From: a virus
Length of the DNA: 45,136 nucleotides
Strand: one strand, 5' to 3'
IMG/VR virus record: IMGVR_UViG_3300020190_002958
Location: 1-45,136 of that record
In this document: one piece after another, positions 1 to 45,136 of the stretch
Position numbering within the stretch: position 1 is the stretch's first letter
Layout of the letters: every line of letters starts with the position of its first letter
Translations under genes and position numbers: made by a program
The notes under the pieces: model-generated
Seen by the model: the letters and a program-made list of their open reading frames with translations, nothing else
Database searches by the model: none
Told to the model about the DNA's origin: nothing

Positions 1-539
1 CACAATGCATTCAAGGCATTCAAGGTGGTTCAGGTGGTCCAGGCGGTACAGGTCCACAAGGTCCACAAGGCATTCAAGGCATTCAAGGTGGTTCAGGTGG
101 TCCAGGCGGTACAGGTCCACAAGGTCCGAGAGGCGCACAAGGCGCTCAAGGTCCACAAGGTCCAAGAGGCGCACAAGGTGCTCAAGGATCACCTTCCGAT
201 TATAGATTGAAAGCCAATATCATAAACTATGATGATGGATGGGGCATTGTTAAACGTGTTAATGCTAAGAAATTTACTTGGAAAAACGATCCTACAAAAA
301 AAATTATTGAAGGGTTTATAGCTCACGAAGTACAAGAAAGTGGATTAACAGGTGCTGTACAGGGTAAAAAAGATCAAGTTGATGAAAAGGGTGAACCGAT
401 TTATCAATGGATTGAACATTGGCCATTTGTACCAACTGTTTGGTCGGCTATGAGCAAGGCTATAGCTCACATTGAAGAATTACAAGAAAAGGTTAAAAAT
501 TTAGAAAATGAAGTTACTGAACTAAAAAACAGATTATAA
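1..539 (+). CDS. Collagen-like tail fibre, C-terminal part with S74 chaperone domain
   Basis: This is the 3' end of a gene that begins before the window; the frame is open from base 3. The first part encodes about 20 Gly-X-Y triplets (GPQGPQ, GGSGGPGG, GPRGAQGAQ), which form a collagen-like trimeric stalk. It is followed by a peptidase S74 intramolecular chaperone domain. The SDYRLKANI segment (around bases 195-222) matches the conserved SD.RLK.NI motif that carries the Ser and Lys of the self-cleavage dyad. GFIAHEVQE follows, and the end is a coiled coil (AHIEELQEKVKNLENEV). In this family the domain trimerises the fibre and cuts itself off just before the Ser. The TTG at 207 is inside the motif and is not the start. 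The stop overlaps the end of the convergent glycosyltransferase gene by six bases. The role as a host-contact fibre is inferred. Confidence 0.85.
   Translation, partial: QCIQGIQGGSGGPGGTGPQGPQGIQGIQGGSGGPGGTGPQGPRGAQGAQGPQGPRGAQGAQGSPSDYRLKANIINYDDGWGIVKRVNAKKFTWKNDPTKKIIEGFIAHEVQESGLTGAVQGKKDQVDEKGEPIYQWIEHWPFVPTVWSAMSKAIAHIEELQEKVKNLENEVTELKNRL
9..195 (+). repeat. Tandem 63-nt and 36-nt repeats coding for collagen triplets
   Basis: A 63-nt unit occurs at 9-71 and again at 72-134, nearly identical apart from the last triplets. It is followed by a 36-nt unit (GPRGAQGAQGPQ) at about 123-158 and a near copy at 159-194. Every unit is a multiple of nine bases, so Gly-X-Y phase is kept. Because the units are so regular, two other forward frames are also open here without being genes. 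Confidence 0.85.
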
Positions 540-1841
540 GTCATTAATTTCGATACTACAATCTTTTATTTGATTTTTACATATAGTTTGAAGATTATCT
601 TTTTTTAAACCAGTATTAAATGCCAAATCTTTTATGTTTAGTTCTATTAAACGGCGATTAATTTCATTATCATAAGCAGACAATAACATATCAAATTGAC
701 GGTGTGTTTCTTTTTGTCGCGTCATTCCTATATTCAATCTATCAGCACATCTGTATTGAATATAACAAAATCTATTTAAATGCGCAATTTTTGTTACCAT
801 AAATGTTTTTAATAATAGTTCATAATCGTCACATATAAACATGTTTGGATTGTGACCGCCTACCATATCATAAATTTTTTTTCTCCAAGCTCTTACGTGA
901 TTTGGTGTGCATGCAATATGTCGAATTGTGACGCAATTGAGTTTTGGAGACACACAAACTTGATAATCTATATTTTTATAATTTTCTTTATAAATAGATC
1001 CATATCCTAATCCCCAATTTTGTTGATAAATTACAGGTTTATTATCTTCTTCGTATATTTCGCTGAAATTGGAGTACACGAAGCCTACATCTTCGTATTT
1101 TTTGAATGATTTATTAATATAATCCAGCGCTTTATTCGTCAATTCATCATCGTGGTCTAATTCAACCAATATTTCGCCGTTAGATAAACCTGCTGCCCAT
1201 TTTTTCAATTGACCGATTGAACCATTGTGTTGATTTGGTTTAAATACTTTGACCCGATGATCTAATTTTGATATTGCATTTAACAGTTCGTATGTTGTGT
1301 TGTCATCTGAATCGTCTACTATAATCCATTCCCAATTTTTATATGTTTGATTTTGTAATGAAGCGAACGGTCTTGTTATTTTTTCCTTGGTATTATATGC
1401 ACATGTAAACACTGAAATAAGTGGATAATCACTTTTAACATCCAGTATATTTGTTGTGTAACAATTGAGAATTTCTTCTATTAGTTTTTTATCGTCAATG
1501 TTATCTTTGATGTTGATCCACCGTTTTCGTAAGTCGTAAGGAACGTTACACAGTGTTTTGTATTCGGTCCAAGAACCGAAAGTAACAAAAACATGAGGAT
1601 TATGACTTTTTATTATGTCATATATAGTTGTATCGTTTTTTAGATTTATTATGTCAAAATCGTTAGCGACAACGTTATCTGTAACTGTTTTATCAATGAG
1701 AGAATGTACATGTTTTCCGATAAAACATATAGTAATTTTGTTATTTTTCTTAAAATCACTTATAGGTGTATTAACCGACAGTGGTTCGACGATTGGTTTA
1801 TTTGTGTTAATTTTAAATTTATTAACATCGAACGTGAACAT
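534..1841 (-). CDS. GT-2 family glycosyltransferase
   Basis: The product is 435 residues. An N-terminal part of about 135 residues (KITICFIGKHVHS, then VFVTFGSW) does not match the catalytic core and may be a Rossmann-like accessory domain. The catalytic GT-A domain begins with PLISVFTCAYNTKEKI and continues with SLQNQTYKNWEWIIVDDSD, the usual family 2 nucleotide-sugar-binding start. The metal-binding DXD motif is the DHDD in VELDHDDELT, and CDDYELLLKT is a plausible catalytic-base region. No membrane segment is visible, so it is probably cytoplasmic. It lies tail to tail with the fibre gene and head to tail, eight bases on, with the coiled-coil gene. It may sugar-coat a virion protein or remodel a host glycan; sugar and acceptor cannot be read from sequence. 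Confidence 0.85.
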   Translation of the reverse strand: MFTFDVNKFKINTNKPIVEPLSVNTPISDFKKNNKITICFIGKHVHSLIDKTVTDNVVANDFDIINLKNDTTIYDIIKSHNPHVFVTFGSWTEYKTLCNVPYDLRKRWINIKDNIDDKKLIEEILNCYTTNILDVKSDYPLISVFTCAYNTKEKITRPFASLQNQTYKNWEWIIVDDSDDNTTYELLNAISKLDHRVKVFKPNQHNGSIGQLKKWAAGLSNGEILVELDHDDELTNKALDYINKSFKKYEDVGFVYSNFSEIYEEDNKPVIYQQNWGLGYGSIYKENYKNIDYQVCVSPKLNCVTIRHIACTPNHVRAWRKKIYDMVGGHNPNMFICDDYELLLKTFMVTKIAHLNRFCYIQYRCADRLNIGMTRQKETHRQFDMLLSAYDNEINRRLIELNIKDLAFNTGLKKDNLQTICKNQIKDCSIEINDL

Positions 1842-1849
1842 AAATAAAT

Positions 1850-2125
1850 TTATTTAATAGGCGTAAATGTACCGTCTTTTAGATTTAATTTACCGTCGCC
1901 ATATTTTACGCTTAAAGCGTTTACCAGATCGTTTTCTTTTTTGAGACACTTTTCCCATTCGTTTATTATTTCTTTTTCTTTTTCTTCAAGAGATTTTTTT
2001 TGACGGTCAATATCAATCAATTCAAGTCTAATTTGACCGAGTTCAAAGATTTTTTGTTGATACTCATCTTGTAGTTCAACTATTGATTTTATTTCTTCTT
2101 CAGAAAATTTTATTGGTTCACTCAT
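1850..2125 (-). CDS. Small coiled-coil protein, function unknown
   Basis: The product is 91 residues. Residues about 8-70 are almost entirely charged and helical (SEEEIKSIVELQDEYQQKI, then QKKSLEEKEKEIINEWEKC), predicting a long coiled coil. A short C-terminal tail ends YGDGKLNLKDGTFTPIK, which looks like a beta hairpin. This arrangement of a helical hairpin plus a short conserved tail is common among small T4-type phage proteins of unknown role. It is upstream of the GT-2 gene on the same strand, with eight bases between them, so they are likely co-transcribed. No catalytic motif is visible. Confidence 0.7.
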   Translation of the reverse strand: MSEPIKFSEEEIKSIVELQDEYQQKIFELGQIRLELIDIDRQKKSLEEKEKEIINEWEKCLKKENDLVNALSVKYGDGKLNLKDGTFTPIK

Positions 2126-2165
2126 ATTATTCAGTTATATATAGAATCTACGAATCGCTGTATTA

Positions 2166-2173
2166 TATTTATA
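2166..2173 (+). promoter_or_regulatory. TATTTATA late-promoter-like motif
   Basis: TATTTATA ends exactly four bases before the GTG at 2178. The same spacing occurs at six other genes in the window. An out-of-frame ATG overlaps the GTG but is followed at once by TGA. Confidence 0.5.
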
Positions 2174-2177
2174 AAAT

Positions 2178-2363
2178 GTGAAATACGTTGAATTTAATGA
2201 CAACTTATTAGCGCATGTTAAAGATTATCAGTACGTTGAAAACGAAGATAGTTACGCACAAGATATACTTGAAGAGTTTAACGAAAGATTTAACTTTGGC
2301 AAAATAAAAATTGATCCCAGTGTTGGTTTTGAAAAGAAACTGCTTGACATTTGTTTTATATAA
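2178..2363 (+). CDS. Hypothetical 61-residue protein
   Basis: A small acidic protein starting at GTG (MKYVEFNDNLLAHVKDYQY). It is not recognised. The start is supported by TATTTATA four bases upstream, as at other genes here, and by the lack of an in-frame ATG near the 5' end; the ATG at 2176 is out of frame and runs into a stop. It is divergent from the coiled-coil gene at 2125, so the 52 bases between them hold promoters for both strands. It is probably a late gene if the motif is a late promoter. Confidence 0.55.
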   Translation: MKYVEFNDNLLAHVKDYQYVENEDSYAQDILEEFNERFNFGKIKIDPSVGFEKKLLDICFI

Positions 2364-2425
2364 AGTATAAATGCTTTAAGCCGCTAATCAATATTATTAT
2401 TAATAGCATTTGTTTATAAAAAAGC

Positions 2426-2455
2426 ATATAAGCACAACAAGCAGTCTGCTTATAT
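2426..2455 (+). other. Hairpin overlapping the promoter-like motif of gene 2465
   Basis: A perfect 9-bp stem (ATATAAGCA at 2426-2434 with TGCTTATAT at 2447-2455) encloses a 12-base loop. The right arm overlaps the TATTTATT motif at 2453-2460 and ends nine bases before the start codon. It could end upstream transcription or affect use of the start; there is no clear T-run. Confidence 0.45.
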
Positions 2456-2460
2456 TTATT
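2453..2460 (+). promoter_or_regulatory. TATTTATT late-promoter-like motif
   Basis: TATTTATT followed by the four bases ATTA and then the ATG at 2465. No Shine-Dalgarno site is present. Confidence 0.5.
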
Positions 2461-2464
2461 ATTA

Positions 2465-3625
2465 ATGAAATCTTATACAATTTATTTAGATATGGATGGT
2501 GTGCTTACTGACTGGGTAGGTAAGTTTAAACAATTGAGCAATGGAATAGATTCTGAAGATTATAAACAACGTTATGGCGAAAAAGCATATTATGACTTGG
2601 TAGATTCGGTTGGTGAACGTTTTTATTCACAATTGGAATGGTTGCCTGATGGCAAACAAATTGTAGATTATTTAAAAGATTATCCAGCTATAATATTGAG
2701 TAGCGGACCAACTGAATATGCTCAGGTTGGCAAAAAAATTTGGTTAAAGAATAACAACATACCTTTTAAGGCAATAATTGTAAGCAATAAAAAATACAAG
2801 GCAGATTACGCAAATAATAATAGTATATTAATTGATGATGATATTGATAATATTAACAATTTTAGAAAAGCGGGCGGTATTGGTGTATTACATAAAAATG
2901 CAAAAGATACTATAGAACAATTGAAACAAATACCAAATTTAGAAAAAAGATGGTATATTGAAAATACTACATTAAATCCAGAATTTTGGAATGGTAAAGT
3001 TTTAAAATCAGAAATTCAGCAAAAGCTTTTACAACACGCAAAATATTTCTATAAAGAAACAGAATTACAATCACCTATTGTTGATATTATAATGGTGGGA
3101 TCTAGTGCGGGTTACAACTGGACAAGTACTAGTGATATAGATCTACACATTGTATCGGACTTTAAACAAATAAATACAGATACAAATCTAGTCAAAAACT
3201 ACGTTAATGTATTACGTACGTCATGGAACGAAAAACACAACATCAAAATCAACAATCACGAAGTCGAAGTTTATATACAAGATATAAATCATCCAAATAG
3301 AAGTCATGGTATCTATTCAATTCTTAAAAATACATGGATAAAAGAACCTGACTTTGAAGGGGTTAATTTGGATAAAAATGAAATACTTAAAATTTATAGA
3401 GACTATAAAGCACAAATAGAGGCCGCCATATCCACAAAAAATCCAAATATAATGAAGGATCTAACAAAGAAAATTACTGATTATCGTAATGACGGATTGG
3501 CAACTCATGGAGAATTCAGCATACCAAACATAGTTTATAAACTTTTACGTAGACGAAACGACATGAAAAAATTGTATGATTCAATGAACGCCGCAATAGA
3601 CACAAAATTAAGCATAACAGTTTAA
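2465..3625 (+). CDS. HAD-type phosphatase fused to a Pol-beta-like nucleotidyltransferase
   Basis: The product is 386 residues with two domains. Residues 1-155 are a HAD hydrolase of the 5'-nucleotidase type. Motif I is DMDGVLTDW (9-17, nucleophile Asp9 and acid/base Asp11), motif II is ILSS (77-80), the motif III Lys is near 112, and motif IV is LIDDDIDN (around 122-129). Residues about 185-300 resemble a DNA polymerase beta-type nucleotidyltransferase: GS at 212-213 followed by SDIDLH (223-228), with a possible third acidic residue in HEVEVYIQ. The C-terminal 90 residues are helical and basic. The likely reactions are removal of a phosphate by the first half and transfer of a nucleotide by the second. 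The substrate is unknown. It sits upstream of the tail-tube gene with a late-type motif, so it may be made late. Confidence 0.75.
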   Translation: MKSYTIYLDMDGVLTDWVGKFKQLSNGIDSEDYKQRYGEKAYYDLVDSVGERFYSQLEWLPDGKQIVDYLKDYPAIILSSGPTEYAQVGKKIWLKNNNIPFKAIIVSNKKYKADYANNNSILIDDDIDNINNFRKAGGIGVLHKNAKDTIEQLKQIPNLEKRWYIENTTLNPEFWNGKVLKSEIQQKLLQHAKYFYKETELQSPIVDIIMVGSSAGYNWTSTSDIDLHIVSDFKQINTDTNLVKNYVNVLRTSWNEKHNIKINNHEVEVYIQDINHPNRSHGIYSILKNTWIKEPDFEGVNLDKNEILKIYRDYKAQIEAAISTKNPNIMKDLTKKITDYRNDGLATHGEFSIPNIVYKLLRRRNDMKKLYDSMNAAIDTKLSITV

Positions 3626-3660
3626 TAATAAACTTAAAAAAATAGTATAATAATCGGCAG

Positions 3661-3689
3661 TATTTATATTTATTATTATAACATAAGGA
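3661..3689 (+). promoter_or_regulatory. Overlapping TATTTATA/TATTTATT motifs and Shine-Dalgarno site for the tail-tube gene
   Basis: TATTTATA (3661-3668) overlaps TATTTATT (3667-3674). Unlike most copies here, these lie 24 or more bases before the ATG at 3699. The leader carries AAGGA at 3685-3689, nine bases from the start, so the abundant tube protein seems to have a proper leader and ribosome-binding site. Confidence 0.5.
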
Positions 3690-3698
3690 ACATAATTT

Positions 3699-4190
3699 AT
3701 GGCAGAGCTACTTAATCCTACAGAAATTTTTTATACAAGTTTTGAACCAAAAGTTCAAAATAGATTTATTCTATTGTGTGATGGTATTCCATCATTTATT
3801 ATCAAAAAATGCAGCCGCCCATCAATTACACAACAAGCTAAAGAATTGGATCACATTAACATCAAGACTTACTACAAAGGTAAAACTACTTGGGGTCCAG
3901 TCAGTATGGAATTGTATGACCCAATCGTACCATCTGGTGCACAAGCTGTAATGGAATGGATTCGTCTAGGACACGAATCTGTAACAGGCCGTGATGGTTA
4001 TAGTGATTTCTATAAAAAAGATATAACTATTAACGTAGTAGGACCAGTGGGTGACAAAGTAGAAGAATGGACACTACGTGGTGCTTTTATTACCGAAGCT
4101 ACATTTGGTGATCTCGACTGGTCTAACGACGGGGACGCTTTGACAGTAAGTTTGACGGTCCAACCAGACTATTGTATTCTCCAATATTAA
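3699..4190 (+). CDS. Tail tube protein, T4 gp19 type
   Basis: The product is 163 residues, the same size as T4 gp19. It has the expected pattern: NRFILLCDGIPSFIIKKCSR near residues 20-40, a YYKGKTTWGPVSMELYDP segment, GAQAVMEWI and a C-terminal DYCILQY. In T4 this protein forms the hexameric rings of the inner tube through which DNA passes, built on the gp48/gp54 platform and measured by the tape-measure protein, whose candidate lies 2 kb downstream. The start is chosen for its AAGGA ribosome-binding site. A strong terminator follows 22 bases after the stop, which fits a separately and strongly expressed gene. Confidence 0.88.
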   Translation: MAELLNPTEIFYTSFEPKVQNRFILLCDGIPSFIIKKCSRPSITQQAKELDHINIKTYYKGKTTWGPVSMELYDPIVPSGAQAVMEWIRLGHESVTGRDGYSDFYKKDITINVVGPVGDKVEEWTLRGAFITEATFGDLDWSNDGDALTVSLTVQPDYCILQY

Positions 4191-4212
4191 TTTTGAATGG
4201 ATTAATTATAAT

Positions 4213-4245
4213 ATCCTCACTAGCAAAACTAGTGAGGATTTTTTA
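4213..4245 (+). terminator. Rho-independent terminator after the tail-tube gene
   Basis: A perfect 11-bp stem (ATCCTCACTAG at 4213-4223 with its complement at 4229-4239) around a CAAAA loop is followed by TTTTTATTT. Confidence 0.9.
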
Positions 4246-4254
4246 TTTACAATA

Positions 4255-4262
4255 TATTTATA
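4255..4262 (+). promoter_or_regulatory. TATTTATA late-promoter-like motif
   Basis: TATTTATA four bases before the ATG at 4267. It is part of the perfect palindrome TATTTATAAATA (4255-4266), so it also contains TATAAATA, the T4 late-promoter consensus. Confidence 0.5.
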
Positions 4263-4266
4263 AATA

Positions 4267-5139
4267 ATGAATCAAGTAGTCGTATTGTTACCAGGCGGAT
4301 TTAAACCACCACATGCAGGACACTTGGGTCTTGCCAACAAATTTGCTAGTAGACCTGATGTGTCCAAAGTAATAGTTATGGTTGGACCAAGCGAACGTAA
4401 CGGCATAGGTTTACAACAAAGTTTAGCAATTTGGAATTTGTTGAAAAAAAATCCAAAGGTACAGGTACAGTCTGTAGACAACGACAGCCCTATGAATTCG
4501 GCGTTTGGTTATGTATTTAATCTACCAAAAAACAGTGTGGAAACTATAGCTTTAGGTGCAAGTGCAAAAAGTTTAGAAGATGCAAAAAGAAGTAAAATAT
4601 TTGCATTAGCTGTAGAACGTTACAAAACCAAACCAACAAAAGATGGTGCTACTGCACCAACAGGTATTCAAGTTGTTGACATGACAGACGACGTTCCTGC
4701 TATTTATCTGGGCAGAAATGATGATAAAAATGGTCGAAGTATCAGTGCTAGTACACTTAGACAAGATATAGCTGATAAAAACTTTGAAAACTTTAAAACG
4801 AACTATCCTAACATAAGTCTTCCAGTAGTTAAACAAATTTATAAAATACTAACCAATATGAATATTAAAGAAAGATTCGAAAAATTACCAAAAGAAAAGA
4901 AAGAACTATTAAAAAACTTGGTCAATGAAAAAGTAAAGTCACTTAAACGTGAACTTATGAATGCTAAAATCAAAGATAAAGTTCATGAATATGTTACCGG
5001 CGAAGAAGATTCTTCATCTACTTATCCTTCGATAGATGTATCGTTTACCGAACAAAAGAAAAAGAATGTTAAAATTCAAGAGTTACAAACCCGTCTTGAA
5101 AAATTAACAAAAGCAATTGATACATTAAAAATAAAATAA
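4267..5139 (+). CDS. HxGH-type nucleotidyltransferase (cytidylyl/adenylyl transferase fold)
   Basis: The product is 290 residues. Residues 1-200 show the HxGH nucleotidyltransferase superfamily: LPGGFKPPHAGHLGLA near the N terminus (HAGH is the nucleotide-binding signature), VMVGPS, and GRSISASTLRQDI near residue 160, which matches the ISxxTLR motif. Family members join a nucleotide to a small phosphate compound, as in CTP:glycerol-3-phosphate cytidylyltransferase or NMN adenylyltransferase. The substrate cannot be told apart here. The last 95 residues are a charged helical extension (EKLPKEKKELLKNLVNEK, then a coiled coil) not found in the minimal enzymes, and it may attach to another protein. 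The gene stands between tail tube and tail chaperone. Confidence 0.75.
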   Translation: MNQVVVLLPGGFKPPHAGHLGLANKFASRPDVSKVIVMVGPSERNGIGLQQSLAIWNLLKKNPKVQVQSVDNDSPMNSAFGYVFNLPKNSVETIALGASAKSLEDAKRSKIFALAVERYKTKPTKDGATAPTGIQVVDMTDDVPAIYLGRNDDKNGRSISASTLRQDIADKNFENFKTNYPNISLPVVKQIYKILTNMNIKERFEKLPKEKKELLKNLVNEKVKSLKRELMNAKIKDKVHEYVTGEEDSSSTYPSIDVSFTEQKKKNVKIQELQTRLEKLTKAIDTLKIK

Positions 5140-5179
5140 TCAAAAAACTATAATAATGTTATATGTATAAACACAAGTT

Positions 5180-5986
5180 ATGAGTGACGAGATTTACATC
5201 CAACGAAACAACAATAATCAACCAACTGTAAGCAAATTTCCTTCTGAACAAATAGATCTACCATCAGAAGGGTGTGTTTATCCAACAAATCACCCCCTTA
5301 GTAACGGTAAAGTAGAACTTAAGTATATGACCGCTAGAGAAGAGGATATTCTTACAAATGCTAATAACATTCGTAGAGGTAACGCTTTAGACAAATTATT
5401 GGAATCGTTGATTGTTGAAAAGGATGTCAAGTTAAACGATCTAATTAGTGCCGATAAAAGTGCTTTGATTATAGCCTGTAGACGATTAGCTTATGGTGAC
5501 AATTATGGACCATTTAAATATAAATGTCCAAAATGTGGTGAAGACAGTCAACATAACTTTGATATTTCAAAACTAGTAAATGTAAATATACCCGACGAAA
5601 ATAGACCAAAAAACAATAATGCATTCGAATGTACATTACCATTTTCAAAACGTGTTGTTACAATCAAGTTATTGACTCATAGAGATGAAACTGAGATTGA
5701 AAATGAACTTAAAGCGTTAAAGAAGATATCAGCAGACAATGTACCTGAACTGAGTACACGCTTGAAATATCATATAGTATCAGTTGACGACAATCCAGAC
5801 AGAGGTTATATACGATCATTTGTTGATAAAGAACTACTATCTAGAGACAGTTTGGAATTACGCAGATTTATCAAAAAAGTATCACCCGATGTAGAACTCA
5901 AGTTTGACTTTCAATGTAACAGTTGTAGTCATGAGGACAGACTGGAGGTGCCGTTGACGGCTGAATTTTTTTGGCCTTCGACCTGA
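5180..5986 (+). CDS. gp26-type baseplate hub/tail chaperone protein with zinc ribbon
   Basis: The product is 268 residues. IDLPSEGCVYP near residue 27, YMTAREEDIL near 50 and an LL.SLI.....DL region match the T4 baseplate hub gp26 type. A zinc ribbon is visible: CPKCGEDS near residue 115 and CNSCSHEDR near 249. The protein ends AEFFWPST. The equivalent position, upstream of the tape-measure gene, is held by the G/GT tail chaperones in lambda. Next to its stop, a T7 run allows entry to a frame that stays open to 6203, so a longer form is likely. The start ATG lies 40 bases after the nucleotidyltransferase stop with no strong ribosome-binding site. Identity as a hub-assembly chaperone rather than a fixed hub subunit is inferred. 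Confidence 0.7.
   Translation: MSDEIYIQRNNNNQPTVSKFPSEQIDLPSEGCVYPTNHPLSNGKVELKYMTAREEDILTNANNIRRGNALDKLLESLIVEKDVKLNDLISADKSALIIACRRLAYGDNYGPFKYKCPKCGEDSQHNFDISKLVNVNIPDENRPKNNNAFECTLPFSKRVVTIKLLTHRDETEIENELKALKKISADNVPELSTRLKYHIVSVDDNPDRGYIRSFVDKELLSRDSLELRRFIKKVSPDVELKFDFQCNSCSHEDRLEVPLTAEFFWPST
5966..5972 (+). promoter_or_regulatory. Candidate slippery T7 run for a programmed frameshift
   Basis: Seven T's read as GAA TTT TTT TGG in the main frame, four codons before the TGA at 5984-5986. A +1 (or -2) shift here enters a frame that is open from 5958 to 6203. Confidence 0.55.
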
Positions 5987-6203
5987 AGATAGACTCGTAA
6001 TATACGACACTCTATTTTTGATTTCCTATAACTCAGAAGGTGCTGTATCATTTTATGATGCTTATGATATGCCTGTATTTTTGCGTAATTATTATCTAAA
6101 GAAATTGTTAGAAACGAAGAATAAAGAAAGTCAAGCAGAAGATAAGGCAGCTAATCCTACAAATATCAAAAAAAGCATAGGTAAAATAAAACCAGGCTGG
6201 TAA
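5973..6203 (+). CDS. Frameshift extension of the tail chaperone (gp51/T-like part)
   Basis: The frame is open from 5958 and encodes, after the T-run, GLRPEDRLVIYDTLFLISY, then YDAYDMPVFLRNYYLKKLL and a charged tail ending KIKPGW. The best available starts are a TTG at 6018 and an ATG at 6066, and both would discard the protein-like segment before them. The sequence is therefore best read as a C-terminal extension reached by frameshifting from the 5180 gene. The Y.MP...R.YYLKK pattern resembles the second half of hub-chaperone pairs (gp51 in T4, T in lambda GT). It could instead be a separate gene with the TTG start, or a real mutation. It ends 26 bases before the tape-measure gene. Confidence 0.55.
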   Translation, partial: GLRPEDRLVIYDTLFLISYNSEGAVSFYDAYDMPVFLRNYYLKKLLETKNKESQAEDKAANPTNIKKSIGKIKPGW

Positions 6204-6217
6204 TTCTAGTTTTGTTA

Positions 6218-6225
6218 TATTTATA
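6218..6225 (+). promoter_or_regulatory. TATTTATA late-promoter-like motif
   Basis: TATTTATA, four bases (AGAT), then the ATG at 6230. No Shine-Dalgarno site. Confidence 0.5.
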
Positions 6226-6229
6226 AGAT

Positions 6230-8806
6230 ATGGCGAAAGACGAAGCACCAAAACTAAAAGAAAATGTCAAGGCTGCATCCGATGTAGCAGACTATTCGGA
6301 GGAGAGGGCCCGTTCAGAGCAACGTACATCCGCTGCTATGGAACAACAGTTAGACATGGCTCAAAAATTAAAACTATACCAAAAAGAGTTGAACGATTTG
6401 AGAGAGAAAGAAATTACATTTTTAAAAATGGGGTTTGGTATAAGCGAAAAAATACAAAAAGTAAAAGATATAGAAAATAAAAAAGAAGAAATGTTACAAG
6501 CGTTGACTGATGAAATTATAAAAGAAACAGAAAAAGGAAACAGTGAAAAACTTCAGAAATTGATAGCTCAAAAAGCGCAACTTCAAGATCAAAATACATT
6601 ATTTAAAAGACAGGCTTTTTATTTAAAAAGTAGTATTTATGCGGAAGAAATATTTAATACTGCTGCTTTGGCTGTATATGAATCACAAGATAAAATTGCA
6701 TCAGCTTTGGGCAAAGGCGTACTTGAACTGTTAAAACAACGTTCACTTTTTGGTATAATACAAACGGCTACAAAAACTATATTAGATTTTGCACTAGCAA
6801 TTGATGATGAAATTGTAAAGCAAAACAGAGAACTAAATTTCAGCAGACAAGCTAATCGTGACTTAAACGAGTTAACTTTAAATATATACAAAAACAATGC
6901 TGCTAATGGCTTGACTTTAGAAGATGCGGTTAAATCGACAAACACATTAACGAAAACATTCGGTAAAAGTGTTGCACTCACAAGTGGATTGGCTGAAGAT
7001 TTATCACAATTAGAAAATAAACTTGGTTTATCGACAGAAACTAGCGCAGCCTTTTTAGATAATATGGGCGCTGTAAGTCGTGATGTTGATAGTGCATCTG
7101 CTTCAAGTATATTTTTCGCTAAACAGATAAGTAAAACATCGGGCGTAGGCCTTGGTGATTTGATGAAAGAAGCTGCAGACGCAAGTGGCGATTTAGCAAT
7201 ATTTTCAGGTCAGTCAGGTACGAACATTTTGAAAGCTGCTGCAAATGCTAAATTACTGGGTGTATCACTTAACAGCTTTGTAAATGCTTCAAGTAAATCA
7301 TTACAGTTTCAAAGTAGTATACAAGCTGAATTAAAGGCAAGTGTATTATTGGGTAAAAATTTGAATCTACAAGGATTACGTCGGGCTGCTTTTAATAAAG
7401 ACACACTTGGTGTAGAACGTGAATTATTAAACATCATTAAACGTACAGGCAAATCATTAAAGGATTTAGATCCTATACAAATGCAAGCATTAGCCGATGC
7501 AACTGGTTTGACAGCGGAAGAAATGTTAAAGATTGAAAACAGAAGAAAATTGGATAAAAAAACATTACAAGAAATTGATAAAATCCGTAAAGAATCATTA
7601 GTTGATGGTGAAAAGACTGCAAAACAAGATGCACTGAGAGCAGAGAATTTGAATCAGATACGTATGTTAGGCACAAGACTTGCTGGTATGTTAGCTGAAA
7701 TAGTTGTACCCTTAATACCACAAATAAACAGAGTAATGGTAGGTATTACCCGATTTTTTACAGACAATAAAGAACAAATACAAGCTCTCGGTAAAGGATT
7801 GGTTGACACCATCGTACCCGCTTTAAAAGCAGTTGCAAAATTTTTGTTACCATCTGCCGGTGGTAAAGGACCGTTGTTTGGAATGATTCAACCTGGCCCT
7901 TGGACGAAATTTGCAGGTATAATCGCGGGCACTGTTTTATCTATAAATCTTTTGGTTAAAGGTGTAAAAGGTATAGGTAGCGCTATTAATGCCACGGTTG
8001 TACAACCCGTTAAAACAGTAATAGATACAGCAAAGTCAGCATTAGATTACGGAAAAAAAGGTATTAATATATTCAAAGGTTTTAGAAAAGGTGGTATAAA
8101 AGGTGGTATAACTGCTGCAGTTGGTGAAGCAACTAAAGGTGAAAAGGGAGAAGACAAATGTTGTGCCGGAGTAAGTAGTGCAGCAGATTCAATTTCAACT
8201 GTTGCTGAAACAATGACTGAAGGACTGTTGGGTAAACAAATTGGTACTTTTATTGCAAGATTTTTACCTGCTGGATTGAAACCTGTATTTGCAGGTTTAT
8301 TTACAAGTTTAGGTGGATTTTTAGGCACTTCAATTAGCGGAATTTTAGCTGGTAGTGCAGCTGCAATTGCGGGAGCAGCTACAGCGGCTGTAGGTACCGC
8401 TGTAGGTGGTTATATGTTAGGTGGTCATTTAGAAGAAAAATACGGTCTTGGCACACGGCTGCTTGAGGAAAAATCAATAACAGGCGGACCATCACTAACT
8501 CGTAGATTGAGTGGTTTACACGCAATGGATTTGGAACGAGAAGAACATGAGAAAAAAATTAAAGAAATGGAAAATAAATTGTCTGAAAAGAAAGCACGTA
8601 AGATGGTAGGTTTAAGTACAAGTGGTGAACTAACTCCCGACCAACAATCTGCAATTAATGGCCTTGTAGAAAAATTCGGAGAAAAACTAGCTAATTTACC
8701 ACAAAATGTTGTACAAGTTGAATATAGTAGATTCCAACAAAATAGTTCAGTAGCGTCGAGTCGTGGTAATAAAAATCAGGTGTCAGTGATGCCACAAATA
8801 AATTAA
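6230..8806 (+). CDS. Tape-measure-like protein
   Basis: The product is 858 residues. The first 130 are charged coiled coil (EARSEQRTSAAMEQQL region, then repeated K/E heptads). Residues about 200-480 are alpha-helical and Ala/Ser-rich. Residues about 500-760 contain several hydrophobic stretches (LAGMLAEIVVPLIPQI, FAGIIAGTVLSINLLV, and an Ala/Gly-rich one near GILAGSAAAIAGAATAAVG), as in tape measures that later contact the membrane. The last 90 residues are again coiled coil. A lone CC pair occurs in EDKCCAGV. Size, composition and place (tail tube, chaperone with frameshift, this gene, baseplate) fit a tape measure, the functional equivalent of T4 gp29, although no motif proves it. Confidence 0.72.
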   Translation: MAKDEAPKLKENVKAASDVADYSEERARSEQRTSAAMEQQLDMAQKLKLYQKELNDLREKEITFLKMGFGISEKIQKVKDIENKKEEMLQALTDEIIKETEKGNSEKLQKLIAQKAQLQDQNTLFKRQAFYLKSSIYAEEIFNTAALAVYESQDKIASALGKGVLELLKQRSLFGIIQTATKTILDFALAIDDEIVKQNRELNFSRQANRDLNELTLNIYKNNAANGLTLEDAVKSTNTLTKTFGKSVALTSGLAEDLSQLENKLGLSTETSAAFLDNMGAVSRDVDSASASSIFFAKQISKTSGVGLGDLMKEAADASGDLAIFSGQSGTNILKAAANAKLLGVSLNSFVNASSKSLQFQSSIQAELKASVLLGKNLNLQGLRRAAFNKDTLGVERELLNIIKRTGKSLKDLDPIQMQALADATGLTAEEMLKIENRRKLDKKTLQEIDKIRKESLVDGEKTAKQDALRAENLNQIRMLGTRLAGMLAEIVVPLIPQINRVMVGITRFFTDNKEQIQALGKGLVDTIVPALKAVAKFLLPSAGGKGPLFGMIQPGPWTKFAGIIAGTVLSINLLVKGVKGIGSAINATVVQPVKTVIDTAKSALDYGKKGINIFKGFRKGGIKGGITAAVGEATKGEKGEDKCCAGVSSAADSISTVAETMTEGLLGKQIGTFIARFLPAGLKPVFAGLFTSLGGFLGTSISGILAGSAAAIAGAATAAVGTAVGGYMLGGHLEEKYGLGTRLLEEKSITGGPSLTRRLSGLHAMDLEREEHEKKIKEMENKLSEKKARKMVGLSTSGELTPDQQSAINGLVEKFGEKLANLPQNVVQVEYSRFQQNSSVASSRGNKNQVSVMPQIN

Positions 8807-8811
8807 CTTAA

Positions 8812-8819
8812 TATTTATA
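8812..8819 (+). promoter_or_regulatory. TATTTATA late-promoter-like motif
   Basis: TATTTATA, four bases (ATTA), then the ATG at 8824. Confidence 0.5.
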
Positions 8820-8823
8820 ATTA

Positions 8824-11250
8824 ATGGCAAATAGTAATTTTTATAATACACTTGGTAATGGTGGTACTCAAACGACCACTTTATCTGATGTTATAGGCAA
8901 ACGTTTAACATTACCAGGTGGTTCTCGTTTTATCGAATCTCGTAGACCAGGCGAAATACAAGAACTTTTTCTAGTCAGAAACAATACTACTGTATTATAT
9001 TCACAAAACGCTAAATATATTGGAGACAGTTATCTAAAAGGTCCAGTATCAACAAATTTTAGATATAGAAACATAGAAGATGGTCAACGTAATAAATTAA
9101 GAACAAGAACAGAAGCATCACGTAGAGATGCCGGCAGAATAACTCGATTTTTAGGAAGTACATCGGGTAGAAATTTTATATTAAAACAACTAGTACTCCA
9201 AGGTTTTCAACCATTTGATGAAACAAAAGTTTATAATCCAGCGTCTCCGATTATATCCGCATTACGTTTAGCTACATTTGGTTTGGTAGACAGACCAACT
9301 AGACACTTAGATACTAGCAACATAATAGGCGGATTGTTAGGTGGCACGGGTTTAGGCAGTACACTAAGAACTATCGGTGGTTTATTTGGTGGAGGTGGTC
9401 CTCCCGTACCAGCTCCACCACGTAGTAGTGTTGCAAGTAAAGCTAGTGGAGGATTTGGTTTAGCTACCTTTACATCAATGATTGGCGGCGGAGATAGATC
9501 AGACCAAGTTGTAACACAATTAGCAAGACCAGATGTAAGAGACTTGTTAAGGGGACAAACTGCAACCAATGCATATAATGCTCCTAGATATAGTAAATTA
9601 GTACCATCTGGAGGTAAAGGTGGTTTTTTTAAAAAATTATTGAGCAGTGTTGGTAAATCATTATTAAACAAAACAATACTTGGTGGTATTATTCCGCCTA
9701 AACAACCGTGGAAGTCAAATTATCGTGCGGATGAAAAAACATATGATTACTACTTAAACGCAGGCGGATTATTTTCATCTTCATCGCCTGCAAAGGGTCC
9801 ATCTGGTGGTATAGGTGGTTTATTAAAAAGTGTTTTTAAAAGTGCATTAGGTTTAGGTACAAAAGCAAATTACTCCGGTGCAGTCAATCAACGATGGTAC
9901 AAAAAGTCGGACAATCCACCTAATTTCAATAGATCACAAATTACTAGTCGTAAATGGAATCATAGTCCAACATATAAACAAACTAATGAATCTGCCTTTA
10001 GAACCAACGGTAGAGGTAATAATGTTAAAATACAAACAAAAAAACTTAGTGCACAAGAAGACGAATTGACATATAGTTCGATGATCAGTATCACAGATAA
10101 TAGAGACTTAGAAAACAGTGATCAATTATTCAATTATAAGTTATTAACTGAAAATCCTAAAGACTTTTCTGATCTTTTCGCCGATCCGGAACAAATAGAA
10201 AACAAAGACTTTGAAAATGTACAAAATCAATTCAAGTCAAATATTGAGAGTGCTGGTTATAAAGTTAAAAACAAAGAATTTTTATTTCCACAACAATTTG
10301 ATTTGAGCAAAAAAGATAAAATCGGATTCAATTATATTACAAAACTAAAGATAGATGCTAGTGGTAAAGTTGAAAACGGTTATGCTCAAAGATGGACAAA
10401 ACCTGACGATACCAGTGATAAAGTTGTTAAACTGTCAAGATTGAGTGGCAAAAAATTTGGCGCAGATGATCAAGTCAGAAAGATAAGACCAACAAATGGT
10501 GTTGATTATGTTAACAGTTTAAGTGTAATACATGACGAAGAACAATTTAAGAAAGAATATTCCGAACAAACACCACAAGGTGTAATTGGTCCTGATTTAA
10601 TCAAGTTTTACTTTCATGATTTAGTAAATAACAAATATATACCTTTTTCTGCAACAGTAACAGGTATTAGTGAAAATAATACCGCAAATTACGATTCACT
10701 TGAATATATTGGTCGTGCTGATTCACTATACTACTACAGAAATTTTACACGTACACTCAATTTCAGTTTTAAAGTTGTAGCACATAGTATCAAAGAATTA
10801 TTACCTATGTGGAAACGTATCAATTACTTGACAACACTAACAAAACCCGCTAATTATACCACAGTTGGTAAATTCATCGTTCCTCCGATGGTGTTAATTA
10901 CTATTGGAGATTTATACAAAAAACAACCTGTATTTATTACAAGTGTTACCACAACAATACCTGATGATGCTTCTTGGGAAATATTAACGGAAGAATACGC
11001 AAAAGATAATGATTGGTTTTATGGAGCACAAACATTCAAATGGGAAGACAGCAAAAGAAAATATGCACAATTTCCAAGAGAATGTGATTTGAGTGTTAAC
11101 ATGAATTTGATAGAAAAAGACAAACCACAAGCAGGTAGAAATAACTTTGGCGATGCTCCAGTTTTAGATGATAGACCTATGGGTGATCCGGCCACATTTA
11201 GTGAAGCAATACGAATTGATACAACTCCAGCAAAAGCACAAGCAGCATAA
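8824..11250 (+). CDS. Baseplate protein, tube-initiator-like C-terminal domain
   Basis: The product is 808 residues. The N-terminal 130 residues are basic and polar. Residues about 150-380 are rich in Gly, Ser and Pro (GGLLGGTGLGS, GGLFGGGGPPVPAPP), which suggests flexible linkers. The C-terminal 200 residues look folded: DLIKFYFHDLVNNKYIPF, then LLPMWKRINYLTTLTKPANY, VPPMVLITIGDLYKKQPVFI and TTIPDDASWEI. This pattern occurs in tube-initiator and cap proteins of contractile tails (gp48/gp54 functional class), where a tube-like domain caps the hub. The gene ends 40 bases before the LysM gene and appears to be in the same operon. The assignment to gp48 or gp54 is by pattern and context only. 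Confidence 0.6.
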   Translation: MANSNFYNTLGNGGTQTTTLSDVIGKRLTLPGGSRFIESRRPGEIQELFLVRNNTTVLYSQNAKYIGDSYLKGPVSTNFRYRNIEDGQRNKLRTRTEASRRDAGRITRFLGSTSGRNFILKQLVLQGFQPFDETKVYNPASPIISALRLATFGLVDRPTRHLDTSNIIGGLLGGTGLGSTLRTIGGLFGGGGPPVPAPPRSSVASKASGGFGLATFTSMIGGGDRSDQVVTQLARPDVRDLLRGQTATNAYNAPRYSKLVPSGGKGGFFKKLLSSVGKSLLNKTILGGIIPPKQPWKSNYRADEKTYDYYLNAGGLFSSSSPAKGPSGGIGGLLKSVFKSALGLGTKANYSGAVNQRWYKKSDNPPNFNRSQITSRKWNHSPTYKQTNESAFRTNGRGNNVKIQTKKLSAQEDELTYSSMISITDNRDLENSDQLFNYKLLTENPKDFSDLFADPEQIENKDFENVQNQFKSNIESAGYKVKNKEFLFPQQFDLSKKDKIGFNYITKLKIDASGKVENGYAQRWTKPDDTSDKVVKLSRLSGKKFGADDQVRKIRPTNGVDYVNSLSVIHDEEQFKKEYSEQTPQGVIGPDLIKFYFHDLVNNKYIPFSATVTGISENNTANYDSLEYIGRADSLYYYRNFTRTLNFSFKVVAHSIKELLPMWKRINYLTTLTKPANYTTVGKFIVPPMVLITIGDLYKKQPVFITSVTTTIPDDASWEILTEEYAKDNDWFYGAQTFKWEDSKRKYAQFPRECDLSVNMNLIEKDKPQAGRNNFGDAPVLDDRPMGDPATFSEAIRIDTTPAKAQAA

Positions 11251-11276
11251 ACAAGAACAACGGAAGTTGATATGAT

Positions 11277-11282
11277 GGAGGT
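11277..11282 (+). promoter_or_regulatory. Strong Shine-Dalgarno site
   Basis: GGAGGT lies eight bases before the ATG at 11291. It shows that the host ribosome does use Shine-Dalgarno pairing, so the lack of such sites at TATTTAT-type genes is meaningful. Confidence 0.8.
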
Positions 11283-11290
11283 ACGATAAT

Positions 11291-11581
11291 ATGAGATATT
11301 CATTTACAGATATAACCAAAAGATTCGATGGTGCAAAAGTATATAAAACTACTTTTTATCCTGTGATACCCGTACGTGACAGCGATATTTATGTTGTTGC
11401 CAGCGACAATGATTATCTTGACAGTTTAGCAAAAAAATACTATAACAACGAAAGTTTTTGGTGGATTATAGCAAATGCTAATAATTTGGGAAAAGGTAAA
11501 CTATCGATTCCTGCTGGCAAGGTACTAAGAATTCCTACAGATTTAACTCCAATAATGCAAGAATTACAAAGATTAAATTAA
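11291..11581 (+). CDS. LysM-domain baseplate protein (gp53-like)
   Basis: The product is 96 residues. DIYVVASDNDYLDSLAKKYY followed by NNESFWWIIANANNL and a final IPAGKVLRIPTDL is a clear LysM-type fold with the FWWIIA.AN signature seen in phage baseplate proteins such as T4 gp53 and the P2 gpX class. In these phages the domain joins baseplate wedge or hub parts rather than binding peptidoglycan. T4 gp53 is about twice as long, so this is a minimal form. The start has a strong GGAGGT site. The next gene begins four bases after the stop, so translation is probably coupled. Confidence 0.75.
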   Translation: MRYSFTDITKRFDGAKVYKTTFYPVIPVRDSDIYVVASDNDYLDSLAKKYYNNESFWWIIANANNLGKGKLSIPAGKVLRIPTDLTPIMQELQRLN

Positions 11582-11584
11582 GTT

Positions 11585-14377
11585 ATGGCTGAATATAGAA
11601 AATATGCATGGTGGGAAATTCAAGCTATACCCGATTATCTTATAAAAGAAATAAGACGTAGATCCAAGAATTATGGATTAAATTATCCAACCAACGGTAC
11701 CGAAATGTTGAATGGAAATTTCGACAACTATAAAGGCCCATTACGTACATGGGTAAGATTTACTTCGAATGGAAACGCTAAACCTGTAAACAATGCTTTA
11801 GTGCCACTTACACCATTATTAGAACCTTATAGCAACGGTGGTGGTGCAAATGGTTTTGTATTACAAGGAGGAGATGGTTTTTATACCTCATACGGTATAG
11901 ATACAAAGACTTTTAGTAAAACAGAACCTGTTATAGGTTATGATGTTGATGGCAAGCCTTATAAATTAAATTTAAAAAGTTATTTAGATGGATCGTGGAA
12001 ACAAACACAAACAACGTCTGGCGGTGTTACTTATAAATTTCCACAACTAAGTGATTCACCAACACTTTTACCACAACCCGGTATAACAGGTATAAGCATA
12101 AAACAAAACGGTGAATTGATACTTGAAGCTGAAGTGAACATAATTTGTTATTCATTAGCTCAACTAGAATTTTTAACACCATTCTTTTTTACACCCGGTA
12201 TTTCTACTTTATTGGAATTTGGATATCACATTTTTAATCAAAAATCTTTAATTGATATAAGTACAGATTCAATTCAAGCTGAAAATGGTACATTGTCTTT
12301 CTTCATACCAGGCGGACGTGAAAAAACGTATTTTCATAGTGCATATTCAAATGGTAATTATGGAGTAATAACGGGTATAATTACAAATTATTCATATGAT
12401 ACAACGGATGGATTAAAATACGATTGTAGAGTAAACATAATGTCCGGTCAGGCATTATATGCAGGTGTAAACGTTAAAAACAGCGTAGAGACAGAAACAA
12501 CTGATTCGACAAAATGTACACCATCATTTAAATCGTTTTTAACTTATGTACTACAGAGTTTAGAAGGTTGTATAACACATGAAGGAGGTGGACAAAACCT
12601 AATTACATATCTGTCTCAAATAACTCGGAATCAAAATTTAATTTCAACACAAAACGCGCAAGGCAATACAACTAGTAAAAGATTAAATGCTCAACAAGAA
12701 ACAGATCTACAAACATTTCTAATTGGTAGTAACAAAGAATTACCTCTTAACTTTTATAGAGGACAAACTGAAGATAGAATATTTTTAGGAAGAAAACCAA
12801 ATATTGATGGTAATCATTTATGGCCGTTAACAACTTTAGATAATCAATATACAAAAATATTTGATAAAGATTTTGATTCCGGCAATCAAAACATAATTTA
12901 CATACAATTTGATTTATTTTTTGAAATATTAAACTTCTTTTTTGAAGATAACAAAAGTATAGTATTCAATGGTATCGACGCCGATTCCAATCCAATAGCC
13001 GCACATGTAAATCTGATATCATGTAATTCCGATGTTTTACTTATACCAAATAGATTCGCGCCGAAATTCAACAAAGGTAGTATAAATGGTTTCTTAACAT
13101 CCGATTACGCAGATGATGCGTTTACAAAACAAACATCGGACTGGACTTATATAGAGGATGAAATAAAAGGATCACATTTCGAAAAACCATTTTTAAAGGC
13201 TCAAAAAATATTTAAACAAGATGGAATTTATAGAGATGATCATGATGTCGTGATAAATAGATTATTTTATGGACTATATGCTAATAATTCGAAGACAAAA
13301 GGATATGATGATGAGGGAACCGAAGACGGCAAACCGAAATTAATCGATAAAACTATTGGTTCATGTGCTTTTCCACAAATCAAAGACGTTCAATTTAGAA
13401 AAAATTCAAATGGAAAGGGAAGCATATATGCAGCTCACACTTATGGATTTTTGAAACATTTATATGTTTCAACTGATTTGCTTATACAAGCATGTAATGA
13501 ATCTTCGATAACAACTGTAAAAGAACTATTAACTTTTATTTTACCACGTATAAATTCAGCTGTAAATAATTATTGGGAACTTGATATTACTATGGGTGAT
13601 AACAAGTTACAAATTGTAGATAAAAACTTTGGTAATAAAGATAATATACAACAAATCTACATGTTCGATATAGGTAATAGTAAAGGTTTATTTAAACAAA
13701 TAAGTTTTAATACAAGTTTAGTAGATGAACAAACAAATCAAATTATATTTGGTGGTAACCTAAACCAAGATCCTACAGATACAGATACGCAATCTAGTAT
13801 TGATACTTTAGTTCCATTAAGATACGGTGACCGTTTATTTGAGATTACACGTAAACAAAATCCCGCCGGAACTAATTCTAACTTACCTCAACCGAAACTG
13901 GAAATTCAAAACAATCCAGCTGCACAATTACAAATTCAAGCAAGTAACCTCGGAGATTCGGGTGTGCCTATTATGACATATGTTAAACCTTTAAACGGTT
14001 TTAACGTTGCGGCCGGTTTACCACCACCAGATGAAGGTAAGACGTATTTGTATAATTTCAAAGCCTTAGCATTAAATCAAGTAAATAGTAATTTATTGAC
14101 CGCTATATTGACAGACAAAGATATTGATAATAACTTTAACATATATAGTCAGGTAAATCCAAATTTAGTTTTAACTGTGACGTTAGAAGGAATTTATGGA
14201 TTTGAAATGTATCAACATTTTTCTATAAGTAATTTACCAAGACCGTATTTACCTGGAAACATAATTTTTATGATTACTGAAGTGAATCATATTGTACAAA
14301 GTGGAATGTGGGAAACTGCAATAACTGCTTTGCCAAGATGTATAGCCGGAGAAAACATAGAATACATAACTGTATGA
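11585..14377 (+). CDS. Large baseplate hub-like protein
   Basis: The product is 930 residues with no signal peptide or membrane segment. Near residues 165-230 it carries ISIKQNGELILEAEVNIICY and LEFLTPFFFTPGISTLLEFGY, the latter resembling the PG...L.WGY turn of phage hub proteins. The last 60 residues (FEMYQHFSISNLPRPYLPG, then IFMITEVNHIVQSGMWETAI, TALPR) match the closing beta structure common to gp27-like and VgrG-like hub proteins. A Cys-containing segment (TKCTPSFKS, EGCITHEGG) lies near residue 310. I infer a hub or wedge protein that binds the spike or tube. It is coupled to the LysM gene upstream and overlaps the next gene by ATGA. Confidence 0.6.
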   Translation: MAEYRKYAWWEIQAIPDYLIKEIRRRSKNYGLNYPTNGTEMLNGNFDNYKGPLRTWVRFTSNGNAKPVNNALVPLTPLLEPYSNGGGANGFVLQGGDGFYTSYGIDTKTFSKTEPVIGYDVDGKPYKLNLKSYLDGSWKQTQTTSGGVTYKFPQLSDSPTLLPQPGITGISIKQNGELILEAEVNIICYSLAQLEFLTPFFFTPGISTLLEFGYHIFNQKSLIDISTDSIQAENGTLSFFIPGGREKTYFHSAYSNGNYGVITGIITNYSYDTTDGLKYDCRVNIMSGQALYAGVNVKNSVETETTDSTKCTPSFKSFLTYVLQSLEGCITHEGGGQNLITYLSQITRNQNLISTQNAQGNTTSKRLNAQQETDLQTFLIGSNKELPLNFYRGQTEDRIFLGRKPNIDGNHLWPLTTLDNQYTKIFDKDFDSGNQNIIYIQFDLFFEILNFFFEDNKSIVFNGIDADSNPIAAHVNLISCNSDVLLIPNRFAPKFNKGSINGFLTSDYADDAFTKQTSDWTYIEDEIKGSHFEKPFLKAQKIFKQDGIYRDDHDVVINRLFYGLYANNSKTKGYDDEGTEDGKPKLIDKTIGSCAFPQIKDVQFRKNSNGKGSIYAAHTYGFLKHLYVSTDLLIQACNESSITTVKELLTFILPRINSAVNNYWELDITMGDNKLQIVDKNFGNKDNIQQIYMFDIGNSKGLFKQISFNTSLVDEQTNQIIFGGNLNQDPTDTDTQSSIDTLVPLRYGDRLFEITRKQNPAGTNSNLPQPKLEIQNNPAAQLQIQASNLGDSGVPIMTYVKPLNGFNVAAGLPPPDEGKTYLYNFKALALNQVNSNLLTAILTDKDIDNNFNIYSQVNPNLVLTVTLEGIYGFEMYQHFSISNLPRPYLPGNIIFMITEVNHIVQSGMWETAITALPRCIAGENIEYITV

Positions 14378-14760
14378 TTTTAAATACATCAGATTCAATT
14401 AAGCAAAAATTAAAGGTTGGAAGTTTCAATCCTATAGAACCTGTACCAACCGCTTTGAAAATTACCAAAGAAATGTATGAAAAAATATTTATTGATAGAT
14501 ATTTTGTATACCGAGTTACAAACAATACAATGTATGAGGTTTTACAAGACAACTATGATTTAATTGTTGATGTTATATACAAAAAAGTAAAAATTAAGTG
14601 GAAACTAAGTGGACCTGCAAACAGTGTTTATATAAATAATGTATTACAAACACCCGGTGTCACTGAATATAATACGAAACAAATTAAAATAGGAAGTAAA
14701 ACTATACCTCTACTTGAAGATTATTTAAAAAATCCGTTACAATATTATTTAGGATATTGA
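14374..14760 (+). CDS. Hypothetical 128-residue baseplate-operon protein
   Basis: The start is the ATG at 14374, whose ATGA overlaps the stop of the hub-like gene. Longer in-frame starts lie wholly inside that gene. The protein (MILNTSDSIKQKLKVGSFNP at the N terminus, YLKNPLQYYLGY at the C terminus) has a central lysine- and valine-rich beta segment (IVDVIYKKVKIKWKLSGP). It is not recognised. Translational coupling to a baseplate gene suggests a structural or assembly role. Confidence 0.65.
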   Translation: MILNTSDSIKQKLKVGSFNPIEPVPTALKITKEMYEKIFIDRYFVYRVTNNTMYEVLQDNYDLIVDVIYKKVKIKWKLSGPANSVYINNVLQTPGVTEYNTKQIKIGSKTIPLLEDYLKNPLQYYLGY

Positions 14761-14790
14761 CTTTTTAAAAAATTGTTTTAGAGTATATAT

Positions 14791-16086
14791 GTGGACAACT
14801 ATCGTAACATATATCTTAAATTTGTATTAGACAGTGTGAATAATCATGTTGCAAAAAGCAAAGTTATTGCGGCATTGGTTTATGATATTGATACAAAAAA
14901 TACAAAAACTTATAACTTTTGTCATCCAGATTTATGTTTAAATTGTGATTTTAAAACCTTTGTAGAAGGAATAAAACAGTCAAAAATTTATGTAAATAAT
15001 AAAAAATCTTATAGTTTTTTTCTTAAAAATCATAAATTAATTGATGTAAATTTGTTTGATTTTATTGAAAAAAATGAATTAAATGATGATATTAGTTGTC
15101 ATCAATATGATGTTTTGTTTTATAGAAATCAAAGTTTGAATAACTTTAACAAAATTATTCCGTTATCGATTCATCAACTTATTTTTGACAAAGAAGTAAA
15201 GTTGTACCGAAGTAAATTTAATGGAGACACACAATCATATTGTTTTAAATTTTTCAATGATGTAATTTCAAATACCTTATATGAGGTTGAAAGAAACGGT
15301 TTGAAAGTAGATGAAGCTGTTTTTAAACAACATTTTGATTCAAAGGTATATGATGGATTTGTTTATAGTGAATATTATATATACAATCCTACTGGTAGAC
15401 CAAGCAATCGATTTGACGGTGTGAATTATGCGGCTTTGAACAAAGAAAATGGTTGTAGAAGTGCTTTTGTAAGCAGATATGGATCTGACGGATTTTTGTT
15501 CATGATAGATTTTACAGGATTTCATCCATATATTGTATCTAATTTAATAGGTTATACTGTACCAGACAATGAGACAATATATGAACATCTTGCTAAACAA
15601 TATTTTAATATTTCAGAGGTCGATTCGGAATTCTTAAGCAAAAGTAAGAAATTGACTATGGTAAATCTGTATGGTGAAATTAAACCTGTCTACTTAAAAA
15701 TACCATACTTCGAAAAGATTGATAAGTTAAAAGACCAATATTGGAATTCGTTTGTTAAAAAGGGTTATGTAACTACGCCTATTTATAAACGAAAAATCAC
15801 AGATAAACATATTGAAGATGCAAATAAAAACAAGTTATTTAGTTACATAATTCAATCGGCTGAAACTGAATATGGTATCAATAGCTTAAAGAATGTAAAC
15901 GAATACGTTATAGACAAAGAAATTAAACCTATTCTATATACGTACGACAGTATATTGTTTGATATCAACAAGTCTTGTGGTAAATCAGTAATAGAAGATA
16001 TTATACAGATTGTCAAAAACAAGAAATTTAAAGTAAAAACATATTTTGGCAATAATTACCAAGAATTACAACAAGTGATTATGTGA
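14791..16086 (+). CDS. Compact family-A DNA polymerase-like protein
   Basis: The product is 431 residues, starting at GTG. Residues 195-400 follow the family A (Pol I type) palm and fingers. TGRPSNRFDGVNY (201-213) equals the T.GR.S....N element. CRSAFVS precedes motif A, where IDFTGFHP keeps the catalytic Asp (240). In motif B, Lys286 and Tyr294-Gly295 have the spacing of the E. coli dNTP-binding Lys758/Tyr766, but the Arg of the helix is not matched. IIQSAETE (353-360) resembles the IQG..A element. Motif C is YDS with Asp386 in place of HDE. The first 190 residues may be a decayed exonuclease domain. At half normal size and with altered motif C, its activity is uncertain. It lies just after baseplate genes, unlike gp43 (family B) of T4. 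Confidence 0.72.
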   Translation: MDNYRNIYLKFVLDSVNNHVAKSKVIAALVYDIDTKNTKTYNFCHPDLCLNCDFKTFVEGIKQSKIYVNNKKSYSFFLKNHKLIDVNLFDFIEKNELNDDISCHQYDVLFYRNQSLNNFNKIIPLSIHQLIFDKEVKLYRSKFNGDTQSYCFKFFNDVISNTLYEVERNGLKVDEAVFKQHFDSKVYDGFVYSEYYIYNPTGRPSNRFDGVNYAALNKENGCRSAFVSRYGSDGFLFMIDFTGFHPYIVSNLIGYTVPDNETIYEHLAKQYFNISEVDSEFLSKSKKLTMVNLYGEIKPVYLKIPYFEKIDKLKDQYWNSFVKKGYVTTPIYKRKITDKHIEDANKNKLFSYIIQSAETEYGINSLKNVNEYVIDKEIKPILYTYDSILFDINKSCGKSVIEDIIQIVKNKKFKVKTYFGNNYQELQQVIM

Positions 16087-16089
16087 TTA

Positions 16090-16097
16090 TATTTATT
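16090..16097 (+). promoter_or_regulatory. TATTTATT late-promoter-like motif
   Basis: TATTTATT, four bases (ATAG), then the ATG at 16102. It begins four bases after the stop of the polymerase-like gene. Confidence 0.5.
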
Positions 16098-16101
16098 ATA
16101 G

Positions 16102-18420
16102 ATGAAGGTCGAATCTATAATAAACGATATTTGTTGCGATAATCGAATCAAAAACGGAGTATTTGAGATAAATAATCCAGATCACGTTTTTATTTTACAA
16201 GAATACCTAGAAAAACTAGGATTAGACATAGAGACAGTAACCGAAAAAACCGCTAAGTTATTTGAAGCCGGTAGATTTCCTGAAAGACAGGCTTATAATA
16301 AAAATGGTATACTAGTTACATTTCCTACTAAAGAATATCGTAATCGTGCCGTCAACAAAGGTACACACTTCGCTGAAAACCCTAAAAAAAGTGTATCAAA
16401 TATTTTTACAAAAGACGACGATTTAGCAACCGCTGATGTTTCAAAACCAGAAAAACCCGTAACACAATTGGTTGATAAAGAAGTAGGAGATCTAGAAAAT
16501 TCCGACAAAGACACACGTTCACCTGAAGAAATTAAACAAGATTCACAAGCTGTAGTAGGTCTTCTAACTACACCAACATTTCAATATGCGTTGGAAGAAG
16601 CAAAATCATTTGGTTTTTATAACAAAGGATTTCTGTGGTACGATTCAAATGGTGAATATATTGGCAAACAAAAGTATGATGAACAATTAGGTAAAAGTAT
16701 AATTGTACCCGAAGCAATTAGTCCTGCTGTGTATTTAAAAAAAGCAGCTAAAGTTGTAGAAATACTTGATAGTGAGTTGTTTGAAACTCTTAATTTTTTA
16801 AAAGACGCTGATAAAAGCAAAAAAACTCTAATATTTGAAACTATTCCGATATTAGTAGCAAATGGTATACGTGATTTTACAAACTTAAATGCAAGTGGTA
16901 ACTATCAAGAATATGCTATCGATTTTTTGAAGAAATGGGGAGCACTACGTTCCAAGTTGGAAAAGATTGAAAATCCTATATTCAAAGAAGAAAATTTAAA
17001 GATATATGATCTTGTAAATAAAGATCTTATTGAAATCGGCGGTGTCGGTAGTATTTCATTGTCAGATTTAGGTACACCATCTGATTTTATTCATAAAGAT
17101 ATCAAAAAGTTTTATAAATTTGCGGGTAAATATAATGATGTTAAATCAGGTGAAAATGCCGGTAGGAGTAAAGAAAATACAGCAGACATTGTATTGATAT
17201 ACGGTGGTACGGCGGATGATGTTTATAAGGCACTTGATGATGGACAAATTGATCAACAAGATGTTGATTCACTTGCAAAAGTAAAAGATAAAAATATAAC
17301 TTTTGCGCTGGTAAGTTTAAAAGCTGGTAGTGCACGACTAGGACATGTATTACAAAAGTTAGTAACATATGTCGGTACAGAAATACCAATTGCACCTGGA
17401 AAATCTACAAAAGCTGTAAAACAAGAAGTATTGAGTGAAGCTGTATTGGATACTATCATGAATAGTTTCAAACAATTTGCTCAAATAATAAAGGATATTC
17501 CTGATCAGTTACAAAAGATATACAAGGATTTTATCGACAAGATAAAACCTTTTGAAACTAAAATCACAAATTTTCTTTTTAAAGAATTGAACTTGGATGT
17601 CAAACGTATGGAAACAAGTGAAATGCGAGATCTAAAGATGTTAGAAATGGAAATTGAAAAAGACATAAATACTCTTAACGAAGATGAAGCTGTATGTGAT
17701 AAAAATTCCGCTGTATTAAAATCATCTCTAATTAAGAATCTAACATCATTTAAGAAGATATTACAATCATCACATGAAGATGATAGATTGATGGCACGGA
17801 TAAACGAATTTTCAAAAAATCCACTATTGCTCGAATACTTCCCTATTGTAATATCAAAAGAGGAAAGTGATTTGACTTCAAAGTTAAGAATCAACATTAT
17901 TAGTATAATCGATAATATATTGAAAAATAATAAGGAAAATGATTGTATAGCACGTTTGGATTTACAACCTATATTGAAATATCGCAGCAATATATTAGCA
18001 CTTGGATATGTTGAATTGATACTTGATAATATATTAAAAGATACCAGCACATCTTCTCCAGAAAAAATTCGTGAAGATTTTATTAAATTGGCGAGTACAT
18101 TATCATCCGAAGCTGTTTTCGGTAACAATATAAGTTTACCACTAATAAAATTTACAGGATCAAAAATTGAAAGATTAAGATTTAAAGGTAATTATAAATT
18201 GGAAGTACCTACCAAAATTGATAAATTAAAACTTGGAAAATTACGTATTAACCTAATACAAGAAGATGGATACATGACCGTTAATCTATTTTTATTTAAC
18301 GGTATTATATCAGATGATGATATTCCAAAACCAACATATGTAAATTACTTAATGGACAGTTCCAGTGGAAGTAAATTTTCTTTCAAGATTGAGGGACAAA
18401 AAGTAGTAGAAAAAATATGA
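16102..18420 (+). CDS. Large late-type protein of unknown function
   Basis: The product is 772 residues and not recognised. Residues 1-100 hold a distinct motif-rich part (LFEAGRFPERQAYNKNG, LVTFPTKEYRNRAVNKGTHF) that looks like a conserved module. A low-complexity acidic linker follows to about 155. The middle (about 345-430) contains NTADIVLIYGG and, about 35 residues later, ITFALVSLKAGSARLG. This D...SLK.G arrangement recalls the core of PD-(D/E)XK nuclease folds, but Ser stands where Glu is expected. The last 300 residues are helical. It carries the four-base-spaced TATTTATT motif, so it is probably a late, possibly virion, protein. It overlaps the next gene by ATGA. Confidence 0.6.
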   Translation: MKVESIINDICCDNRIKNGVFEINNPDHVFILQEYLEKLGLDIETVTEKTAKLFEAGRFPERQAYNKNGILVTFPTKEYRNRAVNKGTHFAENPKKSVSNIFTKDDDLATADVSKPEKPVTQLVDKEVGDLENSDKDTRSPEEIKQDSQAVVGLLTTPTFQYALEEAKSFGFYNKGFLWYDSNGEYIGKQKYDEQLGKSIIVPEAISPAVYLKKAAKVVEILDSELFETLNFLKDADKSKKTLIFETIPILVANGIRDFTNLNASGNYQEYAIDFLKKWGALRSKLEKIENPIFKEENLKIYDLVNKDLIEIGGVGSISLSDLGTPSDFIHKDIKKFYKFAGKYNDVKSGENAGRSKENTADIVLIYGGTADDVYKALDDGQIDQQDVDSLAKVKDKNITFALVSLKAGSARLGHVLQKLVTYVGTEIPIAPGKSTKAVKQEVLSEAVLDTIMNSFKQFAQIIKDIPDQLQKIYKDFIDKIKPFETKITNFLFKELNLDVKRMETSEMRDLKMLEMEIEKDINTLNEDEAVCDKNSAVLKSSLIKNLTSFKKILQSSHEDDRLMARINEFSKNPLLLEYFPIVISKEESDLTSKLRINIISIIDNILKNNKENDCIARLDLQPILKYRSNILALGYVELILDNILKDTSTSSPEKIREDFIKLASTLSSEAVFGNNISLPLIKFTGSKIERLRFKGNYKLEVPTKIDKLKLGKLRINLIQEDGYMTVNLFLFNGIISDDDIPKPTYVNYLMDSSSGSKFSFKIEGQKVVEKI

Positions 18421-18806
18421 ATAGACAACTTTTATGCACATTTTCGGACAGTAAAACTTACACTTTAACAATCGAGAACATAAAATCTTTTTATGAACTA
18501 ATAGATAACAAAATATTTGTATTTTCAAACGTAAAGAATTTACGAGAAGTATATTTGACATATAATGTTAATAAAAAAGATGATAATACTACAAAATTTG
18601 CAAACACAATAAGTGTACACAGAAAAAAAGAAACAAACACTTTGTATACACTAAATGCAATGAATAAAATTATAGAAGAAGAAAATGGCAGTTTTGACAA
18701 AAATTATAAATTAAATTGGAAATTGTATAAAAACACAATCATTCTTACAGGCGAACACGGTTTGCGAATTATAGATTTAAAATTATTCTCAATTGTAACT
18801 ATCTGA
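18417..18806 (+). CDS. Hypothetical 129-residue protein
   Basis: The start ATG overlaps the upstream stop (ATGA), so translation is coupled to the 772-residue protein. The product is polar and lysine- and asparagine-rich (VYLTYNVNKKDDNTTKFA), with a beta-rich end (LKLFSIVTI). No motif is recognised. It may be a partner of the preceding protein. Confidence 0.6.
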   Translation: MNRQLLCTFSDSKTYTLTIENIKSFYELIDNKIFVFSNVKNLREVYLTYNVNKKDDNTTKFANTISVHRKKETNTLYTLNAMNKIIEEENGSFDKNYKLNWKLYKNTIILTGEHGLRIIDLKLFSIVTI

Positions 18807-18934
18807 TATTTATAACTTGACGGCGTAAACTTGATGGTGTAGAGTTACTCTCACGATTGAGAACGTTGTTGTTGACTTGAGTGAGTTAACTTTAAACAAA
18901 TTAATCAATTAAACAATTAACTAATTAAAAAATT
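18807..18934 (+). promoter_or_regulatory. gp32 leader: TATTTATA motif, foldable segment and AT-rich repeats
   Basis: TATTTATA at 18807-18814 abuts the upstream stop and would give a leader of about 115 bases. Within it, GTTA/CTCAC (18844-18847, 18850-18854) can pair with GTGAG/TAAC (18881-18885, 18887-18890) around a 26-base loop. A smaller hairpin, CTCA-CGAT-TGAG (18850-18861), is mutually exclusive with it. From 18891 to the ATG the sequence is almost all A/T with repeated AATTAA units. T4 gp32 represses its own mRNA by binding an unstructured AT-rich leader next to a folded element, so this layout suggests a similar operator. Confidence 0.45.
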
Positions 18935-19765
18935 ATGGCATTAGATATTAGCAGACTAAAGAGTCGTTTGAACTCACTTTCAAACCAAGGAAGTAAAACA
19001 AATCTTATTTGGAAACCCAAGCCAGGTAAGCAAGTTGTAAGAATCGTTCCATACAAGTACACTCCTGACAATCCATTTATTGAACTGAAGTTTCATTATA
19101 ATTTAAATGGAAAGACTTATATGTCTCCCGATAGTTTTGGTCGTCCAGACCCTATTGTTGAGTTTAGTAATCGTCTTAAAAAGACAGGTGATAAAGAAGA
19201 TTGGAAAAATGGTCGTAAACTAGAACCAAAGATGCGTACATTTGCACCTATATTTGTTCGTGGTGAAGAACATGAAGGAGTAAAATTTTGGGGATTTGGT
19301 AAGCAAGTCTATCAAGAAATTCTTTCGATAATCAGTGATCCGGACTACGGTGATATTACCGACCTAACCAATGGACGTGATATTGTTGTAGAGTTTCGTA
19401 CCGCTGAAGAAAGTGGAAAGAGTTTTCCCGAAACAACGATTCGTGTAAAACCAAACGCAACCACAGCTGTGGATCCCAAAAATACAAGTCTCGTAGACTC
19501 AATTAAGAATCAAATCAATATTTTGGATTTGTTTCCTGAGTTGAATTATGAAGAACTAAAAGATGTTATGGATAAATGGTTGAATCCAGATTCAGGTGAA
19601 ACAAATGAAGGCACAGTTAGCGCAGGTACAGTAGATGAAGAAACAACTGAAGCAGTTGCTGCAAGTGCAGCAAAATCAGTACCAGTTTCTCCAACAGCTA
19701 CTAAAGCAAAGGTAGCAGCATCCGATGATGTTACAAAAGCATTTGACGACTTGTTTAACTCTTAA
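18935..19765 (+). CDS. 32: Single-stranded DNA-binding protein, T4 gp32 type
   Basis: The product is 276 residues. The N terminus (LDISRLKSRLNSL) and the WKPKPGKQVVRIVPYKY segment match the gp32 family, followed by an OB-fold core with FWGFGKQVYQEI and ETTIRVKP. A Ser/Thr/Ala-rich linker leads to an acidic C-terminal tail (SDDVTKAFDDLFNS), used in T4 to contact replication partners. The T4 core holds a zinc ion through one His and three Cys. Here the equivalent stretch (YMSPDSFGRPDPIVEFSN, near residue 60) has Ser and Asp instead, and the whole protein has no Cys. It protects and organises single-stranded DNA with UvsX and helicase encoded downstream. A terminator follows at once. Confidence 0.9.
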   Translation: MALDISRLKSRLNSLSNQGSKTNLIWKPKPGKQVVRIVPYKYTPDNPFIELKFHYNLNGKTYMSPDSFGRPDPIVEFSNRLKKTGDKEDWKNGRKLEPKMRTFAPIFVRGEEHEGVKFWGFGKQVYQEILSIISDPDYGDITDLTNGRDIVVEFRTAEESGKSFPETTIRVKPNATTAVDPKNTSLVDSIKNQINILDLFPELNYEELKDVMDKWLNPDSGETNEGTVSAGTVDEETTEAVAASAAKSVPVSPTATKAKVAASDDVTKAFDDLFNS

Positions 19766-19777
19766 AAAATAAATTAA

Positions 19778-19810
19778 GCCACCGGAGTTTTTTATACTTC
19801 AGTGGCTTTC
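19778..19810 (+). terminator. Rho-independent terminator after gp32
   Basis: A 10-bp stem with one mismatch and one G-T pair (19778-19787 with 19797-19806) has a T-rich 9-base loop and is followed by TTTC. The T's within the loop, rather than a long tail, make it imperfect. Confidence 0.65.
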
Positions 19811-19824
19811 TAGTTATATACGTT

Positions 19825-20958
19825 ATGGCAAAAAAACAAAGTAAAGAAAATCAAAGAGATGAACTTATTGAACTATTAGCTGAAGAGTTAAACAAAGCTA
19901 ATAAAGATGGTGGTAAGATTGCTTATTTCTTAGACGAACAAGAAAATCCTGCAGAAATTAGTGATTGGATTAGTACTGGTTCATCAATACTAGATTTAGC
20001 TATTAGTAATCGTCCTCACGGTGGTTTGCCTGTTGGTAAAATGGTCGAATTTAACGGTTTGGAAGGTACTGGTAAAAGTCTAGTATCCGCACACGTTGTA
20101 GCTGATACTCAACGAAAAGGTGGAGTTGCAGTAGTAATTGACACTGAAAATGCAGCTGCTCCTGAGTTTTGGAAGAGTTTAGGTGTAGATCTATCTAAGT
20201 TACTATATGTTCAATGTGAAACAGTTGAAGATATTTTTGCTCAGATGGAGAAGATGATTGCAATTGTTCGCAAGAGCAACAAAGATCGTATTCTAACAAT
20301 CATCGTTGACTCTGTAGCAGCAGCATCAACAAAGGTAGAACTAGAAAGTGATCATGGTAAAGATGGTTACGCAACTGGTAAGAGTATTATTATTAGTAAA
20401 GCAATGCGTAAGATTACCACTATGATTGGCCGTCAGAAAGTTCTTACTGTATTTACTAACCAACTACGTCAAAATCTAAATGCCATGGCGTTTGGTGACA
20501 AGTATGTAGTAAGCGGTGGTAAGGCACTAGCATATCACTGTAGTGTACGTGTCCGTTTGACTAATACAGGTAAGCTCAAGAAGGGTGAAGAAATCATCGG
20601 CAATGAGTGTAAAGCTGTTGTTGTAAAAAATCGTATGGGTCCACCACAACGGCAAGCAAGTTTCGATATCTATTTTGATAGCGGTATTGCTGATTATGGT
20701 AGTTGGATTAAAGTTTTAAAAGAACAAGGTCTAATTAAACAGGGTGGAGCTTATTACACATACAAGAAGAATGATGAATCAGACTGGAAGTTTCAATCCA
20801 AAGATTTTGTAAGCGTGATGCAGACCGACAAAGAATTAAGTGAAGAAATTTACTTGAAGATTTGTGACGCTGTTATCATGAAATACAAAAATCCAAACAG
20901 TCAAATTGTTGAAGATGCTGTTGTTGATACCAACGAAGAAACTGCTGGTAACGAATAG
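19825..20958 (+). CDS. uvsX: RecA/UvsX-type recombinase
   Basis: The product is 377 residues. Walker A is GLEGTGKS (78-85), followed by VVIDTENAA (the catalytic Glu region). Walker B is in LTIIVDSVAA. FTNQLRQNLN is loop L1-like, and VSGGKALAYHCSVRVRL matches the RecA switch and strand-exchange region. It catalyses homologous pairing and strand invasion for recombination-dependent replication and repair, acting on DNA coated by the gp32 product upstream. The P-loop is of the GTGKS type, nearer to bacterial RecA than to the GPSKS-like loop of T4 UvsX. The C terminus is acidic. It lies 59 bases after gp32 with a terminator between, so it needs its own promoter or read-through. Confidence 0.92.
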   Translation: MAKKQSKENQRDELIELLAEELNKANKDGGKIAYFLDEQENPAEISDWISTGSSILDLAISNRPHGGLPVGKMVEFNGLEGTGKSLVSAHVVADTQRKGGVAVVIDTENAAAPEFWKSLGVDLSKLLYVQCETVEDIFAQMEKMIAIVRKSNKDRILTIIVDSVAAASTKVELESDHGKDGYATGKSIIISKAMRKITTMIGRQKVLTVFTNQLRQNLNAMAFGDKYVVSGGKALAYHCSVRVRLTNTGKLKKGEEIIGNECKAVVVKNRMGPPQRQASFDIYFDSGIADYGSWIKVLKEQGLIKQGGAYYTYKKNDESDWKFQSKDFVSVMQTDKELSEEIYLKICDAVIMKYKNPNSQIVEDAVVDTNEETAGNE

Positions 20959-20977
20959 TAAAACACATTGATAGGAT

Positions 20978-21005
20978 GTTTTTCCGCATTGCAATGCGGA
21001 AAAAC
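20978..21005. terminator. 28-base perfect palindrome, bidirectional terminator-like
   Basis: A perfect inverted repeat of 14 bp (GTTTTTCCGCATTG at 20978-20991 and its complement) begins 19 bases after the uvsX stop. The arms start with T5 and end with A5, so each strand has a GC-rich core hairpin (CCGCATT/AATGCGG) followed by T's. It can terminate in either direction. Confidence 0.75.
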
Positions 21006-21053
21006 TTCTTTTTGAAGATCGATCTGAACGATTATATCAAATTTATAAAAGAT

Positions 21054-21079
21054 GAATCGATATGTGGATTCTTTTTTTT
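21054..21079 (+). terminator. Second terminator downstream of uvsX
   Basis: A short stem (GAATC at 21054-21058, GATTC at 21067-21071) is followed by eight T's. The stem is weak, but the T-run is good. Confidence 0.5.
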
Positions 21080-21097
21080 ATTTATATTTATGTATAT

Positions 21098-21570
21098 ATG
21101 AATAACAATTTACTTAATGAGACATTTAATAAACATTTGAATCATTTGCGTAATAGGTTATAGTTAGAAGAAGATTATCTAAAAATTTATGAGGAAAAAA
21201 TCATTTTTATGGGTCAGAAAACATCATGGTAGATGATAATGGAGTTAAACGAAGTGTACCTGTAGTTGTAGCTTTTGCTGAAAAAAATGAGAAAAAATAT
21301 TTTAAAAAAGATTTTCCTATTTAAAAATTAGAACATGAATTAAAGTGGTGGAATAAACAAAATGAAGAATATCCTGAACATTCTAATAAAAGAATGATGA
21401 AAGCAAATACTAAATGTCCACTTTTGGTAATTAAAAGTAAGTCTTATGGTTTATCTGTATCAGATGGTCTTAATAGATTAAAAAAAGCAAGAGATATTGA
21501 ACATAAAACAACCATAGATGTTTATATAGTTCCTGAAGAAGATATGCCAGAAGAAGCAATTATTAAATGA
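21098..21570 (+). pseudogene. Decayed gene, C-terminal part resembling a ParB-like fold
   Basis: This otherwise empty stretch between uvsX and RNase H reads as one protein only if two stops and a frameshift are ignored. From the ATG at 21098 the frame meets TAG at 21161 and TAG at 21230. The reading then continues one frame over from about 21226 (VDDNGVKRSVPVVVAFAEKN), meets TAA at 21322, and runs to TGA at 21568. The last 82 codons are intact and protein-like: CPLLVIKSKSYGLSVSDGLN, RLKKARDIEH, IDVYIVPEEDM. The DGLNRLKKA pattern resembles ParB/sulfiredoxin-like small phage proteins. A short product from an internal ATG near 21393 is possible. The final TGA overlaps the ATG of the next reading frame. 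Confidence 0.6.
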
Positions 21571-21695
21571 ACAACTTTGACAAAAAAGAAATAAAGAAGT
21601 TATTTTCTTTATTTCAAAACATAGAAAGAGATTCCGTCACCGGAGGACTTAAAAAATCACTTAATAGTGATGTCCTTTTGGTTGACGGATTGTAG
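21567..21695 (+). CDS. N-terminal fragment of RNase H (5'-3' exonuclease), broken frame
   Basis: The product is 42 residues: MNNFDKKEIKKLFSLFQ at the start and SDVLLVDGL at the end, then TAG. LLVDG is the first metal-binding strand of FEN-family nucleases, and homologues continue directly with NTYIR. That continuation is found in the next frame five bases later (TTG, TAGTG, AAC). The start ATG overlaps the stop of the decayed gene upstream. The stop shares its G with the GTG of the downstream part (TAGTG). This could allow reinitiation, need a frameshift, or simply mark a broken gene. Confidence 0.65.
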   Translation: MNNFDKKEIKKLFSLFQNIERDSVTGGLKKSLNSDVLLVDGL

Positions 21696-22642
21696 TGAAC
21701 ACTTATATTCGGTGTTTCATGGCCGTACCTAGCATGAACGATGACGGCATTCATACTGGTGGTATTGCTGGTTTTCTTAAAAGTGTAGGCTATGCTGTAA
21801 AATTATTACAACCAACCAGAGTTATTGTTGTGTTTGATGGTAATGGTGGTTCTCAAAAACGCCGTAAAATATATCCTGATTATAAAAATGGCAGACGTAC
21901 AAATATACGTTTAAATAGAACTTACGAAGATTTAAGTGACACGGCAGTTGCAAGTCAAAATTTTAAAAAAGAATTGATACGTACGGTAAATTATCTTGAT
22001 ACGTTACCTATTACATTGATGGCAATAGATCAAATTGAAGCTGACGATACTATTGCTTATCTCGCTAGAGAAACATTCAAAGATAGTAATGTAACTATCA
22101 TGTCTACAGACAAAGACTTTTTACAGTTGGCAAGTGATAAGATAAAAATTTGGAGTCCTGTAAAGAAAAAGATTTTTGGTTGTAAAGAAATATTAGATGA
22201 ATATGGTATTACATGTAATAATTTTATTTATTACAGAATAATGGAAGGTGACGAGAGTGATAATATACCAGGTTTAAATGGCATAGGATTAAAACGTGTT
22301 ATTCAGGCGTTTCCATTTTTATCTAATGATAAACAGTTTTCATTACAAGAACTGTATAATTACTGTGAAAATCACAAAAGCAAATATAAAATTTACGAAA
22401 GAGTTTTAGACAATAAAATTCTTCTCGAAAGGAACTATGCTTTGATGCAATTGTGCGATAGTTCAGTACAATCATTTACGCAATTACGTATTGAAGAAAT
22501 AATTAATAAACCAATACGTCGTATAGATAAGCTTACTTTTAGTAAACTTATAACTGAAGATAAGATGTGGAATAATTTACCAAACTATATGGTTTGGTTG
22601 AGTGAGACGTTTGGTAAACTAAATAGTTTTGTTCAAGACTGA
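21695..22642 (+). CDS. RNase H / 5'-3' exonuclease (FEN family), main part
   Basis: The product is 315 residues from a GTG at 21695 that overlaps the TAG of the upstream fragment. Metal-binding acidic residues of the family are visible in VIVVFDGNGGS, IEADDTIAYLA and MSTDKDFLQL. The helix-three-turn-helix DNA-binding part is GDESDNIPGLNGIGLKR. The enzyme removes RNA primers and flaps from lagging-strand fragments, working with gp32 and the helicase. The first catalytic Asp (VDG) is missing here and lies in the 42-residue fragment just upstream, so this polypeptide alone lacks one metal ligand. Whether two chains assemble or a recoding event joins them is unknown. The helicase gene starts 53 bases after the stop. 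Confidence 0.82.
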   Translation: MNTYIRCFMAVPSMNDDGIHTGGIAGFLKSVGYAVKLLQPTRVIVVFDGNGGSQKRRKIYPDYKNGRRTNIRLNRTYEDLSDTAVASQNFKKELIRTVNYLDTLPITLMAIDQIEADDTIAYLARETFKDSNVTIMSTDKDFLQLASDKIKIWSPVKKKIFGCKEILDEYGITCNNFIYYRIMEGDESDNIPGLNGIGLKRVIQAFPFLSNDKQFSLQELYNYCENHKSKYKIYERVLDNKILLERNYALMQLCDSSVQSFTQLRIEEIINKPIRRIDKLTFSKLITEDKMWNNLPNYMVWLSETFGKLNSFVQD

Positions 22643-22695
22643 AACATTATTAAAGGTCTTGTAAAACTACAACGAAGAAAGTATAGTATTTAATT

Positions 22696-24081
22696 ATGGA
22701 AGAGAAACATATTATTGATAACTTAAAAAAATTCGGTCTAGACTTTCAAATTAAGTGTATTTCAAGTCTTGTCTCAGATAGACAATTTCTTGAAAGGATA
22801 CATGACATAATTGACGTTGAATCATTTGAAACAGATGCTCACCAATGGATTATAAAAGAAATTATCTTTTATTTTAACCAATACAAAGATTTACCGACAC
22901 TTAACGTTTTTAAAGTTAGAATTGAAACGATAAGCAACAAAGTTTTAACACAAAGTGTAGTAGATAATCTCAAGTTGATATATCAAAAGATGAATGATAA
23001 TGATATCACTTTCATCAAGGAACAGTTCTTAGAATTTTGCAAGAATCAAAAGTTAAAAAACGCGATTTTTGAAAGTGCGGATCTATTGGCTACTGGTCAG
23101 TATGAAAAAATCAAACACGTTGTAGACCAGGCTATGAAAGCCGGCATAGAACGTAATATCGGTCATGACTATAGTGAAGACGTTGAAAAACGTATGAGTA
23201 TAATGAGTCGTAACTGTATTAAAACCAACTGGCAAGAAATCGACAGTATCATGGATGGTGGTCTTGGACCTGGGGAACTTGGTATTATTACAGCCTGTGC
23301 TGGTAGTGGTAAAAGTTGGGTACTAAGCAAACTTGGTGCAGAAGCTATGAGACAAGGAAAGAATGTTGTACATTTTACGTTGGAACTAAATGAAAATTAT
23401 GTTGGTTTACGCTATGATAGTTGTTTCACAGGTATTGACTTTCAGAATATACGTAACAACGTTGATATTGTTAGACAAAAGATTGGAGAAATTTCCGGTA
23501 AACTTGTAATCAAATATTTTCCTATCAAGACTATATCAGCTTACAGTTTAAAAGCTCACGTCGAACGACTTGCTGTGCTTGGTACTAAGATTGATATGAT
23601 TATTGTTGATTATGCTGATATCCTAAGACCAACGCACAGTGAACGCAACAGTAACAGCTATAGTGAAGCCGGTGGTATCTATGAAGAACTTCGTAGTATT
23701 GCCGGTGAACTTCAAGTTCCTATTTGGAGTGCTTCACAAAGTAATCGTGCTGCTATGGATGAAGATATCATTCAGGCAAACAATATTGCTGATAGTTATC
23801 GTAAAATTATGACTGCTGACTTTGTTTTGAGTCTAAGTCGTAAAGTCAATGATAAACAAGCTAACACTGCACGGTTTCACGTAATTAAAAATCGTTTCGG
23901 ACCAGATGGTTTGACTTTTCCAAGTAAAATGAATGCTGGTTGTGGTCAGATTGAAATATATTCCGAAAATAGTAGAGAAGGTCTAGCAATTCAAAATGAA
24001 ATGATGGATGGTGAGAATCAAGTCAAAAAGATGTTGAAAAATAAATGGAATGCTCATAATAGTGATGAAGATGATGAATAA
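22696..24081 (+). CDS. 41: Replicative DNA helicase, DnaB/gp41 type
   Basis: The product is 461 residues. The N-terminal 150 residues are helical, as in DnaB-family N domains. Walker A is ACAGSGKS (200-207). FTLELNENYVGLRYDSC is the H1a/catalytic Glu region, IIVDYADILRPT the Walker B motif, and WSASQSNRAA the H3 sensor with its Gln. The product would form a hexamer that unwinds DNA 5' to 3' at the fork. The position after gp32, uvsX and RNase H genes fits a replication module. The start ATG (TTTAATTATG) has no Shine-Dalgarno site. The primase partner (gp61) is not in this window. Confidence 0.88.
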   Translation: MEEKHIIDNLKKFGLDFQIKCISSLVSDRQFLERIHDIIDVESFETDAHQWIIKEIIFYFNQYKDLPTLNVFKVRIETISNKVLTQSVVDNLKLIYQKMNDNDITFIKEQFLEFCKNQKLKNAIFESADLLATGQYEKIKHVVDQAMKAGIERNIGHDYSEDVEKRMSIMSRNCIKTNWQEIDSIMDGGLGPGELGIITACAGSGKSWVLSKLGAEAMRQGKNVVHFTLELNENYVGLRYDSCFTGIDFQNIRNNVDIVRQKIGEISGKLVIKYFPIKTISAYSLKAHVERLAVLGTKIDMIIVDYADILRPTHSERNSNSYSEAGGIYEELRSIAGELQVPIWSASQSNRAAMDEDIIQANNIADSYRKIMTADFVLSLSRKVNDKQANTARFHVIKNRFGPDGLTFPSKMNAGCGQIEIYSENSREGLAIQNEMMDGENQVKKMLKNKWNAHNSDEDDE

Positions 24082-24181
24082 TTCATATTATAATTGTATA
24101 TAAAAAACAAAAAAATATTTTTTAAAAATATCGATATTGAATATATTTTATCATAAAAAATGATAGTTATTTTTTACCACC
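24082..24181 (+). other. AT-rich intergenic region with small hairpins before nrdA
   Basis: Almost wholly A and T. It holds a weak fold around AAATATTTTTTAAAAATAT (about 24113-24131) and a hairpin ATCAT-AAAAA-ATGAT (24150-24164). No clear promoter or Shine-Dalgarno site is seen before the ATG at 24182; the bases before it are TACCACC. Confidence 0.4.
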
Positions 24182-26476
24182 ATGAATAAACAAATTTTTA
24201 TTAAGAAACGTAACGGAAAGTTGGTAATGTTTAGTGCGGATAAAATCAATAAGGTTTTACAATGGGCTACTGAAGATATAAAAGGTGTGAGTTTCGAAGA
24301 AGTTGCAATGAATGCACATTTAAATTTCTTTGATGGTATGACATCCGATGATATTCATACAATGTTGATTGAAGCAGCATCTAATTTGATAAATCAAGAA
24401 AAACCAAATTATCAATATGTTGCTAGCCGACTGTTGAATTATCGTTTGAGGAAAAATGTTTGGGGTGGTAAAAATCCACCAAAACTATACGATCTTGTTA
24501 AATCAAATGTTGATGCGATGGTTTATGATGATAATATTCTCAATTGGTATAGCAAACAAGAGTTTGACAAGCTTGATGAATATCTAAAACACGATCGTGA
24601 TTTTAATTTTACATATGCTGGTATCAAACAGTTGTGTGATAAATACTTAGTACAAAATCGTGTTATAAAACAACTATATGAAACTCCACAGTTTGCATAT
24701 ATGTTGATAGCTATGACATTTTTCAAAAACTATACTGAAAATAGAATAGAATATGTTAAAAAGGCGTACAACTATTTTAGTAAACATAAAATCAATTTGC
24801 CAACGCCAATTATGGCAGGTGTACGAACTGTAATGAAGAGTTATGCTAGTTGTTCACTCTTCACCGTAGACGATACATTAACAAGCATATTCAGTAACAA
24901 TAGTGCTGTGGGCTTTGCCACAGCGAGTCGTTATGGTATTGGTTTAAATTTATCCAGATTACGTGCTACAAACGCACCTATTCGTAATGGTGAAGTAATT
25001 CATACTGGGCCTATTCCATTTGCTAAAGCATTTGAATCTACTGTTAAATGTTGTCATCAAAATGGCATTCGTGGTGGAAGTGCAACAGTTAATTTCGCTT
25101 GGTTCCATTACGACATCATGGATATTCTAGTATTGAAAAATAATGCAGGCACCGACGATAATCGTGTTCGTAAACTTGATTATTGTATAGGATTGGACAA
25201 ATTAATTTTTGAACGATTCATTAAAAATCAAGACATTACTCTGTTCAGTTATCATGAATGTCCAAGTCTTTGGAACAGTTTTGGTCTACCGGATTTTAGA
25301 GAAAAGTATGAAAAAGCAGAAGCGAACAAGAATCTTAAATTTAAGAAGAAGATTTCCGCACGTGAATTGATGGGATTACTTGCTAAAGAACGTCTTGAAA
25401 CAGGTCGTATTTACACGATGCATGTTGACCATGCAAACGATCATGGAAGTTGGTTAGACCAAGTTGATACGAGCAATCTATGTCTTGAAGTTAATCATCC
25501 TCTCATTCCAATCAAAGATGTAAATGACAAAGATGGTGAAATCGGTGTTTGCATCTTAGCGGCATTAAATTGGTTAGAAATTAAAGACGATGAAGAAATG
25601 GAAAGTGTATGTGATGTTATTGTAAGAATGTTGGATGCTCTTATTGAACATCAAAACTATTTCGTACCAGCGGCGGAAAACTTCGCAAAGAAACGTCGTA
25701 GTTTAGGTGTTGGTGTAAGTAATCTAGCCGCTCTACTTGCTAAAGAAAATTTAAAGTATTGGGATAAAAATGCTCCAAACTTTGTTGCTAAGTGGATGGA
25801 AAAAACCAGTTATTATTTAATTAAAGCAAGTGTACAAATGGCTAAAGAAGTTGGTAAGTGTGAAAAGTTTGATCGTACCAAGTTTAGTCAAGGTATTCTT
25901 CCAATTGATACTTACAAGAGAGATATTGATGAGTTTATTATTGAACCATTACATTGTGACTGGAACACACTACGCGAAGAAATCAAGAAGCATGGTATGA
26001 GACACAGTACTCTTACAGCTTGTATGCCTGTAGAATCTAGTAGTGTTATTCAAAGTAGTACTAACGGTATTGAACCACCACGTAGTGCTATTAGCTTCAA
26101 AGGTAGCAAGAGCAACATTTTGCCCGTTGTAGTTCCTAATATCGATAAGTATGGAGACAACTATACATTCGCTTTTGATATGCCAAACAATGAAGGTTAT
26201 TTGAAGGTAGCAGCAGCTATACAGAAATTTACTGATATGAGTATTAGTACAAACACGTATTATATTCCTTCAAGATATCCTAACAATAAAGTACCGGTAC
26301 AAGAAGTAATCAAAGACATTTTGACGGCATATAAGTACGGTATTAAGAATTTATACTATGCTAATACAGATGATGGTGATAAACAAACTGTTATCGAAAC
26401 AAAATCGACACAAGAAAGACCGCAACTTAAACTAGAAACAGAATCTGGTTGTGCTAGTGGAGCTTGCGCTCTATAA
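24182..26476 (+). CDS. nrdA: Class Ia ribonucleotide reductase, large subunit
   Basis: The product is 764 residues, the same size as E. coli NrdA (about 760). An ATP-cone domain occupies residues 1-90 (IFIKKRNGKLVMFSADKIN). Active-site elements are present: Cys224 in SYASCSLF, the Asn-Cys-Glu triad in SNLCLEV near residue 440, TACMPVESSS with STNGIEPPRS, and the radical-transfer tyrosines in LYYANT. The C-terminal shuttle Cys pair is CASGAC, compared with CESGAC in E. coli. The enzyme reduces ribonucleoside diphosphates to deoxy forms using the radical generated by NrdB, encoded 12 bases downstream. The ATP cone suggests allosteric control by dATP. It supplies dNTPs for phage replication. Confidence 0.95.
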   Translation: MNKQIFIKKRNGKLVMFSADKINKVLQWATEDIKGVSFEEVAMNAHLNFFDGMTSDDIHTMLIEAASNLINQEKPNYQYVASRLLNYRLRKNVWGGKNPPKLYDLVKSNVDAMVYDDNILNWYSKQEFDKLDEYLKHDRDFNFTYAGIKQLCDKYLVQNRVIKQLYETPQFAYMLIAMTFFKNYTENRIEYVKKAYNYFSKHKINLPTPIMAGVRTVMKSYASCSLFTVDDTLTSIFSNNSAVGFATASRYGIGLNLSRLRATNAPIRNGEVIHTGPIPFAKAFESTVKCCHQNGIRGGSATVNFAWFHYDIMDILVLKNNAGTDDNRVRKLDYCIGLDKLIFERFIKNQDITLFSYHECPSLWNSFGLPDFREKYEKAEANKNLKFKKKISARELMGLLAKERLETGRIYTMHVDHANDHGSWLDQVDTSNLCLEVNHPLIPIKDVNDKDGEIGVCILAALNWLEIKDDEEMESVCDVIVRMLDALIEHQNYFVPAAENFAKKRRSLGVGVSNLAALLAKENLKYWDKNAPNFVAKWMEKTSYYLIKASVQMAKEVGKCEKFDRTKFSQGILPIDTYKRDIDEFIIEPLHCDWNTLREEIKKHGMRHSTLTACMPVESSSVIQSSTNGIEPPRSAISFKGSKSNILPVVVPNIDKYGDNYTFAFDMPNNEGYLKVAAAIQKFTDMSISTNTYYIPSRYPNNKVPVQEVIKDILTAYKYGIKNLYYANTDDGDKQTVIETKSTQERPQLKLETESGCASGACAL

Positions 26477-26488
26477 TGAGGAAATAAA

Positions 26489-27547
26489 ATGAAAACCGTA
26501 TTAAATAAACAAAATATTGACCAATTACGCAATCCAATGTTTTTAGGAGAGGATCTATCGCTACAACGATACGATCGCATTAAATATCCTAAGTTTTATG
26601 AATTATATGATCAACAACTAAATTTCTTTTGGAGACCACAAGAAGTCAGTCTGGTCAAAGATATTAGTGATTATAAAAATTTATCTAATGAGGAACGTTT
26701 TGTTTTTGATAGTAATCTTAAATTTCAAACAATGACTGACAGTATGTTGAGTCGTAGTATTCACGAACTAATGAAGTATGTCACTAATAGTGAATTGGAA
26801 ATTTGTATGAATACTTGGAGTTTCTTTGAAACTATTCATAGTAATAGTTATACATACATCTTAAATAATGTTTATCCAGATGCAACCAAATTTTTTGATA
26901 GTATTTTGGAAGATGAACAAATTGTTAAAAGAGCAAAAGCAATAAGTAAAAAATATGATGACCTTCTAGGAATTTCAGATGATCCAAAACAACAATTATT
27001 CAACGCAGTTTTAGCAACTCAAATTACTGAAGGTTTGATTTTTTATGTAAGTTTTGCTTGTTCATTTTATTTCGGATATCGTGGTAAGATGGAAGGCAAT
27101 GCTAAAATTATCAAGTTTATTAGTAGAGATGAAAATCTTCACGTAGCTATTACTCAGAATATCATGAAAAACTGGATTAATAATCCTGATGAAGGATTCC
27201 AAGAAATTATAAAGAAGAACGAAGACAAGATATATGCTGCTTATCAAATGGCAGTAGATGCTGAAAAAGACTGGTCGGATTATCTGTTTAGTAAAGGTAA
27301 TCTAGTAGGTTTGACCAGCGAAAGTCTTAAGCACTATGTCGAATGGTTAGCAAACAATAGATTGAGCAGTCTCGGATATAAAAAACTATATCCAGGTACC
27401 AAAACAAATGCACTATCTGGTTGGTTGGATAGCTATTATGATAGCAAGAAACTACAAGTAGCTCCTCAAGAAACTGAATTGAGTAGTTATGTTAAGGGTG
27501 TAGATAATACTATAAATGAAAGTGCTTTTGAAGATTTTAAACTCTAA
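26489..27547 (+). CDS. nrdB: Class Ia ribonucleotide reductase, small subunit
   Basis: The product is 352 residues. The di-iron ligands are all visible: Asp in MTDSML, Glu and His in FETIHSNSY (whose Tyr is the radical-bearing residue), Glu in ITEGLIFYVSFA, and Glu and His in SRDENLHVAI. It makes the tyrosyl radical and passes it to NrdA; the C-terminal tail (ESAFEDFKL) would dock to the large subunit. A GAGGA Shine-Dalgarno site about seven bases upstream supports the start. It is the last gene of the nrd pair and is followed by a strong terminator. The surviving Tyr suggests a conventional class Ia enzyme. Confidence 0.95.
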   Translation: MKTVLNKQNIDQLRNPMFLGEDLSLQRYDRIKYPKFYELYDQQLNFFWRPQEVSLVKDISDYKNLSNEERFVFDSNLKFQTMTDSMLSRSIHELMKYVTNSELEICMNTWSFFETIHSNSYTYILNNVYPDATKFFDSILEDEQIVKRAKAISKKYDDLLGISDDPKQQLFNAVLATQITEGLIFYVSFACSFYFGYRGKMEGNAKIIKFISRDENLHVAITQNIMKNWINNPDEGFQEIIKKNEDKIYAAYQMAVDAEKDWSDYLFSKGNLVGLTSESLKHYVEWLANNRLSSLGYKKLYPGTKTNALSGWLDSYYDSKKLQVAPQETELSSYVKGVDNTINESAFEDFKL

Positions 27548-27574
27548 TTTAGATTATAATTAAAATTAAGCGAT

Positions 27575-27600
27575 GACCATTGTAAGAATGGTCTTTTTTT
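27575..27600 (+). terminator. Rho-independent terminator after nrdB
   Basis: A perfect 7-bp stem (GACCATT, loop GTAAG, AATGGTC; 27575-27593) is followed by seven T's. Confidence 0.9.
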
Positions 27601-27603
27601 ATA

Positions 27604-27630
27604 TATTTATAACAAAGATATATATTTATA
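27604..27630 (+). promoter_or_regulatory. Two TATTTATA late-promoter-like motifs in tandem
   Basis: TATTTATA occurs at 27604-27611 and at 27623-27630, 19 bases apart. The second is exactly four bases (AAGT) before the ATG at 27635. Confidence 0.5.
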
Positions 27631-27634
27631 AAGT

Positions 27635-28297
27635 ATGAGTAAAATTATCAGATTGGAAACTTATTTGCGTAAATTAGTACGTGAAACGATTGAAGAAAAA
27701 AAGACTGAAGTGGACAAGACTTGGGAAGAAATGATTGATGTCCTAAGTAAAGATGTTCAAAAGGTCAACGATAGTATATCAGTCTATAAGAACGACGCTG
27801 GTCATTATGTTATATGTGGATGTGAACCACATCATTTTGATTTAAATCCAATAGTACACAATTTATTCGATTGTACGTATTTCAGAGACAACACACAAAG
27901 AGAGAAAAAACTTAGTATTGCGTTTGAGGATTTAAAAAAATATATAAAAGACAAATTAACTGAAAAAAATTTAAATTATGTAGATTCCGCTTATGAAAAA
28001 AATGTTGAAAATAGTAAAGATAAAGACGGTGGTAAAAAAGGCGATAAACTTGGTCAAGAAAGTATGGTTGATCCTGAAAAAGACAATAAGCCATCTAAAC
28101 AAATTAAAGCCGAACCGATGAATAAAGAAGATGATGATCCTACACAACCTATGAGGGAGGTAGGTAAAATTACTAAATTAGTAGACTACGATTCTAAGAA
28201 ACCAAGTTATAAACCCCCTACATTACCAAAAAATTTACAAAAACTTGTAATTAAATTAAAAAAGAACAAACAAAATAAAAAATCAAAGAAAAAATAA
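27635..28297 (+). CDS. Hypothetical charged protein, late-type
   Basis: The product is 220 residues. The N terminus (KIIRLETYLRKLVRETIEEK) is an amphipathic helix of a type seen at the start of several T4-like virion proteins. Residues 60-110 could fold (DAGHYVICGCEPHHFDLNP). From about 125 the protein is low-complexity, first acidic/basic mixed, ending in a strongly basic tail (LKKNKQNKKSKKK). No function is recognised. The basic tail could bind nucleic acid, and the promoter motif points to late expression. The gene is followed nine bases on by the holin-like gene. Confidence 0.6.
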   Translation: MSKIIRLETYLRKLVRETIEEKKTEVDKTWEEMIDVLSKDVQKVNDSISVYKNDAGHYVICGCEPHHFDLNPIVHNLFDCTYFRDNTQREKKLSIAFEDLKKYIKDKLTEKNLNYVDSAYEKNVENSKDKDGGKKGDKLGQESMVDPEKDNKPSKQIKAEPMNKEDDDPTQPMREVGKITKLVDYDSKKPSYKPPTLPKNLQKLVIKLKKNKQNKKSKKK

Positions 28298-28306
28298 AAA
28301 TTTGTT

Positions 28307-28576
28307 ATGGAAGATTACAACGAAAATTCGTATCATGCTGTTATTTCACGTTTAGAGACGCGACTAGACAATATAGATAAAAATATAGCATCTATCAATA
28401 CAACTACAACTGATATTCAAACCACTCTTTCGAAAAAAATCTCTGACATGGATTTAAGAGTAAAAGTTCTTGAATATTTTAAGTATTGGCTACTAGGAGC
28501 AACAGCCGGTATAGGCATAGTTTTTAACTTGTTTTTTGCAAAAGTAAAAAACTTTTTTGCAACAATGTTGCAATAG
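28307..28576 (+). CDS. Small membrane protein, XhlA/holin-like
   Basis: The product is 89 residues. Residues 10-55 form a coiled coil (SRLETRLDNIDKNIASINTT) and residues about 59-78 one membrane segment (YWLLGATAGIGIVFNLFF), followed by a short basic end. This layout of soluble coiled coil, VKVLE, and C-terminal membrane helix is that of XhlA-type holin-associated proteins. I infer a lysis or membrane-attachment role. No endolysin gene was recognised next to it, so the lysis assignment is weak. A possible hairpin AATAC...GTATT lies just after the gene. Confidence 0.55.
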   Translation: MEDYNENSYHAVISRLETRLDNIDKNIASINTTTTDIQTTLSKKISDMDLRVKVLEYFKYWLLGATAGIGIVFNLFFAKVKNFFATMLQ

Positions 28577-28620
28577 AATATAATTAGTTCGGTGGTAATA
28601 CGTAGATATTATGTATTAAT

Positions 28621-29475
28621 ATGGACGTTTTAACTGTTACTCATAATTCCGGTTTTTTCTCTTGTTGTTGCGTAAGACTGTTATCTATTGTAGATTACTT
28701 CAACAAAAACAAAAAATTACCCGATAAAGTAGATTCTTCACAACAATTTATAAGATATAAAACCGATAAAAGTGTTGATTATACTCCTCTTTTTTTTAAA
28801 ACATTAGATACAAACATTTTATATGATTCTGATGTAATAATACTAAATGAAAAAAGAGAGTTACAATTTTCAAATTATAATTTAATTAATTTTGAAAAAT
28901 TACTTCCTTTATTTAAGAAGTATTTCACTATAAGTGATGATGTTGAATCAACCGTAGACATTTTAAAAACTAAATACGATTTAAATTACAATAATACATG
29001 CGCAGTTTTATACAGAGGCAATGATAAAAATCGAGAAACAAAAATGGCTCCGTATAGTGTGTATATTGAAAAAGCAAAACAAATAAAAAAATTAAATCCT
29101 AACATTAAATTTTTGGTTCAAACCGATGAAACACAATTTTTAAAAGAGTTTCTAAAACATTTTCCAGATTCTTTAAATTTTAAAGAAACTCCTACTATCG
29201 AAAAATCAGCTTTATCTGTTCACGCGGTTATACCAACAAATCAAAGAAAAAATGCTGCCATTAATTTTTTGGCTGCTATTATAAATGTTTCTAGATGTGA
29301 GTATATTATAACGCACACGGGTAATTGTAGTTTATTCGCCGTATTATTTAGAGGCAATAAAACCAATGTATATCAATATTTTACAGAATCTCAAAGCCCC
29401 TTTGATCCAACAAATTATTCATATCTCAATAATGATATTTTAGGCGACAAAAAGATTCAAAATAAGTGGATTTAA
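28621..29475 (+). CDS. Glycosyltransferase, fucosyltransferase-like (GT-B)
   Basis: The product is 284 residues. The segment CAVLYRGNDKNRETKMAPYS (from about residue 129) followed by NPNIKFLVQTDETQFLKEF resembles the hxRxxDK...E and FLVQTDE elements of GDP-fucose-using transferases of the NodZ/GT23 and O-FucT type. EYIITHTGNCSLFAVLFRG matches the donor-site loop of that fold. A Cys cluster (FFSCCCVRL) lies near residue 13. The family moves fucose onto glycans. It is isolated from the main glycan cluster and stands between the holin-like gene and the MoxR gene. The AT-rich composition is like its neighbours. Substrate is inference only. Confidence 0.6.
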   Translation: MDVLTVTHNSGFFSCCCVRLLSIVDYFNKNKKLPDKVDSSQQFIRYKTDKSVDYTPLFFKTLDTNILYDSDVIILNEKRELQFSNYNLINFEKLLPLFKKYFTISDDVESTVDILKTKYDLNYNNTCAVLYRGNDKNRETKMAPYSVYIEKAKQIKKLNPNIKFLVQTDETQFLKEFLKHFPDSLNFKETPTIEKSALSVHAVIPTNQRKNAAINFLAAIINVSRCEYIITHTGNCSLFAVLFRGNKTNVYQYFTESQSPFDPTNYSYLNNDILGDKKIQNKWI

Positions 29476-29484
29476 AAAAAGTAG

Positions 29485-29512
29485 TTGACTTTGTGTAATT
29501 CGATGATACTGT
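29485..29512 (+). promoter_or_regulatory. Possible sigma70-like promoter for the MoxR gene
   Basis: TTGACT (29485-29490) is followed 16 bases later by TACTGT (29507-29512). The -10 is poor; a GATACT at 29505 is nearer to consensus but at 14-base spacing. The gene's ATG is at 29521. Confidence 0.3.
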
Positions 29513-29520
29513 GGTTAAGT

Positions 29521-30453
29521 ATGAACGAAGCACTTATTAAAAATTCAAAAAACATCAAACCAAACGACCTAGTACTTGACGACCTTAAATGGAAATATTT
29601 GGTGCGGTCAGTCCTTAAAGCAAAAAATATTCTACTAGTTGGGCCTACTGGCTGTGGTAAAACAACAGCGGCAAAATCTGTAGCCAAAGCGTTGAATCGT
29701 GACAATAAGTTTTTTTACTTTAATATTGGTTCAACACAAGATGCACGAAGTGTACTAATCGGTAATACTCACTTTGATAAACAATCCGGTACATTTTTTA
29801 ACAAGTCTGCATTTATTAATGCAATTGAAACTCCTAATGCAATTATTTTACTGGATGAAATTAGCCGTGGACATCATGATGCTTGGAACATTTTAATGAC
29901 GGTGTTGGATGATCATCAGCGTTATGTTCGTTTGGATGAAAGTCGTGAGACCGAAATTATCAACGTAGCTAAGGGAGTATGTTTTATTGCCACCGCAAAT
30001 ATCGGTAATGAGTATACAAGTACACGTGTGATGGACAGAGCTTTGATGGGTCGTTTTCCTGTTAAAATTGAAATGAAACCGCTGTCATTAGATTCCGAAC
30101 TTGAATTACTCTCAGATAGGTTTAATATTTCAATTAATACACAAAATCACAATCTTCTCAAGAATTTCTGTGAGATTGCACAACATACCCGACAACAGGT
30201 TGTACAAGATGATAGTAAAATCACAAATTTTATTCCTACACGATCTATGGTTGAAGTTGCTGAATTAATTGTTGACGGTTTTAATTTGATTGAAATTGCT
30301 GAGACAGTGATTTATCCTGAGTTTTCGGAAGATGGGGGTGTTGATAGCGAACGTACATATATTAAACAGTTGGTACAAAAGTACGTAAAAGTTGAAGCTA
30401 ATTCAACAGCCTTCAATGATCCACTCAAGGAAAAGTCAGAAGTTCCATTCTAA
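29521..30453 (+). CDS. MoxR/CobS-type AAA+ ATPase
   Basis: The product is 310 residues from the ATG at 29521. Upstream in-frame starts (29485, 29503) overlap a promoter-like stretch and were not chosen. Walker A is GPTGCGKTT, Walker B is AIILLDEISRG, the sensor is CFIATANIG, and the arginine finger region is VMDRALMGRF. MoxR proteins are hexameric unfolding or remodelling ATPases paired with a VWA-domain protein that binds the client or metal, as CobS does with CobT in cobaltochelatase. The next gene, 12 bases on, encodes exactly such a VWA protein. Marine T4-like phages are known to carry cobS-like genes, but a role in cobalamin is not shown here. Confidence 0.85.
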   Translation: MNEALIKNSKNIKPNDLVLDDLKWKYLVRSVLKAKNILLVGPTGCGKTTAAKSVAKALNRDNKFFYFNIGSTQDARSVLIGNTHFDKQSGTFFNKSAFINAIETPNAIILLDEISRGHHDAWNILMTVLDDHQRYVRLDESRETEIINVAKGVCFIATANIGNEYTSTRVMDRALMGRFPVKIEMKPLSLDSELELLSDRFNISINTQNHNLLKNFCEIAQHTRQQVVQDDSKITNFIPTRSMVEVAELIVDGFNLIEIAETVIYPEFSEDGGVDSERTYIKQLVQKYVKVEANSTAFNDPLKEKSEVPF

Positions 30454-30465
30454 AATATAAATTAT

Positions 30466-32550
30466 ATGAACCATAGTGATTTTTGGTTGTCAGAATACAT
30501 CTTTGATGATGACGATTATAATGACAGTGTTGATCCTACTGATGCAGAAGAGACTAAATCGTTTGATAGGTATCAACGGTTAATTAGGTTATCGTCTGCT
30601 CGTAGAGCTGTTACAAATTATGTATCTATTTTGACAAACAAACAGATTCCGATTCATTTCGTTGACGGTAAAAGTTGTACAGACGGAGATACGATTTATA
30701 TCGGAAGTAACCTTGATAGTACCGAACATTTCGATGTAGGTGTTGGTTTAGCTCTACATGAAGCTTCACACATCAATCATAGCGATTTTGCTATGTATAA
30801 AAATGTATGGCAAAAAATCCCGCGTGAGATTTATGACATAACTGAACCTCTTAACATTGCAAAGACAGAAGTAGCTGAATTTGTACAATGTATGTTTAAT
30901 TATGTCGAGGATCGTTACATCGATTGGCATGTTTATACAACAGCGCCGGGCTATCAAGGTTACTATAATAAACTGTATGATGAGTACTTTAATAGTACAG
31001 TTATTGATAAAGGCTTGACATCCGATCTGTATCGTATTCCTAATATCGAGTCATACAGTTTCAGAATTATTAATTTAACCAATAAAAATACAGATTTAAA
31101 TGCATTAGCTGGTCTATATGATATTGCTAAACAGATTGACTTGTCGAATATTTCTAGATTAGACACGCCACTTAAACGGTTTGAAGTAGCATTAGAAGTA
31201 TCTAAAATTGTATTTTCTAATATTACAACATATACAGTTACACCAACAGATGACAAGTCTATGGTACAGACGGTAATGTCTGGAAGTTCATCTACAAACG
31301 ATGATACTAAACCAATTAACGAACAGGGGGATGTTGTCACCAATACACTTTCAAATGTAGCAGAAGCTACTGATTCTGATATAGGTGGCGAACCTACACA
31401 GGTTAATACTGTAAACAACGACGAGAACGTTATTGGTAAAGATAAAAATTTTTCCAAGACTCGACTTCAAAAGCTAAAGAAAGCCATTGAGAAACAGAAA
31501 GAATTCGTAAAGGGAGAAATTACAAAAAAGAAAGTTTCTCAAAAAGATAAACAGGTATTAGAGACGATGGAAAAGTCTAAAACCGAATTGAATAAAGTTG
31601 GCGCTGATTATGTAAAATCTACTTTTAATATCAACGGTTATGTAGATAGTATTTTTGTTAAAAATATGACCCGTGAATTGTTAGAAGACGACAATTTTCC
31701 AATGACAATTGATGGTTATAATCCTAATACGAAGAAGATGGAAATTCAGTTGAATGATAAAACCCTAACTGCTATTAATGAAGGTATTGTCATGGGTATA
31801 CGTCTCGGCAAAAAATTAAAACTTCGTAATGAAGTAAATGTAGATAAATATACCCGTAAAAATACAGGTAAGATTGATAAACGTTTATTACATGAAATTG
31901 GAGCGGGAATTGAAAATATTTTCTTTCATAATAAATTTCATAAATACAATAAAACTGTCATTCACATTACGGTAGATGCTAGTAGTAGTATGCGAGGTAA
32001 AAAGTGGATGAATAGTATTAAACTATGTACTACATTAGCCAAAGCTGCAAGTATGTTAGAGAATGTCAGTGTTAGTATTAGTTTTCGCACGGTTATGCAC
32101 GGTATGCCTTATACTGTAATTGGATATGACTCTACTAAAGATAGTTTTACTAAAGTAAGAAGTTTGTTTGGATATTTAAATCCTATGGAAACTACTCCAG
32201 AAGGATTGTCTTTTGAATCTATTATGGAGTACCTACCGAAGATCGACGGTGACACTAACGGATATTTTATTAATATCAGTGATGGTGAACCCTGTTTCAA
32301 TTTTAAACTAGATGATTCACAGTCCATTTCATATAATGGAGTACCAGCGTGTTTACATACTCGCAAACAGGTGAAGAAAATACTCGCAAGTGGATACAAA
32401 GTGTTGAGTTATTATATTACAGAGTATGAATGTAATAGCAACAAAGCTAATTTTAAAATAATGTACGGAGAAGATTCTAGGTTTATTAACATACACAATA
32501 TTAATAGTATTGCTGATACCCTCAATGGTAAGTTGTTAGAAAAAGATTGA
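30466..32550 (+). CDS. VWA-domain protein with N-terminal HExxH metallopeptidase-like region
   Basis: The product is 694 residues. The N-terminal part has HEASH (98-102) in GVGLALHEASHINHSDF, a zinc-type HExxH motif, with a possible third ligand downstream in FNYVEDRYIDW. The middle (about 260-360) is low-complexity and lysine-rich with an acidic stretch. The C-terminal VWA domain has the MIDAS motif DASSS (504-508), a Thr in ETTPEGLS and an Asp in NISDGEP. This matches CobT-like/VWA proteins that work with MoxR ATPases, and the partner gene lies 12 bases upstream. Together they probably make a metal-dependent remodelling or proteolytic machine acting on an unknown client. A promoter for the next gene starts inside its stop codon. 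Confidence 0.8.
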   Translation: MNHSDFWLSEYIFDDDDYNDSVDPTDAEETKSFDRYQRLIRLSSARRAVTNYVSILTNKQIPIHFVDGKSCTDGDTIYIGSNLDSTEHFDVGVGLALHEASHINHSDFAMYKNVWQKIPREIYDITEPLNIAKTEVAEFVQCMFNYVEDRYIDWHVYTTAPGYQGYYNKLYDEYFNSTVIDKGLTSDLYRIPNIESYSFRIINLTNKNTDLNALAGLYDIAKQIDLSNISRLDTPLKRFEVALEVSKIVFSNITTYTVTPTDDKSMVQTVMSGSSSTNDDTKPINEQGDVVTNTLSNVAEATDSDIGGEPTQVNTVNNDENVIGKDKNFSKTRLQKLKKAIEKQKEFVKGEITKKKVSQKDKQVLETMEKSKTELNKVGADYVKSTFNINGYVDSIFVKNMTRELLEDDNFPMTIDGYNPNTKKMEIQLNDKTLTAINEGIVMGIRLGKKLKLRNEVNVDKYTRKNTGKIDKRLLHEIGAGIENIFFHNKFHKYNKTVIHITVDASSSMRGKKWMNSIKLCTTLAKAASMLENVSVSISFRTVMHGMPYTVIGYDSTKDSFTKVRSLFGYLNPMETTPEGLSFESIMEYLPKIDGDTNGYFINISDGEPCFNFKLDDSQSISYNGVPACLHTRKQVKKILASGYKVLSYYITEYECNSNKANFKIMYGEDSRFINIHNINSIADTLNGKLLEKD

Positions 32551-32574
32551 CATTATAAAAATTTTTTATATAGT
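32547..32574 (+). promoter_or_regulatory. Strong sigma70-like promoter
   Basis: TTGACA (32547-32552), 16-base spacer, TATAGT (32569-32574). It is the best bacterial-type promoter seen here, 21 bases before the ATG at 32596, and its -35 overlaps the upstream stop codon. Confidence 0.75.
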
Positions 32575-32595
32575 GATATATAGAAAGGAAAACAT

Positions 32596-32955
32596 ATGAA
32601 AAAAACTGATAGAAAAAATAATACAAACCAAGTAGTGACATATCCGAAAGGTATATTCACAACAGAAGAACTACACAATATTAATTCTCATATGAAATTA
32701 ATTACGTTGAGAAAGCGTGTTGTAAAAGATACAAACGTAAGTGATATTGGTTATCTACATAATAACAAGGGTCGTCCTCGTACTGTGTATGTACATGGTA
32801 TCATCACAGAAGATATGATAGAATCCGCTAAAGCTAAGGGAATCGTTCTCAAGTCTGATTTGATGGTTGCAGTCGCGTCCGTAAATCAAAATATTCCGTC
32901 TGAAACGGTTGTATCGATTAAAACGGACGTAACAAATCCAACGTTGGTTGCGTAA
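32596..32955 (+). CDS. Hypothetical 119-residue protein with its own promoter
   Basis: A basic protein with a potentially structured middle (NKGRPRTVYVHGIITEDMIE) and a Val/Thr-rich C terminus (VSIKTDVTNPTLVA). Not recognised. It has its own sigma70-like promoter and an AAAGGA Shine-Dalgarno site (GAAAGGAAAACATATG), and it is closed by a strong terminator. It is therefore a single-gene transcription unit that the host polymerase could use early. A host-takeover role is possible but unproven. Confidence 0.7.
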   Translation: MKKTDRKNNTNQVVTYPKGIFTTEELHNINSHMKLITLRKRVVKDTNVSDIGYLHNNKGRPRTVYVHGIITEDMIESAKAKGIVLKSDLMVAVASVNQNIPSETVVSIKTDVTNPTLVA

Positions 32956-32963
32956 CTGATAGA

Positions 32964-33203
32964 TTATAGATTATATGACCACTGCGGATTCAATTTTAAG
33001 AATCCGCTTTTTTCTTTTACATAAAAATATATTTGTGCTTTTTTAGAATAGAGTTTTATGTTTCTTATAATTCCGGCACATTCGTTCCAAGTACCGACAT
33101 ATATTGGCAAATCCAATTCACTATCAAACATTGAAAAAGAAGTGGTATTTGTCTCAAAGACATAAAAAATATTTTCTTTTTCGTTGATTTTTTTATATTT
33201 CAT
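32964..33203 (-). CDS. Hypothetical small minus-strand protein
   Basis: The product is 79 residues, starting at the ATG at 33203-33201; a longer frame would run into the divergent gene. The protein (NIFYVFETNTTSFSMFDSEL, then YVGTWNECAGIIRNIKL) has plausible beta-alpha composition but is not recognised. Its last codons coincide with the terminator of the convergent gene at 32596. On its own strand TATTTATA (33220-33213) lies nine bases before the start. It is the only minus-strand gene in this part and could be a chance frame. Confidence 0.45.
   Translation of the reverse strand: MKYKKINEKENIFYVFETNTTSFSMFDSELDLPIYVGTWNECAGIIRNIKLYSKKAQIYFYVKEKSGFLKLNPQWSYNL
32984..33013 (+). terminator. Rho-independent terminator after gene 32596
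   Basis: A perfect 8-bp stem (GCGGATTC at 32984-32991, GAATCCGC at 33000-33007), AATTTTAA loop, then six T's. It overlaps the 3' coding end of the minus-strand frame 32964-33203. Confidence 0.9.
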
Positions 33204-33219
33204 AATATATTGTATAAAT

Positions 33220-34401
33220 ATGAGTTTAGAAGACTTTTTTGATGCTCCAGCGTTCGATTTTGAATCCAATCGTAAACTTCTTATAGACAATCTCAACTTT
33301 CTTAAAAGTATGTCTGTAGAAGAACAAACATTTTATAAAAAATGGCAAGAGATTCAAACATATCAAGATGTTGCTAGTAAATTAAATGCTATTAAAGCTA
33401 AGATCTGGCAACCTACTGATATAAAAAATGAACAAATGACAATTAAAGAAATTGAAAATTGTCAACCTGAACTTGTGTATGTAGAAACTAAACAACAAAA
33501 TGAAGATTGGACTCTGTTAAGAGTATGTGTAAGTACATTTGAATTTAGTCAAACTCCTGGAAGATTTCTCAAGTTTCTTATTGTAGATAAAAACAAACCG
33601 GAAACTCCTTATATCGGAGTACTAGCTGTAAGTAGTGATGTTATTACTATCACTGACCGTGATAATTATATTGGTTGGAATAAAGACAATAAGATTAAAG
33701 ATAAGAAATTATCACATAGTGCTATTGGTAGTAGCATTATCAGTACTCAACCATTTGGATACAATTTCTTAGGTGGTAAACTAGCGGCAGCTATGGTAGT
33801 TAGCAAAACTGTACAAGACTTGTGGAAACAGTTATATAATCAGGTGTTGGTAGGAATGACCACTACAAGTTTATATGGCAGTTATAGTATGTATAATAGT
33901 CTTAAATGGTGGCATAAGTGTGGTACCAGTGCTGGTAAGATAGCAATCAAACCAGATGACGAAATCTACAAGATTTGGCATGACTGGATTAAAGAAAATA
34001 AAGCCGAAAAATATACATCTGCTATGACTCAACGTGAGGGTGTTTCGGGTCCGGTGACTGGTGCTAAATCAAGAGTAATTAGTATGATTTTTAGTGCATG
34101 TGATATTAAACAAAGTAAATATATTCATGGTTATGAACGTGGTGTATATTATAGTTGTTTCTACGAAAACACCAGAGAGTTTCTTCAAAACAAGATATCC
34201 GAAGACCAATTAAAAATGAAAGATCTTTTTAAACGTGATTATAATGGTATTATGGAATGGTGGAAGCCTAAAGCTGTAGAACGTTATAAACGATTGAAAC
34301 TTGAAGGTAATATTAAAGGTGACGTTCATTTTTATAACAAAATGATTGGAATGCCGTACGATGATGCCAAAAATGTTTACTTTAACGAAGTAGGAAGATA
34401 A
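33220..34401 (+). CDS. DruA-like (DUF4338-like) protein
   Basis: The product is 393 residues from the ATG at 33220. The central region has SQTPGRFLKFLIVD, YIGVLAVSSDVITITDRDNY, IGWNKDNKIK, AIGSSIISTQPFGYNFLGGK and TTTSLYGSYSMYNSLKWW, then HKCGTSAGKIAI. This order (small-molecule-like greeting strand, RD..IGW, an N/QPFG..FLGGKL block, and a G.T.G turn) resembles the DUF4338 family to which DruA of the Druantia anti-phage system belongs. The match is from memory of the family pattern, so confidence is moderate. No helicase or other Druantia gene lies nearby. The C-terminal 110 residues are helical and basic. Whether it serves in defence, exclusion or DNA metabolism is unknown. Confidence 0.55.
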   Translation: MSLEDFFDAPAFDFESNRKLLIDNLNFLKSMSVEEQTFYKKWQEIQTYQDVASKLNAIKAKIWQPTDIKNEQMTIKEIENCQPELVYVETKQQNEDWTLLRVCVSTFEFSQTPGRFLKFLIVDKNKPETPYIGVLAVSSDVITITDRDNYIGWNKDNKIKDKKLSHSAIGSSIISTQPFGYNFLGGKLAAAMVVSKTVQDLWKQLYNQVLVGMTTTSLYGSYSMYNSLKWWHKCGTSAGKIAIKPDDEIYKIWHDWIKENKAEKYTSAMTQREGVSGPVTGAKSRVISMIFSACDIKQSKYIHGYERGVYYSCFYENTREFLQNKISEDQLKMKDLFKRDYNGIMEWWKPKAVERYKRLKLEGNIKGDVHFYNKMIGMPYDDAKNVYFNEVGR

Positions 34402-34428
34402 CTCATTACTATTTATTATAGTATTGAG
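34402..34428 (+). other. Hairpin directly before the start of gene 34429
   Basis: CTCATTACTAT (34402-34412) pairs with ATAGTATTGAG (34418-34428) with one mismatch around TTATT, and the ATG follows at once. It includes TATTTATT at 34410-34417. It may act as terminator, promoter or translation control. Confidence 0.45.
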
Positions 34429-34833
34429 ATGGCAAACAAAAAAAGTGATTATACATTTAGTGATAGGTTTCAAAGATTTATAACTAATCTTATAAATTTT
34501 GCTAAAACTTCACGTTCAACGTCACAGGCTGATACTAGTCCTGACGGTATTTTTGATGGAGATCAGGGATCAATATTAACAAAATTCAAAGAAAAAATAT
34601 ATTATCGTGATCCAGAATCCGAAGAATTTGTATCTTTAAGTGATGAATATCCACAATTAATAGAACAAAGTAAGTATGCTTTGAGTCAAGGCACAAATAA
34701 ATTCGCTACGTGGGAAAAGATAAGTCAACGAAAAGTTAAAAAATGGAAGTTCACAGGTTATTTTTGTGCAACTTCTGACGTAAATTGTTGTACAACAGGA
34801 AGTGTATCAGGTAGTGTATCAGGTAGTACTTAA
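34429..34833 (+). CDS. Hypothetical protein with Gly-Ser-Val repeat tail
   Basis: The product is 134 residues. The body (FSDRFQRFITNLINFAKTSR; QGSILTKFKEKIYYRDPESE) is not recognised. A Cys-containing segment (FCATSDVNCCTTG) precedes the tail GSVSGSVSGST, coded by a 12-nt direct repeat (34800-34829). Short Gly-Ser repeats at the C terminus are seen in some virion proteins. A hairpin directly precedes the start. Confidence 0.5.
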   Translation: MANKKSDYTFSDRFQRFITNLINFAKTSRSTSQADTSPDGIFDGDQGSILTKFKEKIYYRDPESEEFVSLSDEYPQLIEQSKYALSQGTNKFATWEKISQRKVKKWKFTGYFCATSDVNCCTTGSVSGSVSGST

Positions 34834-34836
34834 CGG

Positions 34837-34863
34837 TTGACTTTTATAAAAAACTGTTATATC
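34837..34863 (+). promoter_or_regulatory. Possible sigma70-like promoter for the UV endonuclease gene
   Basis: TTGACT (34837-34842), 15-base spacer, TATATC (34858-34863). The spacing is short and the start codon is only seven bases further on, so this is a weak call. Confidence 0.35.
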
Positions 34864-34870
34864 ATCAGAA

Positions 34871-35785
34871 ATGATGAAAAAATCTCTATGTTGTATATCC
34901 CTTGAATTACAAAATCAAGGAATTAAAGCGTCAACAATGACAAAAACTCGTTTTTTAGCTTTAGAGCGTAAAAATGCAGAAAAAATTGTTGCAGATAGAA
35001 CTCTAAACAACGTATTTGTAACACGTAAAACGTTGGAACATTGCGCTAAAAACGGTTGGAACTATCGTATTAGTAGCGGAATGATGCCCTTAGAAACGTT
35101 ACCAGAAGCAAATTTACTTTTGGAAACCACATATAATTTTTCTAAAATCAAACAAGAATTTGATTTGTGTTCAAAAATTATCAAAGAAAATAAGATTCGG
35201 TGTAGTACACATCCCGATCAATTTGTTGTACCTGCAAGTTCAAATTTAAAAGTTGTCAGTAAGTCAGTCGAAGAATTGATTATGCACGGTAAAATGATGG
35301 ATTATTTTGGTTTACCTATGTCGTATGAAGCTCCTATTAACATTCATATGAACTGTTACAAGGGTAATACAAAAGACATCGCCTTGCGCTTTATTAACGT
35401 ATATAAGGCACTTCCAAACAACGTACGTTCAAGATTGGTGTTGGAAAACGAAGACAAACCTAATAGTTGGAAAGTCGATGAACTATATGATCTTATTTAT
35501 CAACAGACTGGTATACCGATTACATATGATAATCTTCATTATAGATGTAATCCAGGTAAATTTAATTCAAAAGAAGCCGTAACTGTTGCTATGTCTACAT
35601 GGCAGTCTTATAGACCATTATTTCATTTCAGTGACAATGATCTTACCAACACTAATCCACGTGCACATGCTGACTATGTACGTAGTGTACCGGAAGAGTA
35701 TGTTGATATTAATGTTGATTTTGATTTTGAATTCAAAGCTAAAGATCTAGCGCTTCGTAAGTTTGAAAAAGATTTCAAAATATAA
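34871..35785 (+). CDS. uvsE: UV-damage endonuclease, UvdE/UVDE type
   Basis: The product is 304 residues. Family features are clear: LETLPEAN near residue 75, CSTHPDQFVVPASS (metal-binding His in STHP), APINIHMNCYKG, RLVLENEDK (metal-binding Glu) and ITYDNLHYRCNPG. FHFSDNDLTNTNPRAHADYV is the C-terminal strand with the expected HAD(Y) pattern. The TIM-barrel enzyme nicks DNA next to UV lesions and some other damaged bases, starting excision repair, useful to a phage exposed to sunlight. ATG at 34871 is chosen because the TTGACT-type promoter ends just before it; a second ATG at 34874 is equally possible. Confidence 0.85.
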   Translation: MMKKSLCCISLELQNQGIKASTMTKTRFLALERKNAEKIVADRTLNNVFVTRKTLEHCAKNGWNYRISSGMMPLETLPEANLLLETTYNFSKIKQEFDLCSKIIKENKIRCSTHPDQFVVPASSNLKVVSKSVEELIMHGKMMDYFGLPMSYEAPINIHMNCYKGNTKDIALRFINVYKALPNNVRSRLVLENEDKPNSWKVDELYDLIYQQTGIPITYDNLHYRCNPGKFNSKEAVTVAMSTWQSYRPLFHFSDNDLTNTNPRAHADYVRSVPEEYVDINVDFDFEFKAKDLALRKFEKDFKI

Positions 35786-35798
35786 AAAGAAAAAGGTA

Positions 35799-35826
35799 TT
35801 GACGTTACACAGAACTAGTGTAAGAT
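35799..35826 (+). promoter_or_regulatory. Strong sigma70-like promoter
   Basis: TTGACG (35799-35804), 16-base spacer, TAAGAT (35821-35826). It drives the small high-GC gene at 35882. Confidence 0.7.
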
Positions 35827-35834
35827 AATCTCAA

Positions 35835-35872
35835 GTTAGCGAAAAACTAACGAAACTAAAATAAAAAAAGGA
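35835..35872 (+). promoter_or_regulatory. 5' leader hairpin and ribosome-binding site
   Basis: GTTAG (35835-35839) and CTAAC (35847-35851) form a hairpin at the very 5' end of the expected mRNA, a position that can protect transcripts from decay. AAGGA follows at 35868-35872, ten bases from the ATG at 35882. Confidence 0.5.
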
Positions 35873-35881
35873 AAAAAAAAT

Positions 35882-36085
35882 ATGTATACTCGTAAAAATA
35901 CTCGTAACAAGACTAACTTCGTAGGCCATAACACCTCTGGTGTAGAGCTTTATCTCTCCACTCCGTTTGCTAAGGCCAAGAAGGCTTCTCGTTTGACCAT
36001 TCGTTCCGGCGAAGATCGTGTTGATCTAACCGGCCGTCAGATTCGTGCTCTTCGTGAAGTTCTCGCGGTTGGTTACGAAGCCTAA
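35882..36085 (+). CDS. Small basic protein with unusual codon use
   Basis: The product is 67 residues, basic (N-terminal YTRKNTRNKTNFVGHNTSG; RLTIRSGEDRVDLTGRQIRA; end LREVLAVGYEA). I count 96 G/C in 204 bases, visibly higher than its AT-rich neighbours. All eight Arg codons are CGT, and C-ending codons are frequent, as in highly expressed genes. It has its own strong promoter, a 5' hairpin and a ribosome-binding site. Function is not recognised; the compact basic form suggests nucleic-acid or host-protein binding. The composition could mean either strong selection for expression or recent transfer. Confidence 0.75.
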   Translation: MYTRKNTRNKTNFVGHNTSGVELYLSTPFAKAKKASRLTIRSGEDRVDLTGRQIRALREVLAVGYEA

Positions 36086-36093
36086 TAAATTAT

Positions 36094-36234
36094 ATGGGTA
36101 AGACTTTTCGAAGAAATTCGGATCTAGGCCGTAAAAAGGCAAAAGGATTTAATAAATCCAATAAAACCAAAAAGTCGATTGAACCATATAAAGATAAAAC
36201 AAAAAACCAAGAATACCTAGATGAACTGGATTAA
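36094..36234 (+). CDS. Small basic protein, 46 residues
   Basis: ATG at 36094, eight bases after the upstream stop. The protein (MGKTFRRNSDLGRKKAKGFN and on to YLDELD) is lysine- and arginine-rich in its first half with an acidic end. It is not recognised. It overlaps the start of the membrane-protein gene at 36221 by 14 bases, which suggests translational coupling. Basic miniproteins of this kind often bind nucleic acid, but that is inference. Confidence 0.55.
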   Translation: MGKTFRRNSDLGRKKAKGFNKSNKTKKSIEPYKDKTKNQEYLDELD

Positions 36235-36472
36235 AGAAATCCTTGGTTATGTATGGCCGACAGCAGTAATGTTGTCGGTCATTTTTTCCATTATAAATTT
36301 AATTTTATTTATAAAACTATTGAATAGGTTTTATGAATTACAAATTACGGTAGCTGAAAGTATTGAGTTACTTAACAACGAACGTCTTAAAACAAACAAA
36401 GTAGTTGACCAACTTTGTAGAAGTGTTAGAATTAACCGTAATGAAACGAAAAGAAACATCAACAAAGAGTAG
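36221..36472 (+). CDS. Small single-pass membrane protein
   Basis: The product is 83 residues. WPTAVMLSVIFSIINLILFI (about 12-31) is a clear membrane helix, followed by a charged cytoplasmic helix to the C terminus (SIELLNNERLKTNKV). The function is unknown. Its 3' end overlaps the ATG of the next gene by 32 bases, and its start overlaps the upstream gene, so the four genes 36094-37573 form one tightly coupled operon. Confidence 0.6.
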   Translation: MNWIKEILGYVWPTAVMLSVIFSIINLILFIKLLNRFYELQITVAESIELLNNERLKTNKVVDQLCRSVRINRNETKRNINKE

Positions 36473-36911
36473 AGGTTTATTTGATCACGTTAAACATATT
36501 CGTGAGATACAAGATCCTAACTATTATGACTCTCTTTCAGAAGATGAACGTAAGTCATTCAATAAATTCATGTTATTGAGAGCATTAAGTATGGATTCTA
36601 CTGTTGTAGAAGATATGTCTTATGTTTCTAAGTACTTCTCTATTATACCAGAGAAACAATTTTATCAATTGCTTATAACTTTGATACCAAAAAGTAGAAA
36701 ATTTTCTCTGTGGATAAAAAGTAAAAAACAAAAGGTTAATCAAACCTTACTTAATTTATTGAGCAAATACTATGAAGTTGGTTCATCAGAAGCAGAAGAT
36801 TACTGTACAATCTTGTTAAAAGATGAAAAAGGACTATCAGCTATAGTTAATATTTGTAAATTATTTGGTAAAACTGACCAAGAAATCGAAAAACTATTGG
36901 AGGTAAAATAA
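36441..36911 (+). CDS. Possible clamp-loader small subunit (gp62-like)
   Basis: The product is 156 residues from ATG 36441 (MKRKETSTKSRGLFDHVKHI). In-frame TTG at 36405 lies inside the membrane-protein gene and is not used here. The segment GLFDHVKHIREIQDPNYYDS, then FMLLRALSMDS, EKQFYQLLITLIPKSRKFSL and SKYYEVGSSEAEDYCTIL, resembles the general pattern of T4-like gp62 (helical, LFD..., LS.., IPK..F..W). The match is weak and by memory. A gp44 partner is not in this window. The stop overlaps the next ATG by one base (TAATG). Confidence 0.4.
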   Translation: MKRKETSTKSRGLFDHVKHIREIQDPNYYDSLSEDERKSFNKFMLLRALSMDSTVVEDMSYVSKYFSIIPEKQFYQLLITLIPKSRKFSLWIKSKKQKVNQTLLNLLSKYYEVGSSEAEDYCTILLKDEKGLSAIVNICKLFGKTDQEIEKLLEVK

Positions 36912-37573
36912 TGAAACTGATTGGAATAGGCGGATATGCGAGAAGCGGCAAAGATTTATTTGCTAAAGTTGCTACTGAGATATTAATTGAACATGGTGTT
37001 AACGTTGACCGTTTTGCATTAGCATATGAACTTAAAAATGACTTAAAAGACCTCATTTTTAATAAAACGGGAATTAATGTCTTTACAGAAAAAACGGAAG
37101 AAAAAAATATTATTAGGCCATTATTAGTTGCTTATGGTGATGTAATGAGAAAAATAAGTAATGGTAAGTATTGGACTAATAAATTGGAACAAACAATTGG
37201 TAAGAGCAAAGCTGATGTTGGGTTTATAACTGATATACGTTACGATCATTATGTAGAAGATGAATGTAGTTGGTTACAGTTCAAACAATGTGGTAAATTA
37301 ATACATATTACTAAGTATAAACTTGGACCTGCTCCTTCTAAACGTAGAATATCTACATCTAAACCTGTAAAAATATATGAAGCAGTTCCAAATGAACATG
37401 AAATGCTTAATAATCCAAAAGTAAAAAAGCGTGCAGATTTTGCTTTTGAATGGAAAGATGTTTCTGAAGAAAGTGAAGATATTACTAAAAACGAATACAT
37501 CAGAGAATGTGTACTCAATGTTCTTACTAAATTTGACGTAATACCTAAAAAAGATATTTTTAGTCAAGTTTAA
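36911..37573 (+). CDS. Deoxynucleoside monophosphate kinase-like P-loop protein (T4 gp1 type)
   Basis: The product is 220 residues. The P-loop is IGIGGYARSGKDLFAK at residues 4-19, with the GKD ending typical of T4 gp1-type dNMP kinases. YGDVMRKI and ITDIRYDHYVEDE are likely LID/nucleotide-binding parts, and IHITKYKL follows. Such enzymes convert dNMPs to dNDPs to feed the phage dNTP pool together with NrdA/B. A GGAGGT Shine-Dalgarno site six bases before the ATG and overlap with the upstream gene's stop support the start. Its terminator lies inside the convergent gene that follows. Confidence 0.75.
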   Translation: MKLIGIGGYARSGKDLFAKVATEILIEHGVNVDRFALAYELKNDLKDLIFNKTGINVFTEKTEEKNIIRPLLVAYGDVMRKISNGKYWTNKLEQTIGKSKADVGFITDIRYDHYVEDECSWLQFKQCGKLIHITKYKLGPAPSKRRISTSKPVKIYEAVPNEHEMLNNPKVKKRADFAFEWKDVSEESEDITKNEYIRECVLNVLTKFDVIPKKDIFSQV

Positions 37574-37841
37574 CAATAACTATATCTTGATGATCGTTTT
37601 GTCTAAAGACCACTGCTTTATCGGTGGTCTTTGTTTTTAACCAGTTCTTTAAATTCTGTCCATTAGCCAATACAAAATCAGAATACAATTTATTACACTC
37701 AACCATTTTCTTTTGTTTAGCTGCTTTTTGACAGTTACACATAGAAAAAAATGCTCTATAACAAGACATAAATTTTTCGAGGCCCGGTATTTTATGACCT
37801 TTTACAAGATTATAAAATCCGTTTACGTTTCCAATTATCAT
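37560..37841 (-). CDS. Hypothetical 93-residue protein
   Basis: The protein (MIIGNVNGFYNLVKGHKIPG; FMSCYRAFFSMCNCQKAAKQ; DKAVVFRQNDHQDIVIVKLD) has three Cys in a short span (SCYRAFFSMCNC) and a Lys-rich middle. Not recognised. It overlaps the dNMP-kinase-like gene by 14 bases tail to tail and the next minus-strand gene by four. The plus-strand terminator 37605-37637 is embedded in its coding sequence. Confidence 0.6.
   Translation of the reverse strand: MIIGNVNGFYNLVKGHKIPGLEKFMSCYRAFFSMCNCQKAAKQKKMVECNKLYSDFVLANGQNLKNWLKTKTTDKAVVFRQNDHQDIVIVKLD
37605..37637 (+). terminator. Rho-independent terminator after the dNMP-kinase-like gene
   Basis: A perfect 9-bp stem (AAAGACCAC at 37605-37613, GTGGTCTTT at 37624-37632) with a 10-base loop, then GTTTTT. 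It lies within the coding sequence of the convergent gene 37560-37841. Confidence 0.8.
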
Positions 37842-38215
37842 AAATGTTTACGTATTATTAAATATAACAATAGACTTACACAATAATTTATTGGAAATAT
37901 TAATAAAAATAAAGTAACTGGATAGGATACAAGTAATGTTAATGCGATTGTCGTAAAAAGAGTTGTCCAAAAACATAAACAAATAGGACAACTTAATAAT
38001 TTTGTAATCCATCCTGGATATTCATTATATAAAAAATTAGGATAACTAGAAAGTGGGTCTGTTTCTATCTTGTACTTTTCATAGTTTGGTATACGTAGTA
38101 AATTACGTGTACCTGTTAATTTTGATATTGTGGTGACAATATCGCTTTCAAACCAAATTAGTAAAAAGAAACTTACATAGAAAATTAGAGGTATATTTAG
38201 ATTGGTTATATTCAT
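37838..38215 (-). CDS. Membrane protein with CPICLCFW motif (DUF1360-like)
   Basis: The product is 125 residues from ATG 38215, chosen because it overlaps the upstream stop as ATGA. Three membrane segments are likely (about 8-24, 82-98, 99-121). KLLSCPICLCFW (73-83) matches the C..C.G.W-type motif just before the second membrane helix of DUF1360-like proteins. The function of that family is unknown. Its place at the end of the glycan cluster could mean a membrane role in sugar transfer. It overlaps the genes on both sides by four bases. Confidence 0.6.
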   Translation of the reverse strand: MNITNLNIPLIFYVSFFLLIWFESDIVTTISKLTGTRNLLRIPNYEKYKIETDPLSSYPNFLYNEYPGWITKLLSCPICLCFWTTLFTTIALTLLVSYPVTLFLLIFPINYCVSLLLYLIIRKHL

Positions 38216-39414
38216 AGTTGTTTTAATTTGTACCAAGGATTTTTTATTTCTAATAAATTAGCACTATAATCTACTAATTTATTTACTTTTATTTTGAAAA
38301 TATCATATTCAAATGTACCTTCTTGACCACTGTCATCCAACATCATTTGTAGCATATTGAAGAATTCAAAACTCTGGTTATTAACTTTGTTTGCGTCAAA
38401 TTCAATAACTATATCATTTACTTTTTGATCTTCATATCTTTTTAACTTCTTTTTAAGATCAAATTTAGTATTCTTTTGTTCGACGTTAATATAACGGTCA
38501 TATGGTACATCAGTATAAATCGTATCACACCACGGTTCTAATAGAGTTAGTTTATATTCATCACAATTGATTACAACAAATCCTACATCATATCGTTTAG
38601 GTACGATAGGTTTCATTGTATCATTGTGTTTAACAAAATGTCCCCATTTACGAATAAAGTTTCTGGCACTTCTATTGTTTTGAGCCAACCATTCGTCACT
38701 TTCTTTACCTACAGTGGTTAATGTTGGATTGTATCTGCTACCTCTACAAGTCATGTGATATACACAACCTTCCCATGTTTGTATAAACTTATAACCATTT
38801 AACAGAAAACGATTGAAGATATCGCTGTCTTCTTTGCTTTGTGGAGCATATAAGTCATCATGACCACCTATGGATTGAAAATCACTCTTATAAAGGGCCC
38901 ATGGCGCAAAAATACCCTCTGTAGTTTTATCTTTTCTTGTAAGACGAGTATCATTGAACCATTTTAAAAATCCAGTTTCATTAAACTCTTCTGGCTCTTG
39001 ACCAAATTCCACACATATTTTTTCTGGTCCTGGTGGATGTAACGGTGGTTCAATTCTAGTTAAACTGACAATTGTACCTGGTTGAATATATTTTTCAACA
39101 TACTTATCAAAGTTAGGACATGCATACATGTCTGCGTGATAAATCATAACTACGTCATTGGTAGCTACTTCATTAATTAACTTGTCATATAGTATAGTAT
39201 GACCTAACCTAACGGGTCCATTGTTTCTGATGTATTTAAAATATGGATCTTTTGCAGCAGTTTCTTTACACCATTCTTCTGTGCCGTCATTACTGAAATC
39301 ATCTGCTACACAAATTTCGTGTTCTTTATGACTTAAATTTTTTCTTATAGCTTCGTAACTCCATTTTAAGTATTTCAAATTGTTACGAGATGGTTGAATA
39401 AAACTGATTTTCAT
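38212..39414 (-). CDS. GT-2 type glycosyltransferase with C-terminal extension
   Basis: The product is 400 residues. Residues 1-250 are a GT-A fold: ISFIQPSRNNLKYLKWSYE at the start, ICVADDFSNDGTEEWCKE for sugar-nucleotide binding, MIYHADMYACPN as the DXD-type metal site (HAD), APWALYKSDFQSIGGHD and EDSDIFNRF as acceptor-side motifs. Residues about 275-400 form a second part (FVVINCDEYKLTLLEPW...) of unknown type. It is cytoplasmic by lack of membrane segments. The donor sugar is unknown. It is coupled to the membrane protein downstream by ATGA overlap and lies two bases after the methyltransferase gene. Confidence 0.8.
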   Translation of the reverse strand: MKISFIQPSRNNLKYLKWSYEAIRKNLSHKEHEICVADDFSNDGTEEWCKETAAKDPYFKYIRNNGPVRLGHTILYDKLINEVATNDVVMIYHADMYACPNFDKYVEKYIQPGTIVSLTRIEPPLHPPGPEKICVEFGQEPEEFNETGFLKWFNDTRLTRKDKTTEGIFAPWALYKSDFQSIGGHDDLYAPQSKEDSDIFNRFLLNGYKFIQTWEGCVYHMTCRGSRYNPTLTTVGKESDEWLAQNNRSARNFIRKWGHFVKHNDTMKPIVPKRYDVGFVVINCDEYKLTLLEPWCDTIYTDVPYDRYINVEQKNTKFDLKKKLKRYEDQKVNDIVIEFDANKVNNQSFEFFNMLQMMLDDSGQEGTFEYDIFKIKVNKLVDYSANLLEIKNPWYKLKQL

Positions 39415-39416
39415 AA

Positions 39417-40046
39417 TTAAATCTTTTTAAAAGTGCAGGTTAAAATGTTTGAATGTTCGTCTGTTGGTTTACGAATTGTATCTTCGATGTTTGTCTTATT
39501 GACACAAGTGAATCCAATTTCATTGAAAAAGTTTACAATCGATTTTTCATTGAAATGCCATAGATGTTCATCTGGTCTACGGTGTTTCCAATCAACAAAC
39601 CATTTGTCTGAATGATAATGACACCAAGGAACACTGATTACAATATAATTACACTTTAAATTTTTAATATCATATATGTTTTCAAAGTGTTCCAATACAT
39701 CGAAAAAAGTGACCACATCATAATGTTCATTATAAATGTTGTCTACAAATTTTATTGAATCGGGTAATGGATAGTTGGAAACGTCGTTACCATAACAGTT
39801 TGATATAATCTTACTACAAGCAGTTATAAAATTAGCATTGCCATATCCTACATCCAGTATACTACTTGGAATTTTTCCTAAACTTCCTATGATATAACCG
39901 AGACGAAGAAAAGAAATTTGAACATTTTTTTCACCATAAGTATTGTACCTTACATCAACATATTCAACGTCATATTTCTTTTTTTTTACGAAAAAGTTGT
40001 TCTGTTTAATTATGCCATTTTGTAACTGTGTATAATTTTCAATCAT
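39417..40046 (-). CDS. SAM-dependent methyltransferase
   Basis: The product is 209 residues. SAM-binding motif I is SSILDVGYGNANF, motif II/III lies in NCYGNDVSNYPLP and YDVVTFFDVLEHFE, and NYIVISVPWCHYH follows. The pattern is of the Methyltransf_23/UbiG-like class I fold. A Trp- and His-rich segment (DEHLWHFNEKSI) probably binds the acceptor. As a member of the glycan cluster, it may methylate a sugar; a nucleic-acid or small-molecule substrate cannot be excluded. Confidence 0.8.
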   Translation of the reverse strand: MIENYTQLQNGIIKQNNFFVKKKKYDVEYVDVRYNTYGEKNVQISFLRLGYIIGSLGKIPSSILDVGYGNANFITACSKIISNCYGNDVSNYPLPDSIKFVDNIYNEHYDVVTFFDVLEHFENIYDIKNLKCNYIVISVPWCHYHSDKWFVDWKHRRPDEHLWHFNEKSIVNFFNEIGFTCVNKTNIEDTIRKPTDEHSNILTCTFKKI

Positions 40047-40068
40047 TTATTTTAAATATCCAAATATG

Positions 40069-41010
40069 TTAAGAAAAAGTTTTTTTAAAAACTTTATCGA
40101 CTTTGTTCATCAACTTCTTATAATCTCTACCACCGTTTTGTTCCCACGATTCAAAATGATCAAACACACAATGTATTGGTGCTTTAGATAATTTTCTTAT
40201 ATATGAATCTTCGTTGTCCATATAGTTTGGTCTAAACTCAGGGCCTTTGGTTAGATACATTATCATAGGTGTATCAAAATATGCACAAAATATACCACCA
40301 CCACCGTTTATAGTAACAAATCCTTCGGCTTCAGCAAAAAGTTTTAGATTTAAAGTACTATAATCCAAATCAGAATATTTCTTGGTTAACTTGTTTAAAT
40401 TAATAACTTTACCGCCAAAATATTCACATAAATCGTAATCTGTAATCTTACCTACTTCTTCTGTTTGTGCCGTCAATTTAATATTTGTATGAATTGTATT
40501 AACTTCGTTCTGGTCCAAAACAAATTCGGTATTGTCTGGTCTTTTATAAATTACTGTATATCCCTTTTCTGTTAAGTTTTCAAAGATTTGATATAGATTG
40601 TTAATATCAAAATATCTATATGGTCTAAAACCAAGTTTGCCTGGTTCAATGTTATAAATGTTATTTACAATAACATAAGGTTTTAAATCGTTGAAAACAT
40701 CATTACGATAATATTCTTTATAAGGTGGAACTATCCATTGACTATAATCTATTACACCATGTTTGCCACCGCCTGCAGGTGAGTTATGTAACCATTTATT
40801 AGGTATATCACGTAATGCTATTGAATTATCCAATGTTCTGTTATCGATGTCGTCAATAACTCTATCCGTAAAATAATAAAAAGGTTTCATGCCTTTACAC
40901 ACATGTACCTTTTCCAACATATCATTTTTATGAAGCCAATGAACGTAAGGTATTGATAATACTATTTCAGATGCAAATTCGGGATTGGTGTATACGGTGA
41001 GTTTATTCAT
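40069..41010 (-). CDS. GT-B-like glycosyltransferase
   Basis: The product is 313 residues. The N-terminal half (LTVYTNPEFASEIVLSIPYV) and the C-terminal EAEGFVTINGGGGIFCAYFD with TPMIMYLTKGPEF resemble the donor-site of GT9-like ADP-heptose or related transferases. Not a firm match. It overlaps the UDP-galactopyranose mutase gene by eight bases (ATG inside its 3' end), so it is probably translated with it and may use its product, UDP-galactofuranose. The acceptor is unknown. Confidence 0.6.
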   Translation of the reverse strand: MNKLTVYTNPEFASEIVLSIPYVHWLHKNDMLEKVHVCKGMKPFYYFTDRVIDDIDNRTLDNSIALRDIPNKWLHNSPAGGGKHGVIDYSQWIVPPYKEYYRNDVFNDLKPYVIVNNIYNIEPGKLGFRPYRYFDINNLYQIFENLTEKGYTVIYKRPDNTEFVLDQNEVNTIHTNIKLTAQTEEVGKITDYDLCEYFGGKVINLNKLTKKYSDLDYSTLNLKLFAEAEGFVTINGGGGIFCAYFDTPMIMYLTKGPEFRPNYMDNEDSYIRKLSKAPIHCVFDHFESWEQNGGRDYKKLMNKVDKVFKKTFS

Positions 41011-42109
41011 TGTTAACTTCTTTATTTACTGTAGTCAAAGATGCAGCAATAATCTGATGCATATCATAATATCTATATTCGGCAAGTCTGCCACCAAATA
41101 TTATATTAATTTCTTTTTCTGATAGTGTTTTATATTTTTCGTATATAGGTGTATTGATTTTATCATTGATAGGATAATACGGTTCTAATCCTTCGCCGTA
41201 TTCTCTAGGATATTCACGTGTAATATACGTAAAATTAGTATCTACCATATCAAAATGTTTGTGTTCTACAATTCGGGTTTCTGGACGATGTAATTCAGTA
41301 TAGTTAATAACCGCGTTACCTTGATAATCAGACACTTCAATACGTTCGGTTTCAAATTTAAGACTTCTATAATTTAACTTACCATAAATGTAATCATAAA
41401 ACGCGTCAATTGGTCCTGTATATATTACTTTTTTAGCAATATTATTAAATGACTGTTTATTCAGAAGATAATCTTCATTTAAACGAACTTCGATTCCGTC
41501 TAACAATTTTTCAAATATTTGAGTATAACCACCAATAGGAATGCCTTGATACTGATCTGTATAGTAATTATCATCAAAATTAAATCTTATTGGTAGTCGT
41601 TTAATGATAGAACATGGTAACTCCGATGGCGGTCTTCCCCACTGTTTAGTAGTATATCCTTTTATAAATAAATTATATAATTTTTCACCTACTTGTGATA
41701 ATATCCACTCTTCTAAATTTTTTGGATTATCATTTTTAATTTTAACGGATTCTATTTTACGTTTCGCTTCTTCTGGAGTTGTGACACCATAAATCTGATA
41801 AAGTGTAAATAGATTGATAGGAAATGAATATAATTGACCATCAAATTGAACTTTAGGTCTATTAACAAAATTATTAAATGTTGCAAATTGATTTACAAAC
41901 TGCCAAATTTTGAGATTATTTGTGTGAAATATATGAGGACCGTATTTTTGGATATGAATACCATCACGATTTTCGGTATAACAGTTGCCGCCGATATGAC
42001 TTCTTTTTTCAATAACCAAACATTTTTTGTTATAAAGATTGGTCATTTGGTGAGCAAAAACCGATCCAAAAAAACCAGATCCAACTATTAAATAATCATA
42101 ATACTTCAT
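41003..42109 (-). CDS. glf: UDP-galactopyranose mutase
   Basis: The product is 368 residues, the usual length. FAD-binding GxGxxG is LIVGSGFFGS (near residue 8), with EKRSHIGGN following. YGPHIFHTNN and KGYTTKQWGRPP are family signatures, and FGGRLAEYRYYDMHQ is the typical end. The enzyme interconverts UDP-galactopyranose and UDP-galactofuranose with reduced FAD. Galactofuranose is found in bacterial surface glycans, so the phage may decorate or remodel surface sugars. It overlaps the SGNH-like gene by 14 bases and the GT-B gene by eight. Confidence 0.93.
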   Translation of the reverse strand: MKYYDYLIVGSGFFGSVFAHQMTNLYNKKCLVIEKRSHIGGNCYTENRDGIHIQKYGPHIFHTNNLKIWQFVNQFATFNNFVNRPKVQFDGQLYSFPINLFTLYQIYGVTTPEEAKRKIESVKIKNDNPKNLEEWILSQVGEKLYNLFIKGYTTKQWGRPPSELPCSIIKRLPIRFNFDDNYYTDQYQGIPIGGYTQIFEKLLDGIEVRLNEDYLLNKQSFNNIAKKVIYTGPIDAFYDYIYGKLNYRSLKFETERIEVSDYQGNAVINYTELHRPETRIVEHKHFDMVDTNFTYITREYPREYGEGLEPYYPINDKINTPIYEKYKTLSEKEINIIFGGRLAEYRYYDMHQIIAASLTTVNKEVNNE

Positions 42110-42689
42110 ATAATCTTTCTAACACATAACGGTTATCATTAATATGTACTAAATTGTCGGACAATTCAGGTTTTAATAACCCAGCCTCGGTTGAATATCT
42201 GTTATAAAAATTAAGAAAATGATATTTGTGAGTATGACATTCCTTTTCCAATAAAGAATTTAAAGTTAATGTATATTCTACTCTTGTTAAATCGTCGTGT
42301 ATAAACGGATATTCGTGAGTTATTGGTTTATTTATCGATTCAAAGTATGGCTGACTCATGGGCGGAGTAATACACACTATAATTATTTTTTTATATTTTG
42401 TTATATTTGACTCTATCGTTTTAAAATAGTTAAAACACAATTCATTAGAAAGGTCATCAAGGTTTCTACCTAAATTTATTTGTTTTCCGATGTGACATCT
42501 ACAATCAATTTCTCCGTAGTTAAAAATAAATGTATTTTCAGAACTGTTGAATTCTTCAGAAAAATTAGGTAAAACTCCATCTCTACCGATTCTATACATG
42601 GTAATTGAATTTTCTCCTAGAAACGTATGTGAGTGAATTAAACCATGAAAATTGCAAAAAGAATGACTATCTCCGAAGATATAAATCAT
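42096..42689 (-). CDS. SGNH/GDSL-like hydrolase
   Basis: The product is 197 residues. YIFGDSHSFCNF carries the GDS block with the nucleophile Ser, NYGEIDCRCHIG stands where the GxND block III lies (Glu-Ile-Asp variant), and SDNLVHIND fits the DxxH block V. The family cleaves esters, often acetyl groups on sugars. Variation in block III means activity is not certain. It overlaps the methyltransferase gene on one side and the mutase gene on the other. Confidence 0.7.
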   Translation of the reverse strand: MIYIFGDSHSFCNFHGLIHSHTFLGENSITMYRIGRDGVLPNFSEEFNSSENTFIFNYGEIDCRCHIGKQINLGRNLDDLSNELCFNYFKTIESNITKYKKIIIVCITPPMSQPYFESINKPITHEYPFIHDDLTRVEYTLTLNSLLEKECHTHKYHFLNFYNRYSTEAGLLKPELSDNLVHINDNRYVLERLYEVL

Positions 42690-43309
42690 ACAAGTTGTTT
42701 TTTAATATAAAATCCCTCACCCCAAGTTTGACCACACCATTCGGTTAATAGTCTTACAAATCCATATTTAGATAGAAACTCGTCTAAATCATTAACTAGA
42801 GTACAATTCTTATATACAGAATCACGATTTATTTCAGAATAGATATAATCTATATTGTGTAAATAATTACTTGCTCCCTTTAATGCTTCTAATTCATAAC
42901 CTTGAACATCAATATTAATAAAGTTATAAATTTTTTCTGAAACAATATCATCTAATCTAACCATATCTACAATTTCTTGCCCATTAAATTCAATAAATGG
43001 ATATTGTTTTGCATGTAAATCCGGTTCAAGTATCGAATTGGATTGACCTTGATTTGCACTTTCCACAAACATTTTTACTTTATCCGTTTTATTACCGAGA
43101 GCATTTTTAATCAATTTGATTTTATTTGACTTGGGTATATTAAGTTTTAATAAATCAAAATTTTTAGTACAAGGTTCGATAAATAACATGTATTCTATAT
43201 TATAGTCTCGATACATGAAATACTCTTCGCCGAAATGAGCACCAATATGAATTATACCACTGATGTTTAAATCATATGCATGTGCTAGATCTTGAAGAGT
43301 ATATGTCAT
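42686..43309 (-). CDS. FkbM-family methyltransferase
   Basis: The product is 207 residues. ISGIIHIGAHFGEEYFMYRD is the SAM-binding start typical of FkbM proteins (GA..G), EYMLFIEPCTKNF follows, and FINIDVQGYELEALKGA is the signature IDVEG-type motif with LKGA. The C terminus contains WCGQTWGEGFY. The family methylates hydroxyl groups of sugars and polyketides; in a glycan cluster, a sugar O-methylation is the likely reaction. It ends four bases into the SGNH-like gene. Confidence 0.85.
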   Translation of the reverse strand: MTYTLQDLAHAYDLNISGIIHIGAHFGEEYFMYRDYNIEYMLFIEPCTKNFDLLKLNIPKSNKIKLIKNALGNKTDKVKMFVESANQGQSNSILEPDLHAKQYPFIEFNGQEIVDMVRLDDIVSEKIYNFINIDVQGYELEALKGASNYLHNIDYIYSEINRDSVYKNCTLVNDLDEFLSKYGFVRLLTEWCGQTWGEGFYIKKQLV

Positions 43310-43312
43310 ATG

Positions 43313-44074
43313 TTATTTATAAAAGTGATTGAACGTTCTTTCCATCCAATAAGCGACATGTCGGTCGTTTTGAGGTATCGCATTAAAGTGATATACCCAT
43401 CCACAATCAAGATAATGTAATTCGTCACTAAACCAGCTATGGCCTGGTATGTGTAATAAATTTTTTCTAAATAAATCTTGTAGATTATATATTTCCGGTA
43501 AATAAGTTACTTCTATATTGTGCTTTTTAACCAAATAGTTTACAATAGTTTGATCCGTACCTGCTTTTATTTTTTTAGTCAAATCCGGTATTATATCTTT
43601 GTTAGATAAATAAAACTGTTTTACTTTGTCTAGAAAATCTTTATGACTTTTATTTAACGTAATAAATCCGCTATTAAAGTATTGCCATGTTTTAATATAA
43701 TCCATGTCGGGAAACAAACCATCTCTCCATTGAGTTATACTTCGTTTAGTCCATTCATAACATCCGTTATTAACAACCACTCCTAATTTACCTGCGCTTT
43801 CTTGAAAGAAATCAGGACAATTCGGATGAACGATTGTATCAGCATCTACTAATAAAACATTTTCAAATTCAATGCCATTTTCTTCTAAAATATCAAACGC
43901 CCAGTATCTATGTAAATTTACTCTTAATATGTTTGGATCGATTATTGGATCTGTTAATTCAACTACTTTTGCGTTGTTATTTTTAGCCCAACGATTCCAA
44001 CTCTCAATGCCAAGATAATAAGGAGAATTTCTACCGTTGTTTAAATTTACATTTACTATAAAAACGATATTCAT
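43313..44074 (-). CDS. GT-A glycosyltransferase (GT8-like)
   Basis: The product is 253 residues from ATG 44074, chosen because it overlaps the upstream stop as ATGA; an upstream in-frame start would place nine residues inside the previous gene. NIVFIVNVNLNNGRN starts a GT-A fold. LLVDADTIVHPN is the DXD metal-binding motif, and YFNSGFITLNKSH and AGTDQTIVNYLV are the acceptor-side elements found in GT8-like enzymes. The donor sugar is unknown. Confidence 0.75.
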   Translation of the reverse strand: MNIVFIVNVNLNNGRNSPYYLGIESWNRWAKNNNAKVVELTDPIIDPNILRVNLHRYWAFDILEENGIEFENVLLVDADTIVHPNCPDFFQESAGKLGVVVNNGCYEWTKRSITQWRDGLFPDMDYIKTWQYFNSGFITLNKSHKDFLDKVKQFYLSNKDIIPDLTKKIKAGTDQTIVNYLVKKHNIEVTYLPEIYNLQDLFRKNLLHIPGHSWFSDELHYLDCGWVYHFNAIPQNDRHVAYWMERTFNHFYK

Positions 44075-44910
44075 GATACTGCGGATTTGTATTTTTCCCA
44101 ATCTTTATTCTTGCGAACTGTTAAATTGCGATTCCAAACACCTTTTAAAACAACTGGTTCTATATCGTATTCTTCAAACTTTTTAATAAAAGCGTTAATA
44201 TCTTTTGGAAAACATGTACCACCAAAACCATAATCTCCATCGTGACCAGGTACTTGATAGTGACTGATACCGATTCTTCCGTCTGTCATTACGCCTCCTA
44301 AAATTTTATCCCACGATAGATTTAATTTTTTAGTTAATAAATGCATTTCATTAAAGAATGAAACTTTTGTAGCAAAGAAACAGTTTGCAAAATATTTTAC
44401 AAATTCAGATTCATTACTTGTCATCGTCTGACAATTTACACCCGGAAATCTTTCTTCAAATAATCTTTTAACGGTACTTACACCATTTTCTTCTTTACCA
44501 CCGACAATGTTTCTACTGGGTGTAATAAAGTCTATTAATGCACTTCTAGCTGTTAGAAACTCAGGTGAATGAACAATTTTAAGCGGTGTATATTGTTTAC
44601 ATAAATCTTCTGTAGAACCGATGGGTACAGTAGATTTTATTACAAATATAGTATTAGGATTATAAGCCTCTATTATTACGGAAGCAAAAAATCCTTTTAT
44701 ATAAGATAAATCACAGTTCAAACTGTCTTTGAACATAGGTGTAGGTAAACATACAAATACAATATCTTGTTTTATTGTATCTTCGAACGTATCGGTAGAT
44801 TTAGATTGATTAACGTCGTATATTTTAACGTCGTGATAATGATTTAGTCCTTTATTTATTGCGTTACCAACAAACCCGTTACCGATAATTCCTATTTTAA
44901 ATTTTTGCAT
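44071..44910 (-). CDS. UDP-glucose/GDP-mannose dehydrogenase-like protein, short form
   Basis: The product is 279 residues. The NAD-binding start is IGIIGNGFVGNAI (GxGxxG), followed by FVCLPTPM and FVIKSTVPIGST. VHSPEFLTARSAL is the family's sugar-side region. GFGGTCFPKDINAF holds the catalytic Cys of four-electron dehydrogenases. The family normally has a further C-terminal domain of about 100 residues that binds the nucleotide; this protein stops soon after the middle domain, and no continuation is found in the 3' flank, where the next gene begins at the stop. It would oxidise a sugar nucleotide (for example UDP-glucose to the uronate), but the truncation makes this uncertain. Confidence 0.8.
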   Translation of the reverse strand: MQKFKIGIIGNGFVGNAINKGLNHYHDVKIYDVNQSKSTDTFEDTIKQDIVFVCLPTPMFKDSLNCDLSYIKGFFASVIIEAYNPNTIFVIKSTVPIGSTEDLCKQYTPLKIVHSPEFLTARSALIDFITPSRNIVGGKEENGVSTVKRLFEERFPGVNCQTMTSNESEFVKYFANCFFATKVSFFNEMHLLTKKLNLSWDKILGGVMTDGRIGISHYQVPGHDGDYGFGGTCFPKDINAFIKKFEEYDIEPVVLKGVWNRNLTVRKNKDWEKYKSAVS

Positions 44911-44931
44911 AACTTTTAAAATAACTATCTT

Positions 44932-45136
44932 TTATAACTCACTTTCTAATATTTTAATCGTTTTCTCGACGAATTTTTGTTCGGTAAAATGTGTATTGTA
45001 TAGTTCCACAGTTTCTTCACTACATTTTTTATAAAAATCTTTATCTCTTACAAGTCTACTTGCTAGTTTTCTAGCTTCGTATATATCACCTTCTTTAACG
45101 GACAAACTCGGATGTAAAATTTTTTGTGTATGTAAA
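44932..45136 (-). CDS. Glycosyltransferase C-terminal fragment (GT4-like), partial
   Basis: A minus-strand frame runs in from the window edge and stops at 44932-44934. It encodes 67 residues (LHTQKILHPSLSVKEGDIYE to TEQKFVEKTIKILESEL). The pattern EGDIYEARKLASRLVRDKDF followed by a helix and FTEQKFVEKTIKIL is that of the last helix of GT-B (GT4) transferases. Its start lies outside. It is 21 bases upstream of the dehydrogenase gene and probably the preceding gene of the same cluster. Confidence 0.55.
   Translation of the reverse strand, partial: LHTQKILHPSLSVKEGDIYEARKLASRLVRDKDFYKKCSEETVELYNTHFTEQKFVEKTIKILESEL

Follow-up and report, generated by a model that had tools for sequence, protein, structure and literature searches.

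Frameshifting in the tail chaperone genes of phages related to T4 has reportedly been described by Vladimirov, Gautam and Davidson (2022, Virology 566:9-15), whose work is said to show that several T4-like groups have kept the frameshift and to name genes 26 and 51 in T4. According to passages of a published review, G/GT frameshifting is kept in a wide range of phages, with T4 as an exception, and -1, -2 and +1 cases exist (PMC5009743). The 2022 work is cited in the PRFect paper, where the citing passage states that some T4-like phages have one short and one fused gene (PMC10885494), and in the Adele paper, where the citing passage concerns poly-T -1 signals in T4-like chaperone genes (PMC12846349). 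A further paper, in the passage that deals with them, describes T4 gp26 and gp51 as hub assembly chaperones (PMC3004832).

We analysed a 45,136-base virus record of an uncultured T4-like phage from IMG/VR (GC 31.6%; this whole stretch is called the window), in which a gp26-type gene is placed between the tail tube and tape measure genes, as in frameshifted tail chaperones (Table 1). PF12322 (T4 base plate protein) matched the gp26-type gene at 2.9e-16 (score 60.3, cut-off 24.5 bits), and phrog_150 matched it at 6.8e-17. The PF12322 match extends to the end of the profile. Therefore, the zero-frame product, which ends in ...AEFFWPST, looks complete. The product of the downstream gene shows 25% identity to the annotated tape measure of immuto over 430 columns (E 5e-12), which agrees with the tape-measure-like gene that an earlier note on this DNA had placed here; no Pfam or PHROG match below 0.05 was found for this gene. 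A cytidylyltransferase-like gene (4267-5139) sits between the tail tube and chaperone genes, and a gene for a fusion of 5'-nucleotidase and nucleotidyltransferase (2465-3625) adjoins the tail tube gene.

Table 1. Positions in the window of the gp26-type gene, its proposed frameshift site and extension, and the neighbouring tail genes.
Feature	Position	Strand	Basis or remark
gp19-type tail tube gene, upstream neighbour	3699..4190	+	PF06841 1e-6, phrog_4542 1.9e-27
gp26-type gene, short tail assembly chaperone (TAC-N, zero-frame product, 268 aa)	5180..5986	+	PF12322, phrog_150, model pLDDT 91
Open +1 frame, start codon absent before residue 16 of the domain	5958..6203	+	Sequence and homologues
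T7 slippery run, codons TTT TTT T/GG	5966..5972	+	Proposed P-site Phe codon 5969-5971, re-pairing on 5970-5972
C-terminal extension of the proposed long form (TAC-C / T domain, 76 aa, three predicted helices)	5973..6203	+	Conservation, alignment, predicted fold
Zero-frame TGA stop, 4 codons past the proposed slip codon	5984..5986	+	
Tape measure gene, downstream neighbour	6230..8806	+	Similarity to Flavobacterium phage immuto tape measure

The gp26-type gene stops right after the T7 run, and the +1 frame is open across this stop, both as the earlier note had read them. The open +1 frame consists of 81 codons, followed by TAA. It contains an in-frame TTG at 6018 (residue 16 of the downstream domain), as had been noted, and an ATG (residue 33), which lies at 6069 and not at 6066 as had been given. 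The +1 frame remains open for 217 nt past the stop of the gp26-type gene. Among the 26 long plus-strand genes examined in the window, the next highest value is 82 nt, and the gp26-type gene is the only one with at least 100 nt of open +1 frame beyond its stop. The plus strand of the window has 16 runs of T7 or longer, and a T7 run by itself is not rare here. The weight of the case rests on conservation.

We propose that two tail assembly chaperones are made from this one gene by a +1 slip at the T7 run, and on the sequence evidence we hold this to be highly probable. Most ribosomes would read gp26 to the TGA codon and give the short form. Some ribosomes, with peptidyl-tRNA-Phe on UUU 5969-5971, would slip one base forward; the tRNA would re-pair with UUU 5970-5972, GGC would be taken in, and reading would continue to 6203. 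The resulting long form would have 340 aa, namely gp26 residues 1-264 and the 76-aa helical domain. If the two forms work as G and GT do in lambda, binding to the tape measure would fall to the part that they share, and recruitment of tail tube subunits to the extension. The conserved site, the start-less +1 domain with its signs of purifying selection, the predicted fold and the neighbouring genes are seen in the sequence; the occurrence of the shift, its direction (+1 and not -2), the proportion of the two products and what each of them binds are inferred. By all of this evidence the programmed frameshift appears real, and a second, longer form is very probably made.

The overlap and the T run are both kept in the homologues. 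Among the best 80 gp26 loci of a larger number found in an IMG/VR scan, the gp26 end reads TTT or TTC, then TTT T, then GG, AC or TC, then CCT at 79, and the run is T7 or longer at 76 of these 79 matching sites. When the Microcystis phage Mel-JY01 (L084) is added to the 79 loci, the 80 sites fall into four types: TTT TTT TGG CCT (64), TTT TTT TAC CCT (11), TTC TTT TGG CCT (3) and TTT TTT TTC CCT (2). The only one of the best 80 loci without a slippery site is L037. The frame of the downstream domain was assigned by an HMM that was built from 36 of the same loci on which it was then run. In these best 80 loci, the domain is in the +1 frame in 77 and in the -1 frame in one (L037), and it is absent in L030 and L078, whose contigs end at the site. 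At 82 of 85 sites, the zero-frame stop comes 4-6 codons after the slip codon. All 73 distinct junctions have TTT as the P-site codon, as compared with 592 of 706 other Phe codons of the same genes; because the junction sequences are related, this bias does not count as independent evidence. Outside the junction, the 73 gp26-type genes contain no T7 run. Moreover, the diverged phages SP-15, LIS04, GXN1 and immuto retain the +1 overlap. The homologues thus support what the earlier note had supposed, namely a frameshift by which the gp26-type chaperone acquires an extension that has no start of its own and is encoded upstream of the tape measure.

The +1 frame beyond the overlap was compared in 102 related pairs, and 757, 462 and 1460 differences were counted at codon positions 1, 2 and 3, respectively. 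This pattern marks the downstream domain as a protein under purifying selection, in line with the protein-like segment noted earlier. Because homopolymer runs are error-prone, an error of sequencing or assembly has to be weighed, along with decay of the gene. We give these explanations a negligible probability: the layout is shared by 77 of the best 80 IMG/VR homologues, the +1 frame shows purifying selection, and two further IMG/VR contigs are identical across the junction (L001 and L081 on one contig, L082 on another; L081 and L082 served for confirmation of the junction only). Since these two contigs share the junction and the diverged homologues share the layout, sequencing error is unlikely, which speaks against the correction of the T run that had been named as a way to overturn the frameshift. 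Chance overlap, tried along with sequencing error, was ruled out by the +1-frame statistics, the homologues and the contigs with the identical junction.

The earlier note had left open whether the shift is +1 or -2. At all 85 sites for which a slip codon was assigned, re-pairing of Phe-tRNA on UUY after a +1 slip is possible; because the slip codon was chosen by a rule that requires +1 re-pairing, this count is not independent evidence for +1. The -2 movement known from phage Mu would lead to the same frame with one more Phe (FFFGL instead of FFGL), and UUU in the P-site can re-pair two bases back at 78 of the 85 sites, including that of the window, which permits both movements. However, -2 re-pairing is impossible at seven of the 85 (L002, L003, L009, immuto, LIS04, GXN1 and LR756508), which re-pair at +1 only, though it was by +1 re-pairing that their slip codons were picked. 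Because these seven sites allow +1 and do not allow -2, a +1 slip of peptidyl-tRNA-Phe is favoured and we consider the -2 shift improbable. Since the homologues favour +1, Mu is also the weaker of the parallels that had been drawn.

T runs can cause slippage of RNA polymerase. If the polymerase dropped one U on the T7 run, ordinary translation of the transcript would yield the long form, and the predominance of T7 or longer runs at the matching sites fits such slippage. However, sites with short runs keep the same layout, for example TTC TTT TGG in L002, L003 and L009, and also the sites of immuto, GXN1 and LR756508. We therefore think transcriptional slippage quite improbable and continue with the +1 ribosomal slip. 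As stimulators of this slip, we looked for RNA structure in the 60 nt downstream, where there was no group-wide signal (mean folding z -0.66, 76 sites), and for an internal Shine-Dalgarno sequence upstream, where the best anti-SD energy (-2.96) was close to that in control windows (-2.31).

For the downstream domain, alignments A1 (40 rows) and A2 (36 rows) were drawn from 57 non-redundant domains, and alignment A3 comprised 36 gp26 rows. In the 40-row domain alignment, L2, Y31, P34 and R38 are invariant. In the model of the domain, helices are predicted at residues 4-20, 27-32 and 35-60, with a mean pLDDT of about 90 or more over residues 1-60. Because helices are predicted there, starts at TTG 6018 or ATG 6069 would cut into them: the former loses most of helix 1, and the latter loses helices 1 and 2. 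It had been noted that both starts trim conserved-looking residues, which agrees with this loss. The domain could instead be a separate protein with a start of its own, at one of these two codons or at a non-standard one. Domain copies with their own ATG do exist in RL38J1, Cygsa01 and L090, and in the cyanophage-like group an ATG is present just past the gp26 stop. However, in the group of the window no start ahead of the domain is conserved in position; the common ATG (+33) encodes the M in a YNMP motif that belongs to the domain itself, and beginning at the ATG or the TTG sacrifices conserved helices. A downstream part with its own conserved start and no slippery run was looked for among the homologues as the finding that would speak against frameshifting, and no conserved start was found in the window's group. 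We therefore regard a separate start as very unlikely.

The structural model of the gp26-type product gave its best structural alignments, among 457 chains, with YqbN (Z 5.8), which we take to be a phage-type chaperone, and with the HK97 tail assembly chaperone (Z 5.5). These scores are middling, and the alignments fall within gp26 residues 1-111. A Foldseek search of the model against the PDB gave nothing significant, and a PDB sequence search with the gp26 profile gave one chance-level match; with the T-domain profile, the PDB sequence search gave nothing. The window's own downstream domain has no Pfam match, and its only PHROG match is phrog_20255 at E 0.17. The best match of the T domain in a BFVD search was at 9.9e-3.

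In T4, gp26 and gp51 both match PF12322 over nearly the whole gp26-like part (8.8e-64 and 3.9e-52), and gp51 alone has about 48 extra residues, which are homologous to small ORFs of other T4-like phages. For example, phrog_634 (baseplate hub assembly catalyst) connects gp51 with small ORFs of Sf-FS3, Cygsa01 and RL38J1. Domains were then compared by hhalign; profile C was made from 37 of 86 loci with Cygsa01 and RL38J1, after which identical rows were removed, and the gp51 profile contained 8 sequences. The domain of the window group aligned with that of SP-15, LIS04 and GXN1 at 95% and with the cyanophage-like ORF at 83%. Its direct alignment with the gp51 C-terminus was weak (21%, score 21.9), in register, and with a score reached by 0 of 100 shuffles; with the Chrysonvirus domain it was unmatched (0.3%). 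The C-terminal part of gp51 (about 48 residues) aligned with the cyanophage-like small ORF at 97% and with the Chrysonvirus domain at 95%. Thus, the window-group domain is linked to gp51 through the cyanophage-like ORF. Six comparisons, which do not include that between Chrysonvirus and the window group, were given column-shuffled controls, and in each of them none of 100 shuffles scored as high as the real alignment. From the PF12322 and gp51 links, the domain comparisons and the structural alignments, we interpret the short form as a tail assembly chaperone, to which the shifted domain would contribute the T part.

DUF6760 (PF20546) matches 11 of the 40 domains in alignment A1 (best 1.2e-5), an indication that tail-chaperone T domains belong to this uncharacterised family. 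In contrast to these members, the window's own copy is unmatched by PF20546, and controls were below the cut-off too. The match carries no function name, and the literature searched on DUF6760 and on the named phages gave nothing useful.

Other arrangements are found in the relatives. In Straboviridae such as T4, gp26 and the longer gp51 are encoded by divergent genes, and genes 26 and 51 appear, from their sequences, to be unlinked counterparts of the short and long forms. The domain is in the -1 frame and gp26 ends in T_TTT_TTC in all 80 cyanophage-like loci, in 4 Chrysonvirus-type loci and in 1 locus of Rhizobium phage IC12. Because the cyanophage-like loci also have the ATG after the stop, either route is possible there, and these phages may use the frameshift or an own start. 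The Chrysonvirus and IC12 domains start upstream of their first ATG. In RL38J1 and Cygsa01, the gp26 stop and the start of a small ORF overlap. In the SP-15 twin, the domain is in the +1 frame.

In an unrooted gp26 tree of 63 rows, a hand-picked part of the available ones, all 31 +1 rows lie within a single group of 33 (support 100/100, branch 2.72), whose other two members are L037 (-1) and L090 (separate). One switch of frameshift direction would be the simplest reading, with deep placements uncertain because of long branches. In L037 (IMGVR_UViG_3300020379_001606, about 3760-3990), which is nested in the +1 clade, TTC TTC TGG replaces the T run and the domain is in the -1 frame; this points either to an erroneous indel or to the direction having changed a second time. 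L090 (LR756511.1, a 595-kb uncultured phage, about 3740-3925) has a longer gp26 C-terminus, and its T domain is encoded by a gene of its own that starts at TAATG. In bacterial and archaeal genomes searched for relatives, one contig only was found. L190 (JABHXC010000041.1, 17-960), from a Candidatus Woesearchaeota bin, also has this gp26/T pair (TTTTTTTGG, +1 frame) and is probably a phage contig within that bin.

The analysis also corrects annotation, since public records of related phages omit the T-domain gene, start it late or call it a separate hypothetical protein. The records of immuto (L085, 3724-3949) and SP-15 (L086, 3775-3976) give an unrelated short ORF where the T domain belongs, and that of LIS04 gives no ORF after gp26. 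In the Mel-JY01 record the domain is a separate overlapping hypothetical protein, and in those of phiAS5 (L098, 4762-4884) and IC12 (L093, 4720-4860) it starts too late.

A wider reading, for and against which we see the case as evenly balanced, is that evolution reversed the direction of frameshifting in one gene, at a single pair of Phe codons. Phages with T_TTT_TTC would shift by -1, and a large uncultured clade with TTT_TTT_T, together with the related site of SP-15-type phages, would shift by +1 on bare UUU_U, without a stop codon in the A-site, a Shine-Dalgarno sequence or a stimulatory RNA structure; the T4 lineage would have put the two products in the separate genes 26 and 51. One gene would then offer a natural comparison of opposite frameshift directions at the same two codons, and what sets the direction of the slip on U runs would be directly testable with reporters.

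The locus shares with lambda G/GT and other frameshifted tail chaperones the proposed formation of two chaperones, one short and one extended, from a single gene that immediately precedes the tape measure. The likeness to lambda G/GT drawn here is one of arrangement, and the alignment of the gp26 model to HK97 and YqbN is at middling Z. The likeness to T4 gp26 and gp51 lies in PF12322 membership; however, T4 has two genes in opposite orientation and no shift, whereas the window has one gene and an overlapping frame. Also among the closest systems are the T4-like chaperones, which, in the passages citing the 2022 work, share a gp26-family short form and a small frameshift-made C-terminal domain upstream of the tape measure (PMC10885494, PMC12846349). 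The same citations largely remove the surprise that the earlier note had implied in a G/GT system of a T4-like phage. Because they report frameshifting of T4-like chaperones, the kind is counted as known and the locus in the window is a new member of it. For T4-like chaperones, the Adele paper cites -1 signals on poly-T (PMC12846349); by contrast, the window and 77 of its best 80 homologues have the domain in the +1 frame. In the literature searched, which did not extend to the full text of Vladimirov et al. (2022), we found no +1 shift in T4-like chaperones. Thus, the frameshifted chaperone gene belongs to a known kind, and its +1 direction, which many uncultured relatives have kept, seems to be a variant that is unusual for its family.

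Follow-up and report, generated by a model that had tools for sequence, protein, structure and literature searches.

The gene described here lies at positions 14791-16086 (+ strand) of the window, the whole stretch of 45,136 nucleotides of viral DNA that was analysed (IMG/VR record IMGVR_UViG_3300020190_002958). Its open reading frame is borne out as a real coding sequence of 431 amino acids, as the sequence-only reading had it, with GTG as initiation codon, and encodes a compact homologue of family A DNA polymerases. Upstream lies a block of baseplate/tail-type genes, including one for a large protein without a PHROG match of its own (11585-14377, + strand), and the stretch directly before the polymerase gene holds a promoter-like box, TTGACT-N16-TAGAGT (14757-14784, + strand). 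On the 3' side follow, also on the + strand, p772 (16102-18420), which is absent from some relatives; p129 (18417-18806), a near-constant companion directly upstream of gp32; a gp32-like single-stranded DNA binding protein (18935-19765, PF08804, 5.7e-13); a UvsX/RecA-type recombinase (19825-20958); a separate gene for a 5'-3' exonuclease of the FEN/Pol I N-domain type (21695-22642, PF02739, 6.4e-28), whose first residues are encoded upstream of 21695 in another frame; and a DnaB/gp41-like replicative helicase (22696-24081), after which comes RNR. After the baseplate-type block the genes run p150, polymerase, (p772), p129, gp32, UvsX, exonuclease, DnaB, and of about 110 loci nearly every one keeps to this order within the reach of its contig. 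The gene had earlier been placed away from gp32 and uvsX, which does not hold, as gp32 starts only 2.85 kb downstream at 18935 and the UvsX/RecA-type gene at 19825, in an order conserved nearly everywhere. A strong terminator-like hairpin of 12 pairs (20978-21005) is found after the UvsX/RecA gene and before the exonuclease gene.

A TTGAC-type box directly 5' of the polymerase is present in 28 of 45 close-clade loci against 0.8 expected from shuffles, a count inflated by the relatedness of the loci. This share is the highest among the 13 genes of the block; elsewhere in it the box is rare (before dnaB in 9/37, before the exonuclease gene in 5/36, and never before p772 or gp32), and among the more distant half of the members it is not clear. 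As a generic scan for promoters in the window by itself did not exceed background, the evidence for a promoter lies in the conserved position and not in a single site. The GTG start in the window falls 6 nucleotides past the -10-like hexamer, and the polymerase mRNA is possibly leaderless.

Searched on its own, the window protein gives no match in Pfam, PHROGs or the PDB sequences, PF00476 included, yet its kinship with PolA becomes visible with, and only with, a family profile. With tblastn, the protein matches Flavobacterium phage immuto, LR756508 (484 kb) and Microcystis phage Mel-JY01; scans of IMG/VR yielded 34 homologues in the first round and at least 571 in the second, and a few of the homologues lie on contigs of bacterial MAGs. 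Family members are about 420-470 amino acids long, and PF00476 is matched by 35 of 71 (E<=0.001; best 3e-12), several of which exceed its curated cut-off. Pairwise between close members the median dN/dS is 0.062, a descriptive value as many of the 47 pairs share members and do not amount to 47 independent tests; the gene is under strong purifying selection, with dN/dS about 0.06.

The AlphaFold model of the window protein, made with a 71-sequence alignment, has a pLDDT of 95.7 and a pTM of 0.91, and its top PDB matches are Klenow-type PolAs. VIA-align places residues 1-427 of the model onto 308-876 of Bst (Bacillus stearothermophilus) Pol I with Z 28.3 and an rmsd of 3.2 over 404 aligned residues, so that the comparison with Klenow proposed in the sequence-only reading returns a Klenow-type fold. 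The family profile finds Klenow with hmmsearch at E 1e-9, and in hhalign it aligns with five ordinary PolAs (E. coli, T7, Ajay, CRP-3 and immuto gp199) at a probability of 99.1 and E 1e-18, with the motifs in register. In the numbering of E. coli Pol I, R203 in the TGRPS motif (15391-15405) corresponds to R668; in motif A (15508-15525), D240 corresponds to D705 and H245 to the steric-gate residue E710; in motif B (15646-15675), K286 equals K758, M290 takes the position of F762 and Y294-G295 equals Y766-G767; Q355 (15853-15855) equals Q849 in both hhalign and the family alignment; and in motif C (15943-15951) Y385-D386-S387 stands for H881-D882-E883. All of the motifs listed earlier from the letters, from TGRPS, Asp240, Lys286 and Tyr294-Gly295 to IIQ355SAE and Y385-D386-S387, are thus present, and the two aspartates that a misplaced metal site would have discredited, D240 and D386, fall by alignment on D705 and D882. 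Fold, profile and motif evidence agree in supporting a protein of the family A (Pol I/Klenow) fold with an intact palm, as originally proposed.

The equivalents of R668, D705, K758, Q849 and D882 are invariant in all 71 homologues and that of Y766 in 70, which argues that the motifs did not arise by chance. Other positions are just as consistently altered: E710 is replaced by His in 71/71, so that the canonical steric gate is absent, H881 has become Tyr and E883 Ser or Ala. The arginine of motif B (R754) is, as had been noted, lost; the window protein has Leu there, at a position that is not conserved across the family. A likeness to T7 RNA polymerase, suggested by K-x3-M-x3-YG in motif B, is weakened by the family alignment, in which the residue at the F762 position is Met in only 16 of 71 members and Phe in 53.

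The thumb-bearing interval, which runs from the conserved Gly (G544) to R668, spans 20-40 amino acids in all 71 compact members against 122-234 in the five ordinary PolAs (198 in T7 gene 5), and the secondary structure of the model contains no thumb helices in it. The R668-D705, K758-Y766 and Q849-D882 intervals are roughly unchanged in length, whereas the fingers interval, Y766-Q849, is 57-63 residues long compared to 73-111 in ordinary PolAs. Read from these intervals and from the model's secondary-structure string, loss of the thumb is well supported. The acids of the 3'-5' exonuclease, D355, E357, D424 and D501, are either not conserved or deleted, and the ExoIII region is deleted as well; judged by alignment, the N-domain is exonuclease-like without the catalytic acids, and the proofreading site is absent, although some true PolAs lack these acids too. 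Compared with the Klenow fragment (E. coli, B. stearothermophilus; PF00476), the compact protein shares nearly the full length of the fold and palm motifs A, B and C, and differs in the missing thumb segment and exonuclease acids, the shorter fingers and the three substitutions in motifs A and C. T7 gene 5 polymerase, a phage family A enzyme used in the profile, has, unlike the compact protein, a full thumb with an insertion and a long N-domain. In a tree of the palm, a long and fully supported branch separates the compact sequences from the five ordinary PolAs used. The sequence-only reading was right about the palm pattern and overlooked that the thumb is deleted and the exonuclease domain dead, as well as the fixed change of E710 to His, the promoter box and the separate replicase of relatives.

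PolB is found in 16 of the 29 records bearing the compact polymerase, most of which are fragments. The compact gene occurs in six records of 150 kb or longer; five of them also have PolB, and the sixth, immuto, has a full-length 778-aa PolA, gp199, besides its compact polymerase. Mel-JY01 encodes PolB and clamp-loader genes, and LR756508 contains PolB pieces and a PolIII alpha match. Among 20 further contigs, PolB is present in 8, including the close relatives L007 and L032, and seven more IMG/VR contigs all carry it, the compact gene being shown in six of these; the contigs that lack PolB are shorter ones, possibly fragments. A gp43-type gene, which had been suggested as something to look for, thus occurs in relatives, but PF00136 finds no match in the window record, itself a fragment. 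The status of the compact protein as a second polymerase is well supported; it is drawn from relatives, the window being a fragment without PolB. As main replicase, divergent or otherwise, the compact protein is disfavoured, as relatives have a further polymerase, PolB or, in the case of immuto, full-length PolA. The gp43-type PolB of T4 (PF00136), the polymerase of T4-like phages, belongs to another family than the compact protein.

The gene for gp199 of immuto (NC_055915.1, 37898-40231) adjoins the GroES/GroEL genes, and this phage holds two family A polymerases of different type. Its compact polymerase, gp001 (YP_010114413.1), is a true homologue, 32% identical and in the same neighbourhood, with the GenBank label 'DNA polymerase family A', which is silent on the loss of the thumb and on gp199 as a second, full-length PolA. 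In Mel-JY01 the homologue, WWT39333.1 ('hypothetical protein'), lies between baseplate-type genes and those for SSB, RecA, exonuclease and helicase 41, and carries no polymerase annotation; PolB and the clamp-loader genes are elsewhere in the same phage. Phages with the compact polymerase appear to share their distantly T4-like, environmental character with the uncultivated Far-T4 phages (PMC4360716). The reference Far-T4 phage, Rhodothermus phage RM378 (PMC4360716), is likewise distantly T4-like and has a PolB match within a frame of 532 aa, and a compact polymerase was not found in it.

I give about an even chance to the view that the protein is a second, accessory polymerase of family A descent and not a replicase, filling short gaps as a 'split Pol I' with the 5'-3' exonuclease. 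The catalytic domain of family A consists of palm, fingers and thumb (PMC9224347), and because a large part of the contact with the backbone comes from the thumb (PMC9224347), an enzyme without it would bind DNA weakly, with low processivity, and add few nucleotides per encounter. It may be recruited by a partner, whether gp32, UvsX, DnaB or p129. The separate exonuclease would, for instance, clear primers or flaps at Okazaki fragments or in intermediates of recombination, the compact polymerase would then fill the resulting short gaps, and the two would together form a split Pol I beside a gp43-type replicase. This exact job I infer by analogy with Pol I and from the gene context, in which the exonuclease of the window sits five genes downstream, a distance that counts against a split Pol I. 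Loss of E883 and R754 could reduce the activity. The earlier suggestion of a repair polymerase is compatible with the data.

Other roles can be ranked, from lesion bypass or D-loop extension through primase and dead relative to ejected protein. A polymerase that extends the D-loops made by UvsX or crosses damage, and does not fill gaps or serve Okazaki fragments, would share its block with gp32 and UvsX, as is the case, and the absent proofreading site and trimmed thumb and fingers are what a low-fidelity, distributive enzyme is expected to show; as the 5'-3' exonuclease is just as constant in the block, I regard this role as possible but doubtful. It is unlikely that these thumbless family A proteins constitute a new functional class that depends on a partner (p129, gp32 or a clamp) for its grip on DNA, with changed sugar selection, possibly chain-starting or accepting ribonucleotides, and convergent with thumbless primase-type polymerases. 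Starting chains and using ribonucleotides are traits of those polymerases, and a primase or primase-polymerase permitted to do so by thumb loss and the altered steric gate would fit the His at E710 in 71/71, the DnaB helicase and SSB genes nearby, and a motif C, Y-D-S/A, similar to the H-D-S of single-subunit RNA polymerases. However, a His side chain retains bulk that may shut ribonucleotides out, and immuto and Mel-JY01, two complete relatives, each encode a DnaG-type primase (phrog_47), by which the argument that these phages lack one also falls; a priming role is therefore quite improbable.

The losses of E883, R754, the thumb and the exonuclease acids could equally befit a catalytically dead relative with a structural or regulatory function, but the invariance of the R668, D705, K758, Q849 and D882 equivalents in 71 homologues, and of Y766 in 70, makes this very improbable. 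The baseplate/tail-type genes upstream in nearly all loci would suit the earlier idea of a virion protein ejected with the DNA, the least probable of these readings and one to which I attach hardly any weight, as in close relatives a promoter-like box of its own, of a kind not seen before p772 or gp32, separates the polymerase from the tail genes, and its linkage to the downstream replication genes is constant.

The family assignment itself is already known, from the GenBank annotation of immuto gp001; new here, being absent from the literature searched, are loss of the thumb, the fixed changes in the active site, the status as second polymerase and the operon logic. That literature, which had subscription journals outside its scope, yielded neither a family A polymerase without a thumb nor T4-like phages with a second polymerase of this family, and the thumbless compact type was not found by term in two surveys of viral PolAs (PMC6302109, PMC9069017). 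The latter admitted a sequence only if residue 762 was F, L or Y, a filter by which the window protein, with Met, would have been excluded. In a large group of T4-like phages, most of them uncultivated, the compact polymerase has the appearance of a core gene; if so, these phages run two DNA polymerases. A thumbless family this widespread and strongly conserved bears on how little of the hand suffices for templated synthesis and what substitutes for its grip; with two cultured phages carrying the gene (Flavobacterium phage immuto and Microcystis phage Mel-JY01), this can be tested at once, and an exonuclease-free polymerase of 50 kDa may serve as a tool.

The p129 protein has an invariant Arg-Lys pair and a confident model (pLDDT 93) without a clear match in the PDB; as a candidate for a known DNA-binding fold, it reached a best E of 0.12 in Foldseek and VIA Z scores no higher than 6.2. 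It co-occurs with the polymerase in the same six phage records, and as the full-length gp32 of the clade is also best matched in those six, the co-occurrence reflects clade membership and not a partnership of p129 and polymerase. Loci that seemed to have p129 without a polymerase do not stand up, since L208 carries one about 8 kb away and L216 and L226 have less than 5 kb upstream; nor does an in-frame stop in the L208 (L229) relative, where the TAA is the gene's own natural stop, at which the match ends.

The active-site motif of the exonuclease, LVDGLN, is interrupted in the window by TAGTG (21679-21710). The same break occurs at the same place in L005, L017, L018, L036, L039, L040, L042, L153, L163 and L164, and L030 and L032 have TAGTTA at this position, while the frame is unbroken in about 28 other loci. 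Its recurrence in diverged phages argues against a sequencing error, and it can be read as a gene split in two with overlapping stop and restart, or else as a programmed stop-codon bypass. Elsewhere in the window, the product of 2465-3625 has an N-terminal match to 5'-3' deoxyribonucleotidase and a C-terminal part that by eye resembles a Pol-beta-type nucleotidyltransferase (GSSAGYNWTSTSDIDLH), and 27635-28297 gives a weak, below-cut-off match to the colicin E5 ribonuclease domain (E 0.007).

Follow-up and report, generated by a model that had tools for sequence, protein, structure and literature searches.

The interrupted exonuclease locus

The window analysed here, by which we mean the whole 45,136-nucleotide virus fragment (IMG/VR record IMGVR_UViG_3300020190_002958, positions 1 to 45,136), carries genes for an ssDNA-binding protein, uvsX, an exonuclease, a DnaB-like helicase and ribonucleotide reductase in that order, and the succession uvsX-exonuclease-helicase is common to the window and its cultured relatives. 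In the window the exonuclease gene is divided by a stop codon into an N part and a C part (Table 1). A preliminary description of this DNA had placed the break inside the VDGLN motif and translation bears this out; the upstream frame gives 42 residues ending in LLVDGL followed by TAG, a GTG sharing its G with that stop opens a 315-codon frame that continues with NTYIR, and the VDG aspartate, the first metal ligand, is thereby severed from the rest of the 5'-3' exonuclease. The C part has a Pfam match to the 5'-3' exonuclease family (PF02739, E 6e-28), the protein aligns through VDG with the Taq 5' nuclease, and the acidic active-site motifs VDG, EADD, DKD and GD.SDNI are conserved. On these domain and motif grounds the interrupted gene is classed as that of a T4 RNase H/FEN-like 5'-3' exonuclease.

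Table 1. Position of genes and sequence features around the exonuclease junction of the window
Feature	Position	Strand	Details
uvsX (RecA-like recombinase)	19825..20958	+	phrog_97, E 4.5e-75
Homing endonuclease remnant, N-terminal part	20993..21083	+	frameshifted; tblastn, blastn
Decayed ORF	21226..21570	+	internal TAG; phrog_17560, E 3.2e-7
Possible endonuclease C-terminus remnant (..KQLLNEQL)	21554..21577	+	overlaps start of exonuclease N part
Exonuclease N part	21567..21692	+	42 codons; ends with the metal-binding VDG and the take-off codon
5' hairpin (predicted)	21633..21689	+	lower arms TCCGTCA 21633-21639 / TGACGGA 21683-21689
Inner stem of hairpin	21656..21671	+	ATCACT 21656-21661 / AGTGAT 21666-21671
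Putative take-off codon TTG (Leu)	21690..21692	+	
Stop codon TAG	21693..21695	+	directly after take-off codon
Putative landing codon GTG	21695..21697	+	same second and third bases as take-off codon; or else a reinitiation codon
Exonuclease C part	21698..22642	+	resumes at AAC; 314 codons and stop; PF02739, PF01367; purifying selection
DnaB-like replicative helicase	22696..24081	+	phrog_19, E 4.7e-79; downstream neighbour

Recurrence of the interruption

An error of sequencing or assembly can be rejected, since the TAGTG junction recurs in 31 contigs, the window included, from many samples, with TTG as the preceding codon in all except L177 (CTG); in contig L002 the junction is identical to that of the window. 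The window's junction is therefore neither an error nor a private mutation. More widely, 68 of 283 homologous loci are interrupted at exactly the position of the window's stop codon, a share that is biased upward because the pattern scans (VDGx-stop-N..) used to find distant stop alleles look for stops. A comparison with related phages, suggested earlier as a search for either an intact gene or an intron at this site, gave 208 intact homologous loci against the 68 interrupted ones, with the common joint VDGL-NT(F/Y), and no intron; wherever the beginning of the C part could be placed, the N part adjoins it or is at most 7 nt away, and no group I intron or other large insert occupies the site. 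The arrangement expected of a bypassed gene, two ORFs separated by untranslated nucleotides and joined in homologs, is thus the one seen here.

The stop alleles fall into about 16 lineages at ~40% protein identity, use TAA, TAG and TGA, and resume the frame 5, 6 or 7 nt after the codon preceding the stop (hereafter the take-off codon), always at the same Asn; their N parts differ from one lineage to another. Among the 80 nearest relatives many read TTG TAG TG, others are intact, and a few read TTG TAG TTA AAC, which stays in frame with the stop kept. Pattern scans gave L153 (CTT TAA CTG), L154 (CTG TGA CTG), L156 (CTT TAG CTC), L161 (CTT TAG CTG), L164 (CTG TGA CTC), L166 (CTT TGA CTC), the L372 group (CTT TAG CTT), L388 (CTC TAG C GTC, 7 nt) and L401 (ACT TAG CT, 5 nt), and pattern-free protein retrieval gave L099 (CTC TAA CTT) and L299 (ACG TGA CA, 5 nt). 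The stop follows the take-off codon directly in all listed stop alleles, though the search patterns demanded a stop there; the pattern-free retrievals, which found the window type, L006/L047, L099 and L299, each have it in that place too. Among wider relatives retrieved without a pattern L299 alone is interrupted, and stops occur in distant phages, therefore the trait is sporadic but widespread. On a tree at least 13 changes between the stop and intact states are required, by a quick method and with some long branches. In cultured phages the exonuclease homologs examined are uninterrupted, and the sole match in the bacterial genome set (genome_contigs), L420, proved to be unrelated.

Reassignment of TAG was considered and rejected, since the window's own uvsX has TAG as its stop and the junctions of other lineages carry TAA or TGA. 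Of 33 main ORFs checked in the window (24 forward, 9 reverse) uvsX is the one that ends in TAG, yet TAG is the stop at the junction.

A stem-loop flush with the take-off codon

RNA folding predicts a strong stem-loop upstream of the stop, which in the window ends at the last base before TTG. Its 3' arm consists of the VDG codons in every unique stop allele, and it is flush with the take-off codon in 31 of 31, two of these falling one base short. All 31 unique stop alleles reach a flush-stem score of at least 6.5, and 7 of 157 intact alleles reach at least 7 (Fisher 4.5e-29, to be read with the caution that unique sequences are not fully independent and that sequence counts overstate independence). 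Compared with synonymous codon shuffles, stop alleles have a mean z of -4.8 and intact ones of -1.6.

Because VDG is fixed in the protein, the hairpin bases that change are mostly codon wobble bases. Among 19 representative alleles the pair at the Gly wobble is standard in 17 and of six types, the 5' arm offering G to GGC, A (once G) to GGT, T to GGA and C or T to GGG, and the partner at the Asp wobble is G for GAC in 14 and A for GAT in five (that is, 14 G-C and five A-T pairs); the terminal pair is broken in two, L404 and L168. Across stop alleles the predicted hairpin thus carries compensating changes, and the 5' mRNA stem-loop that is a further feature of bypassing occurs with such changes throughout the 31 unique alleles. 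On the 3' side, stem-loops are no stronger in stop than in intact alleles and there is no consistent structure.

Strong hairpins, most of them not flush, occur in this region in some intact alleles too. Those of L016 and L031 (z -6.5 and -5.1) differ in shape and lie ~60 nt before VDG, within the sequence coding for the N terminus. In the intact L217, L226, L268, L271, L274 and L241 the hairpin is flush or nearly so before the take-off position, and it is possible that these are revertants or ancestors of stop alleles.

Codons on either side of the gap

When the take-off codon is compared with the triplet before the resumed Asn, the putative landing codon, at least two of three bases are shared in 17 of 19 alleles (chance about 0.16 each) and the first two bases are identical in 13 of 19. 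All five candidate out-of-frame hops match at two or more bases, these being TTG to GTG, CTG to GTG, CTC to GTC (L388), ACT to GCT (L401) and ACG to ACA (L299). The 6-nt alleles L199 (CTT to CGA) and L200 (CTT to GTA) match at one base of three and have perfect hairpins, and full codon matching may therefore not be essential. Two points in the window itself speak against a bypass: its landing codon, which agrees with the take-off codon at two of three bases, is mismatched to the take-off tRNA in the first codon base, and a GTG can serve as a start codon.

The latter is the basis of a two-chain enzyme, in which termination at TAG with coupled reinitiation at the overlapping GTG would give 42- and 315-residue chains that assemble. 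TAGTG is a classic stop/start overlap and is conserved in the 5-nt TAGTG alleles. However, other alleles with this hairpin at this position have TTA, CTT, CTG, CTC, GTC, GTA, GCT, CGA or ACA before the resumed codon, of which none or few are plausible starts, and in several lineages the first in-frame ATG, GTG or TTG of the C part lies 22-71 codons downstream, so that some form of recoding is needed there. A two-chain enzyme would also place the first strand and the catalytic Asp on a separate 42-residue peptide. We regard it as rather improbable overall; simple reinitiation seems to be allowed by the GTG alleles only, because other lineages have different triplets in that place, and for the window allele it remains a rival.

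Stop-codon readthrough, with an amino acid inserted at the stop, would suit the 6-nt alleles, which stay in frame as VDGL-stop-X-NTFIR. It is nevertheless highly improbable, as it leaves the 5- and 7-nt alleles, including the window, unexplained, all three stops are in use, two residues would be added beside the catalytic Asp, and the Leu codons flanking the stop always belong to one codon box (in in-frame 6-nt Leu-Leu alleles both are CTN or both are TTR). Nor does the window, which is a genome fragment, contain a tRNA gene as a suppressor candidate.

Hop sites in other genes were sought by scanning 44,609 ORF ends for a codon match of at least two of three bases, a flush stem of at least 7 and an open frame after the hop; this gave 49 candidates, and the 19 that lie outside the exonuclease resemble chance or ordinary gene borders.

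Selection on the exonuclease

Among stop alleles the pairwise dN/dS of the C part is 0.05-0.16 where estimable, which points to purifying selection on the downstream half of the enzyme. A full-length RNase H elsewhere in the genome, which the preliminary description had offered as a refutation, did not turn up in nine stop-allele records with contigs of up to 303 kb. These observations bear on whether the gene is simply dead, having lost its function through a scar or faulty repair after endonuclease cutting, as the endonuclease gene upstream in the window, itself decayed, might suggest. Such a loss is scarcely credible given the dN/dS values, the lack of another exonuclease copy in those records, a hairpin that is retained and compensated, and the many independent lineages. 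Likewise a chance mutation, one of four origins proposed earlier, is excluded by the recurrence, the C-part dN/dS and the conserved hairpin taken together. Of the other three, a recoding site is the best supported, a two-chain enzyme could apply to GTG alleles such as the window's and fails for lineages that lack the GTG, and the mobile-element scar is taken up below.

The upstream endonuclease and its cassette

In T4-like phages a free-standing NUMOD3 endonuclease gene adjoins a conserved replication gene, with presence/absence polymorphism and gene conversion at the site. In the window the neighbour upstream of the exonuclease is indeed decayed, as had been noted, and holds what is left of a homing endonuclease gene of which relatives have an intact copy. 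The first remnant corresponds to residues 4-34 of the intact L017 endonuclease (86-89% identity by tblastn, 89% by blastn), a foreign decayed ORF of the phrog_17560 type occupies the place expected for the middle of the gene, and the possible C-terminal remnant, weak alone (7 of 8 residues, E 0.57, tblastn), has the same overlap with the exonuclease in L017 DNA.

Three stop lineages (L017/L177, L153 and L166) have an endonuclease gene of 303-341 aa between uvsX and the exonuclease. The products combine NUMOD3 with an MTES_1575-like nuclease domain (Pfam score below the curated cut-off), match a homing endonuclease phrog, and are homologous at 31-34% identity to each other. An endonuclease thus adjoins the interrupted target in these lineages, and an insert of more than 700 nt between uvsX and the exonuclease is found in none of the 208 intact loci. 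Most stop lineages have no adjacent endonuclease today.

The cassette is precisely present or absent in near-identical genomes, L017 against L010 and L016. L017 (stop and endonuclease) and L010 (intact) have identical C-part proteins, and in DNA they are identical to 99.4% as far as the uvsX stop and to 98.5% beyond the hop site, beginning with the very next base; 1095 nt lie between in L017 and 128 nt in L010. From this near-identity outside the insert the edges of the cassette are the uvsX stop codon and the hop site. The idea that the junction is the scar of an excised mobile element is therefore right as to the mobile element and wrong as to excision, the site being the edge of a homing-endonuclease cassette. 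The N-part DNA of the window is 94-97% identical in other cassette alleles, and between the window and L017 dS is 0.04 in the N part against 2.2 in the C part, a contrast to be expected had the N part travelled with the cassette; the low value may also owe something to structural constraint on the hairpin.

Other insertions were seen at these loci. In L199 a Mom-family DNA modification gene (6514-7218) lies between uvsX and the interrupted exonuclease, where endonuclease is absent. The helicase gene of L154 (about 4318-6970, reverse-complement coordinates) has an apparent intein (SGVGK/CIGGDST ... SHNT/WILTAIG) that is in turn split by a free endonuclease ORF bearing the motif EYFGIFWH, as in a fractured intein, and L299 has the C-terminal part of an intein in the same gene from 3468 (..KVHCFYANGILSHNTWILTAIGA). 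In L166 the helicase gene, from about 3976, is in several frames and the Walker A region is absent, possibly by deletion, misassembly or another cassette.

A proposed stop-hop

We suggest that the exonuclease gene is probably read whole, by a hairpin-aided ribosome jump of 5-7 nt over the stop, and we consider it quite likely that the junction is a programmed bypass, or 'stop-hop', neutralising a homing-endonuclease-protected target. The ribosome would translate 42 codons and arrive at TTG, the stop then occupying the A site. Behind the ribosome the adjoining hairpin would refold, and the peptidyl-tRNA-Leu would let go as the ribosome advanced by 5 nt (by 6 or 7 nt in other alleles). Re-pairing at the landing triplet would allow translation to continue with Asn, and the product would be one normal VDGLNTYIR exonuclease. 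The hop site would be the protected form of the endonuclease target. A NUMOD3 endonuclease, whose gene lies immediately upstream, would cleave intact alleles in the conserved sequence of the catalytic site, and through repair these alleles would acquire the endonuclease gene, a replacement N part, the hairpin and the hop site; the hop would keep the recipient's gene working and the interrupted target would resist the enzyme. The window retains the proposed hop site next to a decayed endonuclease gene. What the sequences show is the recurrence, the compensated hairpin, the codon re-pairing pattern, the selection, the edges of the cassette and its link with the endonuclease; from this pattern we infer the hop and its efficiency, and likewise the target and activity of the endonuclease. 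Besides the two points on the window's landing codon, the poor codon matches of L199 and L200, the strong hairpins of some intact alleles, the stop lineages that lack a neighbouring endonuclease and the Pfam nuclease score below the curated cut-off weigh against this reading.

One variant of bypass, which does not exclude the above, is a regulatory switch: hop efficiency would set the level of exonuclease, and the hairpin and stop would persist for that purpose and not as the by-product of a selfish cassette. The many stop lineages without an adjacent endonuclease, and the strong hairpins that intact alleles of the same clade keep near the start, would fit it. We think it unlikely, as L010 and L017, phages that are otherwise nearly identical and share the same C-part protein, differ in having the intact and the stop allele, and endonucleases adjoin stop alleles only.

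Discussion

To our knowledge T4 gene 60 was long the only thoroughly studied phage bypass and is the single well-established phage jump. It has been described as unique (PMC3014915), and in the model for it a 5' stem-loop forms again behind the ribosome, drawing the mRNA along once the peptidyl-tRNA has been released at the codon preceding the stop (PMC5009743; PMC11194080). The proposed exonuclease hop resembles it in the stop directly after the take-off codon, in the shortness of the first ORF (46 codons in gene 60, mostly 31-44 in these alleles) and in a 5' stem-loop, for gene 60 the proposed motor (PMC5009743; PMC11194080). The selfish-element logic is also alike, since the gene 60 bypass is linked to a homing endonuclease insertion (mobA) and protection from cleavage has been proposed (PMC5009743; PMC3014915). 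However, the gap is 50 nt in gene 60 and 5-7 nt here, the take-off codon is Gly there and Leu or Thr here, and the exonuclease alleles differ further in the gene affected, in a hairpin that abuts the take-off codon, in having no consistent 3' structure and in recurring in many phages.

Laboratory 'stop-hops' in E. coli constructs likewise used matched codons flanking a stop (PMC5009743), but these are synthetic, and according to a 2016 review no natural in-frame stop-hop is known (PMC5009743). In Magnusiomyces capitatus mitochondria short inserts are also hopped, with codons sometimes imperfectly matched (PMC5009743), but there at 81 context-independent sites, compared with one site per genome with a dedicated hairpin here. 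The exonuclease cassette shares with the free-standing homing endonucleases of T4-like phages a NUMOD3 gene beside a replication gene, presence/absence and gene conversion; protection there is by silent changes or an intron, whereas here it would be by a bypassed out-of-frame or stop-bearing insert.

No report of bypassing in phage RNase H/exonuclease genes was found in the open-access literature, and the bypass proposed here would be a new form of programmed bypassing, pending protein evidence. Somewhat more tentatively, although we still favour it, these alleles may constitute a natural family of stop-hops, driven by a flush hairpin over 5-7 nt without strict codon matching; at a single catalytic codon of phage exonucleases such hops would have emerged or spread time and again, as the half of a homing endonuclease cassette that gives protection.

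Automated annotation will score genes of this kind as broken. The ~16 lineages, with their variable gap (5, 6 or 7 nt), stop and landing codon, are a ready-made mutational series for testing if a hairpin is by itself enough to push the ribosome, over what distance, and how much codon re-pairing this takes. If the stop-hop is confirmed, it would show a way in which a selfish endonuclease could settle in an essential catalytic site and leave the host gene alive.
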